This document shows, in pieces, positions 1 to 64,000 of a stretch of DNA of 64,000 nt. The stretch comes from Stackebrandtia nassauensis DSM 44728. Its GTDB lineage: Bacteria; Actinomycetota; Actinomycetes; Mycobacteriales; Micromonosporaceae. The notes below the pieces were generated by a model, which was not told where the DNA came from, made no database searches, and saw nothing but the letters and a program-made list of their open reading frames with translations. Position 1 is the first letter of the stretch. Every line of letters starts with the position of its first letter. The stretch is taken from NCBI RefSeq assembly GCF_000024545.1, contig NC_013947.1:3162001-3226000 (forward strand). The letters run 5' to 3'. The position numbers and the translations under genes were made by a program.

Positions 1-3
1 CCA

Positions 4-618
4 ATGGCGCAGGACGAGGCGGTCGCCGGAAGCGTCGGTCATTCCGAGACCCTAACCGGCCTGTTAGATTCGCAACCGGGTCTCATCCCAGGGAGGTCTG
101 TCATTCACACTCCGGCGGCGGCACCGGTCACGCGAAGCATCGTCCTGGTCGGTCTGATGGGCACGGGCAAGACCACGACCGGACGGCTGGTCGCCGAGGC
201 GCTCGGCCTGCCCATGACCGACAGCGACGCGTACCTCAACGAACGCTACGGCCACAGCGCCAACCAGATCGCCGAAACCCTCGGCCCGGACGTGTTGCAC
301 GCCCGCGAGGCCGAACACGTGCTGGACGCGTTGGAGCGAACGCCGCGCGTCATCGCCGCCGCGGCCAGTGTCGTGGAGGACCCGCGGGTGCGCGAGGCGC
401 TGCGGACGCCGTTCGTGGTGTGGCTCGACGCCCCCGACGCGGTGCTGGAGCAGCGGATGCAGTCCAGTTCGCACCGGCCCGACTTCGACCCCGAGACGCT
501 GCGGGCCCGGCGCGAACCCCACTACCGGGAACTGGCGGACCTGACCGTCGACGTGGCCGCCAACCGTCCCGAACCGGCGGCGCGGCTCATCCTCGACGCC
601 GTCGGCGCGTCGAAGTGA
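4..618 (+). CDS. Shikimate kinase-like P-loop kinase
   Basis: The protein is 204 aa with a P-loop GLMGTGKTT at residues 50-58, an Asp-containing TDSDAYL segment like the shikimate-binding region of shikimate kinases, and a C-terminal RREPHYRELAD stretch matching the LID/adenine part of that family. The usual substrate-binding GGG is replaced by AAA (RVIAAAASVV, about residues 115-124), so the phosphate acceptor may not be shikimate. About 40 residues precede the kinase fold; the start at 4 is simply the first ATG and lies at the window edge, so the real start may be different or outside the window. No clear ribosome binding site helps. It lies just before zwf, so a sugar or gluconate kinase role is an alternative. 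Confidence 0.6.
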   Translation: MAQDEAVAGSVGHSETLTGLLDSQPGLIPGRSVIHTPAAAPVTRSIVLVGLMGTGKTTTGRLVAEALGLPMTDSDAYLNERYGHSANQIAETLGPDVLHAREAEHVLDALERTPRVIAAAASVVEDPRVREALRTPFVVWLDAPDAVLEQRMQSSSHRPDFDPETLRARREPHYRELADLTVDVAANRPEPAARLILDAVGASK

Positions 619-686
619 CCGCGCATATAGGAATCAAGTGTCGTAACCGAATTTTTGGGTAAAGTCAGCCACGGGGTGCTTGATTC

Positions 687-2087
687 GTGACTGCCACTGT
701 TCCGCGTGCTGACGCGCTGGTCCTGTTCGGAATCACCGGCGATCTCGCCAAGAAGATGCTGTTCCCGGCGCTCTACCACCTGGCCAAACGCGGGCGGCTC
801 GACATTCCCGTCGTCGGGGTCGCCGCCGCCGACTGGGACGACGCGGCGCTGCGCGAACACGCCTACGCCGCGGTGGTCGCGTCGGTCAAACGCGTCAACA
901 AGGCCGTGTTCGAGAAGCTGGCCTCGCAGCTCAGCCTCGTCACCGGCGACTTCAAGGACCCGGGGACCTTCGACCGGCTGCGCGACGAGGTGAAGGGACT
1001 GGGCTACCTGACCCACTACCTGGCCATCCCGCCGTCGCTGTTCACGACGGTGGCGCAGTCGCTGGCCACAGTGGGGCTGAACCAGAACTCGCGGCTGGTG
1101 GTGGAGAAGCCTTTCGGGCACGACCTGGACTCGGCCAAGCGTCTCGACGTCGAACTGGCCCGGTACTTCGACGAGGAACACCTGCTGCGCGTCGACCACT
1201 TCCTGGGGTCCGAACCGGTCGAGGGCCTGAAGGTCTCCCGTTTCGCCAACACCCTGTTCGCAACCACTTTGCACCGCACCTGTGTCGACAATGTTCAGAT
1301 CAGCCTGGCCGAGGACTTCGACGTCGCCGACCGAGGCTCCTTCTACGACGCCGTCGGCTGTGTGCGCGACGTGTTCCAGAACCACCTGTTGCAGGTGCTC
1401 AGCTTCCTGACCATGGAACCGCCGAGCACCCCCGACGCCAAGGTCGAGAAGCTCGAGAAGTGGCGGGTGCTGCACGCGGCCCGCACCATCGAACCGGCCG
1501 ACACCGTCCGGGGTCAGTACCACGGCTATCTCGACGTCGACGGCGTGAAACCGGACTCGAACACCGAGACCTTCGTGGCAGTGAAACTGTGGATCGACAA
1601 CTGGCGCTGGTCGGGGGTGCCGTTCTACATCCGCAGCGGCAAGTGCCTGGCGTTGAGCGCCACCGAGATCGTCGTCGAAATGCGCCGACCGCCCATCGAC
1701 CTGTACCCGGCGCTGAACGGCGCCACACCGCCCAACCTGATCCGGTTCCGGCTCGAACCCGAGGCCGGGCTCAGCATCGACGTGATGGTCAAGAAACCCG
1801 AGGACGGCGAGGACGCCCGCCCGGTTCCCGTCGACGTCGACTTCGCCAAGGCGCTGGGGCGGGAGGAACTGCCCTACGAGAACATCCTCGACGGCGCGAT
1901 CACGGGCGACCGGGAGTACTTCACCTCGTTCCCGGTGGTGGAGGAGTGCTGGCGGATCGTGTCGCGCATCATCGACACCACGGACACCCCGATCCGTTAC
2001 GTGAAGGGCACCTGGGGTCCCGCCGCCGCCGAACTCATGCCCGGCCCCGACGGCTGGCACGACATCGGATCGATGGGGGCGTCATGA
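687..2087 (+). CDS. zwf: Glucose-6-phosphate dehydrogenase, divergent subtype
   Basis: At 466 aa it has the length and layout of G6PDH, which oxidises glucose 6-phosphate to 6-phosphogluconolactone with NAD(P)+. The N-terminal nucleotide-binding GITGDLAKK is at residues 15-23, the substrate motif around residue 171 reads VDHFLGSEPVEGL, and the His-containing QNHLLQ plus MEPP segment follow. In the canonical DHYLGKE motif the Tyr and Lys that hold the sugar phosphate are here Phe and Ser, so substrate affinity or identity may differ. The later IRSGKCL segment is kept. The start is a GTG at 687. The stop overlaps the ATG of the next epimerase gene (ATGA), indicating translational coupling. No opcA or transaldolase lies next to it. 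Confidence 0.85.
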   Translation: MTATVPRADALVLFGITGDLAKKMLFPALYHLAKRGRLDIPVVGVAAADWDDAALREHAYAAVVASVKRVNKAVFEKLASQLSLVTGDFKDPGTFDRLRDEVKGLGYLTHYLAIPPSLFTTVAQSLATVGLNQNSRLVVEKPFGHDLDSAKRLDVELARYFDEEHLLRVDHFLGSEPVEGLKVSRFANTLFATTLHRTCVDNVQISLAEDFDVADRGSFYDAVGCVRDVFQNHLLQVLSFLTMEPPSTPDAKVEKLEKWRVLHAARTIEPADTVRGQYHGYLDVDGVKPDSNTETFVAVKLWIDNWRWSGVPFYIRSGKCLALSATEIVVEMRRPPIDLYPALNGATPPNLIRFRLEPEAGLSIDVMVKKPEDGEDARPVPVDVDFAKALGREELPYENILDGAITGDREYFTSFPVVEECWRIVSRIIDTTDTPIRYVKGTWGPAAAELMPGPDGWHDIGSMGAS

Positions 2088-2992
2088 GCCTGACGGGGGA
2101 ACAGTTCCCGATCGCCGCCGGTGGCTACCGGGCGACGGTGACCGAAGCGGGCGCGGGACTGCGCGAACTGACCTTTCAGGACCAACCGCTGATCCTGTCG
2201 CACGGCGCCGACCAGACCGCCCCGGCCGCGTTCGGGCAGCTGCTGATCCCGTGGCCCAACCGCGTCGACCACGGCCGCTACAGCTTCGACGGCACCGCCT
2301 ACCAACTGGACATCAACGAACCCGCATACGACTGCGCCATCCACGGACTCGCCCGCTGGGCCACCTGGGCCCCGGCCGAACACGAGGCGGACCGGGTGCG
2401 GCTGACCCACCGGCTGCTGGGAAGCCCGGGTTACCCGTTCCGGCTCGACCTCGACGTCGAGTACACACTGGACGCGGCGCGCGGGCTGACCGTCCGGCTG
2501 ACGGCGACCAACAGCGGCACCCGCCCGGCCCCCTACGCCCACGGGGCCCACCCGTACCTCACCGTCGGCCAGCCCATCGACACCTGCGTGGTCCGCGTCC
2601 CCGCCGACGACCACCTGCCCGTCGACGGCCGGATGATCCCGTACGGCCCGCCACAGCCGGTCAAGGGAACCGACTACGACCTGCGCGACGGACGACTGCT
2701 GGGCGACCAGCGCATTGACCTGGCGTTCACCGGCCTGACCCGCGGCGCCGACGGCCGCGCCTGGGTGCACCTGTCCGGCGAGAACCGCACGACCTCGTTC
2801 TGGCTCGACCGCACCCAACCGTGGCTGGAGATCTACACCGCCGACAATGTCCCGTCCACTCTGGCGCGTCAGGGGCTGGGCGTCGAACCCATGACCTCGC
2901 CGCCCAACGCCTTCGCCACCGGTGACGACCTGGTGCGCCTGGACCCCGGCGGCACCATCACCGGTTGTTGGGGAATCGCCGCCACCGCCTGA
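2084..2992 (+). CDS. Aldose 1-epimerase family protein, cytoplasmic
   Basis: The protein of 302 aa belongs to the galactose mutarotase-like fold: FGQLLIPWPNRVDHGRY near the N-terminus corresponds to the GRYANRI sugar-binding segment of GalM, AIHGLARW supplies a conserved His, and APYAHGAHPYLTV carries the catalytic-region His. The likely general base is the Glu in LGVEPMTSPPNAF near the C-terminus. There is no signal peptide, so it acts in the cytoplasm, interconverting anomers of a hexose or hexose phosphate. The ATG at 2084 overlaps the zwf stop, so the two are probably one operon. Feeding the beta-anomer to the dehydrogenase is a reasonable inferred role. Confidence 0.85.
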   Translation: MSLTGEQFPIAAGGYRATVTEAGAGLRELTFQDQPLILSHGADQTAPAAFGQLLIPWPNRVDHGRYSFDGTAYQLDINEPAYDCAIHGLARWATWAPAEHEADRVRLTHRLLGSPGYPFRLDLDVEYTLDAARGLTVRLTATNSGTRPAPYAHGAHPYLTVGQPIDTCVVRVPADDHLPVDGRMIPYGPPQPVKGTDYDLRDGRLLGDQRIDLAFTGLTRGADGRAWVHLSGENRTTSFWLDRTQPWLEIYTADNVPSTLARQGLGVEPMTSPPNAFATGDDLVRLDPGGTITGCWGIAATA

Positions 2993-3030
2993 CCGAAGCC
3001 GCGCGGTTCAGCCACCCGTGTCACCCAGCG

Positions 3031-3898
3031 ACGGGTCCCACCCCCGAGAAGTCCACGAAAGCGGACACCAAGGTGACCGTGAAGTTCGACTGGCTGGACG
3101 GCAAACCCGCCGCGTACGGCGCGGTCATGTGGACGAACCTCAACACCGGGGAATCCGACGGCATGGACACCGAGAACGGCAAGCTGACCCTGAAACTGCC
3201 GCCGGGCGAATACGGTTTCGCCACCCAGATGGCGACCGACAACGGTGACGCCAAGGTCTACGGAGTCGACGACCTGGCTGTCAAAGGAGAGACGGCGAAG
3301 TTCACGGTGGACGGCCGCAGGGCCAAGCCGATGAAGTACAACGTGGACGCCACAGACGTCGAGAAGCGGAAACTGTACGGCATCCCCTCCAAGGCCGAAC
3401 GCCAAGGACACAAGTCGGGATTCGCGCTGAAGGCCGAACTGACCGGTCCGGCCAACGCGGCCAAACCCTACAGCTACAGCCTTGTCGACTTCGTTGACAA
3501 GGGCATTCCCGCCGACCCGTCGTTCACCACCCGAAACGACTCACCGCCGGATCGACCGGCGAGGAGTCCTGGCTCAGTGGCCCCGTGACGGTGGGACTGT
3601 ACGACTCCAACTGGACCGGCACTGCGATGAGTCGAATCCCTTGGGACAAGGAGGAATTCGAGATGATCACCGGCGCGGGCATGTTCGACACCGGACCCGC
3701 CGGGGAGGAGGTCGCCGCCGACCGCCCCAAGGGCAAGGCCGTACTCAGCAAGGACGGCAAGGTGATCGGCAGCGCCGACAACTCGGCGATCACCGGCGCC
3801 CAACTGGCCAAGGACGACAAGGGACGGTACAAACTGGAGATCGACTCCACCCGGTCGTTCGCGTGGCCAGCACCATCCGTCCCTACGGCCTCAGATAA
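3031..3898 (+). pseudogene. Decayed remnant of a secreted protein
   Basis: A coherent beta-rich reading runs from about 3031 (ADTKVTVKFDWLDGKPAAYG) to about 3535 in one frame. It then resumes two bases out of step as [20 protein letters not shown] at 3540 and continues to about 3870, where a further shift leads to [10 protein letters not shown] and a stop at 3896-3898. No start codon, ribosome binding site or signal peptide precedes it; the reading emerges out of the galM-like gene tail. It resembles the C-terminal accessory region of actinobacterial secreted subtilisin-like proteases, though I cannot name the family firmly. Truncation at the 5' end plus at least one frameshift make it a pseudogene. 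Its 3' end overlaps the mutT1-like frame on the other strand. Confidence 0.65.
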
Positions 3899-4801
3899 CC
3901 GCTCCACGGTGGCGACGGGGCACTGGTGTTGTTCCGTCGTCACCAGCTTCCCGTCGGCGATGTGCAGCACCCGGAACCCGCCCTCGGGCAGGCTCGTGTC
4001 CGTCGGGGCGGCGGCGCCGAGCCGGTCGCACGCCAGCTCGGCCAGTTCGGACAGCAACTCGTCGTCGGCGCACACGATCGTCGGTGTCGCGCAGGCCAGC
4101 AGTTCGTCCAGGCGCTCCTCGGTCTGACCGGGTTTGGCCATGCCGACGGTGAACGCGGCGTCGGTCGTGACCGACACGTCCTCGCGGATCGCGTACGGCA
4201 GCAGCGTTTCCACGCAGCGGGCGCTGGTGGAGCCGATGGCGGTCGCGGGACCGAAACACGACAGCAGTTTCGCCAGCGCGCCCGCCTGCTGGCGACCGGT
4301 GTCGTCCAGCGGCCGCAGGGTGTCGTCATCCTCGGTCCAGTCGGCTCCCGCTCCGGTGGCGGCGTGGCGCAACAGGATCAACGGAACCGTCCGAATCGGA
4401 CCGGAGGCGAAGTCGTTCAGCACCCGAAGGTCCCGGTCGTAACTGAGCCGTTCGGCGGCGTCCTCGATGGACAGCCATTCCAGCTGGTCCACCTCGCCTT
4501 CGGCGGGGGTGGCGGTCTGCCGGTTCGGTGCCGGGGTGGCCGCCCAGTAGTCGACCCGTTTGGGGCGGCCGTCCTTGTCGTAGAAACTCGGCGACAGCCG
4601 ACGTCCCAGTATCGGTCGGATCCCCGTCTCCTCGAAGACCTCGCGCCTGGCGGTTCGCAGCAGGTGCTCGCGCTTCTTGACCTTGCCCTTGGGGATCGTC
4701 CAGTCGTCGTACTTGGGACGGTGGATCAACGCCACCTTCGTCCCCTCGGCTTCGGGGCGCCACAGCACCGCACCGGCCGCGAAGATCTCGGGTGGGTTCA
4801 T
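3524..4801 (-). CDS. mutT1: MutT1-like Nudix hydrolase with histidine phosphatase domain, 3' end abnormal
   Basis: The N-terminal Nudix domain has a perfect Nudix box starting at about residue 38 (GKVKKREH...[10 protein letters not shown]). From about residue 130 a histidine phosphatase domain begins with LLRHAATG. The two-domain order and the position directly after ppk1 match mycobacterial MutT1, a hydrolase of 8-oxo-GTP/8-oxo-dGTP and diadenosine polyphosphates. The ATG at 4801 overlaps the ppk1 stop (ATGA). MutT1 homologues are about 300-320 aa, but this frame has no stop until 3524, giving 425 aa; the last ~125 residues are antisense to the pseudogene at 3031-3898. A stop in a neighbouring frame (TGA at 3891-3893) suggests loss of the native terminus by a frameshift or deletion. 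Confidence 0.8.
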
Positions 4802-6879
4802 CGGCGTCTCCGCATGAGCGTCTCCTGAATATCGGTTCCGTCGCTGTGCCAGGGCCAGGTGCCGTCCGGAGCCAGCCGCCAGGACGCGGTGTCGTCGTCG
4901 ACACCCGCGTCGAGCAGCGCCACCACGTCGGCGCACTGCTGTTCGTCGGCGACCCGGACGAGTGCCTCGACACGACGGTCAAGGTTACGGTGCATCAGAT
5001 CGGCACTTCCCAGCCATACCTCGGGTTCCCCGTCGTTCTCGAAGATGTACACCCTCGAGTGTTCCAGGAACCGGCCCAGGATGCTGCGGACCCGGATGTT
5101 CTCCGACAAACCCGGCACGCCCGGACGCAGCGCGCAGATGCCCCTTACCCAGATGTCCACCGGCACACCCGCCATGGAGGCGCGGTACAGCGCGTCGACG
5201 ATCTGCTCGTCGATGAGCGAGTTGCACTTGATGCGGATCCGGGCGGGGCGGCCGTCCCGGTGGTTGCCGATCTCCTTGTCGACGCGTTCGATCAGCCCGG
5301 CGCGCAACGAGTCCGGGGCGACAAGGACCCGCCGGTAGTCCTGGTACCGGGAGTAGCCGGTCAGGTGGTTGAACAGCGCGCTGACGTCCTCGCCGACCTC
5401 GGGATCGGCGGTGAGCAGACCCAGGTCCTCGTACTGCCGCGCGGTCTTGGGGTGGTAGTTGCCGGTGCCGATGTGGCAGTAGCGACGGATCGACCCGTCG
5501 GACTCCTGCCGCACCACCAGCGCGAGCTTGCAGTGCGTCTTGAGCCCGACGATCCCGTACATGACATGACATCCGGCCTGTTCGAGTTTGTGCGCCCAGT
5601 CGATGTTGGCGCGCTCGTCGAAGCGCGCCTTGATCTCCACGACCACCACGACCTGTTTCCCGGCCTCGGCGGCGTCGATGAGCGCGTCCACGATGGGGGA
5701 CTTGCCGCTGGTGCGGTAGAGGGTCTGTTTGATGGCCATGACGCGGGGATCGGCGGCGGCCTCCTCGATGAGCCGTTCGGTGCTGGTGGCGAACGAGTCG
5801 TAGGGGTGGTGCACCAGCAGGTCGCCGTCGCGCATCATCGCGAAGATGTCACTGCCGGGCGGCAGCATCACCTCCGACGGCCGAAACGGCGGATACCGCA
5901 GGTCGGCGCGGTCGAGGTCGGCGATGTCGTGCAGGCCACCGAGATCGAGCGGTCCGGGCAGCCGGTAGACGGTGTGTTTGGTGATGCCCAGTTCGGTCTC
6001 CAGCCGGTCGAGCACCTCCGGCGGCATCGTGTCCTCCACCTCCAGCCGCACCACCGGACCGAAGCGGCGCCGCAGCAGTTCCCGTTCCAGGGTGTTGAGG
6101 AGGTTCTCGGTGATGTCGTCGTCGACCTCCAGGTCCTGGTTGCGGGTGACCCGGAACGCGTGGTGCTGCAGGATGTCCATCCCCGGGAACAGCTGCGTCA
6201 GGTGGGTGGCGATGACGTCCTCCAGCGGGACGAACCGGCCCGGCGAGACCTCCATGAACCGGGGCAGCACCGGCGGGACCTTGACCCGGGCGAACTTGGT
6301 GGTGCCCAGCTTCGGATCCTGCACCGTCACCGCCAGGTTGAGCGACTGTCCCGAGATGTACGGGAACGGGTGCGCCGGGTCCACCACCAGCGGCGTCAGC
6401 ACCGGGTAGATCCGTTCCCGGAACAGCTGGTGCACCCGGTCCTGCTCGGCGGGTTCCAAATCGTTCCAGCGGACGATCTCGATGCCCTGCTCGACCAGCA
6501 GCGGCACGATCGTGTCGCGGAAACACCGGGCGTGGTCCAGTGCCAGTTCATGCGCCAGCTCGGCGGTGTGCCGCAACACTTCCGAGGGTTGCTTCCCGCT
6601 GGCCGACAGGCCCGCCAGGCCGGTGGCCATGCGCCGGATGAGTCCGGCGACGCGCACCATGAAGAACTCGTCCAGGTTGCTGGCGAAGATGGCCAGGAAC
6701 CGAACCCGTTCCAACAGCGGCAGGTTGGGGGACTGCGCGAGTTGCAGAACCCTTTCGTTGAAACGCAACCAGCTCTCTTCCCGGTCGAAGTAGCGGTCCT
6801 CGGGGAGTTCTTGCGGGGCAGCGGGGGAGGGTTCGTGGCCGGTCATGAGGCCAAGATCCAATGCGAAGGTGAATTTCAT
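4798..6879 (-). CDS. ppk1: Polyphosphate kinase
   Basis: PPK1 polymerises the terminal phosphate of ATP into inorganic polyphosphate. The 693 aa frame shows the N-terminal helical segment ([33 protein letters not shown]) and the catalytic [15 protein letters not shown], whose first His is the phosphorylated residue. The C-terminal [14 protein letters not shown] of the PLD-like fold is also present. I choose the ATG at 6879 ([16 protein letters not shown]) because AGGA lies 9 nt upstream; a later ATG at 6846 has no such signal, and a longer reading to 6984 would run through the promoter of the divergent GntR gene. mutT1 follows with a 4-nt overlap, the same order as in mycobacteria. Confidence 0.95.
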
Positions 6880-6929
6880 TTGTACTGGTCCTGAAGCTGG
6901 GGAGATCGACTTCCATGAATCGGTCTGAC

Positions 6930-6948
6930 CTGTATATACAGCTATACT
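6930..6948 (+). promoter_or_regulatory. Palindromic operator next to a -10 element of the GntR gene
   Basis: CTGTATATACAG at 6930-6941 is a perfect 12-bp palindrome, of the kind bound by HutC-type GntR dimers. It is followed at once by a good -10 hexamer TATACT (6943-6948). The GTG start of the regulator is at 6955, six bases further, so the transcript probably begins at the start codon. A dimer on the palindrome would block the polymerase, which suggests autorepression and possibly effects on the divergent ppk1. Confidence 0.55.
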
Positions 6949-6954
6949 GATAGT

Positions 6955-7665
6955 GTGGCCGAGACTCAAACCCCCAGGTACCACGCCATCGAACAGGCGC
7001 TACGCCAACGCATCCGCGACCTGCCCGCCCACACGGCGCTGCCGTCCGAGTCGCGGTTGAGCGCCGAGTTCGGCGTCAGCCGCATGACGGCCCGGGGCGC
7101 GGTGACCCGCCTGGTCAACGCGGGCCTGGTCTACCGGATGTCGGGCCGGGGCACCTTCGTGGCACCACCGCCGTCCAACCGACGCGCCGACAGCCTGATC
7201 CGCTTCACCGAACAGATGCGCCGCAGCGGCCGCACCGCCACCTCGCGGCTGCTCGGCACCGACACCCGGGCCGCCACCGAAGCCGAACGCACCGACCTGC
7301 GTCCCGGCAAGAACGGCGTGATCGAGATCCGGCGAATCCGGCTCGCGGACGCCACTCCCATCGCCGTGGAGACCGCCGTGTTCTCCGCGACCCTGTCCCG
7401 GCTGCTCGACACCGACCTGTCCGTATCCCTCCACACCCAACTGGCGCGGCTGGGACGCGTCCCCACCAGCGGCCACGCCACCGTCACCGCCGAGTCCGCG
7501 ACCGTCACCGACGCCGACCTGCTCGACATCCCCGCAGGCTCGGCGGTACTGGTCGAACGACGACTCATCAACGACCAGCACGGGCATCCCCTGGAGCGCA
7601 CCGAAAGCCGCTACGCCGCCGAACGCTACCGCCTCGACGTCGTCTTCGACGTCGACCAAACCTGA
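6955..7665 (+). CDS. GntR-family regulator, HutC subfamily (UTRA domain)
   Basis: The 236 aa protein has an N-terminal winged helix (residues ~8-70; [22 protein letters not shown] is the recognition region, TGRGTFV-like MSGRGTFVA closes the wing) and a C-terminal UTRA ligand domain with the paired IRRIRLAD and [26 protein letters not shown] strands. It is probably a repressor of itself and of deoC, which starts 27 nt downstream, with a sugar phosphate or nucleoside-derived ligand; the ligand is inference. The GTG start has no Shine-Dalgarno sequence and sits 6 nt after TATACT, consistent with a leaderless mRNA. Confidence 0.88.
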
Positions 7666-7692
7666 CCTCCAACACACAGTGGAAGGAACACC

Positions 7693-8388
7693 ATGCGCAC
7701 CGTCGCCGAAGTCGCCCGGATGATCGACCATTCACTCCTGCGACCGGAACTGACCACCGGCGACATCGAGACGGGATGCGCGCTCGCCGCCCGCTACCGG
7801 GTCGCCTCGGTGTGCGTGCGCCCGGCCGACGTCCCGCTGGCCGCCACGGCACTGGCCGGAACCGGCGTCCTTGTCGGCACCGTCGTGGGCTTCCCACACG
7901 GCGGCAACGCCACCGCCGTCAAGGAAGCCGAGACCCGCCTGGCGATCGAGCAGGGCGCGACCGAGATCGACATGGTGCTCAACATCGGACGGCTGCGATC
8001 GGGCCAGCTGGACGACGTCGAGGCCGACATCCGCGCGGTCGTCACCGCCGCGGCCTCAGCCCCGGTGAAGGTGATCCTCGAAAACGCCTACCTCACCGAC
8101 GAGCAGAAGATCGCCGGATGCCGGGCCGCCGAACGGGCCGGAACCCGCTTCGTCAAGACCTCCACCGGTTTCGCCGACGGCGGCGCGACCATGGCCGACC
8201 TGCGACTCATGCGCGCGACCGTGTCCGACACCGTCGAGGTGAAAGCCGCCGGCGGAGTGCGCAGCCTGGACACCCTGCTCGCCATGGCCGACCTCGGCGT
8301 CACCCGGTTCGGCGCCACCGTCACCGACCGCATCCTCGACGACCTCGACCACCGGCTGCGCGACCGCGACGGCTGGACCGCGGCCTAG
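7693..8388 (+). CDS. deoC: Deoxyribose-phosphate aldolase
   Basis: DeoC cleaves 2-deoxyribose 5-phosphate into glyceraldehyde 3-phosphate and acetaldehyde, feeding deoxynucleosides into glycolysis. The 231 aa TIM barrel has GTVVGFPHGGN, the EIDMVLNIG strand, the Schiff-base lysine in FVKTSTGF and the second lysine in VEVKAAGGVR. GGAAGGA lies 5 nt before the ATG at 7693. The upstream GntR regulator is probably co-transcribed. No thymidine phosphorylase or deoxyribose kinase gene is present in the window. Confidence 0.95.
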   Translation: MRTVAEVARMIDHSLLRPELTTGDIETGCALAARYRVASVCVRPADVPLAATALAGTGVLVGTVVGFPHGGNATAVKEAETRLAIEQGATEIDMVLNIGRLRSGQLDDVEADIRAVVTAAASAPVKVILENAYLTDEQKIAGCRAAERAGTRFVKTSTGFADGGATMADLRLMRATVSDTVEVKAAGGVRSLDTLLAMADLGVTRFGATVTDRILDDLDHRLRDRDGWTAA

Positions 8389-8441
8389 CGGACGAGTACG
8401 GTGACCATATGCACTGAATATCTGGTTTGAAGGAGAAAGTC

Positions 8442-8894
8442 ATGATTTCTCGAATTCAGCCGATTTCGCTACTCCTGATGCGCGTGGTCACCGGTGGCGT
8501 GTTCGTTATGCACGGCTGGCAGAAGCTGTCCGACCAGGGATTGCCCGCCACCGTCGAAGGCATGAAAGGCATGGGCGTACCGATGCCGCAACTGGCGGCG
8601 TACTTCTCGACCTTCGTCGAAGTGGTCGGCGGTGCCGCCCTCGTCCTCGGCGCACTGCTGCCACTGGCGGGCCTGCTGCTGACTGCGGACATGGTGGGCG
8701 CCTTGATCTTCGTACACCTCGGCGAGGGGTTCTTCCTGCCCGCCGGTTACGAATACGTCCTGGTGCTGGCGGCGGTGTCGCTGGGCATCGGTTTCTCCGG
8801 CGGCGGAGCGCTCGCCGTCGACAACCTCATACCCGGCCTGCGCACCCGCAAGCCCAAGCCCACGCCGAGCGACACAGCGGCCACGCCCGCGTGA
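8442..8894 (+). CDS. DoxX family membrane protein
   Basis: The 150 aa protein has four predicted transmembrane segments, beginning with LLLMRVVTGGVFVMHGWQKL, the typical first helix of DoxX proteins with its Arg and His-Gly-Trp-Lys. It ends in a charged, Pro/Thr-rich cytoplasmic tail. The family is linked to redox or quinone-dependent functions, but the reaction here is unknown. The ATG at 8442 is chosen because AGGAG ends 6 nt before it. The final bases overlap the antisense tail of the ATPase fragment frame on the other strand. Confidence 0.85.
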   Translation: MISRIQPISLLLMRVVTGGVFVMHGWQKLSDQGLPATVEGMKGMGVPMPQLAAYFSTFVEVVGGAALVLGALLPLAGLLLTADMVGALIFVHLGEGFFLPAGYEYVLVLAAVSLGIGFSGGGALAVDNLIPGLRTRKPKPTPSDTAATPA

Positions 8895-9820
8895 CCGTCA
8901 ACCGGCGACGCCAGGATCCGGCCCAGTTCGGCGGCGTAGGCGTCGACACTCATCCGCGCGGCCTTGGGGGCGGCGATCGCGACCGCCCGGGCCGCGACGA
9001 GCGGACCGGCCACCGGCAGCAGCACTCTCGCGGCCACTCCGGCCGCCCGCCGGGCCTTGCGGGCGTATTCCTCCACCGGTCCGTCGGGCAAGGCCGTCAG
9101 CCGTGATTCGGTCGGGGGCAACGGTTCGGCCTTCGCCAGCATCCGGCGGCTCGCCAGTTCGATGGCCCGGTTCCGCCACACCCGTCGGCGGGCCAGCGCC
9201 GCCGGAAGTTCGACGGCACGCAACGACGCGTCGGCCAACGCGGACACCGGAGTCTGGGCCGCCGCACCCAACACGGCCCCGGCCAGCGACAGGACCAGCT
9301 CGGTCCGCTGGTGCCCGAGCCGATCCTCGATTCCCTGCCGCAGCTTGGGAAACAGGTCGAACACCGCCAGCGCCGACATCGCCTCGGCGGGTGCCGAGAA
9401 CACCGGGGCCAGTCGGCTGCCGAAGGCCCCGACCACGGCGCCCATCACGTCCCCGCCCAACTCGAGCAACTCGTCGAGCAGCGGCTCGGGATCGCCGGGG
9501 TGCATCGCCCCGTCCCGGCTCACCCCCGACATGTCGTGGGCGTCCTCCACCCGCGCCACCACCCGCCGCAACCGCGCGACGTCCACCCGTTCCGCGTCGA
9601 AGTCCACCACCACGTCCCCGAGCACCCCGTTGGCGGCGGCCCAGCGCACACCCTCGACCGCGCCCAGTTCCCGTTCCAGGGCCGCGACATAGACGTGCGG
9701 GGTGTCCACCGCGTGGACACCCCGGGCTTCGATATGGGCCCGCCCGGCGCGCTCCCAAACCCGGCGGCCGGAGATCTTCTCGCGTACCGCGTGCCCGACA
9801 TCGCGAGCCAGCGCGGTCAC
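8747..9820 (-). pseudogene. Orphan N-terminal region of a CtpI-like P-type ATPase
   Basis: The first ~300 residues read like the N-terminal soluble region of actinobacterial cation-transporting ATPase I (CtpI). They contain the heavy-metal-domain-like VWERAGRAHIEARG, the [27 protein letters not shown] segment, and the LFPKLRQGIEDRLG and RAVELPAALARRRVWRNRA stretches. The catalytic core expected after this (actuator, DKTGT phosphorylation site, ATP-binding domain, membrane helices) is missing. The frame instead runs from about 8900 into the antisense of doxX and stops at 8747. I therefore read it as a truncated gene, although the N-terminal part itself has no internal stop. The GTG start at 9820 overlaps the stop of the upstream small gene (GTGA). 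Confidence 0.6.
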
Positions 9821-10071
9821 GAACCGCGCGCCGTCGGCCAGGACATGACTCCGAACGCCGCCAGTCCCGCTAGTCCGGCGTAGTACGCCAGGTGACGTTT
9901 GTCCGGCAATTGTTCGATGACGGTATGGGAAACCTTGGTCAGCTGCGATTCCTCGGCGTCGGACTGCGTCGGTTGAACGTCATCGGGTTTGGCTTCCGTG
10001 GTCGCGCCACGAGTTTCGGTCCGCTGCCCGGTGGACTCCGACGGCATGTCTGTTGTGGAGGTATTCGCCAT
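9817..10071 (-). CDS. Small single-pass membrane protein
   Basis: This 84 aa protein has a hydrophilic, Thr/Ser/Glu-rich N-terminal half and one C-terminal hydrophobic segment (LAYYAGLAGLAAFGVMSWP). I choose the ATG at 10071, with AGGTGAGAG just upstream, over an ATG seven codons earlier. It is translationally coupled to the ATPase fragment by a 4-nt overlap; small proteins of this kind often precede ctpI-like genes in actinobacteria (from memory). The function is unknown. Confidence 0.65.
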   Translation of the reverse strand: MANTSTTDMPSESTGQRTETRGATTEAKPDDVQPTQSDAEESQLTKVSHTVIEQLPDKRHLAYYAGLAGLAAFGVMSWPTARGS

Positions 10072-10231
10072 GGCTCTCACCTCACTTGGCATTACCTGTC
10101 TCTCACGCGTATGAGACCACGCGCCGTCAGCTCGCCGGAAATGCCGAATTGCTTTTTACATATCCGACAATTCACGCCCATACTTCGCATGGAACGGCGG
10201 CTCACGAATCGCTGAATGTGTGAGGAACCGG

Positions 10232-11446
10232 TTACCGCAACGACATTGGCGCGGTCTCGTCCAGGGCGATGGCGTTGGCGGCCTCGCGGATCGGTTTCAT
10301 GACGCCCTCCAGGACGGCGTTCTTGCCGGGCATGTACGGCAGCATCCGCATCATCACGCGCTGCGCCATCGCCGCGAAACGGGTGTTGGGCACGAGTTTG
10401 GCGGCCACGTCCCGGCCCAGTTTCTGGTTGATGTCGACGAAGTGGCGCATCCGCCGCTCGTACACGGCGAACCCGGCGCGGTGGTCGGGTTCGGCGGCCA
10501 GGGCGTGAGCCAGGACGTGGGCTCCCACCAAGGCCATGCCGGTGCCCTGTCCCGAGGCCGGGGACGGGCAGTAGGCGGCGTCGCCGAGCAGGACGGTGCG
10601 GCCGCTCGTCCAGGTGTCCATATGGATCTGTGCCAGGTGGTCGAAGTAGAGCTCGGGGGCCTCGGGCAGCGCGGCGAGCAGGTGCGGCAGTTCCCAGCCG
10701 TGTCCGCCGAAGGCCTCGCGCAGGACGCGTTCCTGGGCGGCGCGATCGTGACGGTCGGGCACCTCGGCCGGGGTGGGGAAGAACAGCTGCGCGTAGGCGG
10801 GCTGGTCGGGGCCGAAGGCGTAGAGGTTGGTGGTGTGGCCGGTGGCGGAGCAGGCCATGTCCCAGTGGTCGAGGCCGAGTCGGTTGGGGGCGTTGAAGAC
10901 GGCGACGCTCATGCCGATGGGACGCGAGTAGCGGTCTTCGGGGCCGAAGGCGACGGCGCGGGTTCCGGAGTGGAGGCCGTCGGCGCCCACGACGATGTCG
11001 AAACGCTGCGACGCGGCGTGGCGAAAGTGGACTATCGCGGCGTCCGGGGTGTCCTCGATGGCGGTGATGACGTCGCCGTAGCGGTATTCGACGGTGCGCT
11101 CGGTGGCTTCGCGCAGCAGGTCGCTGAGGTCACCGCGCATGATCTCCAGGTCGCCGGGATCGCGGAAGCCGATGAGGTCGGGGCCGAGGGTGGCCAGGGT
11201 CTTGCCCTTGGTCGTGACCCACTGGCCGCCGCGGATGGCGGTGTCGCGAGCGCGGACGGCCTCGCCGATGCCCATGCGGTCGACGGCCTCGACGGCGACA
11301 CCACGCAGGTCGACCTTGTAGCCGCCGGGACGCGGGGCGGGGGCGGCCTCGACCACGGTGACGTCGAAGCCGAAGTGGTTGAGCCAGTAGGCGAGGGCGG
11401 GCCCGGCGATGGAGGCGCCGGAGATGAGGGCGGTGCGGTTGGTCAT
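10232..11446 (-). CDS. FAD-dependent monooxygenase, TetX/aromatic hydroxylase type
   Basis: The 404 aa flavoprotein has the FAD Rossmann motif at the N-terminus (ALISGASIAGPALAYWL), the DG motif IVVGADGLHSGTR near residue 155 and the second FAD motif LLGDAAYCPSPASGQGTGMAL near residue 285. These define group A flavin monooxygenases, which hydroxylate aromatic or antibiotic substrates using NAD(P)H and O2. AAGGAG lies 8 nt before the ATG. A divergent TetR gene starts 111 bp away, suggesting induction by the substrate. The substrate is not predictable. Confidence 0.85.
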   Translation of the reverse strand: MTNRTALISGASIAGPALAYWLNHFGFDVTVVEAAPAPRPGGYKVDLRGVAVEAVDRMGIGEAVRARDTAIRGGQWVTTKGKTLATLGPDLIGFRDPGDLEIMRGDLSDLLREATERTVEYRYGDVITAIEDTPDAAIVHFRHAASQRFDIVVGADGLHSGTRAVAFGPEDRYSRPIGMSVAVFNAPNRLGLDHWDMACSATGHTTNLYAFGPDQPAYAQLFFPTPAEVPDRHDRAAQERVLREAFGGHGWELPHLLAALPEAPELYFDHLAQIHMDTWTSGRTVLLGDAAYCPSPASGQGTGMALVGAHVLAHALAAEPDHRAGFAVYERRMRHFVDINQKLGRDVAAKLVPNTRFAAMAQRVMMRMLPYMPGKNAVLEGVMKPIREAANAIALDETAPMSLR

Positions 11447-11469
11447 GAGTTCTGCTCCTTGGAGGTGAT

Positions 11470-11510
11470 TGCGTAAACCTTACACTAGACTGCGTAAGCC
11501 TTAAACACAA
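11470..11510 (-). promoter_or_regulatory. Promoter of the monooxygenase gene with tandem 13-bp repeats
   Basis: On the minus strand TTGTGT (11510-11505) and TAGTGT (11487-11482) are spaced by exactly 17 bp and point to the monooxygenase. On the plus strand TGCGTAAACCTTA (11470-11482) and TGCGTAAGCCTTA (11491-11503) form a direct repeat with one mismatch and a 21-bp period. One copy fills the promoter spacer and the other covers the start-point region, a good arrangement for repression by the adjacent TetR protein. Confidence 0.5.
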
Positions 11511-11557
11511 CTGTGTATGAGTTACGCTCACGGGGCTATCGTCCGAAAGGAGCCGAG

Positions 11558-12277
11558 ATGACCGACAACGCCGCATCAGCGGTACCGAACAGCCTCCAAG
11601 CGGCCTGGGGCGTCCGGGAACGACCGGGCTTCGGACCCCGTCCCGGCCTCAGCCTCGACCGGATCGTGGCCGCGGCGCTCGAACTGGCGGAGTCGGACGG
11701 GCTCGCCGCGGTGTCGATGGTCAAGGTGGCCAAAGCCCTCGACGTGTCCACCATGGCCTTGTACCGCTACGTCGCGGCCAAGGACGAACTGCTGGAACTG
11801 ATGGTCGACGCGGGTTTCGGCGAACCACCACCCGGACCCGAGGGCGCCGATTGGCGCGAGGGCCTGGCGGCGTGGGTCTGGGACTGCCTGACGGCCTGGC
11901 GGCGGCACCCGTGGATGCTTCACGTCCCCGTATCGGGACCCCCGTTGACCCCGCACCAGATCGCCTGGCTGGAACGGGGTCTCACCTGCCTGGCCGACAC
12001 GGGTCTGTCCGAACGGGAGCGACTGTCGGTGGTCATGATGGCCTCGGGGCTCGTCCGGGGCTGGGCCAACGTGACCGTCGGCGCGGACGAGGGACGCGAC
12101 CCCGCCTACTACGCGACGACCCTGTCCCGGCTGATCGACCCACTACGGTTTCCGGCCGTGACGGCGGCGATGGCGGCCGGAGCGATCGACGACGACACGG
12201 ACGACCCCGACGAGGAGTTCCGCTTCCAACTGGAGCGCCTGCTCGACGGGGTGCAGGCGCTCATCACCCGCGACTGA
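11558..12277 (+). CDS. TetR-family regulator (TetR_C-type)
   Basis: The 239 aa protein carries an N-terminal HTH (LSLDRIVAAALELAESDGLA, then VSMVKVAKALDVSTMALYRYV, residues ~30-75) and a C-terminal ligand domain with the WREGLAAWVWDCLTAWRRHPWML helix typical of the TetR_C class that controls drug efflux or modifying enzymes. AAAGGAG ends 5 nt before the ATG at 11558. It is divergent from the FAD monooxygenase and probably represses it through the repeats in the shared intergenic region. Confidence 0.88.
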   Translation: MTDNAASAVPNSLQAAWGVRERPGFGPRPGLSLDRIVAAALELAESDGLAAVSMVKVAKALDVSTMALYRYVAAKDELLELMVDAGFGEPPPGPEGADWREGLAAWVWDCLTAWRRHPWMLHVPVSGPPLTPHQIAWLERGLTCLADTGLSERERLSVVMMASGLVRGWANVTVGADEGRDPAYYATTLSRLIDPLRFPAVTAAMAAGAIDDDTDDPDEEFRFQLERLLDGVQALITRD

Positions 12278-12299
12278 GCCCCGCTAGAACGGCACTCGG

Positions 12300-13373
12300 C
12301 TACTCGGTCTTGGTCTCCCCGGTGCCGTGCGGATTGTTGTAGCCGCCGTCGCCGCCGTGATCCTCGGCTTCGCGCTCGTACTTGTTCGTGTCATCGGTAA
12401 AGGGGAGCTTCGTCCAGAGTTCCTCCCCGCCGTACTTGGCGGCGAACGAGTACCCGTACTTTCGCCACTGCTCGTCGCGATGGTACTTCTCATGATCGAT
12501 GAGGCCGTGGCTGTTGCCCGCTCGGTCTCGCTCGAACGCGTCGAAGGTCTCGTAGTCGCTGATGAATGTGTCGCCGATGGTGGTTCCGGCACGGAGGTAC
12601 ATGTACCAGGGCGCACCCACGCAGACCATCAAGCCGTCGACCAGCTTGCACACTCCGCCACCGGCTTCGACGTGCTTTCTGACCTGGTCACCAAGCCAGG
12701 CGGACTGCGCTTCGGGACTGCCGCCCGTCCTGGACGCGATACTGCCGATGAAGGCCAGCCAGTCGCCCTTGCTGTTGTTGGAGTCGAGGTCGAGCTTGCC
12801 TTCCTGTGCCGCATTGACGTTGAAGTTGGGATCATCCGGACTTTCATCCATGTTGGACGCTCCCAGCAGTGCCTCGGCCACGGCATTGTCCAGGTTCCGG
12901 GCCTTGGCCAAACCAAGCTGCACCTTCATCTGCAGATCGGTCCTGAGCTTCGCGAGCTGGTCCTCGGCGTCCTTCGCGGCCTCACCCGACAACGTCGAGT
13001 GCCCGCTGGGCGGCAGGATCCTGATCTCGCCATCGTCCCCTGTGAAGCTGAGCCTCGAGTTGTCGTCGACCTGCTTGGCGTACTGTTCGACCTCGTCCTG
13101 GTGCTGCTTGAACAATCCGGCGGCCTCCTCCAGCACCTGCTTGACGGTGCTGGCCTCGGTGACCGCCGCGTCCAGTTGCGACTCAAGCTTTTTCGCCTTG
13201 TCCCCAGCGGCGGTTCCGGTGTCTCCCTCCCAGGTTCCATTCCGGATGGGATCGCCGACCTTATTGGTCGCGTCGTCACCCGCTGCCTGAAAGGTGTCGA
13301 CCGCTTCCTTCCACACCGTGGCAGTGTTCCGGAACGTTTCGAAGTTCGCTCGCCTCAGCTCGTACAGTTTCAT
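12300..13373 (-). CDS. ESX-type secreted effector with C-terminal HExxH domain
   Basis: The 357 aa protein starts with a helical region containing a WxG turn (NGTWEGDTG, residues ~46-54) and a long coiled-coil-like stretch, as in LXG/WXG effectors exported by type VII systems. The C-terminal third contains LIDHEKYHRDEQWRKYG, an HExxH zinc-protease signature (HEKYH). About 35 residues later it has NKYEREAEDHG, where the second Glu could be the third zinc ligand. Cys pairs occur before it (GGVCKLVDGLMVCVG). I infer a metallopeptidase-like toxin. TTAGGAG lies 7 nt before the ATG at 13373. It ends the three-gene operon with the EspC-like and YbaB-like genes. No obvious immunity gene follows. Confidence 0.6.
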   Translation of the reverse strand: MKLYELRRANFETFRNTATVWKEAVDTFQAAGDDATNKVGDPIRNGTWEGDTGTAAGDKAKKLESQLDAAVTEASTVKQVLEEAAGLFKQHQDEVEQYAKQVDDNSRLSFTGDDGEIRILPPSGHSTLSGEAAKDAEDQLAKLRTDLQMKVQLGLAKARNLDNAVAEALLGASNMDESPDDPNFNVNAAQEGKLDLDSNNSKGDWLAFIGSIASRTGGSPEAQSAWLGDQVRKHVEAGGGVCKLVDGLMVCVGAPWYMYLRAGTTIGDTFISDYETFDAFERDRAGNSHGLIDHEKYHRDEQWRKYGYSFAAKYGGEELWTKLPFTDDTNKYEREAEDHGGDGGYNNPHGTGETKTE

Positions 13374-13383
13374 CGTGTGACTC

Positions 13384-13734
13384 CTAATAGTCCCCGACGG
13401 TGCCCGCGGGCGGTGTCGCCGGGAACGCGAAGGGCACCGCGTGCTCGATACCGTCGGCACCTTCCTCGTCGACCTTCTGCAACGCCAGTTTCGCGTCGTT
13501 CACGGCCACGGCGAAGTAGCTCCAACGTTTGGCGCACCAGTCGGCCTTCTCGCCGTAGCGCTTCTGCGCCGCTTTCAAGGCATTGAGAGTGTTGAATCCC
13601 GGCTTCAGACCCGTGTTGCTCGCGTCGGGAGGCTCCTTGGTCATGGCGTTGCCGACTCTCCCGCTGGCAGCGGCGATCTCGACGGCCTCGTCATGGATCG
13701 CGCCGACTTCGGCGACCGACAGTTGAACGGTCAT
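13384..13734 (-). CDS. Small ESX-associated (EspC-like) helical protein
   Basis: The 116 aa protein has a two-helix pattern with LNALKAAQKRYGEKADWCAKRWSYF in the centre; length and position fit the EspC/ESX-secretion-associated partners that accompany type VII effectors. It has no signal peptide. Its ATG overlaps the stop of the upstream gene (ATGA), and the effector gene starts 10 nt after its stop, so the three are one operon. It is probably a co-secreted partner or chaperone of the HExxH effector; the family assignment is tentative. Confidence 0.55.
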   Translation of the reverse strand: MTVQLSVAEVGAIHDEAVEIAAASGRVGNAMTKEPPDASNTGLKPGFNTLNALKAAQKRYGEKADWCAKRWSYFAVAVNDAKLALQKVDEEGADGIEHAVPFAFPATPPAGTVGDY

Positions 13735-14225
13735 CGATACTCCTGTGGATAGTGCTCGTCGAACAGCTCGGCGGTACGGACGGCGTGGGCGTCCAACAGG
13801 GCCGACACCGCCGCGGTGATCTCCTCGGACAGGTCTCGCGCGGCGGAAAGCGGCACATTGCGGCGCAGGTGAACCGTCGGCTCATCGTCCTTCCACACCG
13901 CCATGGCCACACCCCGGGGACCGGTGACCTCAAGGTCGATCCGTTCCAGGGCAGCGAAATACGGCTCAAGCTCCCGCGCGAACAGTGACGGCGCATCGGT
14001 GTCCGACTCGCCGCCATTGACCAGTTTCCGGCTCGCCTTGCGGTACCCGATGATCAGTCCACGCACCACTCTGGTCACGGCCCGCGCCAGCTCGTCGGCG
14101 CTACGTCCCCGGAAGTCGCCGACGACGAGTCTCACGTCGTGCTGCGTCAGGGTTCCACGCACAACCCTGTCCCCGGAGGAAACGTTTATCGTCACATCGC
14201 GCAACGTCTCATCGAGATCCGTCAT
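13731..14225 (-). CDS. YbaB/EbfC-like protein of an ESX-type locus
   Basis: The 164 aa protein has a beta-rich N-terminus and a helix-strand segment (VRLVVGDFRGRSADELARAV) resembling YbaB/EbfC-like proteins often encoded first in actinobacterial WXG100 operons. The ATG at 14225 has GGAGG 5-6 nt upstream. It heads the operon that leads to the effector at 12300. A 16-bp inverted repeat ATTGA-N6-TCAAT (14247-14262) lies upstream and could be an operator. The assignment rests on pattern and context only. Confidence 0.5.
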   Translation of the reverse strand: MTDLDETLRDVTINVSSGDRVVRGTLTQHDVRLVVGDFRGRSADELARAVTRVVRGLIIGYRKASRKLVNGGESDTDAPSLFARELEPYFAALERIDLEVTGPRGVAMAVWKDDEPTVHLRRNVPLSAARDLSEEITAAVSALLDAHAVRTAELFDEHYPQEYR

Positions 14226-14353
14226 CTCGCACCTCCTCGACAACCGATTGAACACGGTCAATGACGGGAGGGGTCCCGATGTCGTCGCACTAGCCTCAAC
14301 GCGGCTCCAAGAAGAGGGTACGGTCGCGGGGAGACAGTGCGAAGGAGATGTTG

Positions 14354-15556
14354 ATGTCCAAATATGCTACGCCCGACGGGATTTCGGCGAATGTGGAGCA
14401 GGGGAGCGACCTGACTCGACGCGCGGTGGTCATGGGCGCCGGGGTGCTCGGGCTCACCGGAGCGGTGGTCGCCACGACCGCCAAGCCGGCGGCCGCGAAG
14501 GACCCCGACCGGATCCCGACGAAGTCGACTCTGGATAGTGGCCGACTGTCGGTCGACAAGGAGCCGTTCGGTGAGACCGCCGCCGGCGAAGCGGTGGACC
14601 GCTATACGTTCGGTTCCGCCAAGGGGCTGCGGGTCCGGATGCTCACCTACGGTGCGACGATCCAGGCGATCGAGATGCCTGACCGCCGCGGTCGGCGGGC
14701 CAGCGTCGCTCTCGGACTGCCGACGATCGCGGAATACGAGAGCCACGGCTCGTACTTCGGCGCCACCATCGGCCGGTACGCCAACCGGATCGCGAAGGGA
14801 CAGTTCACCCTGGACGGCGAAACGCACCAGATCCCGGTCAACAACGGCGAGAACGCCCTGCACGGCGGTCCCAAGGGATTCGACAAGCGGATCTGGGCGG
14901 CGACGCCGATCGAGGAGGACGACCGGGTCGGCGTCAGTTTCGGTTACGTCAGCCCGGACGGCGAGATGGGTTTCCCCGGCACATTGAACGTGACCGTCGA
15001 CTACACGCTCGACCGGCACCAACGGCTGACCATCGCCTATCGCGCTACCACCGACCGGCCGACGATCATCAACCTGACCAACCACGCCTACTTCAACCTG
15101 GGCGGTCAGAGCTCCGGCACGGTCGAAGATCAACTGCTGTGGGTGGACGCGGATCGCTACACGCCGGTCGACGACAGCCTGATCCCGCTCGGACCGCTGG
15201 ACCCGGTGGACGACACCCGGTTCGACTTCCGCCGACCCAAGACCATCGGCCGCGATATGGGCGGGGAAGTCTACGACCACAACTGGGTGCTGAACGACTA
15301 CAGCCCGGGTCACCAACGGCTCGTGCTCGCCGCCTACGATGCGACGTCGGGACGCTGGCTGCGCTGCTCGACCGACCAGCCGGGAGTCCAGATCTACACC
15401 GGGTACTCCGAGTCGGCCGACAAGAAGAGCGACGCCTTCGCCGTGGAGACCCAGCACTATCCGGACTCGCCCAACCAGCCGGACTATCCGTCCACGGTAC
15501 TCAGGCCGGAGGAGACGTACGAGACGACGACCGTCTACCGGTTCGGCGTCGCCTGA
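14354..15556 (+). CDS. galM: Exported aldose 1-epimerase (galactose mutarotase)
   Basis: This 400 aa enzyme has a Tat-type signal (LTRRAVVMGAGVLGLTG, cleavage probably after TAKPAAA) followed by the complete GalM fold. It has GRYANRIAKGQF, NNGENALHGG, the catalytic His in NLTNHAYFNLGG and the catalytic Glu in VETQHYPDSPNQ. It interconverts alpha and beta aldoses outside the membrane. The ATG at 14354 is preferred to the one at 14348 because AAGGAG (14342-14347) leaves a 6-nt spacer for it. It is the second epimerase of the window and not similar in length to the cytoplasmic one at 2084. Confidence 0.93.
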   Translation: MSKYATPDGISANVEQGSDLTRRAVVMGAGVLGLTGAVVATTAKPAAAKDPDRIPTKSTLDSGRLSVDKEPFGETAAGEAVDRYTFGSAKGLRVRMLTYGATIQAIEMPDRRGRRASVALGLPTIAEYESHGSYFGATIGRYANRIAKGQFTLDGETHQIPVNNGENALHGGPKGFDKRIWAATPIEEDDRVGVSFGYVSPDGEMGFPGTLNVTVDYTLDRHQRLTIAYRATTDRPTIINLTNHAYFNLGGQSSGTVEDQLLWVDADRYTPVDDSLIPLGPLDPVDDTRFDFRRPKTIGRDMGGEVYDHNWVLNDYSPGHQRLVLAAYDATSGRWLRCSTDQPGVQIYTGYSESADKKSDAFAVETQHYPDSPNQPDYPSTVLRPEETYETTTVYRFGVA

Positions 15557-15573
15557 GTCTTGTGCCAGGCCAG

Positions 15574-16506
15574 ATGAACCAGGGCACTCGTCCCGAAGGG
15601 CTGCCGGCCGAGCTCTGGGACGATGTGTCCAGTGTGGTCGGGGATGAGGTCACTCTTGTCAGTCGTCTACCCGGAGGTCTGCATGTGGGTGCCCTGCGCG
15701 TCCAGTTGGCCGGTGGGGCAGACGCGGTGCTCAAAGCAGTGCCCCGGGCACACTCCAACCATCTGGACGAGACGTTGCGAGCCCACCGAGTGGTCGAGCA
15801 CATGCGTGGGCGCGGCTACCCCACCCCAGCCTGGCTGGGAGTGGGGGCCACAGCCACTCATGTATGGCATCTGATGGACTTCGTCGACGCGGCCAGCGCG
15901 CCCGAGTTGACCGAGTCCCTGGTCGAACAGCTGATGGAGATCATCGAACTCCAGGCTGGCCAAGCCTCCGAGCCCTACGACCACTGGTCGTACGCCTGGC
16001 GGGTCGCCACCGGCCAGGAATCGACTGGGCTCGATGTCACCGAGACGCCCGAGCAGTCGTTTCTCCGCCAGTCCATTGCCGGGCTGGCGGAGTATTCCCG
16101 CGAAGTGTCGGCCTTGGTCGAGCGCCTGCGGCTCATGTGCGCCGACGCCCCACCACCTCCACAGGCACCCGACATGGTCCACACCGATCTCAACCCCACC
16201 AACGTCCTGGTCCGAGACACGGCGGTGGTGGCGGTCGTGGACATCGGCAACGCGGGCAGCGGCACGCGGGCCACTGACCTCATCAACCTCGTGTGGTACT
16301 GCTTCCAGGATCGGCTGGACGGTGCCCGAAGGCGACTGTGGACGAGAATCCTCGACCTGGTTGGCGGGGAGCACACGGCGGTGCTCGCGGCGACCCAGAT
16401 CCTCCACCAGCTTGAGTTCCCCATCCGCCACGGGCGCCACGACGTCGTTCCCGAGCTGGTCACGCGCGGCCATCGCGTCCTCGACGAGCTGAACGCGCTT
16501 CGCTAA
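15574..16506 (+). CDS. Aminoglycoside phosphotransferase-family kinase
   Basis: The 310 aa protein has the kinase-like fold: the Lys in DAVLKAVPRAHS as the ATP-binding candidate, the catalytic loop MVHTDLNPTNVLV (HxDxxxxN) near residue 207, and the metal-binding Asp in VVDIGNAGSGTRATDL. Such proteins phosphorylate aminoglycosides, macrolides, choline or other small alcohols; the substrate is unknown. The ATG at 15574 or a GTG at 15562 could be the start. Its end overlaps by 4 nt the end of the convergent methyltransferase gene. Confidence 0.75.
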   Translation: MNQGTRPEGLPAELWDDVSSVVGDEVTLVSRLPGGLHVGALRVQLAGGADAVLKAVPRAHSNHLDETLRAHRVVEHMRGRGYPTPAWLGVGATATHVWHLMDFVDAASAPELTESLVEQLMEIIELQAGQASEPYDHWSYAWRVATGQESTGLDVTETPEQSFLRQSIAGLAEYSREVSALVERLRLMCADAPPPPQAPDMVHTDLNPTNVLVRDTAVVAVVDIGNAGSGTRATDLINLVWYCFQDRLDGARRRLWTRILDLVGGEHTAVLAATQILHQLEFPIRHGRHDVVPELVTRGHRVLDELNALR

Positions 16507-17156
16507 CTGCCGCCGATGTTCCTGGTGAACTCCCAGACATTCACCCGACCCCGCAGATCCGGCAGGAGGCGGCGCCAGGCCGCGTTGAAGGGCAGCAAGG
16601 CGCTGGCGATCGACCGCGGTTCGTGCCAGCCGTGGTGATCAAGCGTGGTGAGATCCAAAGCGGCCGCGGCCGTGGTCCTGACCCGGGTGCTTCCGGCATG
16701 GTCCAGGACCAGGCGGATGCCGTCCAGTCCATCTGAACCGCCTCCGTCATGAAGGTGTCGTTCCGCGGCGGGCACGTCGGGCAGGAGCGCGGTGGGCCGC
16801 TGCGGTGGGTTGACGGCCAGCACGTCCGCTCGCATCGGCGCCAGGTGGCGCCAGTCCGCTTCCCACAGGCTGAGGCGGCTCCTGGCTTCGTTCCCCAAGT
16901 GCTTGACGACGTTGCTGGCGGTGTCGGCCAGGGCGGCAGCGTCATAGTCCTGTGCCACCACATGCCTGGCCCCGGCGGTGAGAGCCGCCACGGTGACGAG
17001 ACCGGCGCCGCACCCGGCGTCCACAACGACCTGTCCGCGGCAGTCGGCCATGGTGGTGGCGAGGAAGGCCGAGAACGTGGAAGGACGGTGGACTCCCTGG
17101 CTTGCCTCCAATTGCGAACCGAGCGTTGTCCAGGTTTCGATCTCCGCCGCGTCCAT
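16503..17156 (-). CDS. SAM-dependent methyltransferase with NPPQ motif
   Basis: The 217 aa protein has the SAM-binding motif VVVDAGCGAGLVTVAA (residues ~43-58), the acidic loop DYDAAALADTASNV and VLAVNPPQRP, corresponding to the NPPY/NPPF active-site loop of N-methyltransferases acting on protein glutamine, adenine or guanine. It may be an HemK/RsmC-like modification enzyme. It is tail-to-tail with the APH-family gene. No target can be named. Confidence 0.7.
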   Translation of the reverse strand: MDAAEIETWTTLGSQLEASQGVHRPSTFSAFLATTMADCRGQVVVDAGCGAGLVTVAALTAGARHVVAQDYDAAALADTASNVVKHLGNEARSRLSLWEADWRHLAPMRADVLAVNPPQRPTALLPDVPAAERHLHDGGGSDGLDGIRLVLDHAGSTRVRTTAAAALDLTTLDHHGWHEPRSIASALLPFNAAWRRLLPDLRGRVNVWEFTRNIGGS

Positions 17157-17216
17157 CCGAAGATTCTGTGGAGATTCGATGTTGGTGTCAAGGCGGTTTC
17201 ACAGGTGGATGTCGTA

Positions 17217-18437
17217 CTACTTGATGGGTCGTCCCGATATCGCGCGGGCGATGACGAGGCGCTGGATCTCGCTGGTGCCTTCGAAGATGGTGTAGATCTT
17301 GGCGTCGCGGTACATGCGCTCGACCGGGTGGTCGCGGCTGAAACCGGCTCCGCCCAACAGTTGTACGGCTTTTTCGGTGACCTTGATGGCGACCTCTCCG
17401 GCCTTGAGTTTCGACATCGAGCCCTCGCCGGCTTCGAAGGGTTTGTCGTTGCGGCCCATCCAGGCAGCTCGCCAGACGAGCAGGCGGGCGCAGTCGATCT
17501 CGGTGCGCATGTCGGCCAGGGCGAAGGAGACCGCCTGGTTGTCGATGATGGGACGTCCGAACTGGACGCGCTCCTTGGCGTAGTCGAGCGCGTATTCGTA
17601 GGCCGCTCGGGCCACGCCGACGGCTTGGGCCGCGACGGAGGGGCGGGTGAGTTCGAAGGTGCGCATCGCGGCTTGGCCCTTGGTGCGGGTCTCGGGTTGG
17701 CGGGCGCGGGCCAGGCGTTCGTCGAGCTTTTCCTTGCCTCCCAACAGGCAGCGGCCCGGGACGCGGACGTCGTCGAGGAAGACGTCGGCGGTGTGGGAGG
17801 CGCGCAGGCCCAGTTTCTTGATCTTGGTGGGGCTGGAGAGACCGGGGGTGCCGGGTGGGACGACGAAGGCCGCCTGGCCGCGCGAGCCCAGTTCCGGATC
17901 GACGGAGGCGGTGACGACGTGGACGTGGGCGATGCCGCCGTTGGTGGCCCACGCTTTTTGGCCCGACAGGATCCACTCGTCGGTGGCCTCGTCGTAGCGG
18001 GCTCGGGTGCGCATGGCCGAGACGTCGGATCCGGCTTCGGGTTCGGAGGAGCAGAAGGCGCCGAGTTTCACGTCGTCGGCGTCGCCGAAGCACTGCGGGA
18101 CCCATTCGGCGAGTTGCTCGGGGGTGCCCGCGCTGTAGATTCCGGCGGCGGCCAGCGAGGTGCCGAAGATGGACAGGCCGATGCCCGCGTCGCCCCAGAA
18201 CAGTTCTTCGCTGACGATGGGCAGGCTGAGGCCGGTGGGGTCGGCCCAGAACTGGGCCAGGGCTTCGAAACCGTAGAGGCCGATCTTGGCCGCCTCGCCG
18301 ATGATGGGCCAGGGTGTCTCCTCGCGTTCGTCCCATTCGGAGGCCGCGGGGCGGACGACGTCGGCGGCGAAGCCGTGGGCCCAGTCGCGCAGGGTCTGTT
18401 GTTCCTCGGAGAGTTCGAGGCTGAATCCATCGGTCAT
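17217..18437 (-). CDS. fadE: Acyl-CoA dehydrogenase
   Basis: The 406 aa flavoprotein has the FAD/substrate loop LGAFCSSEPEAGSDVSAM, the SGQKAWATNGGIA segment and the catalytic Glu in KIYTIFEGTSEIQRLVIAR near the C-terminus, all standard for acyl-CoA dehydrogenases introducing the 2,3-double bond. It follows the SCP2 gene by 8 nt in one operon. With the MaoC hydratase, FabG4-type reductase and thiolase nearby, every step of a beta-oxidation cycle is encoded within 6 kb. The natural acyl-CoA is unknown. Confidence 0.93.
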   Translation of the reverse strand: MTDGFSLELSEEQQTLRDWAHGFAADVVRPAASEWDEREETPWPIIGEAAKIGLYGFEALAQFWADPTGLSLPIVSEELFWGDAGIGLSIFGTSLAAAGIYSAGTPEQLAEWVPQCFGDADDVKLGAFCSSEPEAGSDVSAMRTRARYDEATDEWILSGQKAWATNGGIAHVHVVTASVDPELGSRGQAAFVVPPGTPGLSSPTKIKKLGLRASHTADVFLDDVRVPGRCLLGGKEKLDERLARARQPETRTKGQAAMRTFELTRPSVAAQAVGVARAAYEYALDYAKERVQFGRPIIDNQAVSFALADMRTEIDCARLLVWRAAWMGRNDKPFEAGEGSMSKLKAGEVAIKVTEKAVQLLGGAGFSRDHPVERMYRDAKIYTIFEGTSEIQRLVIARAISGRPIK

Positions 18438-18445
18438 GTGAGTCC

Positions 18446-18904
18446 TCAGGCCTTAGGGATGTCGAACAGATTGGACAGTCCGGCGGCGAAGCCGATGTCC
18501 CCGGACAGCTTGAGTTTGCCGGTGAAGAACATGGTGGTGGGGGAGCCGTTGCCGGAGGCGAGCTTGAGGAACTGGGTGCCGTTGAGCCGGATGGTGACCC
18601 GGGGTTCGTGCTCGGGTTCGGTGTTGACCGTGCAGCTGCCGCTGTCCAGGACGGTCTCGTAGTGGTCGTAGCCGCCGCCGGGTTTGTCGAGGATCTTCCA
18701 GTGGATGACGGCCTTGGTCTTCCTGCTGCCCGCGTACTGGCCGCCCATGCGGGAGAACACCTCGCTGAGGATGCGTTCGCGGATGTCGGGTTCGGCCATC
18801 ACCTCGTCGATCTGGTCCGCGGGGGCGTTCTTGACCAGGGACGCGAAGTCCTGCGGGCTGATGGAGGAGAGATCGACTCCGTCGATGGGGTTGTCGTCGG
18901 TCAT
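18446..18904 (-). CDS. SCP2 sterol-binding domain protein
   Basis: The 152 aa protein consists of an N-terminal helical part and an SCP2-like lipid-binding fold (AVIHWKILDKPGGGYDHYETVL, then VTIRLNGTQFLKLASGNGSPTTMFFTGKLKLSGDIGFAAGL). SCP2 proteins bind acyl-CoA or sterols in a hydrophobic tunnel and may hand them to the dehydrogenase encoded 8 nt downstream. The promoter region shared with the divergent TetR gene holds two copies of the candidate operator. Confidence 0.85.
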   Translation of the reverse strand: MTDDNPIDGVDLSSISPQDFASLVKNAPADQIDEVMAEPDIRERILSEVFSRMGGQYAGSRKTKAVIHWKILDKPGGGYDHYETVLDSGSCTVNTEPEHEPRVTIRLNGTQFLKLASGNGSPTTMFFTGKLKLSGDIGFAAGLSNLFDIPKA

Positions 18905-18918
18905 GACAGTCTCCGTTC

Positions 18919-18948
18919 TTACTTTTGAGTAATATTACTAGCCCGTAA
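18919..18948. promoter_or_regulatory. Two tandem TTACT-N5-GTAA operators between the SCP2 and TetR genes
   Basis: TTACTTTTGAGTAA (18919-18932) and TTACTAGCCCGTAA (18935-18948) share the pattern TTACT-N5-GTAA and start 16 bp apart in the 50-bp gap between the divergent SCP2-fadE operon and the TetR gene (ATG 18955). A third copy lies before the fabG4/fadA2 pair at 21838. The position right against the regulator start suggests autorepression together with control of the lipid operons. Confidence 0.6.
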
Positions 18949-18954
18949 GATACC

Positions 18955-19593
18955 ATGGCAAGGGTGACTCCAGTGAAGCCGAAACGGGTGCCCAGGGCGA
19001 TACGGGAACAGCAGATGCTCGACGCGTCGGTCGAGGTGTTCGCCAGACGCGGCTACCACCCCGCGGGCGTGGAGGAGATCGCCGAGATCGCCGGTATCTC
19101 CAAGCCGATGGTGTACCTGTACTTCGGCTCCAAGGAGGAGCTGTTCGTCGCCTGCATCCGACGCGAGGCCAACCGGCTGATGGAGATGATCACTCAGCTG
19201 GTGGACCCGCAGGACCCGCCCAAGGAGCAGCTGTGGAGCGCGCTGCGCGGGTTCTTCAGCTTCGTGTCCGACCACAGTGGCGCCTGGATCGTGCTGTACC
19301 GGCAGGCCCGGACCCAGGGCGGCCCCTCGGCCCGGGAGGTCGACGAGATGCGCCGCCGGACCGTGGAGCTGATCGCGGCGATGCTGTCGCAGGCCGCCGG
19401 GATGCGCAAACCCGGCGAGCAGGCCGTGACCGCCGCGCATGCCCTGGTCGGATCGTGCGAGTCGCTGGCCGACTGGATGCTGGACACCCCGGGCACCAGC
19501 GCCGAGACCACCGCCAAGCGGCTGATGCACTTCGCCTGGCCCGGCCTCGAGGAACTGATGGAGGCCACCCGGGCCAAACGCGCCAAACGCTGA
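18955..19593 (+). CDS. TetR-family regulator of the lipid-oxidation cluster
   Basis: The 212 aa protein has a standard N-terminal HTH (REQQMLDASVEVFARRGYHPAGVEEIAEIAGISKPMVYLYF, given here in part as ISKPMVYLYFGSKEELF for the recognition helix) preceded by a Lys/Arg-rich tail. The C-terminal half is all-helical. It is divergent from SCP2-fadE, convergent with the MaoC gene, and probably binds the TTACT-N5-GTAA sites, sensing an acyl-CoA as FadR-type TetR proteins do; the ligand is inference. Confidence 0.85.
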   Translation: MARVTPVKPKRVPRAIREQQMLDASVEVFARRGYHPAGVEEIAEIAGISKPMVYLYFGSKEELFVACIRREANRLMEMITQLVDPQDPPKEQLWSALRGFFSFVSDHSGAWIVLYRQARTQGGPSAREVDEMRRRTVELIAAMLSQAAGMRKPGEQAVTAAHALVGSCESLADWMLDTPGTSAETTAKRLMHFAWPGLEELMEATRAKRAKR

Positions 19594-19601
19594 CCCGCCG
19601 G

Positions 19602-20459
19602 TCAGGCCGGGGACGCCCAGCCGGTCAGGTACGACTTGGCGGTCTTCGGGTTGAACAGCCCGAAGTGCCAGCTCGTCTGTTCCCGGTCGGTGCACAGCGC
19701 CACCTTCGGCGACGGCAGCGGCAGCGGACGCCGGAAGTCGGTCTCCACGACGCGCGGCGGCGGCGCGATCCGGTTCTCCAGCGCGCCAAGGCAACGCGCC
19801 AGCGCCCACATGCCGTGCGCGATGGCGCGGCGCTGGCCGAAGACGCGGGCCGACAGCGGGTGCAGGTGGATCGGGTTGTAGTCGCCGGACACGGCGGCGT
19901 AGCGGCGTCCGATGTAGCCCGGAACCGGCCACAGTGCCTCGAGATCGTCGAGGTCGAGGTCCACTTCGGGACGGGGCCGGGTGTGGGCCTCGGCGTCCGG
20001 GCTCTTGGTGCGGATCAGGTAGGTGCTGGCCTCGCTCCAGGCCGTCTCACCGCCGCGTTCGACCTCGGTGACCGTGTCGAAGGTGGCGCCCTTGGGATGC
20101 GGGGCCAGGTTGTCCAGCCGCACCCGCACCGTCAGGGTGTCGTCCACAGTGAGCGGGGAATGCTGGAGGATGCGGTTGGAGGAGTGCACCATGCCCACCG
20201 GCGAGAACGGGAACTCGCGGTGGGTGAACAGGCTCATCGCCGCGTCGAAGCCCAGCAGGTGCGGGTAGGTGACCGGAAGTTCGCCCGACAACCGGAAACC
20301 GGTGAGACGGCAGTAGCGGGCGTAGTCCCGGGCGTCGACGGTGACGTCCTGGCTGACCAGCTCGGCCTCGGGCAGCCGGGCCGAGGCCGCGTCACCCCGG
20401 CCGCGCCGCAGCAGCGACAGCGCCGCCTTCGGGTACTGGGCCATGATGTGGCTTCTCAT
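19602..20459 (-). CDS. MaoC-like enoyl-CoA hydratase / hydroxyacyl-thioester dehydratase
   Basis: The 285 aa double hot-dog protein carries the MaoC active-site segment YAAVSGDYNPIHLHPLSARVFGQ, with the catalytic Asp and His, in the C-terminal half. A degenerate copy occupies the N-terminal half. It hydrates trans-2-enoyl-CoA. AAAGGAG sits 8 nt before the ATG at 20459. It follows the FabG4-type gene by 14 nt, the same order as HtdX-FabG4 in Mycobacterium tuberculosis, so it is probably the HtdX counterpart. Confidence 0.88.
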   Translation of the reverse strand: MRSHIMAQYPKAALSLLRRGRGDAASARLPEAELVSQDVTVDARDYARYCRLTGFRLSGELPVTYPHLLGFDAAMSLFTHREFPFSPVGMVHSSNRILQHSPLTVDDTLTVRVRLDNLAPHPKGATFDTVTEVERGGETAWSEASTYLIRTKSPDAEAHTRPRPEVDLDLDDLEALWPVPGYIGRRYAAVSGDYNPIHLHPLSARVFGQRRAIAHGMWALARCLGALENRIAPPPRVVETDFRRPLPLPSPKVALCTDREQTSWHFGLFNPKTAKSYLTGWASPA

Positions 20460-20473
20460 GTTCGCGACTCCTT

Positions 20474-21811
20474 TCAGGCCCCCAGGAAGCTCTGCCCGCA
20501 CACGCGCACCACGTTGCCGGTGACGCCCGCCGAACCCGGGTGCGCCAGCCACGCGATGGTCTCGGCGACGTCGACCGGCAGCCCGCCCTGGGCCAGACTC
20601 GACAGTCGCCGCCCGGCCTCGCGTTCCATCACGGGCATCGCGGCGGTCATGCGGGTCTCGATGAATCCCGGCGCGACCGCGTTGGCCGTGATGCCGCGCT
20701 CGGCCAGGCCCGGCGCCAGCGCGCGCACCAGGCCGATGAGCCCGGCCTTGCTGGCGGCGTAGTTGGTCTGGCCCCGGTTGCCGCCGATGCCCGACACCGA
20801 CGACAGCACCACGACCCGGCCGCCGTCGCGCAGCACGCCGCGGTCGAGCAGGTCGGCGGTGACGCGGTGCGGCGCGGCCAGGTTGACGCCCAGCACCGAG
20901 TCCCAGCGCTTGGCGTCCATGCGGGCCAGGGTCTTGTCCCGGGTGATACCGGCATTGTGGACGACGATGTCGACGCCGCCGTGGCGCTCCTCCAGCCACC
21001 GCGACAGTGTGGACGGCGCGTCGTCGGTGGCCAGGTTCAGTTGCAGGGCGCTGCCGCCGATGTCACCGGCCACGGTGGCCAGTTTCTCGCCCGCCTCGGG
21101 GACGTCGAGGCACACCACCGTCGCGCCCTGGTCGGCGAGGGTGCGGGCGGTGACGGCGCCGATGCCGCGCGCCGCGCCGGTCACCAGCGCGACCTTGCCG
21201 TCCAGCGGACGCGCCGGATCCGGCACCTCGCCGGGCTCGGTGGCCGCGACGGTGACCACCTGGCCGGACACGAACGCCGACCGGTACGACAGGAAGAACC
21301 GCAGGGTCGCGTCCAGGCCGTCGCGGGCCCCGGGCGCCAGCCGCAGCAGTTGCGCGGTGCCGCCCGCACGCAGTTCCTTGCCGAGCGAACGGGTGAATCC
21401 CTCCAGCGCCGCCTGGGTGGCGGCGGCCTCGGGATCGCCTGTCTCGTCGGGGATCGCGCCCAGCACCAGCACCCGCCCGCAGCTGGCCAGCCGCTCCAGC
21501 CGGTCGTGGAAGAACGCGTACAGCTCCGACAGGCCCGCGATCGTGGTGAGGTCCGAGGCGTCGAAGACCAGTCCGGCGTAACGTGCCTCGGCCGAAGCCT
21601 TGGTCTCGGCGGTGTGCACCTCGGCGCTGAGCCGCTTGGCCAGCACGTGTTCCAGCTCCGCCACGTCGTGGCCGCCCAACAGCACCGGGCCCGGCAGCGC
21701 CGGGGCGTCGGGGCGCTGACGGCGCAGCGGCGACGGCCGGGGCAGACCGAGTCGGCGCACCAGTTGACGTCCCACGGCGGAGTTGGCGAAGTTTCGGTAT
21801 CGGTCCGGCAT
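20474..21811 (-). CDS. fabG4: High-molecular-weight 3-oxoacyl reductase, FabG4 type
   Basis: The 445 aa length and two-part structure match mycobacterial FabG4. The N-terminal ~200 residues are a degenerate Rossmann (flavodoxin-like) domain, followed by a full SDR domain. The SDR domain has VALVTGAARGIGAVTA as cofactor loop, HNAGITRD, SSVSGIGG with the catalytic Ser and YAASKAG with Tyr and Lys. It interconverts 3-oxoacyl and 3-hydroxyacyl thioesters using NAD(H). It is divergent from the thiolase gene, with one TTACT-N5-GTAA site between them, and co-transcribed with the MaoC gene. Confidence 0.93.
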   Translation of the reverse strand: MPDRYRNFANSAVGRQLVRRLGLPRPSPLRRQRPDAPALPGPVLLGGHDVAELEHVLAKRLSAEVHTAETKASAEARYAGLVFDASDLTTIAGLSELYAFFHDRLERLASCGRVLVLGAIPDETGDPEAAATQAALEGFTRSLGKELRAGGTAQLLRLAPGARDGLDATLRFFLSYRSAFVSGQVVTVAATEPGEVPDPARPLDGKVALVTGAARGIGAVTARTLADQGATVVCLDVPEAGEKLATVAGDIGGSALQLNLATDDAPSTLSRWLEERHGGVDIVVHNAGITRDKTLARMDAKRWDSVLGVNLAAPHRVTADLLDRGVLRDGGRVVVLSSVSGIGGNRGQTNYAASKAGLIGLVRALAPGLAERGITANAVAPGFIETRMTAAMPVMEREAGRRLSSLAQGGLPVDVAETIAWLAHPGSAGVTGNVVRVCGQSFLGA

Positions 21812-21837
21812 CTGGCGTCCCCTTTCCTACCATCACC

Positions 21838-21851
21838 TTACTCATGGGTAA
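21838..21851. promoter_or_regulatory. Third TTACT-N5-GTAA operator, between fabG4 and the thiolase gene
   Basis: TTACTCATGGGTAA has arms TTAC/GTAA and a CATG centre; it lies 27 bp from the fabG4 start and 37 bp from the thiolase start. It matches the two sites at 18919-18948 in both half-sites and spacing, so the TetR encoded at 18955 probably controls both operons. Confidence 0.6.
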
Positions 21852-21888
21852 GATGTGACGCAATGGCAGTCCACCTGGGAGGTCGACC

Positions 21889-23193
21889 ATGGCAACGCAG
21901 AAATCCCGCTCCAAGCCCCGCACCGTCACACCGGTGGCGATCCTGGGCGGCAACAGGATCCCGTTCGCCAAGTCCAACGGCGCCTACGCGCACGCGTCCA
22001 ACGCCGACATGCTGACCAGCGCCCTGGACGGACTGGTGGCCCGGTTCGGGCTGGCCGGGGCCCGGCTGGACGAGGTGGTCGCCGGGGCGGTCCTGAAGCA
22101 CAGCCGCGACTTCAACCTGACCCGCGAATGCGTACTCGGTTCCCGACTGTCACCCCAGACCCCCGCCTTCGACGTGCAGCGCGCCTGCGGCACCAGCCTG
22201 GAGGCCACCATCGCGGTGGCCAACAAGATCGCGCTGGGCCAGATCGACAGCGGCGTGGCCGGGGGAGTGGACACCACCAGCGACGCCCCGCTGGCCGTCC
22301 ACGAGGACCTGCGGCAGCTGCTGCTGGACGCCAACCGCGCCAGGAGCTTCGGCGGCCGGGTCAAGGCCTTCGCCCGGATGCGTCCCTGGCACGCGATGCC
22401 CGAGATCCCGCGCAACGCCGAACCCCGCACCGGACTGTCCATGGGGGAGCACGCCGCCCGCACCGCGCTGCACTGGGACATCTCCCGCGCCGACCAGGAC
22501 GCGCTGGCCGTCAACAGCCACCAGCGCCTGGCCGCCGCCTACGACCGGGGCTTCTTCGACGACCTGGTCACCGGCTACCTGGGACTGACCCGCGACGGCC
22601 TGCTGCGCGCCGACACCTCGGTGGAGAAACTCGCGAAACTGGCCCCGGCCTTCGGATCGGGGGAGCAGGCCACCATGACGGCGGGCAACTCCTCGCCGCT
22701 GACCGACGGCGCGGCCACGGTGCTGCTGTCCAGCCCCGAATGGGCAAGCGAACACTCGCTGCCGGTGCTGGCCCACCTGGTCGACTGCCAGTCCGCGGCC
22801 GTCGACTTCGTGTCCGGGGACGAGGGACTGCTGACCGCCCCGGTGTACGCGGTGCCGAAACTGCTGCGCCGCAACGGACTGAGCCTGTCCGATTTCGACT
22901 TCTACGAGATCCACGAGGCCTTCGCCTCACAGGTGCTGGCCACGCTGGCCGCGTGGCGGGACCCGGAGTTCTGCGCCGAACGCCTGGGCCTGGACGAGCC
23001 GCTGGGCGAGATCGACGACAAGCGCCTCAACGTCGCCGGATCCTCGCTGGCCACCGGCCACCCCTTCGCCGCCACCGGAGCCCGGATCGTGGCCACGGCC
23101 GCGAAACTCCTGGCCGAGAAGGGTTCCGGCCGCGCGCTGATCTCGATCTGCGCCGCCGGAGGACAAGGAGTAACGGCGATCCTGGAGCGCTGA
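21889..23193 (+). CDS. fadA2: Acetyl-CoA acetyltransferase (thiolase), FadA2 type
   Basis: The 434 aa thiolase has the nucleophile Cys in VQRACGTSLEA (about residue 100), the His in FYEIHEAFASQV, the GHPFAATGAR loop and the second catalytic Cys in SICAAGGQG at the C-terminus. It performs thiolytic cleavage of 3-oxoacyl-CoA, the last beta-oxidation step. GGGAGG lies 6 nt before the ATG. The divergent fabG4-MaoC arrangement is the same as Rv0241c-Rv0242c-Rv0243 of M. tuberculosis. Confidence 0.94.
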   Translation: MATQKSRSKPRTVTPVAILGGNRIPFAKSNGAYAHASNADMLTSALDGLVARFGLAGARLDEVVAGAVLKHSRDFNLTRECVLGSRLSPQTPAFDVQRACGTSLEATIAVANKIALGQIDSGVAGGVDTTSDAPLAVHEDLRQLLLDANRARSFGGRVKAFARMRPWHAMPEIPRNAEPRTGLSMGEHAARTALHWDISRADQDALAVNSHQRLAAAYDRGFFDDLVTGYLGLTRDGLLRADTSVEKLAKLAPAFGSGEQATMTAGNSSPLTDGAATVLLSSPEWASEHSLPVLAHLVDCQSAAVDFVSGDEGLLTAPVYAVPKLLRRNGLSLSDFDFYEIHEAFASQVLATLAAWRDPEFCAERLGLDEPLGEIDDKRLNVAGSSLATGHPFAATGARIVATAAKLLAEKGSGRALISICAAGGQGVTAILER

Positions 23194-23234
23194 TGCGCAG
23201 CCGCCAGGCGGCGCCTCGCGGCGTTATCGTCGTC

Positions 23235-23257
23235 GCCGGTACAAACCCGGTACCGGC
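23235..23257 (+). terminator. Stem-loop after the thiolase gene
   Basis: GCCGGTAC (23235-23242) pairs perfectly with GTACCGGC (23250-23257) across a 7-nt loop, followed by TTCCTCCTCT. It lies in the gap between the convergent thiolase and TetR genes and could end either transcript. Confidence 0.4.
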
Positions 23258-23300
23258 TTCCTCCTCTGCCTTGCGATGCATCCACCTGGACAGCCGCGCA

Positions 23301-23942
23301 TTAGGGAAACGCCTGCGACAGTCCGCCCCAGATCAGGGCGGTGAGCTGCTGGGTGAGCTGGGGACGGGTGGCCGCGTCGGGGCGGTCCAGCCACCATTCG
23401 CCGACGCTTTGCACCATGCCGACGATGCCCTGGGCCCAGGCGTGGCAGGCGGAGTCGTCCATTCCCGCCGCCTTGAGCCGGGCCCGCAGCATCTCGTCGA
23501 CATGCCGCACCACGATGTCGCGGTAGCCGTCCACGGCGTTGGCCTCGTCGGCGAAGGCGTAGCGGATGACGAAGCGGTACAGCACCGGTTCGGTCTCCAC
23601 CGCGCCCAGATACGCGTCGATGACGGTGGCGATGACCTCGGTGGGTTCGGTCTCGGGTTCCAGGTGCTGGGCCAGCCAGGCCACCAGCCACTCGGCGGCG
23701 TACTGGCCCACCGCGTGGTACAGCTCGCGCTGGTCGGCGAAGTGCCGGTAGAGGACGGGTTTGGTCACCTTCGCGGCGGCGGCCACGTCGTTCATGTTTA
23801 TGTGCGGTCCATTTCGGTGAATGGCACGTACCGCGGCCTGTACCAGCTCCAGCCGCCGGGCCTGCCGGTGCGCCTGCCAGCGTCCTTTTCGGCCGTCGAC
23901 GGAATCCATGTCGCCGGTCTTGACAAACCCACCGTCAGCCAT
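23301..23942 (-). CDS. TetR-family regulator
   Basis: The 213 aa protein has an N-terminal HTH (LELVQAAVRAIHRNGPHINM, then VAAAAKVTKPVLYRHFADQREL, residues ~28-75) and an all-helical C-terminal domain of the type seen in KstR-like and other lipid regulators. The ATG at 23942 lies 15 bp from a perfect 19-bp palindrome in the gap to the divergent DUF6230 gene, so autoregulation plus control of the DUF6230/DUF6114 operon is likely. Confidence 0.85.
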   Translation of the reverse strand: MADGGFVKTGDMDSVDGRKGRWQAHRQARRLELVQAAVRAIHRNGPHINMNDVAAAAKVTKPVLYRHFADQRELYHAVGQYAAEWLVAWLAQHLEPETEPTEVIATVIDAYLGAVETEPVLYRFVIRYAFADEANAVDGYRDIVVRHVDEMLRARLKAAGMDDSACHAWAQGIVGMVQSVGEWWLDRPDAATRPQLTQQLTALIWGGLSQAFP

Positions 23943-23956
23943 GTTATCTAGATTAA

Positions 23957-23975
23957 CTGTTACTTCCGGTAACAG
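23957..23975. promoter_or_regulatory. Perfect 19-bp palindrome between TetR and DUF6230 genes
   Basis: CTGTTAC (23957-23963) and GTAACAG (23969-23975) are perfect inverted arms around TTCCG. It sits in the 58-bp divergent intergenic region, at the position expected for a TetR operator. The half-site resembles, but is spaced differently from, the TTACT-N5-GTAA sites of the lipid cluster. Confidence 0.6.
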
Positions 23976-24000
23976 GTAATTGATCGCAGAGGAATACGCG

Positions 24001-24615
24001 ATGAGCACATCCGCGACAACAACATCCGTCAAGGGCGGTACCCGCTGGCGCAAGTTCGCGATCCTGCTCGTACCGTCGCTGCTGCTGGGAATCGGCATGC
24101 TGGTCATGACGGCGAACGGATCGATGGCCGCCAGCTTCGCCGTGTCGGCGACGTCGTTCAAGATCACCGCCGACAAGATGGAGGGTGAGGGCTTCGCCCA
24201 ATATGGATCCATCACCCTAGACGGCAAGGACGGCGAACACCCGGTGGCCCCGGCCGGGATCGAGGTCGCCAAGATCTACAACCTGTGTCAGTCGGCGGTC
24301 TACGAGACCCCGCTGGGCACCTACACCATCCGCATCTCCGCCGGGACCAAGGAACCCGTCGAGGCCAACAACCTCATCCTCGACACCGACGACCTGACCG
24401 GCGACGCCGTGTTCGAGAACATCGAGATCGGCCGCGACGCCTCCACACTGGACCAGGTGACGGGTCACCAGGGCGACAAGGGTGCCTTCGGGCAGCAGTC
24501 CGACACCATCTCGATCACGAACGTCAAGGGCCGCAACTGGGCCGTCAACGCCGGAACCTTCAAACTCCACAACCTCGACCTGTCCATCAAGGCCGGTAAG
24601 GACGAGTGCTACTGA
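24001..24615 (+). CDS. DUF6230 family exported protein
   Basis: The 204 aa protein has one N-terminal transmembrane/signal segment (FAILLVPSLLLGIGMLVMTANGSMAA) and a beta-rich extracytoplasmic domain starting with SFAVSATSFKITADKMEG. I recognise the DUF6230 pattern that is regularly paired with DUF6114 in Streptomyces and relatives. The function is unknown. AGAGGAA precedes the ATG at 24001, and its stop overlaps the ATG of the DUF6114 gene (TGATG). Confidence 0.75.
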   Translation: MSTSATTTSVKGGTRWRKFAILLVPSLLLGIGMLVMTANGSMAASFAVSATSFKITADKMEGEGFAQYGSITLDGKDGEHPVAPAGIEVAKIYNLCQSAVYETPLGTYTIRISAGTKEPVEANNLILDTDDLTGDAVFENIEIGRDASTLDQVTGHQGDKGAFGQQSDTISITNVKGRNWAVNAGTFKLHNLDLSIKAGKDECY

Positions 24616-25934
24616 TGTCCACCACCGCCGAGACGATACGGCGGTGGTGGCGGGCCTTCACCGCCTGGCGCCGGGACCGTCCATTCTGGGGCGGAGTGCT
24701 CACCATCGCCGGAGCGCTGGAACTGCTCGCCCTGACCGCCGCACCGCTGCAGATCATGCTGATCCGGGGCCTGGCCGGGATCGGCACCCTCGTCATCGCC
24801 GCCATGCTGATCGCGCTGGCGATCATCAGTTGGACCCACGGCCACCTGCGGGTGATCTGCGGGGTGTTCATCGTGATCCTCGGGCTGGCGTCCTTCGCGG
24901 TGTCCAACCTGGGCGGATTCTTCATCGGACTGCTGCTGGCCCTTGTGGGCGGTTCGCTGATATTCGCCTGGCAGCCCGGGAAACCACCCGACGCCGACGA
25001 GACCGCCACCGAGGAGATCCCGCCGGTACCCGCGGCGGAGACCGCCGAGGAGTCCGACCGCACCACCGCCGACATGACGGTCCGCGCACCATCCCCTGTG
25101 ATCACTCCCGCCGGCCGCGCCCCCTCCCGGCCCCGGCTGATCCTGCGCGTCGCCAGCGTCCTGGCGGTCGTGGCCGCCGCGTTCGTCGCCGTCCCGCAGG
25201 CCTCGGCGCAGCAGACCAGACCCAGCGCCGACCCGACCTGGCCCTGCCCCGACTGGCCCTGGCCGTGGCCGTGCGACGACTCGTCCGAACCGGACGATCC
25301 CGGTGACGACGACCCTGACGACCCCGGCGATGACGAGCCCGACAAGCCGGGCGACGACGACCCGGACAAACCCGAGAAGCCCGACGAGGAATGCGACGAG
25401 TCGAAGCTGCCCGCCAAGCCCCCGAAGCTGGGAACCGAGGCCGCGAAGAAGACCGCCAAGGCGCTGGCGGCCTGCCTGGCCCAGCCCGGTTCCGGCGACG
25501 CCGAGGGCCGCGACCTGCCCACCGCCTCGACGTACCACCCGCTGCTCAACGCCGACGTCATGACCATGACCGGCATGAACTCCGGCGGTGCCGTCGACGT
25601 GCCCACCGCCGACGGGAAACAGCGCGCGCTGGAGTTCACCATGGACACCCTCGACCTGTACAACATGGACCAGGCGTCTGGGATCGAGGGCACGAAGGCC
25701 CAGCTCCACGTCATCAACATGGGCTCCTCGGCGGTGCTGTCGGGCGGCGTCCGGCTCTACGTGCAACGCATGGAGGGGCTGATCTTCGGCGTGGTGCCGA
25801 TCGTGATCACCGCCGACCTGCCGCTGCCGCCGATACCGGTGCCGTACCTGGTCGTCACCGAGGCCAAGGTGCAGACCGCCTACGTGCGGGCCGACCGCGT
25901 CGACCTGCCCGATCTGGAGGAACCGACCCGCTGA
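24615..25934 (+). CDS. DUF6114 membrane protein with added extracytoplasmic domain
   Basis: The 439 aa protein begins with four hydrophobic helices (residues ~25-120, for example ISWTHGHLRVICGVFIVILG) typical of DUF6114. A fifth helix with signal-like end (VLAVVAAAFVAVPQASAQ) follows near residue 190. Then come a PWPWPC segment, a Asp/Pro-rich linker of DDPGDD-like repeats, and a ~150 residue beta-rich domain (EFTMDTLDLYNMDQASGIEG). From memory, DUF6114 proteins are usually short, so the C-terminal domain looks like a fusion; it resembles DUF6230-type domains in pattern. It is coupled to the DUF6230 gene. Confidence 0.7.
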   Translation: MSTTAETIRRWWRAFTAWRRDRPFWGGVLTIAGALELLALTAAPLQIMLIRGLAGIGTLVIAAMLIALAIISWTHGHLRVICGVFIVILGLASFAVSNLGGFFIGLLLALVGGSLIFAWQPGKPPDADETATEEIPPVPAAETAEESDRTTADMTVRAPSPVITPAGRAPSRPRLILRVASVLAVVAAAFVAVPQASAQQTRPSADPTWPCPDWPWPWPCDDSSEPDDPGDDDPDDPGDDEPDKPGDDDPDKPEKPDEECDESKLPAKPPKLGTEAAKKTAKALAACLAQPGSGDAEGRDLPTASTYHPLLNADVMTMTGMNSGGAVDVPTADGKQRALEFTMDTLDLYNMDQASGIEGTKAQLHVINMGSSAVLSGGVRLYVQRMEGLIFGVVPIVITADLPLPPIPVPYLVVTEAKVQTAYVRADRVDLPDLEEPTR

Positions 25935-25944
25935 CGCGCGCGGT

Positions 25945-26778
25945 TCAGCCCAGGTCCGCCCGGCGCTGCCACACCGCCGCCGAGAGCTCGGCGAAGATCC
26001 GGCACACCTCGTCGTCACCCTCCTGCGAGGTGGCCAGCGGGCTGGTCGCACACGCGACCAGCGCGTACGGCTCGGTGTCGTCGGGGTACACCAGTGCCGC
26101 CGAATGCCGGACGCCGTCGATCCAGCCGTTCTTCAACGCGATCCGGGTCCCCTCCGGCAGACCGCGCGCGAAGTCCACCTGGAACTCCTGCGCCGCCAGC
26201 ACATCCAGCATCTCGGCGCACGACGCCGGTGAGGCCAGCCGCCCCAGCTGGATCGCCGACAGCTGCGCGGCCAGGTCGGCCGCGGTGATCTCGTTGTCCA
26301 CCCCGGCGTCGCGGGCGGCGTAGTCCTCGATGCCGCGCCGGGTGATGCTGCGGGTGGCCCCGGCGGCCCGGTACGCCTCCTGCGCCGCCGCGTAACCCAC
26401 CTTGTCCAGCACCAGGTTGGTGGCCAGATTGGACGAACGCACGATCATCCGCCGGATCAGCCACCGCACCGAGGCGCTCGCGCCCTGGTACTGCCACACC
26501 TCCGCGTCCGAGTCGTACTCCGGATCCATCGCGAAGCCGCCGCCCACCGCGGAGGTGAACTCGTTGTGCACCGCGATGTGCTCGTCGAGGTCCAGCTTCC
26601 CGGCGTCGGCGAGCCGGTAGGCCGCCGCCATCACACCGATCTTCATCGTGCTGGCCGGGTAGTGCAGCCGATCGGGCTCAAGGGTGTACACCGGCGGCTT
26701 CCCCGGCCTGCCACACCACACCGAGAACTCGCCGTCCAGCGCGCCGAACCGCGCGTCAAACCGTGTCAATGCGTCCAT
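25945..26778 (-). CDS. Class A beta-lactamase-like serine hydrolase, no signal peptide
   Basis: The 277 aa protein has the SxxK motif in YPASTMKIGVMAAAY (about residue 43), a RSSNLATN segment at the SDN position and a LKNGWIDG segment at the KTG position, the order of penicillin-recognising enzymes of the class A type. The second motif (SSN) and third (KNG) deviate from SDN and KTG. There is no signal peptide or lipobox, so unlike resistance beta-lactamases it appears cytoplasmic. A role in turnover of a beta-lactam-like or peptide amide is possible; a resistance function is not supported. Confidence 0.75.
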   Translation of the reverse strand: MDALTRFDARFGALDGEFSVWCGRPGKPPVYTLEPDRLHYPASTMKIGVMAAAYRLADAGKLDLDEHIAVHNEFTSAVGGGFAMDPEYDSDAEVWQYQGASASVRWLIRRMIVRSSNLATNLVLDKVGYAAAQEAYRAAGATRSITRRGIEDYAARDAGVDNEITAADLAAQLSAIQLGRLASPASCAEMLDVLAAQEFQVDFARGLPEGTRIALKNGWIDGVRHSAALVYPDDTEPYALVACATSPLATSQEGDDEVCRIFAELSAAVWQRRADLG

Positions 26779-26924
26779 CGCCGCAGACGGTACCCGCCCG
26801 AAGCGACATCCACCATCGACAATACGGCCGGGTCGTTGGCAGACATTGAGGAGTCACCGACCGTTCGTTCGCCGTTAGGCTGGCGGCGCACCCCCGGCAC
26901 ACCCCAGACCGAAACGGCCCCGCG

Positions 26925-27539
26925 ATGACGACTCCGACGCCGAACTCAGGCTTCACCGTTCCACCCCATGCGAAGTCGCATTACCGCTTCGACATCGGCC
27001 AGTTGCCGCCGATGCCGCCGCAACCCCGTGAACTCAAACTGGCGCTGATCCTGGCGGGCCTGGCGGTGCTGATCCACTTCGTCGGCCGTGCCTGGCACAC
27101 GGCCCTGCTGGCCGCGAACCTGGGCGACAACACGCGTCCCGAACAGACGGAACAGCTGCTCACCTCGGCGTTGTCCCCGTTGATCTACGGCGCCATCGTC
27201 GTGCTGCTGGGCTGGTTCCTGTGGCGTGGTTACCGCGTCGGCCTGTGGCTGTTCGTCATCGGCACCGGCCTCGCCGCGCTGCGCGTGCTGTCGTTCGTCT
27301 GGTGGCTGGTCATCGGGTTGATACGCGACGGGTCCGCCGAGTCGATGCTGAGGTACGTGGACACGCCCGGTCCCCTCGGTGAGAACATCGCGGCGGTGTT
27401 CGCGGTGCCGGTCCTGCTCCTGCTCATCAGGCCAGCGGTCTGGCGCTGGTCGCGCAAGGCCGACGCGATCCGTACGGTCACCGGGCTCGTCAAGCGCGGC
27501 GCGCCGATCCGGCAGCTGCCGCCCGCGATATACGAGTGA
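26925..27539 (+). CDS. Four-TM membrane protein, copy 1 of a tandem pair
   Basis: The 204 aa protein starts MTTPTP, has a Pro-rich N-terminal tail (GQLPPMPPQPRELK), four hydrophobic helices and ends in a positively charged tail with LPPAIYE. The next gene encodes a paralogue with the same start, topology and end (LPPAMYE), so the pair arose by tandem duplication. No domain is recognised. The 146-bp gap before it, shared with the divergent beta-lactamase-like gene, shows no obvious operator. Confidence 0.7.
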   Translation: MTTPTPNSGFTVPPHAKSHYRFDIGQLPPMPPQPRELKLALILAGLAVLIHFVGRAWHTALLAANLGDNTRPEQTEQLLTSALSPLIYGAIVVLLGWFLWRGYRVGLWLFVIGTGLAALRVLSFVWWLVIGLIRDGSAESMLRYVDTPGPLGENIAAVFAVPVLLLLIRPAVWRWSRKADAIRTVTGLVKRGAPIRQLPPAIYE

Positions 27540-27601
27540 GCACAACCGTTACCGGGAAACGACTGTGACGCGGATTTGCGCGACGGCTCTACATTGAGTG
27601 A

Positions 27602-28222
27602 GTGACGACTCCAACCCCGTACTCCAGCGAGTTCTCGGTCCCGCCGCAGCCGGTTCCGGGCGCGACCGTCACCGAGGACATGCTGCCGCCGGTACCGCCG
27701 CGCCCGAAAGCGCTGATCACCGGTCTGATCCTGCTGGCGCTGTCCGGGCTGAGCTTCGAGATCGGCAGCCTGTTGGAGGTGATCGCCCGGTTCCAGGCAT
27801 CGCCGTCACCATATGGCTCGTCCCCGGGAAACGGGGTGGTGATGTGGCTGATCTATTCGGTACTGGTGTGCGGCGCGATCATCGTGCTCGGCCGCCTCGT
27901 GTGGCTCGGTTCCCCGACCGGGCTGCTGCTGCTCATTCTCGGCACCGGATACGCGACGGCCAACCTGCTGCTCATGAACTACACGCTGGTCAGCGACCTG
28001 GTTTTCGAGCCATCGCCGCCGGGACTCACCGACTACGTCCTACAGGACCCGCAGACCGTCGGTCTCCGTGTCGCCGTCGTGCTCGCGTTGCCAGCGTTGA
28101 TCGCGTTCTGCTGGCGGTCCAGCCGGCGCTGGTCGCGCCGGGCCGGGATGATCCGGCACGTGCGCGGGTTCATCAGGAAGGGCAGACCGGTGACGATGCT
28201 GCCGCCCGCGATGTACGAGTGA
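27602..28222 (+). CDS. Four-TM membrane protein, copy 2 of a tandem pair
   Basis: The 206 aa paralogue of the preceding gene has MTTPTP at the start, MLPPVPPRPK before helix 1, four helices, and the end GRPVTMLPPAMYE. The stop is followed by GAGCACAACC in both copies, showing that the duplication includes flanking bases. The GTG start at 27602 lies 6 nt after TACATT (27590-27595), without a ribosome binding site, so the mRNA may be leaderless and separate from copy 1. Confidence 0.7.
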   Translation: MTTPTPYSSEFSVPPQPVPGATVTEDMLPPVPPRPKALITGLILLALSGLSFEIGSLLEVIARFQASPSPYGSSPGNGVVMWLIYSVLVCGAIIVLGRLVWLGSPTGLLLLILGTGYATANLLLMNYTLVSDLVFEPSPPGLTDYVLQDPQTVGLRVAVVLALPALIAFCWRSSRRWSRRAGMIRHVRGFIRKGRPVTMLPPAMYE

Positions 28223-28240
28223 GCACAACCCGTCGTGGCC

Positions 28241-28269
28241 TTGAGTTTCAGCGACCGGACGACTACAGT
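28241..28269 (+). promoter_or_regulatory. Sigma-70 type promoter of the QueC-like gene
   Basis: TTGAGT (28241-28246) and TACAGT (28264-28269) are separated by exactly 17 bp. Transcription would start near 28276, about 30 nt before the ATG at 28307 that also has AGGA upstream. This supports the shorter reading of the gene. Confidence 0.55.
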
Positions 28270-28306
28270 CGACGGTGACGCTGTCGCCACGACAGGACGG
28301 TACGCG

Positions 28307-29569
28307 ATGCGCACCCCCAAACGGACCTGGCGGTTTCACTTCGGCGGGCACCCCTCCCGCGTCCCCGAGGGCTGGGTTCGGCTGGACGCGCCCCTGGACA
28401 ACGAACTCCTCCACGACGGACCGCCGCAGGTCGGGCTGACCCTGGCGGGGCTGCGCGAGGCCATCGGACGGCAGCCGCCCGCCCGCGTCGAGGACCTGTT
28501 CACCATCGCGGTGGCCGTCTACACCGCCGACCGGCGCGCGCCGCGTCGCCGCGACGGCAAACCGCGCCGCTTCGAGCTCAACATCCCGGTGTCCGAACCC
28601 GACACCTGGAACCGGCCGCAGTCGCGGGCGCTGCTGTGCGCCCTGCTGGGGGGACTGTCGGGTGACGAGTGGACGGTCCAGTTCAGACAGGACGTCAACC
28701 CGCCGCCGTGGCAGTCGCAGCTGCTACCCGCCGAAGTCGAGGCGGTGGCGCTGTTCTCCGGCGGCCTGGACTCGTTCTGCCACGCCGGTCTGCTGCGCCC
28801 TGCGTCGAAGGTCGTCCTGGTCTCACACGGACTGGGCCCCAACCTGCGGGAACGCAAACGCGAACTACGCGCCGCCCTCGGCGGCGAGACGGTGATGTCG
28901 GCCGAGTTCCAGGTGCGCATCAACGCCGTGCCGGGAACCGAACGCGAACCGCACCCGCGCACCCGGGCGCTGCTGTTGCTGGCCGCCGGGGTGCTGGTGT
29001 GCGCGGCCAACGGCGTCGACACCCTGCACTGCCCCGAGAACGGGCTGCTGGCCCTGCATCCGGCGAAAGCGCCACTGTGGTCACAGTCGGCGACCCCGAT
29101 CCCGCCCATGACCGTGCACCTCGCCAACGCACTGCTCGACAGCCTCGACGTGGACACCCGGGTGGTCAACCCGTACGCCGAGCTGACCAAGGGCGAGGTG
29201 TGTGAACGCGCCGTGGACGCCGGATGGCGGCGCTCGCTGCTGGGCCGCACCATCACCTGCGTCAACCCCGACAAGAAGTCCAGCGGCCGGTTCGGCAACT
29301 GCGGCTACTGCCGCCACTGCCTGGTCCGGCACGCGGCCCTGGTGCGGGTCGGCGGCGATCTGACCGAATACCGCGACGTGTACCCGCCCGAGATCCCGTT
29401 GATGGCCCCCGGTCCGCACGACAAGGACCTGCGGGCGCTGCGCGCCTGGCTCGGTGGCGAGCTGACCGCCGAGCAACTGGCGCCGCTGCCACCCGAGGCC
29501 GACGCCGCGCGCGCTCTGGCCGTCGTGGAGCGGGCCCGGCTGGAACTGGCCGACATCTACCGCGTCTGA
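28307..29569 (+). CDS. Stand-alone QueC/QatC-like PP-loop ATPase
   Basis: The 420 aa protein has a ~140 residue N-terminal extension of strands and helices and then a PP-loop ATPase of QueC type. ALFSGGLDSFCHAGLL is the PP-loop SGGxDS, followed by NPYAELTKGEV and a four-Cys zinc site in TCVNPDKKSSGRFGNCGYCRHC. QueC makes 7-cyano-7-deazaguanine for queuosine, but no queD, queE, queF or tgt gene is near, and true QueC is about 230 aa. The extended layout fits QatC of the Qat anti-phage system and the QueC-like protein of type IV CBASS; the other members (QatA, QatB, QatD) are absent. The activity is therefore open. Confidence 0.75.
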   Translation: MRTPKRTWRFHFGGHPSRVPEGWVRLDAPLDNELLHDGPPQVGLTLAGLREAIGRQPPARVEDLFTIAVAVYTADRRAPRRRDGKPRRFELNIPVSEPDTWNRPQSRALLCALLGGLSGDEWTVQFRQDVNPPPWQSQLLPAEVEAVALFSGGLDSFCHAGLLRPASKVVLVSHGLGPNLRERKRELRAALGGETVMSAEFQVRINAVPGTEREPHPRTRALLLLAAGVLVCAANGVDTLHCPENGLLALHPAKAPLWSQSATPIPPMTVHLANALLDSLDVDTRVVNPYAELTKGEVCERAVDAGWRRSLLGRTITCVNPDKKSSGRFGNCGYCRHCLVRHAALVRVGGDLTEYRDVYPPEIPLMAPGPHDKDLRALRAWLGGELTAEQLAPLPPEADAARALAVVERARLELADIYRV

Positions 29570-29595
29570 ACCGGCCTCGACGCGCGCTCCGGAGT

Positions 29596-29649
29596 CCTTG
29601 CAAGGTTTTTGCAAGGTTCGATACGTAGATTCGGTATCGCCCGATATCG
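29596..29649. promoter_or_regulatory. Palindrome-rich leader of the first SigE-family gene
   Basis: This gap holds CCTTGCAAGG (29596-29605), a direct repeat of TTGCAAGG with an 11-bp period (29598 and 29609), an inverted repeat CGATAC/GTATCG (29619-29624 and 29634-29639) and CGATATCG (29642-29649). The second sigma gene of the window also has TTGCAA in its upstream region (51892-51900), so TTGCAA may be part of a self-recognised -35 element. Confidence 0.4.
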
Positions 29650-29730
29650 ATGGTCTGGGTGTGGTTGGAGACGATTCCGTCCGGTTCGCCTCCCGCACTC
29701 CGCGGTTATCGGCGCCGAGGAGAAACGAAG

Positions 29731-30276
29731 ATGACGCCATTGGACGAACGCGAGTTCAACGATTTCGTCGCGGCCCGGTTCGACCGGCTGGGACGGTTCG
29801 CGTACTTGCTGTGCGGCGACTGGCATCGTTCCGAGGACGCCGTCCAGAAGGCGTTCACCAAGCTGTACCTGGTGTGGTCCAAACGCGACATCAGGTCCCC
29901 GGACGCCTACGTGCGCCGCATCATCGTCAACGTCATCAACGACGACTACCGACTGGGCTTCCTCAAGCGGGAACGGGTCGTCGACGAGCTGCCAGACCGG
30001 CTCGGCCCGGACGGTTCCGAGGCCAGCGACGACCGGCTGATGGTGCTGGCCGCGCTGACCCAGCTGCCCAAACGGCAGCGCACCGCGGTGGTGCTGCGGT
30101 ACTGGGAGGACCTGCCCATCGAACAGGTCGCCGAGATCATGAAGTGCACGACCGGCGCCGTGAAGAGCCAGAGCTCCCGGGGCCTGGCGGCGCTGCGCGC
30201 CATCATCGACGGCACCCGCTCATCCCACGACAAGACACCCCCGGAGGGGTTGGCCCGGCTGCGCCCGGCGACCTGA
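29731..30276 (+). CDS. SigE-family RNA polymerase sigma-70 factor (paralogue 1)
   Basis: The 181 aa protein has sigma region 2 (FDRLGRFAYLLCGDWHRSED, then SPDAYVRRIIVNVINDDYR) and region 4 (LTQLPKRQRTAVVLRYWEDL, then IEQVAEIMKCTTGAVKSQSSRGL), with the WHRSEDAVQ pattern of the SigE-like actinobacterial subfamily rather than E. coli RpoE. GAGGAG lies ~8 nt before the ATG. No anti-sigma gene is adjacent. The paralogue at 51321 shares most core motifs. Confidence 0.92.
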   Translation: MTPLDEREFNDFVAARFDRLGRFAYLLCGDWHRSEDAVQKAFTKLYLVWSKRDIRSPDAYVRRIIVNVINDDYRLGFLKRERVVDELPDRLGPDGSEASDDRLMVLAALTQLPKRQRTAVVLRYWEDLPIEQVAEIMKCTTGAVKSQSSRGLAALRAIIDGTRSSHDKTPPEGLARLRPAT

Positions 30277-30319
30277 GAGCCCGACCGCTGGCACCAAGGC
30301 GCCATTCCGCGAAATTGTG

Positions 30320-30338
30320 GATCTCCAGTATGGAGATC
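30320..30338. promoter_or_regulatory. Perfect 19-bp palindrome upstream of the unrecognised gene
   Basis: GATCTCCA (30320-30327) and TGGAGATC (30331-30338) are perfect arms around GTA. A TATATGCT stretch follows at 30351. The start of the downstream gene is at 30417. This is a good operator candidate; the adjacent WYL regulator (30984) is one possible binder. Confidence 0.5.
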
Positions 30339-30416
30339 TAAGTATTCGTGTATATGCTTACGCCGCTCGCCACATGCGACACGGGACCGCGACAGCTCAT
30401 CCGGAAAGGACGCACC

Positions 30417-30974
30417 ATGGGAGTCGTCGCTGGCCAGCTGGCGGCACTGACGGTGACGGTATCGTCGCCGGACGCGAGGATGCGTGCCACCGTCACGGCC
30501 GGAAAGCCGCGTTCGTTCGGGTTCCGCCCCAACACCTACCGCTTCTACACCGAGGATCGGCTGGGGCACCAGCTCGCCCGGCTGGCCACCCTGGCTTACA
30601 TCGGACACCAGCGCGGCGTGGACCGGATCCACGCCGAGAACGACATGACGGTCATCCGCGACCCCCGACAGGCCCGCGATCCCGCCGAGGCAACCTTCGT
30701 CGAACGGTCCAACAGCATCACCGTCGCGGGCGTCGGGGCCCGGAAAATGGTTCGCTTCAAGACAACCGGCATGCTGAACTGGCAGTGCCGCATCGCGGAG
30801 GGGACGGTGCGGCGACTGTCCGAGAAGGAGTTCGTTTCGGAGGTGTCGTTGGCCGTCAACGACGTGCTCGGCAAGACCCACAGCATCGCCATGCTGCTCA
30901 AGGACGAGTACCGCGGCCGGGTGCTGTCGCACGACGTCCGGGAGAGACTCATCGCCGAACTGTCGGCCGCTTAG
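30417..30974 (+). CDS. Unrecognised protein, weakly YbaB-like at the N-terminus
   Basis: The 185 aa protein has an N-terminal beta segment (LTVTVSSPDARMRATVTAG), a middle with YRFYTEDRLGHQLARLATLAY and a helical C-terminus (SEVSLAVNDVLGKTHSIAMLL). The first third resembles the YbaB-like proteins of ESX loci in pattern only. AAAGGA lies before the ATG at 30417. There is no signal peptide or membrane segment. Its TAG stop forms part of the -10 element of the WYL gene. A large palindrome 80 bp upstream suggests dedicated regulation. I do not assign a function. Confidence 0.6.
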   Translation: MGVVAGQLAALTVTVSSPDARMRATVTAGKPRSFGFRPNTYRFYTEDRLGHQLARLATLAYIGHQRGVDRIHAENDMTVIRDPRQARDPAEATFVERSNSITVAGVGARKMVRFKTTGMLNWQCRIAEGTVRRLSEKEFVSEVSLAVNDVLGKTHSIAMLLKDEYRGRVLSHDVRERLIAELSAA

Positions 30975-30983
30975 AGTGAACCC

Positions 30984-31967
30984 ATGCGCGCGGCCAGGCT
31001 GATCTCGATGGTGTTGCTGCTGCAGAACCGCGGCAGCCTCACCGCCGATCAGCTGTCCGCCGAACTGGGCGTCAGCCCGCGCACCATCGCCCGCGACGCC
31101 ACCGAACTGGCCGAGGCCGGAATCCCCGTCTACGCCGAACAGGGCCGCGGCGGCGGGTACCGGCTGCTGGACGGCTTCCGCACCCGGCTGACCGGCCTGG
31201 GGCGCGCCGAAGTCGAGGCACTGTTCCTGTCGGGTGCCCCCGAGGCGCTCAGCGGGATGGGCCTGGACTCGGCCGCGCTGGCGGCACGGCTGAAGATCGG
31301 CGCCGCCCTGGCCCCGTCGGTGCGCGAGGCGCCCCGCCGGGTCGGGCAGCGGTTCCACCTCGACGCGCCCGGCTGGTTCCGGAAACTGGAGACCCCGGAC
31401 GCGCTGGCGGAACTGTCGAGCGCCGTGTGGAGCGACCGGCTGGTCGAGGTGCGCTACCGGCGCGGGCGGCGACTGGGCGAGACCGCCGAACCCGAACCCG
31501 TGACGCGCACCCTGGCCCCGTTCGGGCTGGTCCTCAAGGCGGGGGTCTGGTACCTGGTGGCCGGGGTGGGCGACGACGTCCGCATCTACCGCGTCGACAG
31601 GTTCGACGACGTGGCGGTCGCCGACACGGAGTTCACTCGCGACGAGGACTTCGACCTGGCCGCGTTCTGGCGGCGGCAGCAGGAGGAATTCGCCGCGTCG
31701 ATGATGCGCGAGCACATTGTGGTGCGGCTCAGCCCCGACGGTCGGCAGCGGCTGCACCGCGCGGTGGACGCCGCGACCGTGGCCGGTGCTGAGTTCGACG
31801 AGCCCGACGCCGACGGCTGGACCCGGGCGCGGCTGCCGGTCGAGACGCTGGACGTCGCCTACGAGGAGATGCTGTCGCTGGGCCCCGACGTCGAGGTCGT
31901 CGAACCGAAACCGCTCCGGGCTCGGCTGGCCGAGGCGGCCCGGCGGCTGGGGGAGCTGTACGACTGA
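30984..31967 (+). CDS. WYL-domain HTH regulator (YafY type)
   Basis: The 327 aa protein has an N-terminal HTH (LISMVLLLQNRGSLTADQLS, then VSPRTIARDATELAEAGIPVY), a central WYL domain with GVWYLVAGVGDDVRIYRVDR near residue 190-208, and a C-terminal WCX-like extension. WYL regulators sense nucleotides or nucleic acids and often control DNA-damage or defence genes. The ATG lies 6 nt after TAGAGT (30972-30977), with no ribosome binding site, consistent with a leaderless transcript. Its target may be the upstream gene or the SDR downstream. Confidence 0.88.
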   Translation: MRAARLISMVLLLQNRGSLTADQLSAELGVSPRTIARDATELAEAGIPVYAEQGRGGGYRLLDGFRTRLTGLGRAEVEALFLSGAPEALSGMGLDSAALAARLKIGAALAPSVREAPRRVGQRFHLDAPGWFRKLETPDALAELSSAVWSDRLVEVRYRRGRRLGETAEPEPVTRTLAPFGLVLKAGVWYLVAGVGDDVRIYRVDRFDDVAVADTEFTRDEDFDLAAFWRRQQEEFAASMMREHIVVRLSPDGRQRLHRAVDAATVAGAEFDEPDADGWTRARLPVETLDVAYEEMLSLGPDVEVVEPKPLRARLAEAARRLGELYD

Positions 31968-32045
31968 CGGCGCGACAGCGGCCGCCGCGCCGCGTCTTGG
32001 CCGTGGCCGTCCGACTCGTCGTACCGGACGGCCACGCCGCTCGTC

Positions 32046-32963
32046 CTACCGGTACCCGGTCGGGTCGGCCGGTTTGCCGGGCTCTTGGATGTCGCGGTAG
32101 TACGGGCCGAAGACCGGCTGTGAGCCGTCCGCGTCCTTCACGCCGTACTCCGGCGCGAGATCCCAGCTCGCCACCGACTTGCCGTTCCACCGGTGCCGCT
32201 CGGGATCGGAAGCCACCGCCACCAGACACCGCGCCACGTACGTCGGCGTCTCGGACATGCAGAAATGCGGCTCGTTCTTCGTCGCGTCCCGCCAGGTTTC
32301 CTCGGTGACCCCGAAGTGGTCCAGCATCGCCTCGGACCGCAGCCAGCCCGGCGACAACGCCAACGCCGTGCCGCCGTGCGGTTCGAGCTCCTTGGACAGC
32401 GCGAACGCCATCCGCATCGGAGTCACCTTCGCCAGGTCGTAGAAGAAGTCGTCCCGATACTGCGCGTTGAACTCCGTGTTGCCGTCGGTGACCTCGAAGA
32501 CCAGCCCGCCCGGGTTCTTGATCAGCAACGGCAGCGCGTAGTAACTGGTGATGATGTGGGTGTCGATCGCCAGCCGCATCATCCGGAACCCGTTGTCGAG
32601 ATCGTATTCCCACAACTTCGCGTCCCACTTGGTCAGATGGTCCCCGCCCCAGATGTCGTTGACGAGGATGTCCAGCCGTCCCTGCTCGGATTCGATGCGC
32701 GCCACCAGATCGCGGACCTGCTCCCTGTCGAGGTGGTCGCAGACCACCCCGAACCCGGTGCCTCCGGCCTCGGCGATCTTCGCCGCCGTGCCCTCGATGG
32801 TCTCCGGACGGTCCATCTCGGAGCGTTTGGCGTCGCTGCTGCGTCCGGTGGCGTAGACGATCGCACCCGCGCGCGCCAGTTCCACGGCGAAGGCGCGGCC
32901 GCTGCCCCGAGTGGCTCCCGCGACCAACGCGACCTTGCCCGCCAGTGGTTTGTCCTGTGTCAT
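32046..32963 (-). CDS. Short-chain dehydrogenase/reductase
   Basis: The 305 aa SDR has the cofactor loop VALVAGATRGSGRAFAVEL, the NDIWGGDH strand replacing NNAG, and ALALSPGWLRSE after the active site. The usual YxxxK is not in standard context: the region around TPMRMAFALSKELEPHG carries the helix but the Tyr of FFYDLAKVT (YDLAK) is the likely catalytic Tyr-Lys pair. GGAGAACGAC precedes the ATG at 32963. The substrate is unknown. Confidence 0.85.
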   Translation of the reverse strand: MTQDKPLAGKVALVAGATRGSGRAFAVELARAGAIVYATGRSSDAKRSEMDRPETIEGTAAKIAEAGGTGFGVVCDHLDREQVRDLVARIESEQGRLDILVNDIWGGDHLTKWDAKLWEYDLDNGFRMMRLAIDTHIITSYYALPLLIKNPGGLVFEVTDGNTEFNAQYRDDFFYDLAKVTPMRMAFALSKELEPHGGTALALSPGWLRSEAMLDHFGVTEETWRDATKNEPHFCMSETPTYVARCLVAVASDPERHRWNGKSVASWDLAPEYGVKDADGSQPVFGPYYRDIQEPGKPADPTGYR

Positions 32964-33002
32964 GTCGTTCTCCATTCGTCGATGCGAGCCGACGCTAACA
33001 AC

Positions 33003-33029
33003 AAAACTGGACAATCCTTGTCAGGTTTT
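33003..33029. promoter_or_regulatory. 27-bp near-palindrome between the SDR and acyltransferase genes
   Basis: GACAA (33010-33014) and TTGTC (33018-33022) flank TCC, and outer arms AAAAC (33003-33007) and GTTTT (33025-33029) continue the symmetry with only two mismatched pairs. It is upstream of the SDR gene and overlaps the last codons of the acyltransferase gene. It could be an operator of the SDR gene or, on the minus strand where a T-rich stretch follows, a weak terminator. Confidence 0.45.
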
Positions 33030-34340
33030 ATCGACGAAGTTCGACGAGGTGACACGATCGGGGCCGAAGCGACGCGTGTGCCGCCCGGCGGCGGGTGCCC
33101 GCTGGGTCGGCAGCGATGGCGACGGGGACGGGGACTCGGCAAGCGCGTCGGCGTAGTAGTCGCGCGGTCGTCCCCGGGAGTCGAAGGCAGCCATCAGCTT
33201 CTGGCCGGTCATCTCGATGAGCTTGTAACTGATGATCGCCACCGGGACGGCGGCGCAGAACACCATGATCGCCGTGATCGGGAACGCCAGCGGGTGCCGG
33301 TGGTCGGGAAGCGCGCCGATGTACCGCAGGTACCGCATGATCGGTTCGTGCCACAGGTACAGGCTGTAGCTGGCCATGCTGACCGACACCAGCGGACGCC
33401 ACTTCAGCCACCGGGGACGGATCGTGGTCCCCATCGCCGTGGAGGCGATGAGCAGTCCGCAGCCCGCCGCGAAAGCCGGATGCAGCAACGGTTCGACTCC
33501 TTGCGCCGGCCGCAGGTACAGTCCGGCGGCCAGGATCGCCATACCCGACAACAGGACCAGGATCTGGGTCAGGCCGTGCCGGAACCGCAGCCCGGCGGCG
33601 TAGAAGATGGATATCAGCAGTCCGACGGCGAACACGTCTAGTTTGGCCAGTGGCCCGAACCAGGTGGGCCAGTGGTCGGCGGGCACGTGGTAGACGTATG
33701 CCGCCGCGAGCTTGTAGACGACGCTGGCGCCGATGAGGGTCAGCGTCCCCCCGATGAGCAGCGTGAGTTTCGCGCCGCGGGTGCGCAGTCGCTGACAGCA
33801 CTTCTGCGCCAGCGCGCCCAGGAGGGCCAGCAGCAGGTAGTAGTGCATCTCGTTGGCCAGCGACCAGGCCGGTCCGTCGGTGTAGAAGATGTACTCCTGG
33901 CTGTAGACGTGCGTGAACGTCAAGTGCAGCACCAGATCCCGCCAGTTCCCGGGCAGGTCCGGGTTGGTGATGGCCCACACGGTGCACACCACGATGTAGT
34001 ACAGCGGAATCAGGCGGGTCGCGCGGCGCAGCAGCAGCGCCCGGCCGCTGCGCGGCGCCGCCTCACCCAGACACGACTTCGCGTACTGCAGTCCCAGCAG
34101 CAGACCGGACAGTACGAAGAACAGGTCGACGCACAGGTCGGTGGCGAGCATGACCTCGTGCCAGATGGTGCCCTCCAGCGGCCATTTCCAGTCCGGCGCC
34201 CGCCAGTTGTTCTGGTAGGCGTGGAAGGTCATGACCGACACCGCCGCCAGTGCCCGGTAGCCGTGCACCTCCAGCCGCTGGCTGGTGGCGACCGAGCCGC
34301 CAGCGTCGTCGACCGCACCGGGCCGGATCGTCTTCATCAC
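33021..34340 (-). CDS. Acyltransferase 3 family membrane protein
   Basis: The 439 aa integral membrane protein has about ten helices. The family hallmarks are at the start: RLEVHGYRALAAVSVMTFHAY (the RxxxH motif), DLCVDLFFVLSGLLLG, and SLYLWHEPIMRY near the end. Such enzymes O-acylate surface polysaccharides or lipids. It begins with GTG at 34340 overlapping the stop of the glycosyltransferase gene (GTGATG), with an alternative ATG at 34337, so the two form an operon for an exported glycan. The C-terminal tail is Pro/Ser-rich and cytoplasmic. Confidence 0.88.
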   Translation of the reverse strand: MMKTIRPGAVDDAGGSVATSQRLEVHGYRALAAVSVMTFHAYQNNWRAPDWKWPLEGTIWHEVMLATDLCVDLFFVLSGLLLGLQYAKSCLGEAAPRSGRALLLRRATRLIPLYYIVVCTVWAITNPDLPGNWRDLVLHLTFTHVYSQEYIFYTDGPAWSLANEMHYYLLLALLGALAQKCCQRLRTRGAKLTLLIGGTLTLIGASVVYKLAAAYVYHVPADHWPTWFGPLAKLDVFAVGLLISIFYAAGLRFRHGLTQILVLLSGMAILAAGLYLRPAQGVEPLLHPAFAAGCGLLIASTAMGTTIRPRWLKWRPLVSVSMASYSLYLWHEPIMRYLRYIGALPDHRHPLAFPITAIMVFCAAVPVAIISYKLIEMTGQKLMAAFDSRGRPRDYYADALAESPSPSPSLPTQRAPAAGRHTRRFGPDRVTSSNFVDKT

Positions 34341-36229
34341 GCGGCTCCGGGGTGCTTGTGGCGCGGCGTGACGACCCAGCGACGTTCACCCGACAGTTCC
34401 TTCAGCTGGGCGACCCGGCAGATGACGTTCTTCCACTCGGTGTAGAAGATCGCGTTGAACAGCAGATACACCCCGAACCACCAGGGCTTCTTCTTGATCT
34501 CGGGAACCGCCAGCCGCCACGCGAACAGGGTCTGCACCGGCCCCACCGACAGCGCGTACAGCGAGGTCAGCAGGAACGCGGGGATCATCCAGTCCAGTTT
34601 GGTGACCCCACCGGCCTGCCAGGCCAGCGCGGCCACCACCGGGACGATCTGCAGGCTCGCCCACGGCGTGAGTTCCCGCCAGCCCAGCAGGAACAGCGAG
34701 CCGAGTTTGTTGCGGGTGTTGAACGAGGCCGAGCGCAACGTCGCCAGCAGGTGCCGGCGCGACACCTGGAACCAGCCCTGCGCCCAGCGCATCCGCTGAT
34801 GCCACAGCGGTCCGAGGGATTCGGGGGCCAGCTCGAAACTGAGCAGCGCCGGGTCGCTGACGATGCGGCTGCCCTGCAACAGTGCCCGCATCGAGGAGTC
34901 GATGTCCTCGGTGAGCATGTCGGGCCGCATCCGGATGCGGCGCAGCAGCGAGGTGCGCCAGAAACCGTTGGAGCCGCCGAAGATCCCGAAGCCGTGCAGC
35001 GCGGCGCGTCCGGGGTGGCTGACGGCGTAGATCGCCTCGAACTCCACCGCGACGGTGCGCGGCACCCAGGCGTCGTGTCCGTTGCGGACGACGCAGTGGC
35101 CCTGTACGACGTCGGCGCCGTCGGCGATCCAGCGCCAGGCCCGGTGGAAGGCCAGCGGGGCCGGTTGGTGGTCGGCGTCGAAGACGCCGACGAACTCGCC
35201 CGTCGCCACTCCCAGTGCGGCGTTGACGTTTTGGGCCTTGGACGTGGAGAACGGCACCTCCAGCACCACCAGCCGCGGGTCGCGTCGGGCCAGCAGTCGC
35301 AGCTGTGCCTCGACCGGCAGCGGACGGGGCGTGTTGTACGCCAGGATCACCTGCAACCGTCCCGGATAGTTCTGGGCCAGCAGGGCCCGGACGGTGTCGA
35401 TGATGGTCTCGGCCTCGTTGGGCAGGTACGCCGCGATGATGGCCGAGGCCGGTGGGAACGGTTCCTTGGGTTCTCCGGGCCGCTTGGGGTCCAGGGCGTG
35501 CAGGTTCTCCGCCCACATCAGGGCCGAGTTGACGACCAGGACCGCCACGATCACCAGATACGCGGGGGTGAGGATGTCGATGCCCACAGTATCCAGTCCC
35601 ATGTAGACCCCGAGTGGCAGCCCGATGCCCAGCAGCAGGGTCGTCACAATCTGGACGGTGGTGCGGAACCGGCCGGGCTTCTTCGACTCGGCGCCGCCCT
35701 CGAGGTGTTCGGAGCTCCAGCGCACCGGAACCAGGTCGAGTTTGTGCGCGGCCAGATCGGTGGCCAGCGACGCTCTGCGGATCAGTTCGCCCGCGTGCGG
35801 GGCCCGCCGGCTCGTGGACACCGGCACCCAGCCGCAGGCGGGGACGACCTCCGGCGGCCAGGCGTCGTAGGACTCGGCCAGCAGCGACATCAACGCGCCC
35901 AGCCGGGCCTGTATCCGCTTGGGCTTGTCGCCGCGCAGCAACACCAACAGGTCGTCACCGGCGACAGTCAACAGTTCGAATTGGTCCAACTGGGTTTCTA
36001 CTATGGATGCGACGCCCGGCGGCGGTGCTCCGAAGGTCTGGTGGCCGCCCCGCAGCGACGGCACCATGCGGATGACCGCGACGCACGGCCCGGGGCGCGC
36101 CCTGGTGTTGCGCAACCGTTCCAGGGTCTTGGTCCACTCGGGAAGGGGGAGGAACCGGCCCGTCTGGGTCTCGACGGTCGTGGTGGATACCGGGTGTTCG
36201 CGAAGCAGGTTGTCGGTCACAGGGGCCAC
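34337..36229 (-). CDS. GT2 membrane glycosyltransferase with degenerate GGDEF-like N-terminus
   Basis: The C-terminal ~430 residues form a cellulose-synthase-like GT2: helices around VTTLLLGIGLPLGVYMGL, the GVFDADHQPAP (DxD) motif, TEDIDSS (the TED catalytic region), HQRMRWAQGWF (the Q/RxxRW motif) and further C-terminal helices. Before it, about residues 40-180 read VIRMVPSLRGG, LTVAGDDLLVLLRGD and ELIRRASLATDLAAHK, which follow the pattern of a GGDEF domain with the catalytic GGDEF replaced by AGDDL. The start is uncertain: I list the GTG at 36229; the frame stays open to 36394, but that part crosses a stem-loop in AT-richer DNA. The product is probably an exported glycan, acylated by the coupled acyltransferase. 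Confidence 0.8.
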   Translation of the reverse strand: MAPVTDNLLREHPVSTTTVETQTGRFLPLPEWTKTLERLRNTRARPGPCVAVIRMVPSLRGGHQTFGAPPPGVASIVETQLDQFELLTVAGDDLLVLLRGDKPKRIQARLGALMSLLAESYDAWPPEVVPACGWVPVSTSRRAPHAGELIRRASLATDLAAHKLDLVPVRWSSEHLEGGAESKKPGRFRTTVQIVTTLLLGIGLPLGVYMGLDTVGIDILTPAYLVIVAVLVVNSALMWAENLHALDPKRPGEPKEPFPPASAIIAAYLPNEAETIIDTVRALLAQNYPGRLQVILAYNTPRPLPVEAQLRLLARRDPRLVVLEVPFSTSKAQNVNAALGVATGEFVGVFDADHQPAPLAFHRAWRWIADGADVVQGHCVVRNGHDAWVPRTVAVEFEAIYAVSHPGRAALHGFGIFGGSNGFWRTSLLRRIRMRPDMLTEDIDSSMRALLQGSRIVSDPALLSFELAPESLGPLWHQRMRWAQGWFQVSRRHLLATLRSASFNTRNKLGSLFLLGWRELTPWASLQIVPVVAALAWQAGGVTKLDWMIPAFLLTSLYALSVGPVQTLFAWRLAVPEIKKKPWWFGVYLLFNAIFYTEWKNVICRVAQLKELSGERRWVVTPRHKHPGAA

Positions 36230-36329
36230 CGGTGAATAAGCATTGGGGTTCCTTTGGGAGGAGTTAGGAACTGCGGTCGGGCGGTGAGCGCACGGTGCCG
36301 CTGCCAGGACCAAGGGACCCGTCAATGCT

Positions 36330-36379
36330 GCGAAAGACGCTATAGCGGGTATGGAATACGTGCTAAGGCGTCTTTTCGC
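36330..36379. promoter_or_regulatory. Inverted repeat in the 405-bp gap before the glycosyltransferase operon
   Basis: GCGAAAGACGC (36330-36340) and GCGTCTTTTCGC (36368-36379) pair with one bulged T across 27 nt. The wider gap 36230-36634 is AT-richer than its surroundings, includes an inverted repeat ACATT-AAGGC-AATGT (36487-36501) and the terminator of acnA, and must contain the promoter of the minus-strand glycosyltransferase operon. I see no confident coding region there. Confidence 0.4.
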
Positions 36380-36569
36380 GAATAGCGAGGGCAACCGTGC
36401 CGGGGATGCCAGATCGCGTCTATTCAGCTATGCGCCGCCGAGGGATTGGCGACGTGGGAAAGCGTAAACCCTCATCCGAACGAACTACATTAAGGCAATG
36501 TTAAATATGCGTGACCTTGGTGTGTGACGTCCCGCGACCAGGCATTGACCGCAATAAACGGACTAAGGA

Positions 36570-36617
36570 AATGGCGGGTTCGCCGCCGGATAACACTCCG
36601 GCCACAAACCCGCCATT
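36570..36617 (-). terminator. Two-tier stem-loop terminator after acnA
   Basis: AATGGCGGGTT (36570-36580) and AACCCGCCATT (36607-36617) are perfect outer arms of 11 bp; inside them GCCGGA (36585-36590) pairs with TCCGGC (36597-36602). On the minus strand it begins 17 bp beyond the acnA stop at 36635 and is followed by CCATTTCCTT. Confidence 0.65.
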
Positions 36618-36634
36618 ATGGCGTTCCTATCCCA

Positions 36635-39379
<2,745 letters not shown>

Positions 39380-39522
39380 GGGTGCTCCCAGGTCGTAAAT
39401 CCGTTTTCGGTGTCAGTCTGCCGGATGGTCTTTGCCAGGCGGCATGGGATCGGCCAGATCCCGCTAACCAAACCGTACGTCCGTCTTGTTAAAATGTCAA
39501 CCACCGAGTCACAGGAGTCACC

Positions 39523-39957
39523 GTGTACTACGCCATTCACCACGTCCAGCTCACCTGCGCGCCCGGCACCGAGGACGCGCAGCGGGCCTTCTTCGCCGAC
39601 GTGCTGGGCCTGACCGAGGTCGCCAAACCCGCCAGCCTCGCCGCCCGCGGCGGCTGCTGGTTCCGGGGCCCCGGGGATGCGGGCACCATCGAGTTCCACC
39701 TCGGCGTCGTGGACGGCGCCGAACCCCAGCCCAAGGCCCACCCCGGCCTGGTGTGGGGCGACATCACCACCCTGCGCGCGCTGGCCGAGCGGCTCGAGGA
39801 CGCCGGACACCCCGTGACCTGGGACGGCGAACTGCACGGTGTGCCCATGCACCTCAATGGATCCCCCGGGGCGCCGCTGCACGAGCCCGGTATGCACCGG
39901 TTCTACACAAAGGACCCCAACGGCAACCGGCTGGAGTTCTTGGCGCCGATGGAATAG
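39523..39957 (+). CDS. VOC (glyoxalase/bleomycin resistance) superfamily protein
   Basis: The 144 aa protein has two beta-alpha-beta3 modules: IHHVQLTCAPGTEDAQRAFF with the metal-ligand His at the start and HRFYTKDPNGNRLEFLAPME with the ligand Glu at the end, the standard layout of single-metal VOC enzymes. The reaction is not predictable. AGGAG lies before the GTG at 39523 and TAAAAT at 39490-39495 is a good -10 element. The next gene follows closely, but has its own leaderless-type start. Confidence 0.8.
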   Translation: MYYAIHHVQLTCAPGTEDAQRAFFADVLGLTEVAKPASLAARGGCWFRGPGDAGTIEFHLGVVDGAEPQPKAHPGLVWGDITTLRALAERLEDAGHPVTWDGELHGVPMHLNGSPGAPLHEPGMHRFYTKDPNGNRLEFLAPME

Positions 39958-39975
39958 TCGGATAGGTTGTCGCGC

Positions 39976-40935
39976 ATGCCCCGAAATCTGGTCCTCGTCG
40001 CCGTGCTCGCGTTGGGAGTCGTGGCGGCGTGCGACGGCTCCGGCAGCGCCGACACCGAGGACGACGGGAAGGGCTCCGCCAAGCCGTCCTTCGCCAACGC
40101 CACCGCCGACGAACTGTCGGGGACCTTCTTCTATCTGGCCCCGCACGACGACGGCGCCGCGGTCTACTCCTTCACCGGCGACGGGAAACCCAAGCCGGTC
40201 ATGACCGGAACCGCCGACCTGTGGTCCTCGGCGACCCCCTCGCCCGACGGCAAGTACATCAGCTATGTGGAGGGTTCCAACGCGGAATCCCCGATGCGGA
40301 TCTGGGACGTCGAGGCCGGTGAACCGTTGAAAGAGCAACTGGCGCAGGTGGACGGCGTCTGCAAGGAGCCGGCGTGGACTCCGGACTCCAAGCGGCTGCT
40401 CACCCACGCCGTGGCGGCCGACTCCCCGACCGAGGCGACGTGGTTCGACGTCGCCTCGGGCGAGACCAGCAAGGCCGACGTCGTCGACGGCTGCCACCCG
40501 AAGTTCCCCGTCGGAGGCGACGACACCGTCTACACCTTCATGACCGGGGACGTCACCGGTCTGGTCATGCGCGACGGAAAGAAGGAGACGACCCTGCCCG
40601 CCGAGGTCGTCAAGGGCCGCACCATCATCGACCCGGTCGCCGTGGCCCGCGACAACGCCGGACTGTGCGTGGCGACCGCCGCCGAGGGCGAACCGGTCGG
40701 CGACGCCGCCCGCAGCCTCAGCTGCGACACCATAGTAGACACCAAGACGAAGAAACCCGTGAAACTGCCCGACACCATCACCGGCGCGGTGTTCCCCGAG
40801 TCGGGCGGATTCATCACCCGCACCGGCGACGGCGAACTGAAACTGTCCGACCTGGACGACAGCGGCATCGCGACCCTCGAGGAGCCGTCGGAACTGGCCG
40901 AGGGCTTCCTGATCGGCTACGCCGAACCCGCGTGA
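39976..40935 (+). CDS. Lipoprotein with beta-propeller-like domain
   Basis: The 319 aa precursor has a lipoprotein signal, LVLVAVLALGVVAACDG, with the lipidated Cys at about residue 20, then an acidic linker and repeats such as SATPSPDGKYISYVEG and EPAWTPDSKRLLTHAV that fit the PD40/TolB-type beta-propeller. It is probably anchored on the outer face of the membrane; the function is unknown. TAGGTT (39964-39969) lies 6 nt before the ATG and there is no ribosome binding site. Confidence 0.75.
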   Translation: MPRNLVLVAVLALGVVAACDGSGSADTEDDGKGSAKPSFANATADELSGTFFYLAPHDDGAAVYSFTGDGKPKPVMTGTADLWSSATPSPDGKYISYVEGSNAESPMRIWDVEAGEPLKEQLAQVDGVCKEPAWTPDSKRLLTHAVAADSPTEATWFDVASGETSKADVVDGCHPKFPVGGDDTVYTFMTGDVTGLVMRDGKKETTLPAEVVKGRTIIDPVAVARDNAGLCVATAAEGEPVGDAARSLSCDTIVDTKTKKPVKLPDTITGAVFPESGGFITRTGDGELKLSDLDDSGIATLEEPSELAEGFLIGYAEPA

Positions 40936-41024
40936 TTACTTCTCTGTAACGCCAGGGCCGCAAGGTGTCACGGTCCCGACCGAACCATGGCGTCCGGGGC
41001 CGGTTGGCTCTAGTGTCAACTCCC

Positions 41025-41834
41025 ATGAGCGCCCCGAAAGTCGTCCTCGTCGCGGGCGCCTCGTCCGGTATCGGACAGGCGGCCGCCGAGATGCTTGCCG
41101 AACGCGGGCACACGGTGTTCGGCACCAGCCGCGATCCCGCCCGGGTCAAGGGCAAGGGCGTCACCCCGGTCCGACTGGAACTGGGCGACGACGTCTCGGC
41201 GCACCGCTGCGTCTCCGAGGTCGCCGACCGCGCCGGGCACATCGACGCGATGGTCTACAGTGCTGGGTACTTTGTGGCCGGTGCCGTCGAGGAGACCCCG
41301 GCCGCGCTGGCGCTGGCCCAGCTGGAGGCATACCTCGTGGGCGCGCACCGGCTGGTGCGGGCGGTACTGCCGATCATGCGCGACGTCGGCGAGGGGCGGC
41401 TGATCCTGATGAGCTCCAGCGCCGCCGTGGCCCCGATCCCGTTCCACGCCGTCTACTCCGCCAGCAAGGCCGCGCTCGAGCACTACGCCGAGGCGCTGCG
41501 CTACGAGGTCGAACCGCTGGGCATCGACGTGAGCTGCGTCCAGGGCACCGGAGTGCGCACCGCCGCGGCCGCCAACGCCCGCCTCACCGAACCGGTCATC
41601 GGCGCCTACGAACCCAACCGGACCCGGGTCATCGACCGGTTCATCCGCGACCAGAACGAGGGACCCAGCCCCGACACGATCGCCGCCGCGATCGTGCGGG
41701 CCGTGGAGACCTACCGCCCGCGCGCCCGCTACCGGGTCGGCATGACCGCCAAGACGCTGCCGCTGCTGCGCGGCCTGCTGCCGTCCACCGTCTTCCGCCG
41801 CCTGCTGGCCCGCTCCTTCGGTTACCGGGCCTGA
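41025..41834 (+). CDS. Short-chain dehydrogenase/reductase (classical SDR)
   Basis: The 269 aa SDR shows VVLVAGASSGIGQAAAEML as NADP-binding loop, VYSAGYFVAGAVEE at the NAG position, the Ser in LILMSSSAAV and the catalytic YSASKAALEHYAEAL. It is of the type that reduces ketones or hydroxysteroid-like substrates; none can be named. TAGTGT (41011-41016) lies 8 nt before the ATG, suggesting a leaderless or near-leaderless transcript. Confidence 0.88.
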   Translation: MSAPKVVLVAGASSGIGQAAAEMLAERGHTVFGTSRDPARVKGKGVTPVRLELGDDVSAHRCVSEVADRAGHIDAMVYSAGYFVAGAVEETPAALALAQLEAYLVGAHRLVRAVLPIMRDVGEGRLILMSSSAAVAPIPFHAVYSASKAALEHYAEALRYEVEPLGIDVSCVQGTGVRTAAAANARLTEPVIGAYEPNRTRVIDRFIRDQNEGPSPDTIAAAIVRAVETYRPRARYRVGMTAKTLPLLRGLLPSTVFRRLLARSFGYRA

Positions 41835-41917
41835 GGTCGGGGCCGGTCGGCAATCTCACAGCCGCAACCGCGCCGAAACCGGCTAGGTTCACAGTGAGCC
41901 GACCCGGAAGGTGAGTC

Positions 41918-42580
41918 ATGACCGAGACAGTGGACAGTCAAGTGACGGACGGTATCGAGGAAGTCGAATCCGCTGAGGAACTGCGGCAGCTCATCGGGAA
42001 TCCCAACTCCCGCGCGGCCAGTAAGGAACGCGCCACGCTGGCGCCACTGGACCGGCAGTTCCTGGCCGCGTCCCCGTTCTGCCTGGTCGCCACCGCCGAC
42101 GCCGAGGGCAACTGCGACGTCTCGCCCAAGGGCGACCCCGCCGGTTTCACCGTCGTCCTCGACGACAGCACCATCGCCATCCCCGAACGCCCCGGCAACA
42201 AACGCGCCGACGGATTCCACAACATACTGTCCAATCCGCACGTCGGCCTGATCTACCTGCTGCCCGGACGCGGCGACACCCTGCGCATCAACGGCCGGGC
42301 CCGGCTGGTCAAGAACGCGCCGTTCTTCGACCGGATGGTCGTCAAGGGACACCGGCCGCAGTTCGCGGTACTGGTCGACATCGACGCCATCTACTACCAC
42401 TGCGCCAAGGCGTTCATGCGTTCCAAACTGTGGCGCCCCGAGACCTGGCAGCCCGACGCGATGCCGTCCACGGCCGAGATCGTCAAGTCCGTCCAGCCCT
42501 ACATCGACGAGAGCGTCGCCGACCTGGAACGGCACTACCAGACCGAGGTCTACTCCAAGGGCCTGTACGGCACCGGCTAG
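41918..42580 (+). CDS. Pyridoxamine 5'-phosphate oxidase-like FMN protein
   Basis: The 220 aa protein has the split-barrel flavin fold: FLAASPFCLVATADAEGNCD, then SPKGDPAGFTVV, IAIPERPGNKRADGFHNIL with the Arg/Asn phosphate-binding residues and a C-terminal YYHCAKAFMRSKLW. It matches the MSMEG_1061-type subgroup that binds FMN or F420 rather than true PdxH. It may reduce an unsaturated or nitro substrate. GGAAGG precedes the ATG. Confidence 0.8.
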   Translation: MTETVDSQVTDGIEEVESAEELRQLIGNPNSRAASKERATLAPLDRQFLAASPFCLVATADAEGNCDVSPKGDPAGFTVVLDDSTIAIPERPGNKRADGFHNILSNPHVGLIYLLPGRGDTLRINGRARLVKNAPFFDRMVVKGHRPQFAVLVDIDAIYYHCAKAFMRSKLWRPETWQPDAMPSTAEIVKSVQPYIDESVADLERHYQTEVYSKGLYGTG

Positions 42581-42654
42581 ACCCTGGGGTGGAGATCGGT
42601 TTCTCCACCCTGACGCCCAGGTGGAACGGCCCGCGAATCCATAGCGTTGCGGGC

Positions 42655-43137
42655 ATGATTCCCATCCTCATCGGCCTCGTCATCGCGGCCCTCGTCATAG
42701 TCATCCTCATCCGCCGCTTCGGAACCCGCAAGGTGGGCTCCCCGACCCGGATGTTCGTCCTGCCGCCGGTCCTGGCCGTCGTCGGCATCCTCCAGGGCGA
42801 CCTGATCGACGGCCACCACCCGCTGCTGAGCGAGGTCCTGCTCGGCGTCGGCGTCGTGGCCGCCCTGGCGCTGGGCACCGGCCTCGGCTACACCCTGCGG
42901 CTGTGGCGCGACGACACCGGCGTCGTGTGGAGCCGGGGCACCAGACTGACCATCGCGATGCTGGTCGCCACGATCGCGGTGCGGCTCGGACTCATGGCCA
43001 CCGGCTTCGCGCTCGACGTCGCCACCGGTACCGGCGCGATCTTCATGTTCGTCGCCGCCTGGCTGCTGGCGCAGAACACCGTGATCACCCGGCGGGTCCG
43101 CACGATTCCCGCCCCGGCCGTTAGCGTGGGCCTGTGA
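42655..43137 (+). CDS. DUF1453-like membrane protein
   Basis: The 160 aa protein has about five hydrophobic helices, beginning MIPILIGLVIAALVIVILIR and with a conserved-looking VGSPTRMFVLPPVLAVVG. It resembles CcdC/DUF1453 proteins that sit next to two-component systems in actinobacteria. Its stop overlaps the GTG of the histidine kinase gene (GTGA), so it belongs to that operon. TAGCGT (42642-42647) is 7 nt before the ATG. Confidence 0.7.
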   Translation: MIPILIGLVIAALVIVILIRRFGTRKVGSPTRMFVLPPVLAVVGILQGDLIDGHHPLLSEVLLGVGVVAALALGTGLGYTLRLWRDDTGVVWSRGTRLTIAMLVATIAVRLGLMATGFALDVATGTGAIFMFVAAWLLAQNTVITRRVRTIPAPAVSVGL

Positions 43138-44264
43138 ACAGCCGGGACGACTTCGCCAGCAAGAGCCGTAGCGTCGGCCTCATCATGATCACGGCCCTGT
43201 CGGTCGTGTTCGTGCTCAACATGTTCTTCGGCGACGAACGACCCCGCCTGGGGCTGACCGGTACCGACCTGGCGGTCACCGTCGCGACCCTGATCGCCTT
43301 CGCCTGCTTCGGTTTCGGCACCTACCTGGCGCCGTCCCGGCGACAGGTGGCGGTGGCCCTGTACCTCCTCGCGGTCGCCGCGACACTGTGGTTGACCGTG
43401 CTCGCGCCCGACCGCCCCGGCGAGCTCATGCTGTTCGTCATCGCGGGCGCGGCCGCCGCCCGGCTCCCGCTGCGGCACTCGGCCGTCGTCATGACCGCGC
43501 TGGTGCTGGGCTTCGCCGCGACGGTGCTGTCGCGCACGGACGACCTCGGGCAACTGTGGTCCCTGGTGGGCGTCCTGGGCATGTACGCCGGCATCACCGC
43601 CGCCCGCAACCGCAGGCGCACCCAGCACATCGAGCAGCAGAACCTGGTGCTCGCCGAACGGGCCCGCATCGCCCGCGAGATCCACGACATCCTGGCGCAC
43701 TCGCTGTCGGCCCAGCTGGTCCACCTCGAAGGCGCCCGGCTGCTGGCCAACGCCGGACGCACCGACGAGGCCGTCGACCGCATCGAACGCGCCCGCGAAC
43801 TGGCACGCGGCGGCCTCACCGAGACCCGCCGCGCCCTGGACACCCTGCGCGGCGAGACCCTCAAGGTCGACGAGGCACTGCGCGAACTGGCCGACGAACA
43901 CCGCGAGGCCACCTCGGGCACCTGCACCGTCACCGTGACCGGCGAACCCCGCGACCTCGCCGCCGAGGCCGGGCTGGCGCTGGTGCGCACCGCCCAGGAG
44001 GCGCTGACCAACGTCCGCAAACACGCCAACGGCGCTGACGTCACCATCGAACTGCGCTACCGCGACGACGACTGCGAACTCGAGGTCGTCGACACCGGCG
44101 GCCGGGGCGTGGCACTGGCCGAGACCGGATCCGGCTACGGTCTGGTCGGGATGCGCGAGCGCGCCGAACTGATCGGTGGCACGCTGCGAGCCGGACCCCG
44201 CGACGGCGGCTTCGCCGTCGAGTTGCGGGTGCCGTCGTCAGGAAAGGAAGTGGGCGCGCGGTGA
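43134..44264 (+). CDS. Sensor histidine kinase, NarL/DesK type
   Basis: The 376 aa protein has about five N-terminal transmembrane helices, then HisKA_3 with the phosphorylated His in ARIAREIHDILAHSLSAQL (about residue 184), and an HATPase domain with AQEALTNVRKHANGAD (N box) and GSGYGLVGMRERAELIGG (G boxes). It phosphorylates the regulator encoded with a 4-nt overlap downstream. No extracytoplasmic sensor domain is visible, so the signal is probably sensed within the membrane. TAGCGT also lies 6 nt before its GTG. Confidence 0.92.
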   Translation: MNSRDDFASKSRSVGLIMITALSVVFVLNMFFGDERPRLGLTGTDLAVTVATLIAFACFGFGTYLAPSRRQVAVALYLLAVAATLWLTVLAPDRPGELMLFVIAGAAAARLPLRHSAVVMTALVLGFAATVLSRTDDLGQLWSLVGVLGMYAGITAARNRRRTQHIEQQNLVLAERARIAREIHDILAHSLSAQLVHLEGARLLANAGRTDEAVDRIERARELARGGLTETRRALDTLRGETLKVDEALRELADEHREATSGTCTVTVTGEPRDLAAEAGLALVRTAQEALTNVRKHANGADVTIELRYRDDDCELEVVDTGGRGVALAETGSGYGLVGMRERAELIGGTLRAGPRDGGFAVELRVPSSGKEVGAR

Positions 44265-44935
44265 CGACCCGGGTGCTGGTGGTCGACGACCAGACCGTCG
44301 TACGCGACGGACTGGTCCTCATCCTCGGGCTGCTGCCCGACATCGAGGTCGTCGGCGCCGCCGCCGACGGCGCCGAGGCGCTGCGGCTGGTCGACGAACA
44401 CCACCCCGACGTCGTCCTGATGGACCTGCGCATGCCCCGTATGGACGGTGCCGAGGCCACCGGCCGCATCAAGGCCGCGCACCCGGAAGTCCAGATCGTC
44501 GTCCTCACCACCTACAGCGACGACGAATCCGTGTTCGCCGCCCTCAAGGCCGGGGCCCGCGGCTACCTCACCAAGGACGCCGGCGGCGAGGAGATCGCCG
44601 CCGCCATCGCGGCCGTCCGCGACGGCGCCGCCCAGCTCGCCCCGGACGTCCAGCGCCGCCTCGTCGACGCGCTGGCCTCCGGCGACAAGACCGACACCTC
44701 CGAACCGGCGAAGCCACCGCGCACCGACCTGCCCGACGGCCTCACCAAACGCGAGTCCGAAGTGCTCACACTCATCGCCGCGGGCCGCTCCAACGCCGAG
44801 ATCGCCCGGCAGCTGTACATCAGCGAGGCCACCGTCAAGACCCACATCAACAACCTGTTCACCAAGGCCGCACTGCGCGACCGCGCCCAGGCGGTGACCT
44901 ACGCCTACCGGCACGGCCTCGCCCCGCCGCACTGA
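44261..44935 (+). CDS. NarL/LuxR-type response regulator
   Basis: The 224 aa protein has a receiver domain with the acidic pair VVDDQ, the phospho-acceptor Asp in VVLMDLRMP (about residue 55) and the Lys in YLTKDAGG. A C-terminal LuxR HTH follows (LTKRESEVLTLIAAGRSNAE, then ISEATVKTHINNLFTKAALR). It is the partner of the kinase just upstream (GTGA overlap). The DUF1453-like gene and this operon are the likely first targets. Confidence 0.93.
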   Translation: MTTRVLVVDDQTVVRDGLVLILGLLPDIEVVGAAADGAEALRLVDEHHPDVVLMDLRMPRMDGAEATGRIKAAHPEVQIVVLTTYSDDESVFAALKAGARGYLTKDAGGEEIAAAIAAVRDGAAQLAPDVQRRLVDALASGDKTDTSEPAKPPRTDLPDGLTKRESEVLTLIAAGRSNAEIARQLYISEATVKTHINNLFTKAALRDRAQAVTYAYRHGLAPPH

Positions 44936-44997
44936 CACCTGCGTCCTTCACCACTGTCGCTGGTCAAAGCGTCGCGGGCGTTCTACGATTACCGACG

Positions 44998-45081
44998 ATG
45001 ACTTATACCGTGGTTTCCGTGTGGCTTGTGCGTCGACGTCACGTCGACTACTGCCGCGTGTCCACGGTGCTGTGTCCCTAG
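44998..45081 (+). CDS. 27-codon leader peptide upstream of the DAACS symporter
   Basis: A small frame ATG 44998 to TAG 45079-45081 encodes a peptide with a hydrophobic start and the C-terminal RRRHVDYCRVSTVLC followed by Pro. The RR-H-V-D-x-x-R-V-S pattern ending in Cys matches, from memory, the annotated putative leader peptides placed upstream of transporter and sulfur genes in Streptomyces and relatives. TGGTCA (44961-44966), 17 bp, TACGAT (44984-44989) forms a promoter and the ATG is 8 nt after the -10, so it would be the first thing translated. Codons 12-17 contain a perfect 17-bp palindrome (45032-45048). The symporter start is 67 nt downstream. A role in translation-dependent control, possibly cysteine-responsive, is inference. 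Confidence 0.6.
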   Translation: MTYTVVSVWLVRRRHVDYCRVSTVLCP

Positions 45082-45147
45082 AAGGCTCACCCCAATCCCG
45101 CCCATGTTTTCCCGCGCCGTCGCGGCGTGCCTTCCTGGAGTACCAAC

Positions 45148-46473
45148 ATGCTCGCGTTCCTGCGAAAGATCCCGTTCTCTGCCCAACTGCTGGCCGGTCT
45201 CGTCGTCGGCCTCGGCCTGGGCTACCTCGCCCGCACCGCCGACCTCGGCTGGCTGACCACCACGCTGCAACAGGTCGGCGACCTGTTCGTCCAACTGCTG
45301 AAACTGGCGGTGCCGCCGCTGGTGTTCACCGCGATCGTCATCAGCATCGCCAACCTGCGCAAGGTCTCCAACGCCGCGCGCCTGGTCGGCAAGACCATCG
45401 GCTGGTTCATGATCACCTCACTGATAGCCGTCGCGGTGGGTCTGGGCCTCGGCCTGCTCACCAACCCCGGCTCCGGTGTGGACATCTCCACCAAGGGCGC
45501 CGAGGCGCCCGACCACGCCGGTAGCTGGACCGACTTCATCACCGGCATCATCCCCACCAACATCGTGGACTCCTTCGTCCAGGTCAACGTGCTGCAGATC
45601 GTGTTCATCGCGATCGTCGTGGGCGCGGCGGCCGTCGCGGTGGGGGACAAGGCGAAGCCGTTCCTGTCCTTCAACCAGTCGCTTCTGGACCTGGTGCAGA
45701 AGGTGCTGTGGTGGATCATCCGCTTGGCGCCCATCGGCACCGCCGGACTCATCGGCACCGCCGTGGCCACCTACGGCTGGAGCCTGCTGGCCCCGCTGGC
45801 GACCTTCAGCATCGACGTCTACGTCGGCTGCCTCATCGTCCTGTTGGGCGTCTACCCGCTGCTGCTGGGCCTGGTCGGCCGGGTCAACCCGGTGACGTTC
45901 TTCCGCAAGTCCTGGCCCGCCATCGAACTGGCCTTCGCGTCGCGCTCCTCGGTGGGCACCATGCCGCTGGCGCAGCGCATCGTCACCAAACGCCTCGGCG
46001 TTGACAAAGACTACGCGTCCTTCGCCTCCCCGTTCGGCGCCACCACCAAGATGGACGGTTGCGCCGCGATCTACCCGGCGCTGGCGGCGATCTTCGTCGC
46101 GCAGGTCTTCGGCGTGAACCTGTCCATAGGGGACTACCTGCTGATCGCCTTCGTGTCGGTCGTGGGATCGGCGGCCACCGCCGGACTCACCGGCGCGATC
46201 GTCATGCTCACCCTGACGCTGAGCACGCTGGGCCTCCCGCTGGAGGGCGTCGGCCTGCTGCTGGCCATCGACCCGGTGCTGGACATGATCCGCACCGCCA
46301 CCAACGTGGCCGGTCAGATGGTGGTGCCGGTGCTGGTGTCGCGCGGCGAGAAGACCCTCGACGTGGCGGTGTTCAACGCCCCCAACCAGCCGCTCGACGG
46401 CTCGGACGCGGTCCAGCGCCCCGAGCGTGAGACCGGCGTGGTGCGCGAACCCGAACCGGCCTTCGGTTCCTGA
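45148..46473 (+). CDS. DAACS-family dicarboxylate/amino acid:cation symporter
   Basis: The 441 aa transporter begins IPFSAQLLAGLVVGLGLGYLA and has about eight helices and two hairpins. The HP1 Ser-rich motif reads ASRSSVGTMPLA, the TM7 motif is TKMDGCAAIYPA (canonical NMDGTA), and TM8 carries DMIRTATNVAGQ (canonical D-x-x-R-T-x-x-N-V-x-G-D). It would take up an acidic or related amino acid, or cystine as TcyP does, with Na+ or H+. The changed NMDGT and final Asp suggest a substrate other than glutamate. GGAG precedes the ATG at 45148. The leader peptide upstream suggests attenuation. Confidence 0.9.
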   Translation: MLAFLRKIPFSAQLLAGLVVGLGLGYLARTADLGWLTTTLQQVGDLFVQLLKLAVPPLVFTAIVISIANLRKVSNAARLVGKTIGWFMITSLIAVAVGLGLGLLTNPGSGVDISTKGAEAPDHAGSWTDFITGIIPTNIVDSFVQVNVLQIVFIAIVVGAAAVAVGDKAKPFLSFNQSLLDLVQKVLWWIIRLAPIGTAGLIGTAVATYGWSLLAPLATFSIDVYVGCLIVLLGVYPLLLGLVGRVNPVTFFRKSWPAIELAFASRSSVGTMPLAQRIVTKRLGVDKDYASFASPFGATTKMDGCAAIYPALAAIFVAQVFGVNLSIGDYLLIAFVSVVGSAATAGLTGAIVMLTLTLSTLGLPLEGVGLLLAIDPVLDMIRTATNVAGQMVVPVLVSRGEKTLDVAVFNAPNQPLDGSDAVQRPERETGVVREPEPAFGS

Positions 46474-46480
46474 CGCTGTC

Positions 46481-46519
46481 GAACAGGGGACGGCCCGCGA
46501 GGCGGGCCGTCCCCTGTTC
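46481..46519. terminator. Bidirectional terminator with perfect 18-bp stem
   Basis: The arm GAACAGGGGACGGCCCGC (46481-46498) is perfectly complementary to 46502-46519 with a 3-nt GAG loop. It lies 8 bp after the symporter stop and 20 bp before the end of the convergent sigma gene, so it can serve both. Confidence 0.8.
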
Positions 46520-46538
46520 GCGTGCCGTGGACCGACGG

Positions 46539-47522
46539 CTAGCCGGACCGCTCGGCCACGTCGAACGAGTCGGGCAGTCCGAAATGCCGGTGCAGCCGAG
46601 ACCCCAGAAACCTCGTGATCCCGCCGATCCGGTCGCCGCGCATCGTCAGCACGACGATCCCGGTCGGCCGGGCCACCCGGCCGTCGGGATCGGGCAGATA
46701 GCAGCCGAACGCCGGTTGCCCGTTGGCGCGAGTGTCCACCAGCGACAACGGTCGATCGCCGCGCCAGCGGCGCCGGATCCGCAGGAACTGTGCGATGGCC
46801 GCCAGCCCCCGGTACTCGTGGGGGGCCGGTGGCATCGTCAGCCACGCGTCGTCGGTGAGCAACGCGATGACCGCGTCGACGTCGTCGGCCTCGAACGCCG
46901 AGGCGAACCGGCGCGCCAGCCGCGCCTGACCGGCATCGGCCCGGACCGGTTCCGGTGGCACCGGCCCCGGCATCGCCGCGCGGGCCCGTTGCAGCACCCC
47001 CTTGAGCGCCGTGGGACTCGTGTCCAACATGCCTGCCGCCTCGGCGAGGCCGTACCCGAGGACATCGCACAGCAACAGCGCTGCCGTCTGCCGTGGCGGC
47101 AGTGTCTGCAGCGCCGTGATGAACGCCAGCTCCACGGTCTCGCGCGACTGGTACCGCGACGCGGGATCCAACCGCTCGTCCGGATAGGGCTGCAACCACG
47201 GCACCTCGACGGTGCCGTTGGGTTCGGGCGGTTCGAACGGCGCGACCGGTTGCGGCGGCGGACGCCGCTTCCCGTCCCGGATCGCGTTGAGACAACGGTT
47301 GGTGGCGATGCGGTACAGCCAGGCACGCAGCGACGACCGTTCGGCGAACCGGGCCAGCCCCCGCCACGCCGACAGCAGCGTCTCCTGCGTCAGGTCCTCG
47401 GCGTCGTCGAATGACCCCAGCATCCGATAGCAGTGGACGTGCAACTCGCGCAGGTACGGCCGGGTCAGCTCCTCGAACGCGGCCTCGTCTCCCGCGCGGG
47501 CGGCCTCAAGTGTCGACGTCAC
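46539..47522 (-). CDS. ECF sigma factor with C-terminal SnoaL-like domain
   Basis: The 327 aa protein has sigma region 2 (AFEELTRPYLRELHVHCYRM, then FDDAEDLTQETLLSAWR), region 4 (LQTLPPRQTAALLLCDVLGY, then LAEAAGMLDTSPTALKGVLQRARA) and, after residue ~200, a SnoaL/NTF2-like domain (RFASAFEADDVDAVIALLTDDAWLTMPP). This is the architecture of ECF41/ECF56-type factors, in which the C-terminal domain modulates activity instead of an anti-sigma. The GTG at 47522 is favoured because homologues start close before TLEAARAGDEAAFEEL. A stand-alone SnoaL-like gene is divergent from it. Confidence 0.88.
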   Translation of the reverse strand: MTSTLEAARAGDEAAFEELTRPYLRELHVHCYRMLGSFDDAEDLTQETLLSAWRGLARFAERSSLRAWLYRIATNRCLNAIRDGKRRPPPQPVAPFEPPEPNGTVEVPWLQPYPDERLDPASRYQSRETVELAFITALQTLPPRQTAALLLCDVLGYGLAEAAGMLDTSPTALKGVLQRARAAMPGPVPPEPVRADAGQARLARRFASAFEADDVDAVIALLTDDAWLTMPPAPHEYRGLAAIAQFLRIRRRWRGDRPLSLVDTRANGQPAFGCYLPDPDGRVARPTGIVVLTMRGDRIGGITRFLGSRLHRHFGLPDSFDVAERSG

Positions 47523-47617
47523 CGCGAAATTCTTGCAGCCGGATGCGACATCACCGTTCCGATCGGCGTCGCGGCGGTGTCTCAACAGGGGACAACCGAT
47601 CCATCAGGAGGACAACA

Positions 47618-47998
47618 GTGACAACGGACAACGCGAGCACCGGACTGGAAGTGGCCCTGGCCTACTACGAAGCCTGGAGTGGCGGCGACTTCGACAAGGC
47701 CATGACCCACCTGAGCCCGGACCTGCGCGCCCTGACCCCGGCCGGGCCGATCAGCGGGGCCGAGGCGTTCCGCGAGTTCATGGAGCCGTTCACCAAACGC
47801 GTCACGAGCATCCGGCTGCTGGCCGCCTACGGCGAGGGCGACGGCGCGCTGTTGATGTACGACCCCGCGACCGACATCCGGGACTCGGCACCGGGAGCCG
47901 AACACCACACCGTCGCCGACGGCCGGATCGTCGAACTGCACCTGATCTTCGACCGGCTGCCGTTCGAACTGGCCCGCCGCGCGGCAGCGGGGGAGTAG
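47618..47998 (+). CDS. SnoaL-like (NTF2 superfamily) protein
   Basis: The 126 aa protein has the NTF2/SnoaL fold: GLEVALAYYEAWSGGDFDKAM at the start, GPISGAEAFREFMEPFTKRV in the middle and VADGRIVELHLIFDRLPFE at the end. GGAGG lies before the GTG at 47618. It is divergent from the SnoaL-domain sigma factor, and may be its target or a ligand-binding partner. Such proteins can be small-molecule isomerases or cyclases; no catalytic residues can be assigned. Confidence 0.8.
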   Translation: MTTDNASTGLEVALAYYEAWSGGDFDKAMTHLSPDLRALTPAGPISGAEAFREFMEPFTKRVTSIRLLAAYGEGDGALLMYDPATDIRDSAPGAEHHTVADGRIVELHLIFDRLPFELARRAAAGE

Positions 47999-48007
47999 AA
48001 GACACGA

Positions 48008-48044
48008 CGACGGCGGTGAGGCCATCGATGCCTCACCGCCGTCG
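48008..48044. terminator. Bidirectional terminator with perfect 15-bp stem
   Basis: CGACGGCGGTGAGGC (48008-48022) pairs perfectly with GCCTCACCGCCGTCG (48030-48044) around a 7-nt loop. It fills the gap between the convergent SnoaL-like and glycoside hydrolase genes. Confidence 0.75.
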
Positions 48045-48052
48045 CCTGCCCC

Positions 48053-49162
48053 TCAGCGGCCCGAGAACGCCTCGGCCACCTCGGTAAATTCCGTCCGCTT
48101 GCCGCCCCCGGCCTGGGACGTGTCGGTGAAGACGCACGGATGCGGCCCCTCGCCGCACTCCGGCTGCCACCACAACGCGACGGACGCGCCACCGTCGCGC
48201 ATGCCCTCCAGTGCCGCCGTCACCGCTTCGGGCGTGGTCGGGTCGACGTCGTCACCGGGTTTGGGACCCGACAGCGGCGCGTAGTACTCCGACCACCACA
48301 CCGGCAGCCCGGACTCGGCGGCGAAGAACGCGGTGACGTCGGAGAACATCTGCTTCATCTGCGCCGGATCGAGCGCGTCACCGTCGCCGTCGATCGTCCA
48401 GGCGTCCAGCGTGAAGAACTCGGCCCCGGACTTGTTCTCGTTCCAGTACCGCACCGCCTCGATGTCCCCGGGGTTGACCTCGCCCCACTCACCGGACACT
48501 TCGGAGTCGCCGGGCTGGCCGTACTCGTTGCGCAGCGTCACGTACGGCCCGCCGATCTTGGCGTCGGGACGCACCTCCTTCACCGCGTCGTACACCTGGT
48601 TGTAGAACTTGGTGAACTCCACATAGTCGGGTTCACTGCCGTTCCAGAAGCCCTTGAACTCGTTCCACACCTGGAAGTACTCCACTTCCGGGAACTTCTG
48701 GGCCGTCTCGGCGGCCAGCTGCGCGAACTCGTCGTAGTACTCCGGCTTCGGCGCCTCGTTCATCTCCCAGTCGTCACCGGACGGCTTCATCCAGCCCGGC
48801 GCGGAGCACAAGGTGATGACCGGCTTTCCGTCGGTGCTCTTGATGGCCGCGAGGCGCTCCTCCAGACTGGAGAAGTCGCGGGGACCGTCCTGCTTGGGCC
48901 ACGGGTTGTCGGTGCCGAAACCCATCAGGTGCTGGTTCTGGATCGGTCCGGTGCCGGACAGGATCTCCTTGGCCGACGCGGTGGCGTCGTCATCGCCGAA
49001 CGGGAACGCGGTGTTGTTGTGCGTGTAGCCGACCTGGAAGTCGGCGTTGGTGTCGGCACTGGCCGTCGCTGCGGTGTAGCCGACGACCGCGAGCACCAGC
49101 GCTCCGGCCGACGCCACCGCGGCCCGGCGGCGCCTGCCGCCCAATAGCGGGAAAACGCGCAA
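48053..49162 (-). CDS. Secreted clan GH-A glycoside hydrolase
   Basis: The 369 aa precursor has an Arg-rich signal sequence (GGRRRRAAVASAGALVLAVV, cleaved probably after TASA) and a TIM-barrel with the acid/base in YFQVWNEFKGFW (NE motif) and the nucleophile in PVWWSEYYAPL, as in GH39- and related GH-A enzymes acting on xylan, mannan or glucan side chains. The TTG at 49162 is the best start: AGGAGG ends 4 nt before it. A CebR-like operator lies 25 bp upstream, so the substrate is probably a plant polysaccharide oligomer. The family number is not certain. Confidence 0.78.
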   Translation of the reverse strand: MRVFPLLGGRRRRAAVASAGALVLAVVGYTAATASADTNADFQVGYTHNNTAFPFGDDDATASAKEILSGTGPIQNQHLMGFGTDNPWPKQDGPRDFSSLEERLAAIKSTDGKPVITLCSAPGWMKPSGDDWEMNEAPKPEYYDEFAQLAAETAQKFPEVEYFQVWNEFKGFWNGSEPDYVEFTKFYNQVYDAVKEVRPDAKIGGPYVTLRNEYGQPGDSEVSGEWGEVNPGDIEAVRYWNENKSGAEFFTLDAWTIDGDGDALDPAQMKQMFSDVTAFFAAESGLPVWWSEYYAPLSGPKPGDDVDPTTPEAVTAALEGMRDGGASVALWWQPECGEGPHPCVFTDTSQAGGGKRTEFTEVAEAFSGR

Positions 49163-49186
49163 GATTCCTCCTGGGGGACAACGGAA

Positions 49187-49200
49187 TGGAAACGCTCCCA
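49187..49200. promoter_or_regulatory. LacI-family (CebR-like) operator before the glycoside hydrolase gene
   Basis: TGGGAGCGTTTCCA on the minus strand (49200-49187) matches the CebR operator TGGGAGCGCTCCCA of streptomycetes at 12 of 14 positions. It sits 25 bp upstream of the glycoside hydrolase start, in promoter position. Confidence 0.65.
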
Positions 49201-49248
49201 TCCGGTGGGGACGTCACCATACCGTGTCCCGCAAGGGTTTGCCACGCC

Positions 49249-50229
49249 TCACTCGTGATCGGAGATCGGCCGCGGCCGATACGGCGTCTCCAGGGCCGTG
49301 ACCTCCTCATCGCCGAGTTCCACGTCCACCGCGGCGATCGCGTCGTCGAGGTGTTTGGTCTTGGTGGCACCGATGATCGGCGCGGTCACCTCCGGCTTGC
49401 GCAACACCCACGCCAGCGCCAGCTGCGCGGGCGGCAGGTCACGCTTGGCCGCGACCTCGCGCAGCACGTCCACGATGTCGAAGTCGTTGTCGCTGTACAG
49501 GACGTCGATGACCGGGTCGCTGCCCGCGCGCACCGTGTTCGCGGTCCCGCCGCGCTCCCGGGTCCCGGCCAGCAGACCGCGCGCCAGTGGACTCCACGGG
49601 ATCACGCCCACGCCCTGGTCGGCGCACAGCGGCAGCATCTCGCGCTCCTCCTCGCGGTACACGAGGTTCACCTGGTTCTGCATCGACACGAACTTCGTCC
49701 AGCCGTTGGCCTCGGCCACGTACTGCGCCTTGGCGAACTGCCAGGAGTACATACTGGACGCTCCAATGTAGCGGGCCTTTCCGGCCCGGACCACGTCGTG
49801 CAGCGCCTCCATGGTCTCCTCGATCGGAGTCTGGTAGTCCCACCGGTGAATCTGGTAGAGGTCCACATAGTCGGTGCCCAGCCGCTTCAGTGACGCGTCG
49901 ATGGAGGCCATGATGTGCTTGCGCGACAGGCCGGAATCGTTGGGCCGCTCGCTCATCGGGAAGTACACCTTGGTGGCCAGGACGTAGTCCTCGCGGTCGG
50001 CGAACAGCTCGGACAGCAGCTGCCCGGTGATCGTCTCGCTGGCGCCGCGCGAGTACATGTCGGCGGTGTCGAAGAACGTGATCCCGGAGTCGACGGCGTG
50101 TTTGACGATGGGCCGGGCGTCGTCGAGGGGCAGTGACCAGGCGCGGTGCGCGGGGTCGCCGTAGCTCATCATCCCCAGGCAGATGCGCGAGACCTTCAAT
50201 CCCGTGGAACCCAGCCGCAGATACTCCAT
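49249..50229 (-). CDS. Aldo/keto reductase
   Basis: The 326 aa protein has the complete AKR barrel: FFDTADMYSRGASE (Asp and Tyr of the tetrad), LATKVYFP (Lys), DLYQIHRWD (His) and the NADP-binding end APIIGATKTKHLDDAI. It groups by pattern with YajO/GSP69-type reductases that act on varied aldehydes and ketones. It is unlinked in direction to the neighbouring hydrolase except for co-orientation; a terminator (50310) precedes it. Confidence 0.92.
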   Translation of the reverse strand: MEYLRLGSTGLKVSRICLGMMSYGDPAHRAWSLPLDDARPIVKHAVDSGITFFDTADMYSRGASETITGQLLSELFADREDYVLATKVYFPMSERPNDSGLSRKHIMASIDASLKRLGTDYVDLYQIHRWDYQTPIEETMEALHDVVRAGKARYIGASSMYSWQFAKAQYVAEANGWTKFVSMQNQVNLVYREEEREMLPLCADQGVGVIPWSPLARGLLAGTRERGGTANTVRAGSDPVIDVLYSDNDFDIVDVLREVAAKRDLPPAQLALAWVLRKPEVTAPIIGATKTKHLDDAIAAVDVELGDEEVTALETPYRPRPISDHE

Positions 50230-50309
50230 GTCGTCTCCTCGGTCGTAGTGATCGCTTCGGGAAGTATGGTCCGCACGGTCGTGGCCAGCCAGTGATTCCG
50301 GACACGAGG

Positions 50310-50337
50310 CGGGCCCGGGACGACCGTCCCGGGCCCG
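50310..50337 (-). terminator. Terminator with perfect 13-bp stem after the SigE2 operon
   Basis: CGGGCCCGGGACG (50310-50322) and CGTCCCGGGCCCG (50325-50337) are perfect inverted arms. It lies 13 bp beyond the stop at 50350 of the sigma-associated membrane protein. Confidence 0.7.
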
Positions 50338-50349
50338 TGAACTGGGGAA

Positions 50350-51324
50350 TTACTCGACCGGGGTGTCCGGCAGCGCGAAGGCGAACTCCGCCAGCTGCTC
50401 GTACGACAGGTAAGGCGCGGGATCCGATTCCTTCGTCCGCGACACCTCGTCGCTGACCACCACGGCGGAACCGTCGGCGCGGTAGTACACGACGGAGCGT
50501 TCGGCCTCGACCGGCGGCTGACCGTCGTCCTCGGTCTTCATCGACACCTGCCGCAGGTCCTGTCCGTCGGGGCCCTCGGCCTTCTCGGCGTCGCAGGACT
50601 CGAACTGGGTGAACGAGTCGTCGTTGTTGCAACCGGCCGGGTCGTAGACGTCGCCGGAGTCCTTCTTGTAGGTACCGGCGGGGAAGACGAGGATGGTGAG
50701 CGTGTCGTCGGTCCCGCGGTCCTCGGTGAACGCGAAGGTCGGGTCCGAGGCGCCGCCCGACTCGGGCGTGTCATCCCACTGCAGCATGCTGTACGTGTCG
50801 CGGTCGTAATGGATGCTCTTGTCGGGCATCGACTCCGGATCCGTCGGGTCCTCCAAGCCGATCAGCATCTGCTCTTCCCGATGGAAGTAGACCGCGTCCT
50901 CGCCTTCGGCGTGGTTTCCGGAGTCGCCGCCGAACCAGGACAGCTTGGCGTCCGGGTACTCGCTGTCGAGGTGTTTCCAGAACGCCGCCGTGTAGTCGTC
51001 GATCGGCTTCGGCGGCTTGTTGTTCTGGTAGGCGCCACCGGCCCACTGGTAGTGGAACTTCGGGTTGAGTTCGGGAAAGTCGCCGTCCTGGTTGTTGGTC
51101 TTGTCATCGGCCGCCTGGTCGTCGGACGGCTGCCCGGGCGTCAGCAACGTGACGACCAGGCCCGTGACGGCCACCGCCGACAGCACCGACCCGCCCGTGG
51201 CCAGCAGCTTGCGCCGCTTCCTGGTGCGCCGCCCCAGATCGACCGCCTTGTCGGTGTCCAGCGCGAACGGCACCCTGCCGTGCGGCAGTTCGGCGTCCAA
51301 TTCGGTCTTGATGTCTTCGTTCAT
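50350..51324 (-). CDS. Single-pass membrane protein paired with a SigE-family sigma factor
   Basis: The 324 aa protein has a short charged cytoplasmic N-terminus (residues 1-39, ending RRTRKRRK), one helix (LLATGGSVLSAVAVTGLVVTLL) and a ~260 residue acidic external domain with two Cys. Its ATG overlaps the sigma stop (ATGA). The topology and coupling fit a membrane-bound anti-sigma or sigma-regulating sensor, although the zinc anti-sigma motif HxxxCxxC is absent. The external domain is not recognised. Confidence 0.7.
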   Translation of the reverse strand: MNEDIKTELDAELPHGRVPFALDTDKAVDLGRRTRKRRKLLATGGSVLSAVAVTGLVVTLLTPGQPSDDQAADDKTNNQDGDFPELNPKFHYQWAGGAYQNNKPPKPIDDYTAAFWKHLDSEYPDAKLSWFGGDSGNHAEGEDAVYFHREEQMLIGLEDPTDPESMPDKSIHYDRDTYSMLQWDDTPESGGASDPTFAFTEDRGTDDTLTILVFPAGTYKKDSGDVYDPAGCNNDDSFTQFESCDAEKAEGPDGQDLRQVSMKTEDDGQPPVEAERSVVYYRADGSAVVVSDEVSRTKESDPAPYLSYEQLAEFAFALPDTPVE

Positions 51325-51830
51325 GTCGTGACTTCCTCGGGGATCGTTTCACTCAGCAGCCCGCGCAGTGTCTGCAAGCCTCGCGCGGTCTGGCTCTTGA
51401 CGGTGCCGGGCGAACAGGCCATGATCTCGGCGGTCTGTTCAACCGACAGGTCCTCCCAGATACGGAGGACGACAGCGATCCGTTGCCGCTTGGGCAATCG
51501 AGACAGTGCGTCCAACATGGTCAGCCGTTCGCTGCCCGCCTCGCCCGGGTCGGGGTGGTGGCGTTCGGGAAGCCTGTCGCTGGACCGTTCCCGCTTGAAC
51601 CAGTGCCGCCGGGCTTCCTCGCGTACGACGTTGACGATGACCTGCCGCACGTAGGCGTCCGGAGACTTGATCGTGGTCTTGTCCCAGTGGAGGTAGAGCT
51701 TCACGAGACCTTTCTGCACTGCGTCCTCGGCGCGGTGCCAGTCCCGGCACAGTAGGAAGGCGAACCTTCCCAACTGATCCAGACGTGCGGACACGAACTC
51801 GCGGTATTCGGCTTCCGCTTCGGGCTTCAT
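51321..51830 (-). CDS. SigE-family RNA polymerase sigma-70 factor (paralogue 2)
   Basis: The 169 aa protein has region 2 (LDQLGRFAFLLCRDWHRAED and SPDAYVRQVIVNVVREEARR) and region 4 (LSRLPKRQRIAVVLRIWEDL and VEQTAEIMACSPGTVKSQTARGL). It is clearly paralogous to the factor at 29731. It is translationally coupled to the membrane protein downstream. CTTGCAACC (minus strand, 51900-51892) in its upstream region resembles the TTGCAAGG repeats before the first paralogue. Confidence 0.92.
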   Translation of the reverse strand: MKPEAEAEYREFVSARLDQLGRFAFLLCRDWHRAEDAVQKGLVKLYLHWDKTTIKSPDAYVRQVIVNVVREEARRHWFKRERSSDRLPERHHPDPGEAGSERLTMLDALSRLPKRQRIAVVLRIWEDLSVEQTAEIMACSPGTVKSQTARGLQTLRGLLSETIPEEVTT

Positions 51831-51930
51831 GGGGGCTCACTGTTCTGACGATTCGCTTGTCGCCCCTACTGATGGCTCCGGACCCCGAAGTGGTTGCAAG
51901 CCACGGCGAGAAAAACCGGGGGAACGCAAG

Positions 51931-51982
51931 GGACCCGGCGGCGACCTGTGGTGGTGTGATGTGGTCGGTCGCCGCCGGGTCC
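51931..51982 (-). terminator. Perfect 16-bp stem-loop after pepP
   Basis: GGACCCGGCGGCGACC (51931-51946) and its exact complement at 51967-51982 enclose a 20-nt GT-rich loop. It lies 69 bp beyond the pepP stop and 101 bp upstream of the sigma start. No T-tract follows on either strand, so besides termination a role in mRNA stability is possible. Confidence 0.55.
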
Positions 51983-52050
51983 GGGTGCGGTGGTTAAAGC
52001 TTCACGGTCTGTTCGCACAGCCGTTGACGAGTCTAGGCCACCGCGCGTGA

Positions 52051-53556
52051 CTATCCGGGAAACCGTGGTTCCTCGTCGCGCCGCGCGGCGAACCACTCCT
52101 CGACGTCGGTGGACGTGCGCGGCAGCCCGTCGGACAGGTTGCGGTGGCCGTCGGCGGTCACCAGGACGTCGTCCTCGATGCGCACGCCGATGCCGCGCAG
52201 TTCCTCCGGGACCAGTTCGTCGTCGGTCTGGAAGTACAGGCCCGGCTCCACCGTCAGGACGTGGCCCTCGGCCAGCTTGCCCTGCCAGTAGTGGTCGGTG
52301 CGGGCCGCGGCGCAGTCGTGGACGTCGATGCCCAGCATGTGACCGAAACCGTGCAGCGTCCAGCGACGGTAGACCAGCGAGTCGTCGGCCATGGCCTCGT
52401 CGACGCTGACCGGCAGGATGCCCAGGTCGGACAGGCCCTCGGCCAGCACCCGCATGCAGGTCTGGTGGATGTGCTTGTAGTCGACGCCGGGCTTGATCGC
52501 GTCCATACCGGCCTGCTGCGAGGCGTACACCAGGTCGTAGACCTGCCGCTGCAGGTCGGTGAACCGCCCGCTCACCGGCAGGGTGCGGGTGACGTCGGCG
52601 GTGTACAGGTGGTTGTTCTCGATGCCCATGTCCATGAGGATCAGCTCGCCCGGCACGGTGGCGCCGTCGTTGGTGATCCAGTGCAGCGTGGTGGCGTGCG
52701 AACCGGCGCCCACGATCGAGTCGTAGCCGATGCCGTTGCCCTCCAGTCGCGCCCGCATCGCGAACACGCCCTCGAGCAGCCGTTCCCGTACCGCGCGGTC
52801 GCGCGGGATGACGCGGGCGACGTCCTCGAATCCGCGCACGGTCGCGTCCACCGCGTCCTGCAGCTGCTCCAGTTCCCACTCGTCCTTTATCAGCCGCAGC
52901 TCCGACAGCACCGCCGCCAGCTCCCGGTCCCGGGTCAGCTCCGGCGTGCCATCCTCGGAGCGTCCGGCCTCCTCGGCCGCGATGGCCGCGTCGATGACGG
53001 CGTCGATACCCCGCAGCACCCGGGCCTTGTCCCGCTCGAACTGCGGCAGCAGCGCCTCCAGCTCGTCCAGGTCCCGGCACTCGATGCCCAGCAGTGTCGC
53101 GGTCTCGTCGAGCGAGTAGCGGCGGCCCACCCACAGTTCGCCGTACTGGGCGCTGCGGAAGAACTCGTCCGACTCCTTCGACTTGCGCTGCCGCCGGTAC
53201 AGGACGGCGTCGTGACCGCCCGCGGCCGGGCTCAGCACCAGCACGCCCTCGGGGTCGTAGTCGCCGGTCAGCCAGGCGAAGTCGCTGCCAGCCCGGAATC
53301 GGAAGAAGGTGTCGTTGGCGCGGACTTTCTCGGCGCCGGTGGGAATGATCAGGGTCTCGCCCGGAAAGGCCTGGGACAGGGCGTCACGGCGCTGCGCGTG
53401 CCGCACCGACTGCGGCACCGCGACCAGCCCGGTCAGGTCGGACGAACCCCAGCCAGTGCGCATGAACTGCAGGAACTTCTCGGGGTACTTGGGGTCGTGG
53501 CTGCGTTCACCACTCTTCGGGGCAGCTTCGGCCGCCGCCGCATTGGTCTCAGACAT
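52051..53556 (-). CDS. pepP: Xaa-Pro aminopeptidase (M24B)
   Basis: The 501 aa protein has the N-terminal AMP_N domain (FFRFRAGSDFAWLTGDYDPEG) and the pita-bread catalytic domain. The metal ligands are Asp in LILMDMGIENNHLYTADVTRTL, His in WTLHGFGHMLGIDVHD and Glu in LTVEPGLYFQ and GIGVRIEDDVLVT. It removes N-terminal residues before proline. The ATG at 53556 (MSETNAAA) has GGAAGG 9 nt upstream and is preferred to the GTG two codons earlier. It has no signal peptide. Confidence 0.95.
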   Translation of the reverse strand: MSETNAAAAEAAPKSGERSHDPKYPEKFLQFMRTGWGSSDLTGLVAVPQSVRHAQRRDALSQAFPGETLIIPTGAEKVRANDTFFRFRAGSDFAWLTGDYDPEGVLVLSPAAGGHDAVLYRRQRKSKESDEFFRSAQYGELWVGRRYSLDETATLLGIECRDLDELEALLPQFERDKARVLRGIDAVIDAAIAAEEAGRSEDGTPELTRDRELAAVLSELRLIKDEWELEQLQDAVDATVRGFEDVARVIPRDRAVRERLLEGVFAMRARLEGNGIGYDSIVGAGSHATTLHWITNDGATVPGELILMDMGIENNHLYTADVTRTLPVSGRFTDLQRQVYDLVYASQQAGMDAIKPGVDYKHIHQTCMRVLAEGLSDLGILPVSVDEAMADDSLVYRRWTLHGFGHMLGIDVHDCAAARTDHYWQGKLAEGHVLTVEPGLYFQTDDELVPEELRGIGVRIEDDVLVTADGHRNLSDGLPRTSTDVEEWFAARRDEEPRFPG

Positions 53557-53703
53557 GTGCACGGGCCTTCCATGGAGTGTCGTGGATACTTCGACCGTAA
53601 CGCCGCCACGTTCGGTATTGACCCCCGCACGCGCAATTCGTGACCGGGCTTTCGCGTCTGAGGCGTGTGTTGTCGTTTCTGGTCAGGTGCGAGGATGGTC
53701 GGC

Positions 53704-55635
53704 ATGTGCGGAATCCTGACCTTCATCAGCTCCCGAGGGGCTGCCGCCGAGCGATCCGATGCCATCGCCGCCGCCAACGAACGCCTCCACCACCGCGGCC
53801 CCGATGAGACCGGCATGGAGCTGATCGACACCGATGTCGCGATCGCGCACAAACGGCTGTCGATCATCGACGTTGAGTCCTCCCACCAGCCGATGTGGTA
53901 CTCCGGCAACCGGTACGTCATGACGTACAACGGCGAGATCTACAACTACAAGGAACTGCGCGCCGAGCTCATCGAGAAGCACGGCGCCGAGTTCGCCACC
54001 CAGGGCGACGGTGAGGTCATCCTCGCCGGATACCACCACTGGGGCCCCAACGTCGCCGCCCGGCTGCGCGGCATGTTCGCGTTCGTCATCTGGGACCGGC
54101 AGCAGCGCCGCGCCTACGGCGCCCGCGACCCCTGGGGCATCAAGCCGATGTTCCACCTGCACACCGACGACGGCGTCTACTTCTCCAGCGAGAAGAAGGC
54201 CCTGATGCCGTTCACCGACCCGAACGACCTCGACCGGGAGAACCTGGCGCACTACCTGACGCTGCAGTACCCGCCCGAGCCGGGCAGCATGCACCGCGGC
54301 GTCAACCGGATCGCCGCCGGACACTACGTCGAGTTCGCCCCCGGCAAACCGGTCGAGGCGACCCGCTACTTCAACCCCGACTTCCGGCCCCGCTCGGTCG
54401 ACAACCCGCAGAAGCTGTACGACGAGATCGCCGAGACACTGCGCGAGTCGGTGCGGATGCACATGCGCGCCGACGTGCCGGTGGGCGCGTTCCTGTCCAG
54501 CGGCATCGACTCCACCGGCGTCGTCGCGATGGCCCGCGAGTTCAACCCCGACATCCTCGCCTTCACCATCGGCTACGAGGGCCTGGGCCAGTACAACGAA
54601 CTGGACGTGGCCTCAGAATCCGCGCAGCACCTGGGCGTCAAACTGATCGGCACCACGATCGGCGCGCAGGAGATGATGGACGCGCTGCCCAAGATCGTGT
54701 GGCACCTGGACGACCCGATCGCCGACCCGTCACTGGTGCCGCTGTACTACGTCGCCAAGAAGGCCGCCGAACACGTCACCGTGGTCCTGGGCGGCGAGGG
54801 CGCCGACGAGTTCTTCGGCGGCTACGGCATCTACCGGGAACCGCTGTCGCTGCAAGCCATCCAAGGCCTGCCCAAGGGCGTGCGCTCCAGCCTGCGCGCG
54901 GTGTCCAAGGTGATCCCCGAGGGCGTCAAGGGCAAGAGCTTCCTGGAACGCGGCACCACCGACCTCGAACGCCGCTTCGTCGGCAACGCCAACATCTTCG
55001 GCGAGGAGGAGAAGCGGCGGCTGTTGCGCGGCTACGACTCCAGCGTCGACTTCAGCGCCATCACCGGCCCGCTGTGGGCCGAGTGCGAGGGCCTGGACGA
55101 ACCCACCCGGATGCAGTACGTCGACATCAAGACCTGGCTGCGCGGCGACATCCTCGTCAAGGCCGACCGCATCTCGATGGCCCACAGCCTCGAAGTCCGG
55201 GTGCCGTTCCTGGACCCGGAGGTGTTCAAGGTGGCCTCGACCATCCCGGTGGACGAGAAGGTCCGCCTGCGCGGCAACCACACCAAGTTCGCGCTGCGCC
55301 AGGCGTTGGCCAAGGTGGTGCCACCGGCGATCGTCAACCGCCCCAAGATGGGTTTCCCGACTCCGACGCGGGTGTGGCTGGCCAACGAGATGTTCGAGTG
55401 GGCCGACAACATCCTGGCCACCGCGGGCTGCGGCCACCTCATCGACCTCGAGTACGTGCGCGGCCTGCTGCGCGACCACAAGGAGGGCAAGGCCGACAAC
55501 AGCCGCAAGGTGTGGACGATCCTGGTGTTCTGCCTGTGGCACGCGATCTTCGTCGAACAGTCGCTGGACCCGGGCATTGAACGCGCCACCTCGCAGCTGG
55601 CCGCCAAACCGGCCGTCGGCTCGATGGTGTCCTAG
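53704..55635 (+). CDS. asnB: Asparagine synthase (glutamine-hydrolysing)
   Basis: The 643 aa enzyme starts with the nucleophile Cys directly after Met (MCGILTFISS), followed by the glutaminase features HHRGPDETG, NGEIYN and GDGEV. The synthetase domain has the PP-loop VGAFLSSGIDSTGVVAM and VLGGEGADEFFGGYGIY. It makes asparagine from aspartate, ATP and glutamine. Its length and the C-terminal extension match the actinobacterial AsnB form. It appears monocistronic. Confidence 0.95.
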   Translation: MCGILTFISSRGAAAERSDAIAAANERLHHRGPDETGMELIDTDVAIAHKRLSIIDVESSHQPMWYSGNRYVMTYNGEIYNYKELRAELIEKHGAEFATQGDGEVILAGYHHWGPNVAARLRGMFAFVIWDRQQRRAYGARDPWGIKPMFHLHTDDGVYFSSEKKALMPFTDPNDLDRENLAHYLTLQYPPEPGSMHRGVNRIAAGHYVEFAPGKPVEATRYFNPDFRPRSVDNPQKLYDEIAETLRESVRMHMRADVPVGAFLSSGIDSTGVVAMAREFNPDILAFTIGYEGLGQYNELDVASESAQHLGVKLIGTTIGAQEMMDALPKIVWHLDDPIADPSLVPLYYVAKKAAEHVTVVLGGEGADEFFGGYGIYREPLSLQAIQGLPKGVRSSLRAVSKVIPEGVKGKSFLERGTTDLERRFVGNANIFGEEEKRRLLRGYDSSVDFSAITGPLWAECEGLDEPTRMQYVDIKTWLRGDILVKADRISMAHSLEVRVPFLDPEVFKVASTIPVDEKVRLRGNHTKFALRQALAKVVPPAIVNRPKMGFPTPTRVWLANEMFEWADNILATAGCGHLIDLEYVRGLLRDHKEGKADNSRKVWTILVFCLWHAIFVEQSLDPGIERATSQLAAKPAVGSMVS

Positions 55636-55640
55636 CGGCC

Positions 55641-56045
55641 CTAGTCGAGCCGGGTCAGGAAATCGGCCCGGTCGACGAGCGCCCGCTCGATCTCGCCGTC
55701 GGCGACCAGGTTGTTGTCGCCGTCGACGAGACTGATGTCGAAGGTCAGCTTGTTGCCGTCCCGGCCCCGCAATCGGGCCCGGGCGGCGACCATGCGGCCC
55801 AACGGCACCGCCGCCAGGTGCCGCAGCCGCACCCGTGTGCCCACTGTGGTCATCGTGGTGGGGATGCGGCGGGTCAGGGACATGACGATCGCGGCTTCGG
55901 CGAGCGCCAGCACCCGTGGGGTTCCGAGCACCGGGACGTCACCGGAACCGAGCGATTGCGCGGTGTCGGCTTGCGTGACGATGGTCTCGACACGTCCGGA
56001 TACGTCCTGCAGGGCGGTGGGGTCAAGTTCGGTGAGGTCGCGCAC
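55641..56045 (-). CDS. Hot-dog fold thioesterase, FlK-like
   Basis: The 134 aa protein has the pattern of fluoroacetyl-CoA-thioesterase-like hot-dog proteins: VLGTPRVLALAEAAIVMSL with the conserved Glu, TMTTVGTRVRLRHLAAVPLG with the conserved Thr/His, and KLTFDISLVDGDN followed by a charged end. It probably hydrolyses a small acyl-CoA. Its stop faces the asnB stop across 5 bp, so these genes are convergent. Confidence 0.7.
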   Translation of the reverse strand: MRDLTELDPTALQDVSGRVETIVTQADTAQSLGSGDVPVLGTPRVLALAEAAIVMSLTRRIPTTMTTVGTRVRLRHLAAVPLGRMVAARARLRGRDGNKLTFDISLVDGDNNLVADGEIERALVDRADFLTRLD

Positions 56046-56133
56046 GTTACTACCCTATGTGTCGCCACCGTCATTTGGCGATCTCCACGGGTCACTGATA
56101 TTCAGCCCGAACGGCGCTGGCACACTCACCGTC

Positions 56134-56592
56134 ATGAACAAGACCGCGGGTTCGGGTGTGGAACTGGTGGCGAGTCCCCGCAAGACCACCATCGCCTGCT
56201 GGATCGGGGCGGTCCTGGTGCTGGCGGTGTGCGTGGTCGCCGCGACGGCCATGGGCGGAAAGACCGAGGGCGGCGGCGTCTTCCACTCCGCCGACGCCTA
56301 CGCCATGGTCGGACTGGGAGTGCTGGCAGCGCTGGGGATCCTGACCTTCGCCCGGCCCCGGGTGTGGGCCGACGAACACAAGGTCCGGGTGCGCAACCTG
56401 TTCGGCTCCACCGAGGTGCCCTGGCAGATCGTGGAGTCGGTGCGGTTCCCGCGCGGCGCCTCGTGGGCGATGCTGGAGTTGGCCGACGACGACGTGATCG
56501 CGGTGATGGCGATCCAGTCGGTCGACAAGGACCGCGCCGTTGCCGCGGTGCGCAGGCTGCGGGAGCTGCTTGCCGAATCCCGGGGCGAATAG
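56134..56592 (+). CDS. PH-like domain membrane protein
   Basis: The 152 aa protein has two transmembrane helices (IACWIGAVLVLAVCVVAATA and YAMVGLGVLAALGILTF) and a cytoplasmic bacterial PH-like domain (VWADEHKVRVRNLFGSTEVP, then ESVRFPRGASWAMLELADDD). Similar proteins are encoded near the ribosomal and riboflavin genes of actinobacteria. The function is unknown. It ends about 250 bp before infC. Confidence 0.78.
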   Translation: MNKTAGSGVELVASPRKTTIACWIGAVLVLAVCVVAATAMGGKTEGGGVFHSADAYAMVGLGVLAALGILTFARPRVWADEHKVRVRNLFGSTEVPWQIVESVRFPRGASWAMLELADDDVIAVMAIQSVDKDRAVAAVRRLRELLAESRGE

Positions 56593-56838
56593 GCGTCTGC
56601 TACGCTTATGCGTCGACCAAGTCACCCCCTGGGTGACTCGCGTAAGCGGAGCCCCGCTCCCACCCGTTGACACGCTTGAGGGTTTTCGGGTCAGTAACAC
56701 CATCGACCACACCACCGGTGTGGCCACGTGGTGTATGAAGGGGCCCTGGCTGTATGCCGGGGCTTTCGTCGTTGTGGGGTATCTCCTTGCGCACCAGGTC
56801 GCACGCAAGTGCACTTATCGCATTACTAAGGAGGCCCC
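56593..56838 (+). promoter_or_regulatory. Leader region of the infC-rpmI-rplT operon
   Basis: This 246-bp stretch contains TACGCT (56601-56606), a perfect hairpin AGTCACCC/GGGTGACT with a CCT loop (56620-56638), a consensus -35 hexamer TTGACA (56667-56672) with only a weak -10 partner near 56690-56696, and the ribosome binding site AAGGAGG (56828-56834). A 40-codon open frame starts at 56736 but has no ribosome binding site. The long leader suggests regulation of the operon by initiation factor or ribosomal protein, as in other bacteria, without a recognised binding site. Confidence 0.45.
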
Positions 56839-57402
56839 ATCAGCGATTCGCGCGTGAACGAACAGATCCGGGCTCGCGAGGTGCGGCTGGTCGGACCGCA
56901 GGGAGAACAAGTGGGCATCGTCTCGCTTGACAAGGCCCTGCAGTTGGCCGCCGACGTCGATCTGGATCTTGTCGAGGTGGCGCCAAATGCCCGGCCGCCG
57001 GTCTGCAAGCTCATGGACTACGGCAAGCACAAGTACGAAACCGCCCTGAAGGCGCGTGAGGCCCGGCGCAACCAGCAGCAGACCGTGATCAAGGAGATGA
57101 AGCTTCGCCCCAAGATCGACGATCACGATTACGAGACCAAGAAGGGTCACGTGATCCGCTTCCTCAAGGCGGGGGACAAGGTCAAGATCACGATCATGTT
57201 CCGGGGCCGGGAGCAGAGTCGTCCCGAACTGGGCTTGCGGCTGCTGAACAAACTGGGAGAAGAGGTCTCCGACCTCGGTGTCGTGGAAGCGGCTCCCAAG
57301 CAGGACGGGCGCAACATGATCATGGTGTTGGCGCCCCACAGGACCAAACAGCCCGTGGCCACCAAGGCCGCCAAGAAACCGGCCGAAGGCGACGAAGAGT
57401 AG
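56839..57402 (+). CDS. infC: Translation initiation factor IF-3, probable ATC start
   Basis: IF-3 keeps ribosomal subunits apart and checks the initiator codon. The 187 aa frame contains [40 protein letters not shown] and the C-domain with [17 protein letters not shown] and [19 protein letters not shown] at 56828-56834 lies 4 nt before the ATC at 56839, which gives the usual actinobacterial N-terminus ([19 protein letters not shown]). The first standard start is a GTG at 56854, too far from the ribosome binding site. Rare starts such as ATT/ATC are a known autoregulation device of infC. The acidic tail KPAEGDEE is shorter than in streptomycetes. Confidence 0.92.
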
Positions 57403-57439
57403 CCCTCGGCCCTCAGGAACGAAGGAACAAGGAGTACCG

Positions 57440-57634
57440 ATGCCGAAAATGAAGAGCCACAGCGGCATGCGCAAGCGGGTGAAGATCACCGGCACCGGCA
57501 AGCTTCGCCGTCAGCGCGCCAACCGGCGTCACTACCTGGAGCACAAGAGCTCCCGGCTGACCCGTCGCCTGGACGGCCGGGTGGACTTCGCCAAGGCCGA
57601 CGTCAAAAAAGTCAAGCGACTGCTCGGAATCTAA
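57440..57634 (+). CDS. rpmI: Ribosomal protein bL35
   Basis: The 64 aa basic protein reads [20 protein letters not shown] at the start and ends KKVKRLLGI, the full bL35. It binds 23S rRNA in the large subunit. AAGGAG precedes the ATG, 37 bp after infC, in the conserved infC-rpmI-rplT order. Confidence 0.97.
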
Positions 57635-57696
57635 ATCATCCGCACATGACCGACAGCCATCCATGTGTGGATGGACAGCAATGAGGAGAAAGACCT

Positions 57697-58062
57697 GTGG
57701 CACGCGTTAAGCGGGCACTCAATGCCAAGAAGAAGCGCCGCGTCGTCCTGGATTCCGCGAAGGGATACCGGGGACAGCGCTCCCGGCTGTACCGCAAGGC
57801 AAAGGAGCAGCTGCTCCATTCCTACGAGTACTCCTACCGGGACCGCCGGGCCCGCAAGGGCGACTTCCGGCGACTGTGGATCACCCGCATCAACGCCGCG
57901 GCCCGCGCCAACGGCATCACGTACAACCGGTTCATTCAGGGACTGAAGGCTGCCGAGGTCGAGGTGGACCGCAAGGTCCTGGCCGACCTGGCCGTCACCG
58001 ACGAAGCCGCGTTCACCGCGCTCGTCGACGTGGCCCGCAAGGCTCTTCCGGCCACCGCCTGA
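57697..58062 (+). CDS. rplT: Ribosomal protein bL20
   Basis: The 121 aa protein has the typical [19 protein letters not shown] start and the [19 protein letters not shown] core. It is an early assembly protein of the 50S subunit. It starts with GTG; GAGGAGAAAGA lies upstream. Its stop overlaps the ATG of the methyltransferase gene (TGATG). Confidence 0.97.
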
Positions 58063-58880
58063 TGATCGAATCAGCACCCGGGTCGACCCCGCTGACGCGG
58101 ACGTCGTCCCGGGTTGTTGCTGCCCGCAAACTCTCGCGGCGTCGCACCCGCGACGAACGCCGTTCCTTCATGGCCGAGGGACCGCAGGCGGTCGCCGAGG
58201 CGGTGCGGGCCGGTGGCGTCACCGAGGTCTTCGCCACCGAGGCGGCGCTGAGCCGCCACACCGGGCTGCTGGCCGAGGCCGAGTCCTTCGGCGCCCGGGT
58301 GTTCGCCGTGGCCGACTCGGGCCTGGCGGCACTGACCGACACCGTGCACCCGCAGGGCATCGTGGCGGTGTGCGGCTACGTCGACACCACGCTGCCCGAA
58401 ACCGTGCGGTTGGCGGTCGTCCTGGACGGCATCGCCGATCCCGGCAACGCCGGGACCATCCTGCGCACCGCCGACGCGGCCGGAGCCCAGGCGGTGGTGT
58501 TCCCGCACGGCTCGGTCGACCCGTACAACGGCAAGTGCGTGCGGGCGTCGGTGGGCAGCCTGTTCCACCTGCCGGTGGTGCGCGGCGGCGACACCGACGA
58601 ACACCTGGACGCGTTGCGCGCCAAGGGCTTGCGCATCCTCGCCGCCGACGTGCGCGGCGAGACCGACCTGGACGCGGCCATCGATGACGGCCTGCTGCGC
58701 CAACCCACGGCCTGGCTGTTCGGCTCCGAGGCCCACGGCCTGTCCGACGCGCTCACCGAACGCGCCGACGTGCGGGTCCGGGTGCCGATCTACGGCGCGG
58801 CCGAGAGCCTAAACCTCGCGACGGCCGCCGCGGTGTGCCTGTATGCTTCCGCACGAGAACATCGCAAAGGAGAAACCTGA
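58062..58880 (+). CDS. SpoU/TrmH-family RNA 2'-O-methyltransferase
   Basis: The 272 aa protein has an N-terminal substrate-binding part (ARKLSRRRTRDERRSFMAEG) and a SPOUT domain with motif 1 LDGIADPGNAGTILRTADAAG, motif 2 WLFGSEAHGLS and motif 3 RVPIYGAAESLNLATAAAV, the trefoil-knot SAM site. It methylates a ribose of rRNA or tRNA; the position between rplT and pheS is conserved in actinobacteria and the protein is usually called a 23S rRNA methyltransferase. Its TGA overlaps the ATG of the small leader frame that follows. Confidence 0.92.
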   Translation: MIESAPGSTPLTRTSSRVVAARKLSRRRTRDERRSFMAEGPQAVAEAVRAGGVTEVFATEAALSRHTGLLAEAESFGARVFAVADSGLAALTDTVHPQGIVAVCGYVDTTLPETVRLAVVLDGIADPGNAGTILRTADAAGAQAVVFPHGSVDPYNGKCVRASVGSLFHLPVVRGGDTDEHLDALRAKGLRILAADVRGETDLDAAIDDGLLRQPTAWLFGSEAHGLSDALTERADVRVRVPIYGAAESLNLATAAAVCLYASAREHRKGET

Positions 58881-58939
58881 TGTCACGCATGTCTATGCGG
58901 ATGTTTATGCGGCCCGCCGGTGGCGGGCTGCGGCGGTAG
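58880..58939 (+). CDS. 19-residue leader peptide upstream of pheST
   Basis: A small frame from ATG 58880 to TAG 58937-58939 overlaps the SpoU methylase stop (TGATG) and has a strong ribosome binding site, AAAGGAG (58866-58872), with a 7-nt spacer. It encodes MSRMSMRMFMR followed by an 8-residue Gly/Arg-rich end; one Phe codon (TTT, an unusual codon in this GC-rich genome) sits among five Met codons after the start. The last codons are part of an RNA stem with two mutually exclusive partners. I propose a leader peptide that controls pheST through ribosome position; I do not know of a described homologue. Confidence 0.6.
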   Translation: MSRMSMRMFMRPAGGGLRR

Positions 58940-59033
58940 TTCTCTTTCCCTCATCGCAGCCGAGACCGGCGGGCTGACGGCACAGCCGTGTGTGTCCTCT
59001 TAGAACCTTACGCGGGGCGGTTTCGTGCCCCGC
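58912..59033 (+). promoter_or_regulatory. Candidate attenuator with alternative stems before pheS
   Basis: Segment 1 (58912-58920, GCCCGCCGG) can pair with segment 2 (58922-58928, GGCGGGC, 7 bp, loop GGT) or with segment 3 (58966-58974, CCGGCGGGC, 9 bp). Segment 3 shares GGCTG with a further hairpin to CAGCC (58983-58987). A final stem GCGGGGC/GCCCCGC (59012-59018 and 59027-59033) ends 13 nt before the pheS ATG. No T-tract follows the last stem, so control would be of translation or of Rho-dependent termination rather than of intrinsic termination. Confidence 0.5.
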
Positions 59034-59046
59034 CGACCGAAAGCGT

Positions 59047-60132
59047 ATGGCGATGACCTATCGAAGCGATCCCTACGACCCCAAGGAAGCCGCGTACCTG
59101 TCGCCGCAGGCGCTCGACGACGCGATAGCCACGGCCGAGAAGGCCTTCGCCGAGGCCGGAGACGCCGACACCCTCGCGTCCATCAAGCACCTGCACCTGG
59201 GTGACAAGGCCCCGATCTCGCTGGCGCGCCGCGAGATCGGCTCGCTGCCCCCGGCTGCCAAGGCCGACGCGGGCAAACGCGTCAACACCGCCCGCCAGGC
59301 CGTGACGGTCGCCTACGAAGCCCGCGCCGAGGTCCTGGCCGCCGAGGCCGCCCAGCGCGTCCTGCGCGAGGAGACCGTCGACGTCACCGTCCCGGTCGAC
59401 CGGCGCCCCCGCGGCGCCCGGCACCCGCTGACCCTGACGGCCGAACGCATCGCCGACTTCTTCACCGCGATGGGCTACCAGATCAGCGAGGGCCCCGAGA
59501 TCGAACCGGAGTGGTTCAGCTTCGACGCGCTGAACATCGGCCCCGACCACCCCGCGCGCTCCATGATGGACACGTTCTATCTGGACGCCGCCGGTCGCGG
59601 CGCCGCCTCCGGCCTCACCCTGCGTCCGCACACCTCCTCGGTGCAGATCCACACCATGCTCACCCAGGAGCCGCCGATCTACGCCGTCTCCCCGGGCCGG
59701 GTCTACCGCACCGACGAGGTCGACGCGACCCACAGCCCCGTCTTCCACCAGACCGAGGGCATCGTCATCGACAAGGGCATCACCATGGCCCACCTCAAGG
59801 GCACCCTCGACCACTGGGCCAAGGCCATGTTCGGCGTCCAGGCCCGCACCCGGCTGCGGCCGTCCTACTTCCCGTTCACCGAACCCAGCGCCGAGGTCGA
59901 CGTCTGGTTCGCCGCCCACCGCGACGGTCCCCGCTGGATCGAGTGGGGCGGTTGCGGCATGGTCAACCCGCGGGTGCTGCGCGCCTGCGGCATCGACCCG
60001 ACCATCTACAGTGGCTTCGCCTTCGGGATGGGCATCGACCGCGCCGTCATGCTGCGGCACGGGGTCACCGATATGAGAGACATGTTCGACGGAGATGTGC
60101 GCTTCCCGCTGGCGCTGGGAACGGAGGAGTAG
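59047..60132 (+). CDS. pheS: Phenylalanyl-tRNA synthetase alpha subunit
   Basis: The 361 aa protein has the N-terminal coiled-coil arm (ALDDAIATAEKAFAEAGDAD) and the class II catalytic core. Motif 2 is around PGRVYRTDEVDATHSPVFHQ, the substrate pocket is PSYFPFTEPSAEVDVWF, and motif 3 is YSGFAFGMGIDRAVMLRHGV. Together with PheT it attaches Phe to tRNA(Phe). The ATG at 59047 is preferred (a second ATG follows two codons later); the ribosome binding site is weak (GAAAG), and a stem precedes it. The separation from pheT is 3 nt. Confidence 0.97.
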   Translation: MAMTYRSDPYDPKEAAYLSPQALDDAIATAEKAFAEAGDADTLASIKHLHLGDKAPISLARREIGSLPPAAKADAGKRVNTARQAVTVAYEARAEVLAAEAAQRVLREETVDVTVPVDRRPRGARHPLTLTAERIADFFTAMGYQISEGPEIEPEWFSFDALNIGPDHPARSMMDTFYLDAAGRGAASGLTLRPHTSSVQIHTMLTQEPPIYAVSPGRVYRTDEVDATHSPVFHQTEGIVIDKGITMAHLKGTLDHWAKAMFGVQARTRLRPSYFPFTEPSAEVDVWFAAHRDGPRWIEWGGCGMVNPRVLRACGIDPTIYSGFAFGMGIDRAVMLRHGVTDMRDMFDGDVRFPLALGTEE

Positions 60133-60135
60133 CCG

Positions 60136-62619
60136 ATGCGAGTCCCACTGTCCTGGCTGCGCGAGTACGTCGCGCTGCCGCAAGACCTGCCGATCGCCGA
60201 CCTCGACGCCGCGTTCGTCCAGTGCGGCCTGGAAGTCGACACCGTGGAAGACCTGCGCGACAACGTGACCGGCCCGCTCGTGGTCGGCACCGTCGCGTCC
60301 TTCGAGGTGCTCACCGACTTCAAGAAACCCATCCGCTACTGCCAGGTCGACGTCGGTGAACCCGAACCGCGCGGCATCATCTGCGGTGCCAGCAACTTCG
60401 CCGAGGGCGACCGGGTCGTCGTCGCGCTGCCCGGCGCGGTACTGCCGGGCGGCTTCGCGATCAGCGCCCGCAAGACCTACGGCCACGTGTCCGACGGCAT
60501 GATCGCCTCGGCCCGCGAACTGGGCCTGGGCGAGGACCACTCAGGCATCATGGTGCTGCCCGACAGCGCCGAGGCCCCCAACGGCGCCGACGCGCGCCCG
60601 GTGATCGGCCTGGACGAGGTGATCTTCGAACTCGAACTCACCCCCGACATGAGCCACTGCTTCTCCATGCGCGGCATCGCCCGCGAGGTCGCCCACCGGC
60701 TCGGCGTCGGCTTCACCGACCCGGCCGGTCTGACCACCGAACCGGCGGCCACCGCCGACGGCCCGCACCCGCTGCGCGTCGACGACCCGCTGGGCTGCGA
60801 CCGCTTCGCCACCCGCGCCGTCCGCGGCCTCGACCCCGCCGCGGCCAGTCCGGAATGGCTGCGCCGCCGCCTCATCCACGCGGGGATGCGTCCCATCAGT
60901 CTGGCCGTGGACGTCACCAACTACCTGATGCTGGAACTCGGCCAGCCCATGCACGCCTGGGACCTGGCCACCCTCAAGGGAACCCTGGTGGTGCGCCGCG
61001 CCGCCGCCGGCGAGAAACTGACCACACTCGACGACGTCGAACGGTCCCTGGACGCCGAGGACCTCGTCATCTGCGACGACACCGGTCCACTGTCCCTGGC
61101 CGGAATCATGGGCGGCGAAACCAGCGAGATCTCGGACTCCACAACGGACGTCCTCATGGAGGCGGCCCACTGGGACCCGACCACCATGGCCCGCACCGGC
61201 CGCCGCCACCGGCTGTCCAGTGAGGCCGGAAAACGCTTCGAACGCGGCGTCGACCCCGCACTGTGCCGCGTCGCGGTCCAGCGCGCCATCGACCTGCTCG
61301 TCGAATACGGCGGCGGCACCGTCGACGCGTCGGTCGGCGACATCGACAACCGCCGCCCCACCGCGACGATCCGCCTCGCCGCCGACCTACCGTCCCGCAT
61401 CGCGGGCGTCAGCTACGACACCACCCGGGTCGGCGCGGCGCTGGACGCCTGCGGCTGCACCTGGACCGCCGAAGCCGACACCCTCACGGTGACGCCACCC
61501 AGCTGGCGGCCCGACATGACCGACCAGGCCGACGTCGTCGAAGAGGTCATCCGCCTCGACGGCTACGACAAGGTCCCCTCGGTCCTGCCCGCGGCCCCAC
61601 CCGGCCGCGGCCTCACCCCGACCCAACGCCGACGCCGCCACATCGGCCGCGCCCTCGCGTCAGCCGGGTACGTCGAAACCCTCACCTACCCGTTCGGCGA
61701 CCCGACGGTCTTCGACGCCCTCGGCCTCCCCGCCGACGACCCGCGCCGCCAGGTCCTCACCCTGGCCAACCCGATCGTCGACGCGGAACCGGCACTGCGC
61801 ACCACCCTCATCCCGGGCCTCCTCAAGGCCCTCAAGGTGAACGTGGACCGCGGCATCCGCGATGTCGGCCTCTTCGAGACCGGCCTGGTCTTCAACCCCC
61901 GCCCGGGCTGGGAAGACCAACCGCTCCCACAACTCCCGGTCGACCGCCGACCGACCGCCGCCGAACTGGCGGTGGCCGACGCGCTCCGCCCACACCAACC
62001 CCAACACCTCGCCACGGTCCGCTGCGGCCACATCGAGAGCGACGGCTGGTGGGGCCCAGGCCGCTTGGGAGACTGGAGCGACGCCATAGCGGCGGCCCGC
62101 ACCATCGCCTCGGCCTCCGGCGTCGAACTCGAAGTCCGCCAAGCCCAACACGCCCCCTGGCACCCGGGCCGCTGCGCCGAACTGCTCCACAACGACACCG
62201 TCGTGGGCCACGCGGGCGAACTCCACCCGAGCGTCTGCGACGCCCTGGAGGTACCCCGCCGCACCTGCGCGGTCGAGATCAACCTCGACGCCATCGGCTT
62301 CCCCGAGGTCCCACCAGGCCCATCGATCTCCCACTACCCGGTGGCCCTGATCGACGTCGCGGTGGTCGTCGACGCCACCACCCCGGCAGCCCAAGTGGCC
62401 AGCGCCCTCTCCGAAGGCGCGGGTGACCTCCTGGAGGACATCCGCCTGTTCGACGTCTTCTCCGGCGAACAACTCGGCGAGAACCGCAAATCGCTGGCCT
62501 ACAAACTCACCTTCCGCGCCCCGGACCGCACCCTCACCGCGGACGAGACGGTCGAGGCCCGCGACCGAGCAGTCGCCCTCGCCGCCGACCGCCACGGCGC
62601 GGTACTGCGCGGGGCGTGA
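60136..62619 (+). CDS. pheT: Phenylalanyl-tRNA synthetase beta subunit
   Basis: The 827 aa protein has the expected domain order. MRVPLSWLREYVALP (B1) is followed by the EMAP-like tRNA-binding domain (GTVASFEVLTDFKKPIRYCQ), the B3/B4 editing domain (RRRLIHAGMRPISLAVDVTN, then AHWDPTTMARTGRRHRLSSE), B5, the class II-like core (VETLTYPFGDPTVFDALGL) and the C-terminal anticodon-binding FDX-ACB domain (DIRLFDVFSGEQLGENRKSL). It forms the alpha2-beta2 enzyme with PheS and is followed by a strong terminator. Confidence 0.97.
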   Translation: MRVPLSWLREYVALPQDLPIADLDAAFVQCGLEVDTVEDLRDNVTGPLVVGTVASFEVLTDFKKPIRYCQVDVGEPEPRGIICGASNFAEGDRVVVALPGAVLPGGFAISARKTYGHVSDGMIASARELGLGEDHSGIMVLPDSAEAPNGADARPVIGLDEVIFELELTPDMSHCFSMRGIAREVAHRLGVGFTDPAGLTTEPAATADGPHPLRVDDPLGCDRFATRAVRGLDPAAASPEWLRRRLIHAGMRPISLAVDVTNYLMLELGQPMHAWDLATLKGTLVVRRAAAGEKLTTLDDVERSLDAEDLVICDDTGPLSLAGIMGGETSEISDSTTDVLMEAAHWDPTTMARTGRRHRLSSEAGKRFERGVDPALCRVAVQRAIDLLVEYGGGTVDASVGDIDNRRPTATIRLAADLPSRIAGVSYDTTRVGAALDACGCTWTAEADTLTVTPPSWRPDMTDQADVVEEVIRLDGYDKVPSVLPAAPPGRGLTPTQRRRRHIGRALASAGYVETLTYPFGDPTVFDALGLPADDPRRQVLTLANPIVDAEPALRTTLIPGLLKALKVNVDRGIRDVGLFETGLVFNPRPGWEDQPLPQLPVDRRPTAAELAVADALRPHQPQHLATVRCGHIESDGWWGPGRLGDWSDAIAAARTIASASGVELEVRQAQHAPWHPGRCAELLHNDTVVGHAGELHPSVCDALEVPRRTCAVEINLDAIGFPEVPPGPSISHYPVALIDVAVVVDATTPAAQVASALSEGAGDLLEDIRLFDVFSGEQLGENRKSLAYKLTFRAPDRTLTADETVEARDRAVALAADRHGAVLRGA

Positions 62620-62654
62620 TTTCTCGCCTGGTCATGATCGACGCGATCGGATAG

Positions 62655-62685
62655 CGAGTGGTGGGCGCCGAGTGCCCACCACTCG
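62655..62685 (+). terminator. Terminator of the pheST operon
   Basis: CGAGTGGTGGGC (62655-62666) pairs perfectly with GCCCACCACTCG (62674-62685) around a 7-nt loop, 36 bp after the pheT stop, followed by TCTAATTCC. Confidence 0.75.
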
Positions 62686-62804
62686 TCTAATTCCACACCT
62701 GATTTCGCCGATTCCAGGTCGGGATAGGACTGTCTTGGAAAACATCGAAAAACTCAGCAAACCCACTTTCTAAAACAAACTGACAATGCAATCTACACGC
62801 GCAG

Positions 62805-62836
62805 AGGGTTGTTCGTCGTATTGGCGACACAACCCT
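62805..62836. other. Stem-loop in the AT-richer 323-bp gap after pheT
   Basis: AGGGTTGT (62805-62812) pairs with ACAACCCT (62829-62836), with an inner GTCG/CGAC stem. The gap 62620-62942 marks a drop in GC compared with the genes to the left. It also holds a possible -10 element TATAGA (62865-62870) for the gene at 62943. I see no coding region in it. Confidence 0.4.
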
Positions 62837-62942
62837 GTCTACAACCATTCAACGGATGGACACTTATAGATGCAGACGCACCCCAAGCCGCTTCGGCACC
62901 GGGGTTGCACGGGACCACAAGCGCGTTCTAGGTGGGGCGTAG

Positions 62943-63818
62943 ATGAGTCAAATCGACCTCAAACAAATCGTAGCGGTGGCCCTGGCGGCTGAAATCGCGA
63001 AGAAGATCGTCACTGCGGCATTTCTCGCATGTGGTGCGGTGTCCACATGGTTTGCCGGAGCGGGGAGTGCGAGCGTGAGCACTCTAGGGTGGCCGATTGT
63101 CGCTACAGTCGTATTTGGAGCCGCCTTGGCATTCCTGGTGATCGCGCAGCGTCAGAGCATATATAGGTGTCGTTATCCGGCGATAGCTTTCCAAACGGAG
63201 ATTCTTGAGAAGAGCTGCAGCTATGTTATCAATGAGCATGGCGAGCTATTGTATTCCAAACGAATAAAGCTCAAGGCCCTGCGTGACCAAATGGATGAAT
63301 ATATTGACAGATATTTCTGGTCTGGAGGCGGTGTGCCCAAACCGGAGCCGGGTGAGGGTGCTCAGGAGATCACTGAAGTGGCTCGCGTTGGAGTATGGGA
63401 ATATTATCGTATCTTCTTTGGCCGCGTCCTGCACCGAGGCGATGTTCACGAAATAGAGATCACGTGGCCGTTGACGAACTGGCGCGACTCGTCGCCCTTT
63501 GTGGCACTCTCCACCAGAGAACCGACGCATAAACTTGTCTTCGATGTCAAGCTGCCTGCCGATGAAGTCGGTGGAAGTGTTCTGGCGGAGGAAATCGCGG
63601 GCATCGACTCCATCTATCCTTTCAACACGGAGGAGATCGAACTCGACCATGGTCGGTGCAGGTGGGTAGTGGACAGGCCATCGCTCTACACGCAGTACCG
63701 GCTACGTTGGACTTGGAAGGGTGCGCAGGCCAAGACAATTCCCGTTTTGGTGGAAGAGGCCAAAGCGGTTGAAGGTACTGACCGCGAAGCCGGGCCAACA
63801 AGAGTCCCCCATCTTTAA
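62943..63818 (+). CDS. Two-TM protein with cytoplasmic beta-rich domain, lower GC
   Basis: The 291 aa protein is not recognised. Two hydrophobic helices (IVTAAFLACGAVSTWFAGAG and LGWPIVATVVFGAALAFLVI, residues ~20-65) are followed by a ~220 residue soluble domain with many aromatic residues (YIDRYFWSGGGVP, VGVWEYYRIFFGRVLH, HKLVFDVKLPADEV). Base composition and codon use are clearly less GC-biased than upstream (for example ATATTGACAGATATTTC), which points to horizontal acquisition. The 2TM plus beta-domain layout recalls membrane effectors of CBASS-like defence such as Cap15, but no cyclase or partner gene is within the window, so this is only a comparison. No strong ribosome binding site precedes the ATG. 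Confidence 0.6.
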   Translation: MSQIDLKQIVAVALAAEIAKKIVTAAFLACGAVSTWFAGAGSASVSTLGWPIVATVVFGAALAFLVIAQRQSIYRCRYPAIAFQTEILEKSCSYVINEHGELLYSKRIKLKALRDQMDEYIDRYFWSGGGVPKPEPGEGAQEITEVARVGVWEYYRIFFGRVLHRGDVHEIEITWPLTNWRDSSPFVALSTREPTHKLVFDVKLPADEVGGSVLAEEIAGIDSIYPFNTEEIELDHGRCRWVVDRPSLYTQYRLRWTWKGAQAKTIPVLVEEAKAVEGTDREAGPTRVPHL

Positions 63819-63855
63819 TCGAATTGACCGTGCTGGCGGCACATCTTTGTTAGAG

Positions 63856-63879
63856 TGCTCCCTGATAAAGGGGGCATTT
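63856..63879 (+). terminator. Terminator after the two-TM gene
   Basis: TGCTCCC (63856-63862) and GGGGGCA (63870-63876) pair with one G-T wobble across TGATAAA and are followed by TTTAT. It lies 38 bp beyond the stop. The remaining 120 bp to the window end show no supported gene. Confidence 0.6.
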
Positions 63880-64000
63880 ATGGATGAATAATTATTTGTC
63901 GATATGTAAGCCAATGGGCGGCCGGGTATTCCGGTCGTCCGCTTTACGTTTCAGCGTGACTACGTATCCCAATGGGGTGGACGCTGGCCATGGCCAAGCG

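What the first reader, a model, noticed from the sequence alone, without database searches (positions are those of the whole stretch)
58880..59046. Candidate new leader-peptide attenuator controlling pheST
Seen: a 19-residue frame with a strong ribosome binding site (AAAGGAG, 7-nt spacer) overlaps the upstream stop and ends inside RNA segment 1 (58912-58920). Segment 1 can pair with 58922-58928 or, exclusively, with 58966-58974; the latter competes with a further hairpin to 58983-58987. A last stem at 59012-59033 precedes the pheS start. The peptide is Met-rich with one Phe TTT codon. Known: pheST operons of gamma-proteobacteria use Phe-rich leader peptides. Inferred: stalling at Phe (or Met) codons selects the fold that lets pheS be expressed.
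Basis: partly seen in the sequence, partly recalled or inferred. Interest (0 to 1): 0.7.

Follow-up and report, generated by a model that had tools for sequence, protein, structure and literature searches.

The report
Conserved phenylalanine-codon leader upstream of pheST
Upstream of the genes for the phenylalanine tRNA-charging enzyme in many soil actinobacteria lies a tiny reading frame with one rare phenylalanine codon, placed so that a ribosome waiting there would cover one arm of a conserved RNA helix; it is very probably an undescribed sensor of phenylalanine supply.

Summary
The small frame and its exclusive pairings are real and conserved. The element lies upstream of pheS in 78 of 90 fetched family loci; a covariance model finds one copy in each of 180 of 200 family genomes, and weaker versions occur in four other families. 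The frame carries one fixed Phe codon, TTT in 81 of 81 distinct PheS-anchored rows, although PheS genes use TTT for 8 of 479 Phe codons. Five bases on starts segment A (GCCCGCCGG, inside the frame), which can pair with B (usually also in the frame) or with C (45 nt on). A:C plus triloop hairpin D is the unsupervised consensus fold, with compensatory changes in 8 of 15 pairs. A -10-like box usually precedes the frame; 17 of 52 copies look leaderless. Best reading: a ribosome waiting at UUU covers A and blocks the A:C down-structure, so pheST is expressed when Phe-tRNA is short. Stalling, sign and termination are inferred; U-tracts are mostly absent. Met codons and the 59012-59033 stem are not conserved; the competing hairpin is D. 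No Rfam match; a 2005 survey reported no such element for phenylalanine in Actinobacteria. New variant of a known kind.

The parts
58842..58847 (+). P1 -10-like hexamer TATGCT in the end of the SpoU-type methylase gene; probable promoter of the leader (inference)
   Evidence: Sequence; TANNNT at this codon in 58 of 73 leader-bearing loci against 0 of 10 leader-lacking loci; 5 and 2 further loci had no such gene end and were dropped
58866..58872 (+). Shine-Dalgarno AAAGGAG of the leader ORF
   Evidence: Sequence; similar sites before the start in genus relatives
58880..58939 (+). Leader ORF MSRMSMRMFMRPAGGGLRR* (19 aa)
   Evidence: conserved ORF with F-x-x-P-A in relatives
58904..58906 (+). Single fixed Phe codon TTT
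   Evidence: TTT in 81 of 81 distinct PheS-anchored rows against 8 of 479 Phe codons in 30 PheS genes
58912..58920 (+). Segment A, GCCCGCCGG, inside the ORF, after five bases from TTT
58922..58928 (+). Segment B, GGCGGGC, inside the ORF; can pair with A; 8 nt before the stop codon
58966..58974 (+). Segment C, CCGGCGGGC, exact complement of A
   Evidence: Covariation; minimum-energy fold
58977..58989 (+). Hairpin D, ACGGC-ACA-GCCGT (5-bp stem, triloop)
   Evidence: 4 of its 5 pairs show compensatory changes
59047..60132 (+). pheS (start at 59047; relatives suggest 59053)
60136..62619 (+). pheT frame (name from position and length, recalled; not searched)

Best explanation
It is a ribosome-mediated attenuator that senses charged tRNA-Phe for pheST. 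A promoter at the end of the upstream methylase gene makes a leader transcript. When Phe-tRNA is plentiful the ribosome passes the single UUU and ends at a stop codon usually 8 nt past B; there it covers B and leaves A (nearly) free, so A pairs with C next to hairpin D, and this structure (perhaps with Rho on the C-rich spacer) stops the leader transcript before pheS. When Phe-tRNA is short the ribosome waits with UUU in its A site and its front edge covers the first half of A, so A:C cannot form and transcription runs into pheST. Shown by comparison: the ORF, UUU, A, B, C, D, their conservation, the covariation of A:C and D, and the tie to pheS. Inferred: promoter activity, stalling, the ON/OFF sign and the termination step.
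For: 78 of 90 fetched PheS loci of the family carry it; one copy in each of 180 of 200 family genomes; one strong copy in the own genome. All 34 loci checked from the model scans hold pheS; 77 of 80 named pattern hits lie upstream of pheS. TTT in 81 of 81 distinct PheS-anchored rows. Unsupervised fold = A:C + D; 97.9% of 720 cells paired, 33 both-side changes against 7.4 in shuffles and 18 in the best slid version. Stop 8 nt after B in 35 of 52 copies, for both A-B loop sizes. Masking model: mean A:C probability above 0.5 in 0 of 52 when stalled at UUU (largely by construction) and in 30 of 52 with the ribosome at the stop. Residues before F vary, which fits a codon signal. Genus g44 (4 loci read) and f4 (L288, L289) keep A:C without D, so A:C is the core.
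Against: U-runs (TTT or longer) follow D in only 5 of 49 copies. In 22 of 52 copies A:C is not favoured with the ribosome at the stop; in six the stop lies so early that A is masked there, in 25 A is partly masked (mostly its last base). With no ribosome A:C is favoured in 40 of 52, so B seldom wins at equilibrium. A -10-like box near pheS in 81 of 90 loci could express pheS past the leader. Twelve of 90 family loci lack the element. One divergent copy (L275) has TTC. A:B shows no covariation beyond one cell.
Confidence: 0.66

Rival explanations
1. Opposite wiring: C with D and the bases after D is the terminator, A:C is the antiterminator, so a ribosome that reaches the stop codon turns pheST on and Phe shortage turns it off.
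For: D is followed by a U-run in a few copies (such as L059, L080, L009); GYYY within 8 nt after D, able to pair with GGGC of C, in 28 of 49 against 18.9 expected.
Against: C+D plus the following 8 nt is not more stable than with shuffled or swapped tails (-15.4 against -15.7 and -16.0 kcal/mol); g44 and f4 copies keep A:C but show no D; the sense is physiologically odd for a tRNA synthetase (general knowledge).
Confidence: 0.13
2. Rho-dependent attenuation: the C-rich spacer between stop and C is a Rho loading site, and leader translation with the A:B/A:C choice hides or shows it, still with Phe codon sensing.
For: Spacer composition, mean of 48 of 52 copies: C 0.46, G 0.18 against C 0.36, G 0.38 upstream; few U-runs; Rho is suggested for actinobacterial cys leaders in PMC1262725 (passage).
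Against: A C/U-rich spacer may simply be unstructured; nothing here tests Rho.
Confidence: 0.12
3. Translational or mRNA-stability control, or a conserved structure that only ends the upstream transcript ahead of a pheS-proximal promoter, with no Phe sensing.
For: -10-like box near pheS in 81 of 90 loci against 7 and 3 of 90 in two controls.
Against: It does not explain TTT in 81 of 81 distinct rows at a fixed distance from A, nor the tie to pheS.
Confidence: 0.06
4. Nascent-peptide arrest: the peptide, not the codon, stalls the ribosome.
For: F-x-x-P-A-G is widely conserved.
Against: P-A-G is encoded by segment A and is explained by pairing; residues before F vary in kind and number; the codon itself is fixed as TTT.
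Confidence: 0.03

Closest known systems
Leader-peptide attenuators of tRNA synthetase genes in Streptomyces (trpS trpL2, leuS, alaS, thrS: PMC8079986 passages; trpS and leuS also PMC1262725 passages)
   Same: Short, often leaderless ORF with codons of the cognate amino acid upstream of a tRNA synthetase gene; trpL2 has one Trp codon and no uridine-rich stretch.
   Different: No pheS member in the passages seen; here both alternative arms A and B usually lie inside the ORF and the single codon is the rare synonym TTT.
ilvB leader peptides of Actinobacteria (PMC1262725 passage)
   Same: Regulatory codons overlap the terminator hairpin, so a stalled ribosome could block it directly.
   Different: There runs of Ile/Val/Leu codons and poly-U terminators; here one codon and mostly no poly-U.
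E. coli pheST (pheM) and pheA leaders (recalled)
   Same: Same target genes (pheST) and same amino acid signal.
   Different: Runs of Phe codons and a classic antiterminator/terminator with U-tract (recalled); no Rfam family matches here.
Leaderless Cys-run attenuators of mycobacteria (Canestrari 2020, seen only in a reference list)
   Same: Leaderless leader ORF, amino-acid codon sensing, actinobacterial (from its title).
   Different: Cys runs, other genes.

Membership tests
Ribosome-mediated leader-peptide attenuator | Short translated ORF upstream with its own start signals | tested here: met
   SD and ATG in the window; leaderless signature in frame in 17 of 52 copies, 0 and 2 of 52 in the other two frames. 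Start signals only; translation not measured.
Ribosome-mediated leader-peptide attenuator | Codon(s) of the amino acid handled by the downstream gene | tested here: met
   TTT before pheS in 81 of 81 distinct PheS-anchored rows (the search required TTT or TTC); TTC in one divergent copy, L275.
Ribosome-mediated leader-peptide attenuator | Several regulatory codons in a row | tested here: not met
   One fixed Phe codon per leader; the residue before it is F in 1 of 50 rows. The model of PMC1183508 (abstract and passages) favours several.
Ribosome-mediated leader-peptide attenuator | Mutually exclusive RNA helices | tested here: met
   A:B and A:C share A; A:C covaries; A:B is nearly invariant, conserved but not proven by covariation.
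Ribosome-mediated leader-peptide attenuator | Intrinsic terminator with U-tract, or SD-sequestering hairpin | tested here: inconclusive
   Runs of TTT or more after D in 5 of 49; mean 3.8 T per 16 nt against 2.2 background. SD sequestering not examined.
Ribosome-mediated leader-peptide attenuator | Expression responds to shortage of the amino acid | not testable with these tools
   Needs an experiment.
Known Rfam leader families and T-boxes | Match to a curated covariance model | tested here: not met
   Window 58000-60000: three matches below gathering scores, none in the element; nine related loci: 0 matches.
Translation arrest peptide | Conserved residues N-terminal to the stall site | tested here: not met
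   Nine different residues directly before F in 50 rows; N-terminal parts differ in length and sequence.

The most novel reading that the evidence does not exclude
A single-codon, direct-masking attenuator: one rare synonymous codon (UUU), kept across a family and in relatives of its order, sets the pheST level because the waiting ribosome itself covers the 5' arm of the down-structure, with the stop codon spaced so that the finishing ribosome covers the competing arm; no separate antiterminator and mostly no U-tract.
Probability: 0.5. Interest if true: 0.72.

Novelty: new variant of a known kind. Interest (0 to 1): 0.62.

Why it matters
It would fill a gap: a 2005 comparative survey reported no conserved RNA structure upstream of phenylalanine operons in Actinobacteria (PMC1262725, passage). 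It also bears on how few regulatory codons an attenuator needs and why a rare synonym is kept: the model of PMC1183508 favours several codons (passages), yet here a single UUU is fixed. The element is compact, tied to pheS, and present in 180 of 200 sampled genomes of the window's family, so it is directly testable.

Tried and rejected
(2) Met sensing: the Met codons are not shared by relatives. (3) A known Rfam family. (4) More copies elsewhere: in the own genome the next matches are at E 0.0067 (same place, opposite strand) and 0.16 or worse; in the class scan 21 of 296 genomes matched, 3 of them in the window's family; the other 18 have a best E from 5.8e-4 to 0.0099 and none of their 18 loci holds pheS (L243 also read). 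(5) C:D extended by downstream bases as the terminator: no energetic support.

Limits and biases: the 130 of 130 TTT count includes loci from a pattern that demanded TTTA, so the unbiased count is 81 of 81, and even there the search required TTT or TTC before GCCC. In one search, 98 of 101 genomes had PheS; 90 were fetched. Alignment A1 holds 48 of the 52 dereplicated rows; L018, L034, L041, L073 were left out (no D, or long inserts), so its D counts lean towards copies with D. The 52 include two rows (L154, L193) from the biased pattern. In one search two rows (L020, L068) were anchored on a wrong TTC and were re-anchored. In one search one further row was cut at a contig start and dropped. 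The outermost A:C pair fails in 10 of 48 sequences. Ribosome footprint limits (-14, +15) are recalled values. Family f4: 3 of 11 fetched loci have the element (one of them, L292, only weakly) plus one doubtful (L283); at E <= 1e-4 the model finds only one f4 genome. Large scans used stricter filters that lose weak matches.

Full report
The observation. The frame does not end in segment 1; it runs through A and B. The window lies in a single-contig genome of 6,841,557 bases; from its size I take it for Stackebrandtia nassauensis, which is recall and not a tool result. The frame at 60136-62619 has the position and length of pheT (name recalled).

Conservation. PheS was searched in 101 genomes of the same family (98 with PheS) and 90 upstream regions were fetched and read. 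The element is present in 78: one search left 16 of the 90 without a regular-expression hit, and model R1 recovered four of these (L004, L032, L052, L084) at 68-80 bits. Twelve lack it. Model R1, built from 48 sequences, finds one match in each of 180 of 200 family genomes at E <= 1e-4 and one strong match in the own genome (E 1.8e-21, but the window's sequence is in the model). All 34 loci held (L308-L341) contain pheS.

Reach. In the order, model R2 matches 63 of 298 genomes at E <= 1e-4, in five families only (f1, f4, f5, f12, f13). Of the genomes drawn the element was read or matched in 5 of 5 of f13, 2 of 3 of f5 and 1 of 2 of f12. Family f4 was read in 11 loci: 3 have it (L292 weakly) and one (L283) is doubtful. 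In the class, 18 genomes outside the family had matches of E 5.8e-4 or worse; none of those 18 loci holds pheS, so I take them for chance.

The codon. At the fixed place before A the codon is TTT in 81 of 81 distinct PheS-anchored rows, and in 50 of 50 after removing rows 85% or more alike, with TTC allowed by the search. The PheS genes of 30 family loci use TTT for 8 of 479 Phe codons. The next base is A in 76 of 81; I cannot explain that. One divergent copy (L275) has TTC. Residues before F vary, and the P-A-G after it is written by segment A, so the codon rather than the peptide looks like the signal.

The structure. RNAalifold on A1 returned A:C (10 pairs) plus D (5 pairs) with no guidance; 8 of 15 pairs have changes on both sides. 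Of 720 cells 97.9% pair; 33 cells change on both sides against 7.4 in shuffles and 18 in the best slid version. Four A:C pairs never vary and the outermost fails in 10 of 48. Clear cases include L072, where A and C differ together, and L085, where the leader's stop codon sits at the end of A and C follows it. A:B is retained almost without variation, so its use is supported by conservation but not by covariation. The distance from A to C is 19-87 nt, 45 in the window. Genus g44 (L018, L026, L041, L058) and f4 copies (L288, L289) keep A:C but show no hairpin D.

Promoters. In leader-bearing loci the end of the upstream methylase gene carries TANNNT in 58 of 73 against 0 of 10 in leader-lacking loci; 5 and 2 loci without that gene end were dropped. 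In 17 of 52 copies a TANNNT stands 5-8 nt before an in-frame ATG or GTG; the other two frames give 0 and 2: these leaders probably begin at the first base of the transcript. A second -10-like box lies within 110 nt of pheS in 81 of 90 loci against 7 (reverse strand) and 3 (upstream coding) in controls; the window itself has no match to that pattern. So pheS may have a leader-independent promoter in most relatives, and the leader would add a regulated share. A sigma-70 consensus scan of the window region found none.

Mechanism. With UUU in the A site, a ribosome whose front edge lies at +15 (recalled) covers the first five bases of A, which is why the constant distance matters. The stop codon lies 8 nt after B in 35 of 52 copies, for the short and for the 3-nt-longer A-B loop; a ribosome there covers B. 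By the same footprint A is then free in 21 copies, partly covered in 25 (mostly its last base) and covered in 6. With these masks the mean A:C pairing probability exceeds 0.5 in 0 of 52 copies in the stalled state (expected from the mask itself), in 30 of 52 at the stop, and in 40 of 52 with no ribosome. For early-stop copies only the dwell time could discriminate. I take A:C (with D) as the down-structure because D is missing in some copies that keep A:C, because bases after D do not stabilise C+D beyond shuffles, and because Phe shortage should raise a Phe-tRNA synthetase. What stops transcription is unclear: U-runs follow D in 5 of 49 copies, the spacer is C-rich and G-poor, and predicted intrinsic terminators are fewest in Actinobacteria (PMC2965389, passage).

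Known work. PMC1262725 (passages) reported no conserved RNA structures upstream of phenylalanine operons in Actinobacteria, but attenuators at trpS and leuS, and ilvB leaders whose codons overlap terminators. PMC8079986 (passages) lists eight leader peptides in S. lividans, four of them before tRNA synthetase genes (leuS, trpS, alaS, thrS); no word beginning 'phenylalan' occurs in its main text. PMC13236596 has no word beginning 'pheT' or 'phenylalan' in its main text. PMC4833913 was seen in abstract and results section and names no pheS leader there. Six paper searches listed no report of this element; most subscription journals are not held. Rfam has no match.

Verdict. A real, conserved, pheS-specific element, most likely a Phe-codon attenuator: a known kind in a new variant with a single rare UUU, both competing arms usually inside the leader frame, and a stop codon placed to cover one of them.

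Noticed in passing
L269, L272, L300 (genus g76, same order): A different short leader before pheS, MER(G/T/S)VRSSTLFTA*, again with a single TTT near the stop, in 3 of 4 fetched g76 loci (L304 shows none). Perhaps an independent Phe leader design.
   Followed up: partly
window 59047-59058: pheS relatives mostly align from residue 2 or 3 and start ATG-ACC-TAC-like, so the true start may be 59053 rather than 59047.
   Followed up: no
L018, L026, L041, L058 (genus g44): Leader and A:C kept but hairpin D lost; C is followed closely by a TACACT box.
   Followed up: partly
L029, L033, L035, L038-L040, L045, L050, L054 (leader-lacking relatives): pheS lies near the methylase gene with a TAGACT-type box shortly before its start; the leader and the upstream -10 box are absent together.
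   Followed up: partly
base after TTT in leaders (window 58907): It is A in 76 of 81 distinct rows although it pairs with nothing in the model; unexplained.
   Followed up: no
window 59012-59033: Strong GC stem just before pheS, not seen in the genus relatives read; not part of the conserved element.
   Followed up: partly
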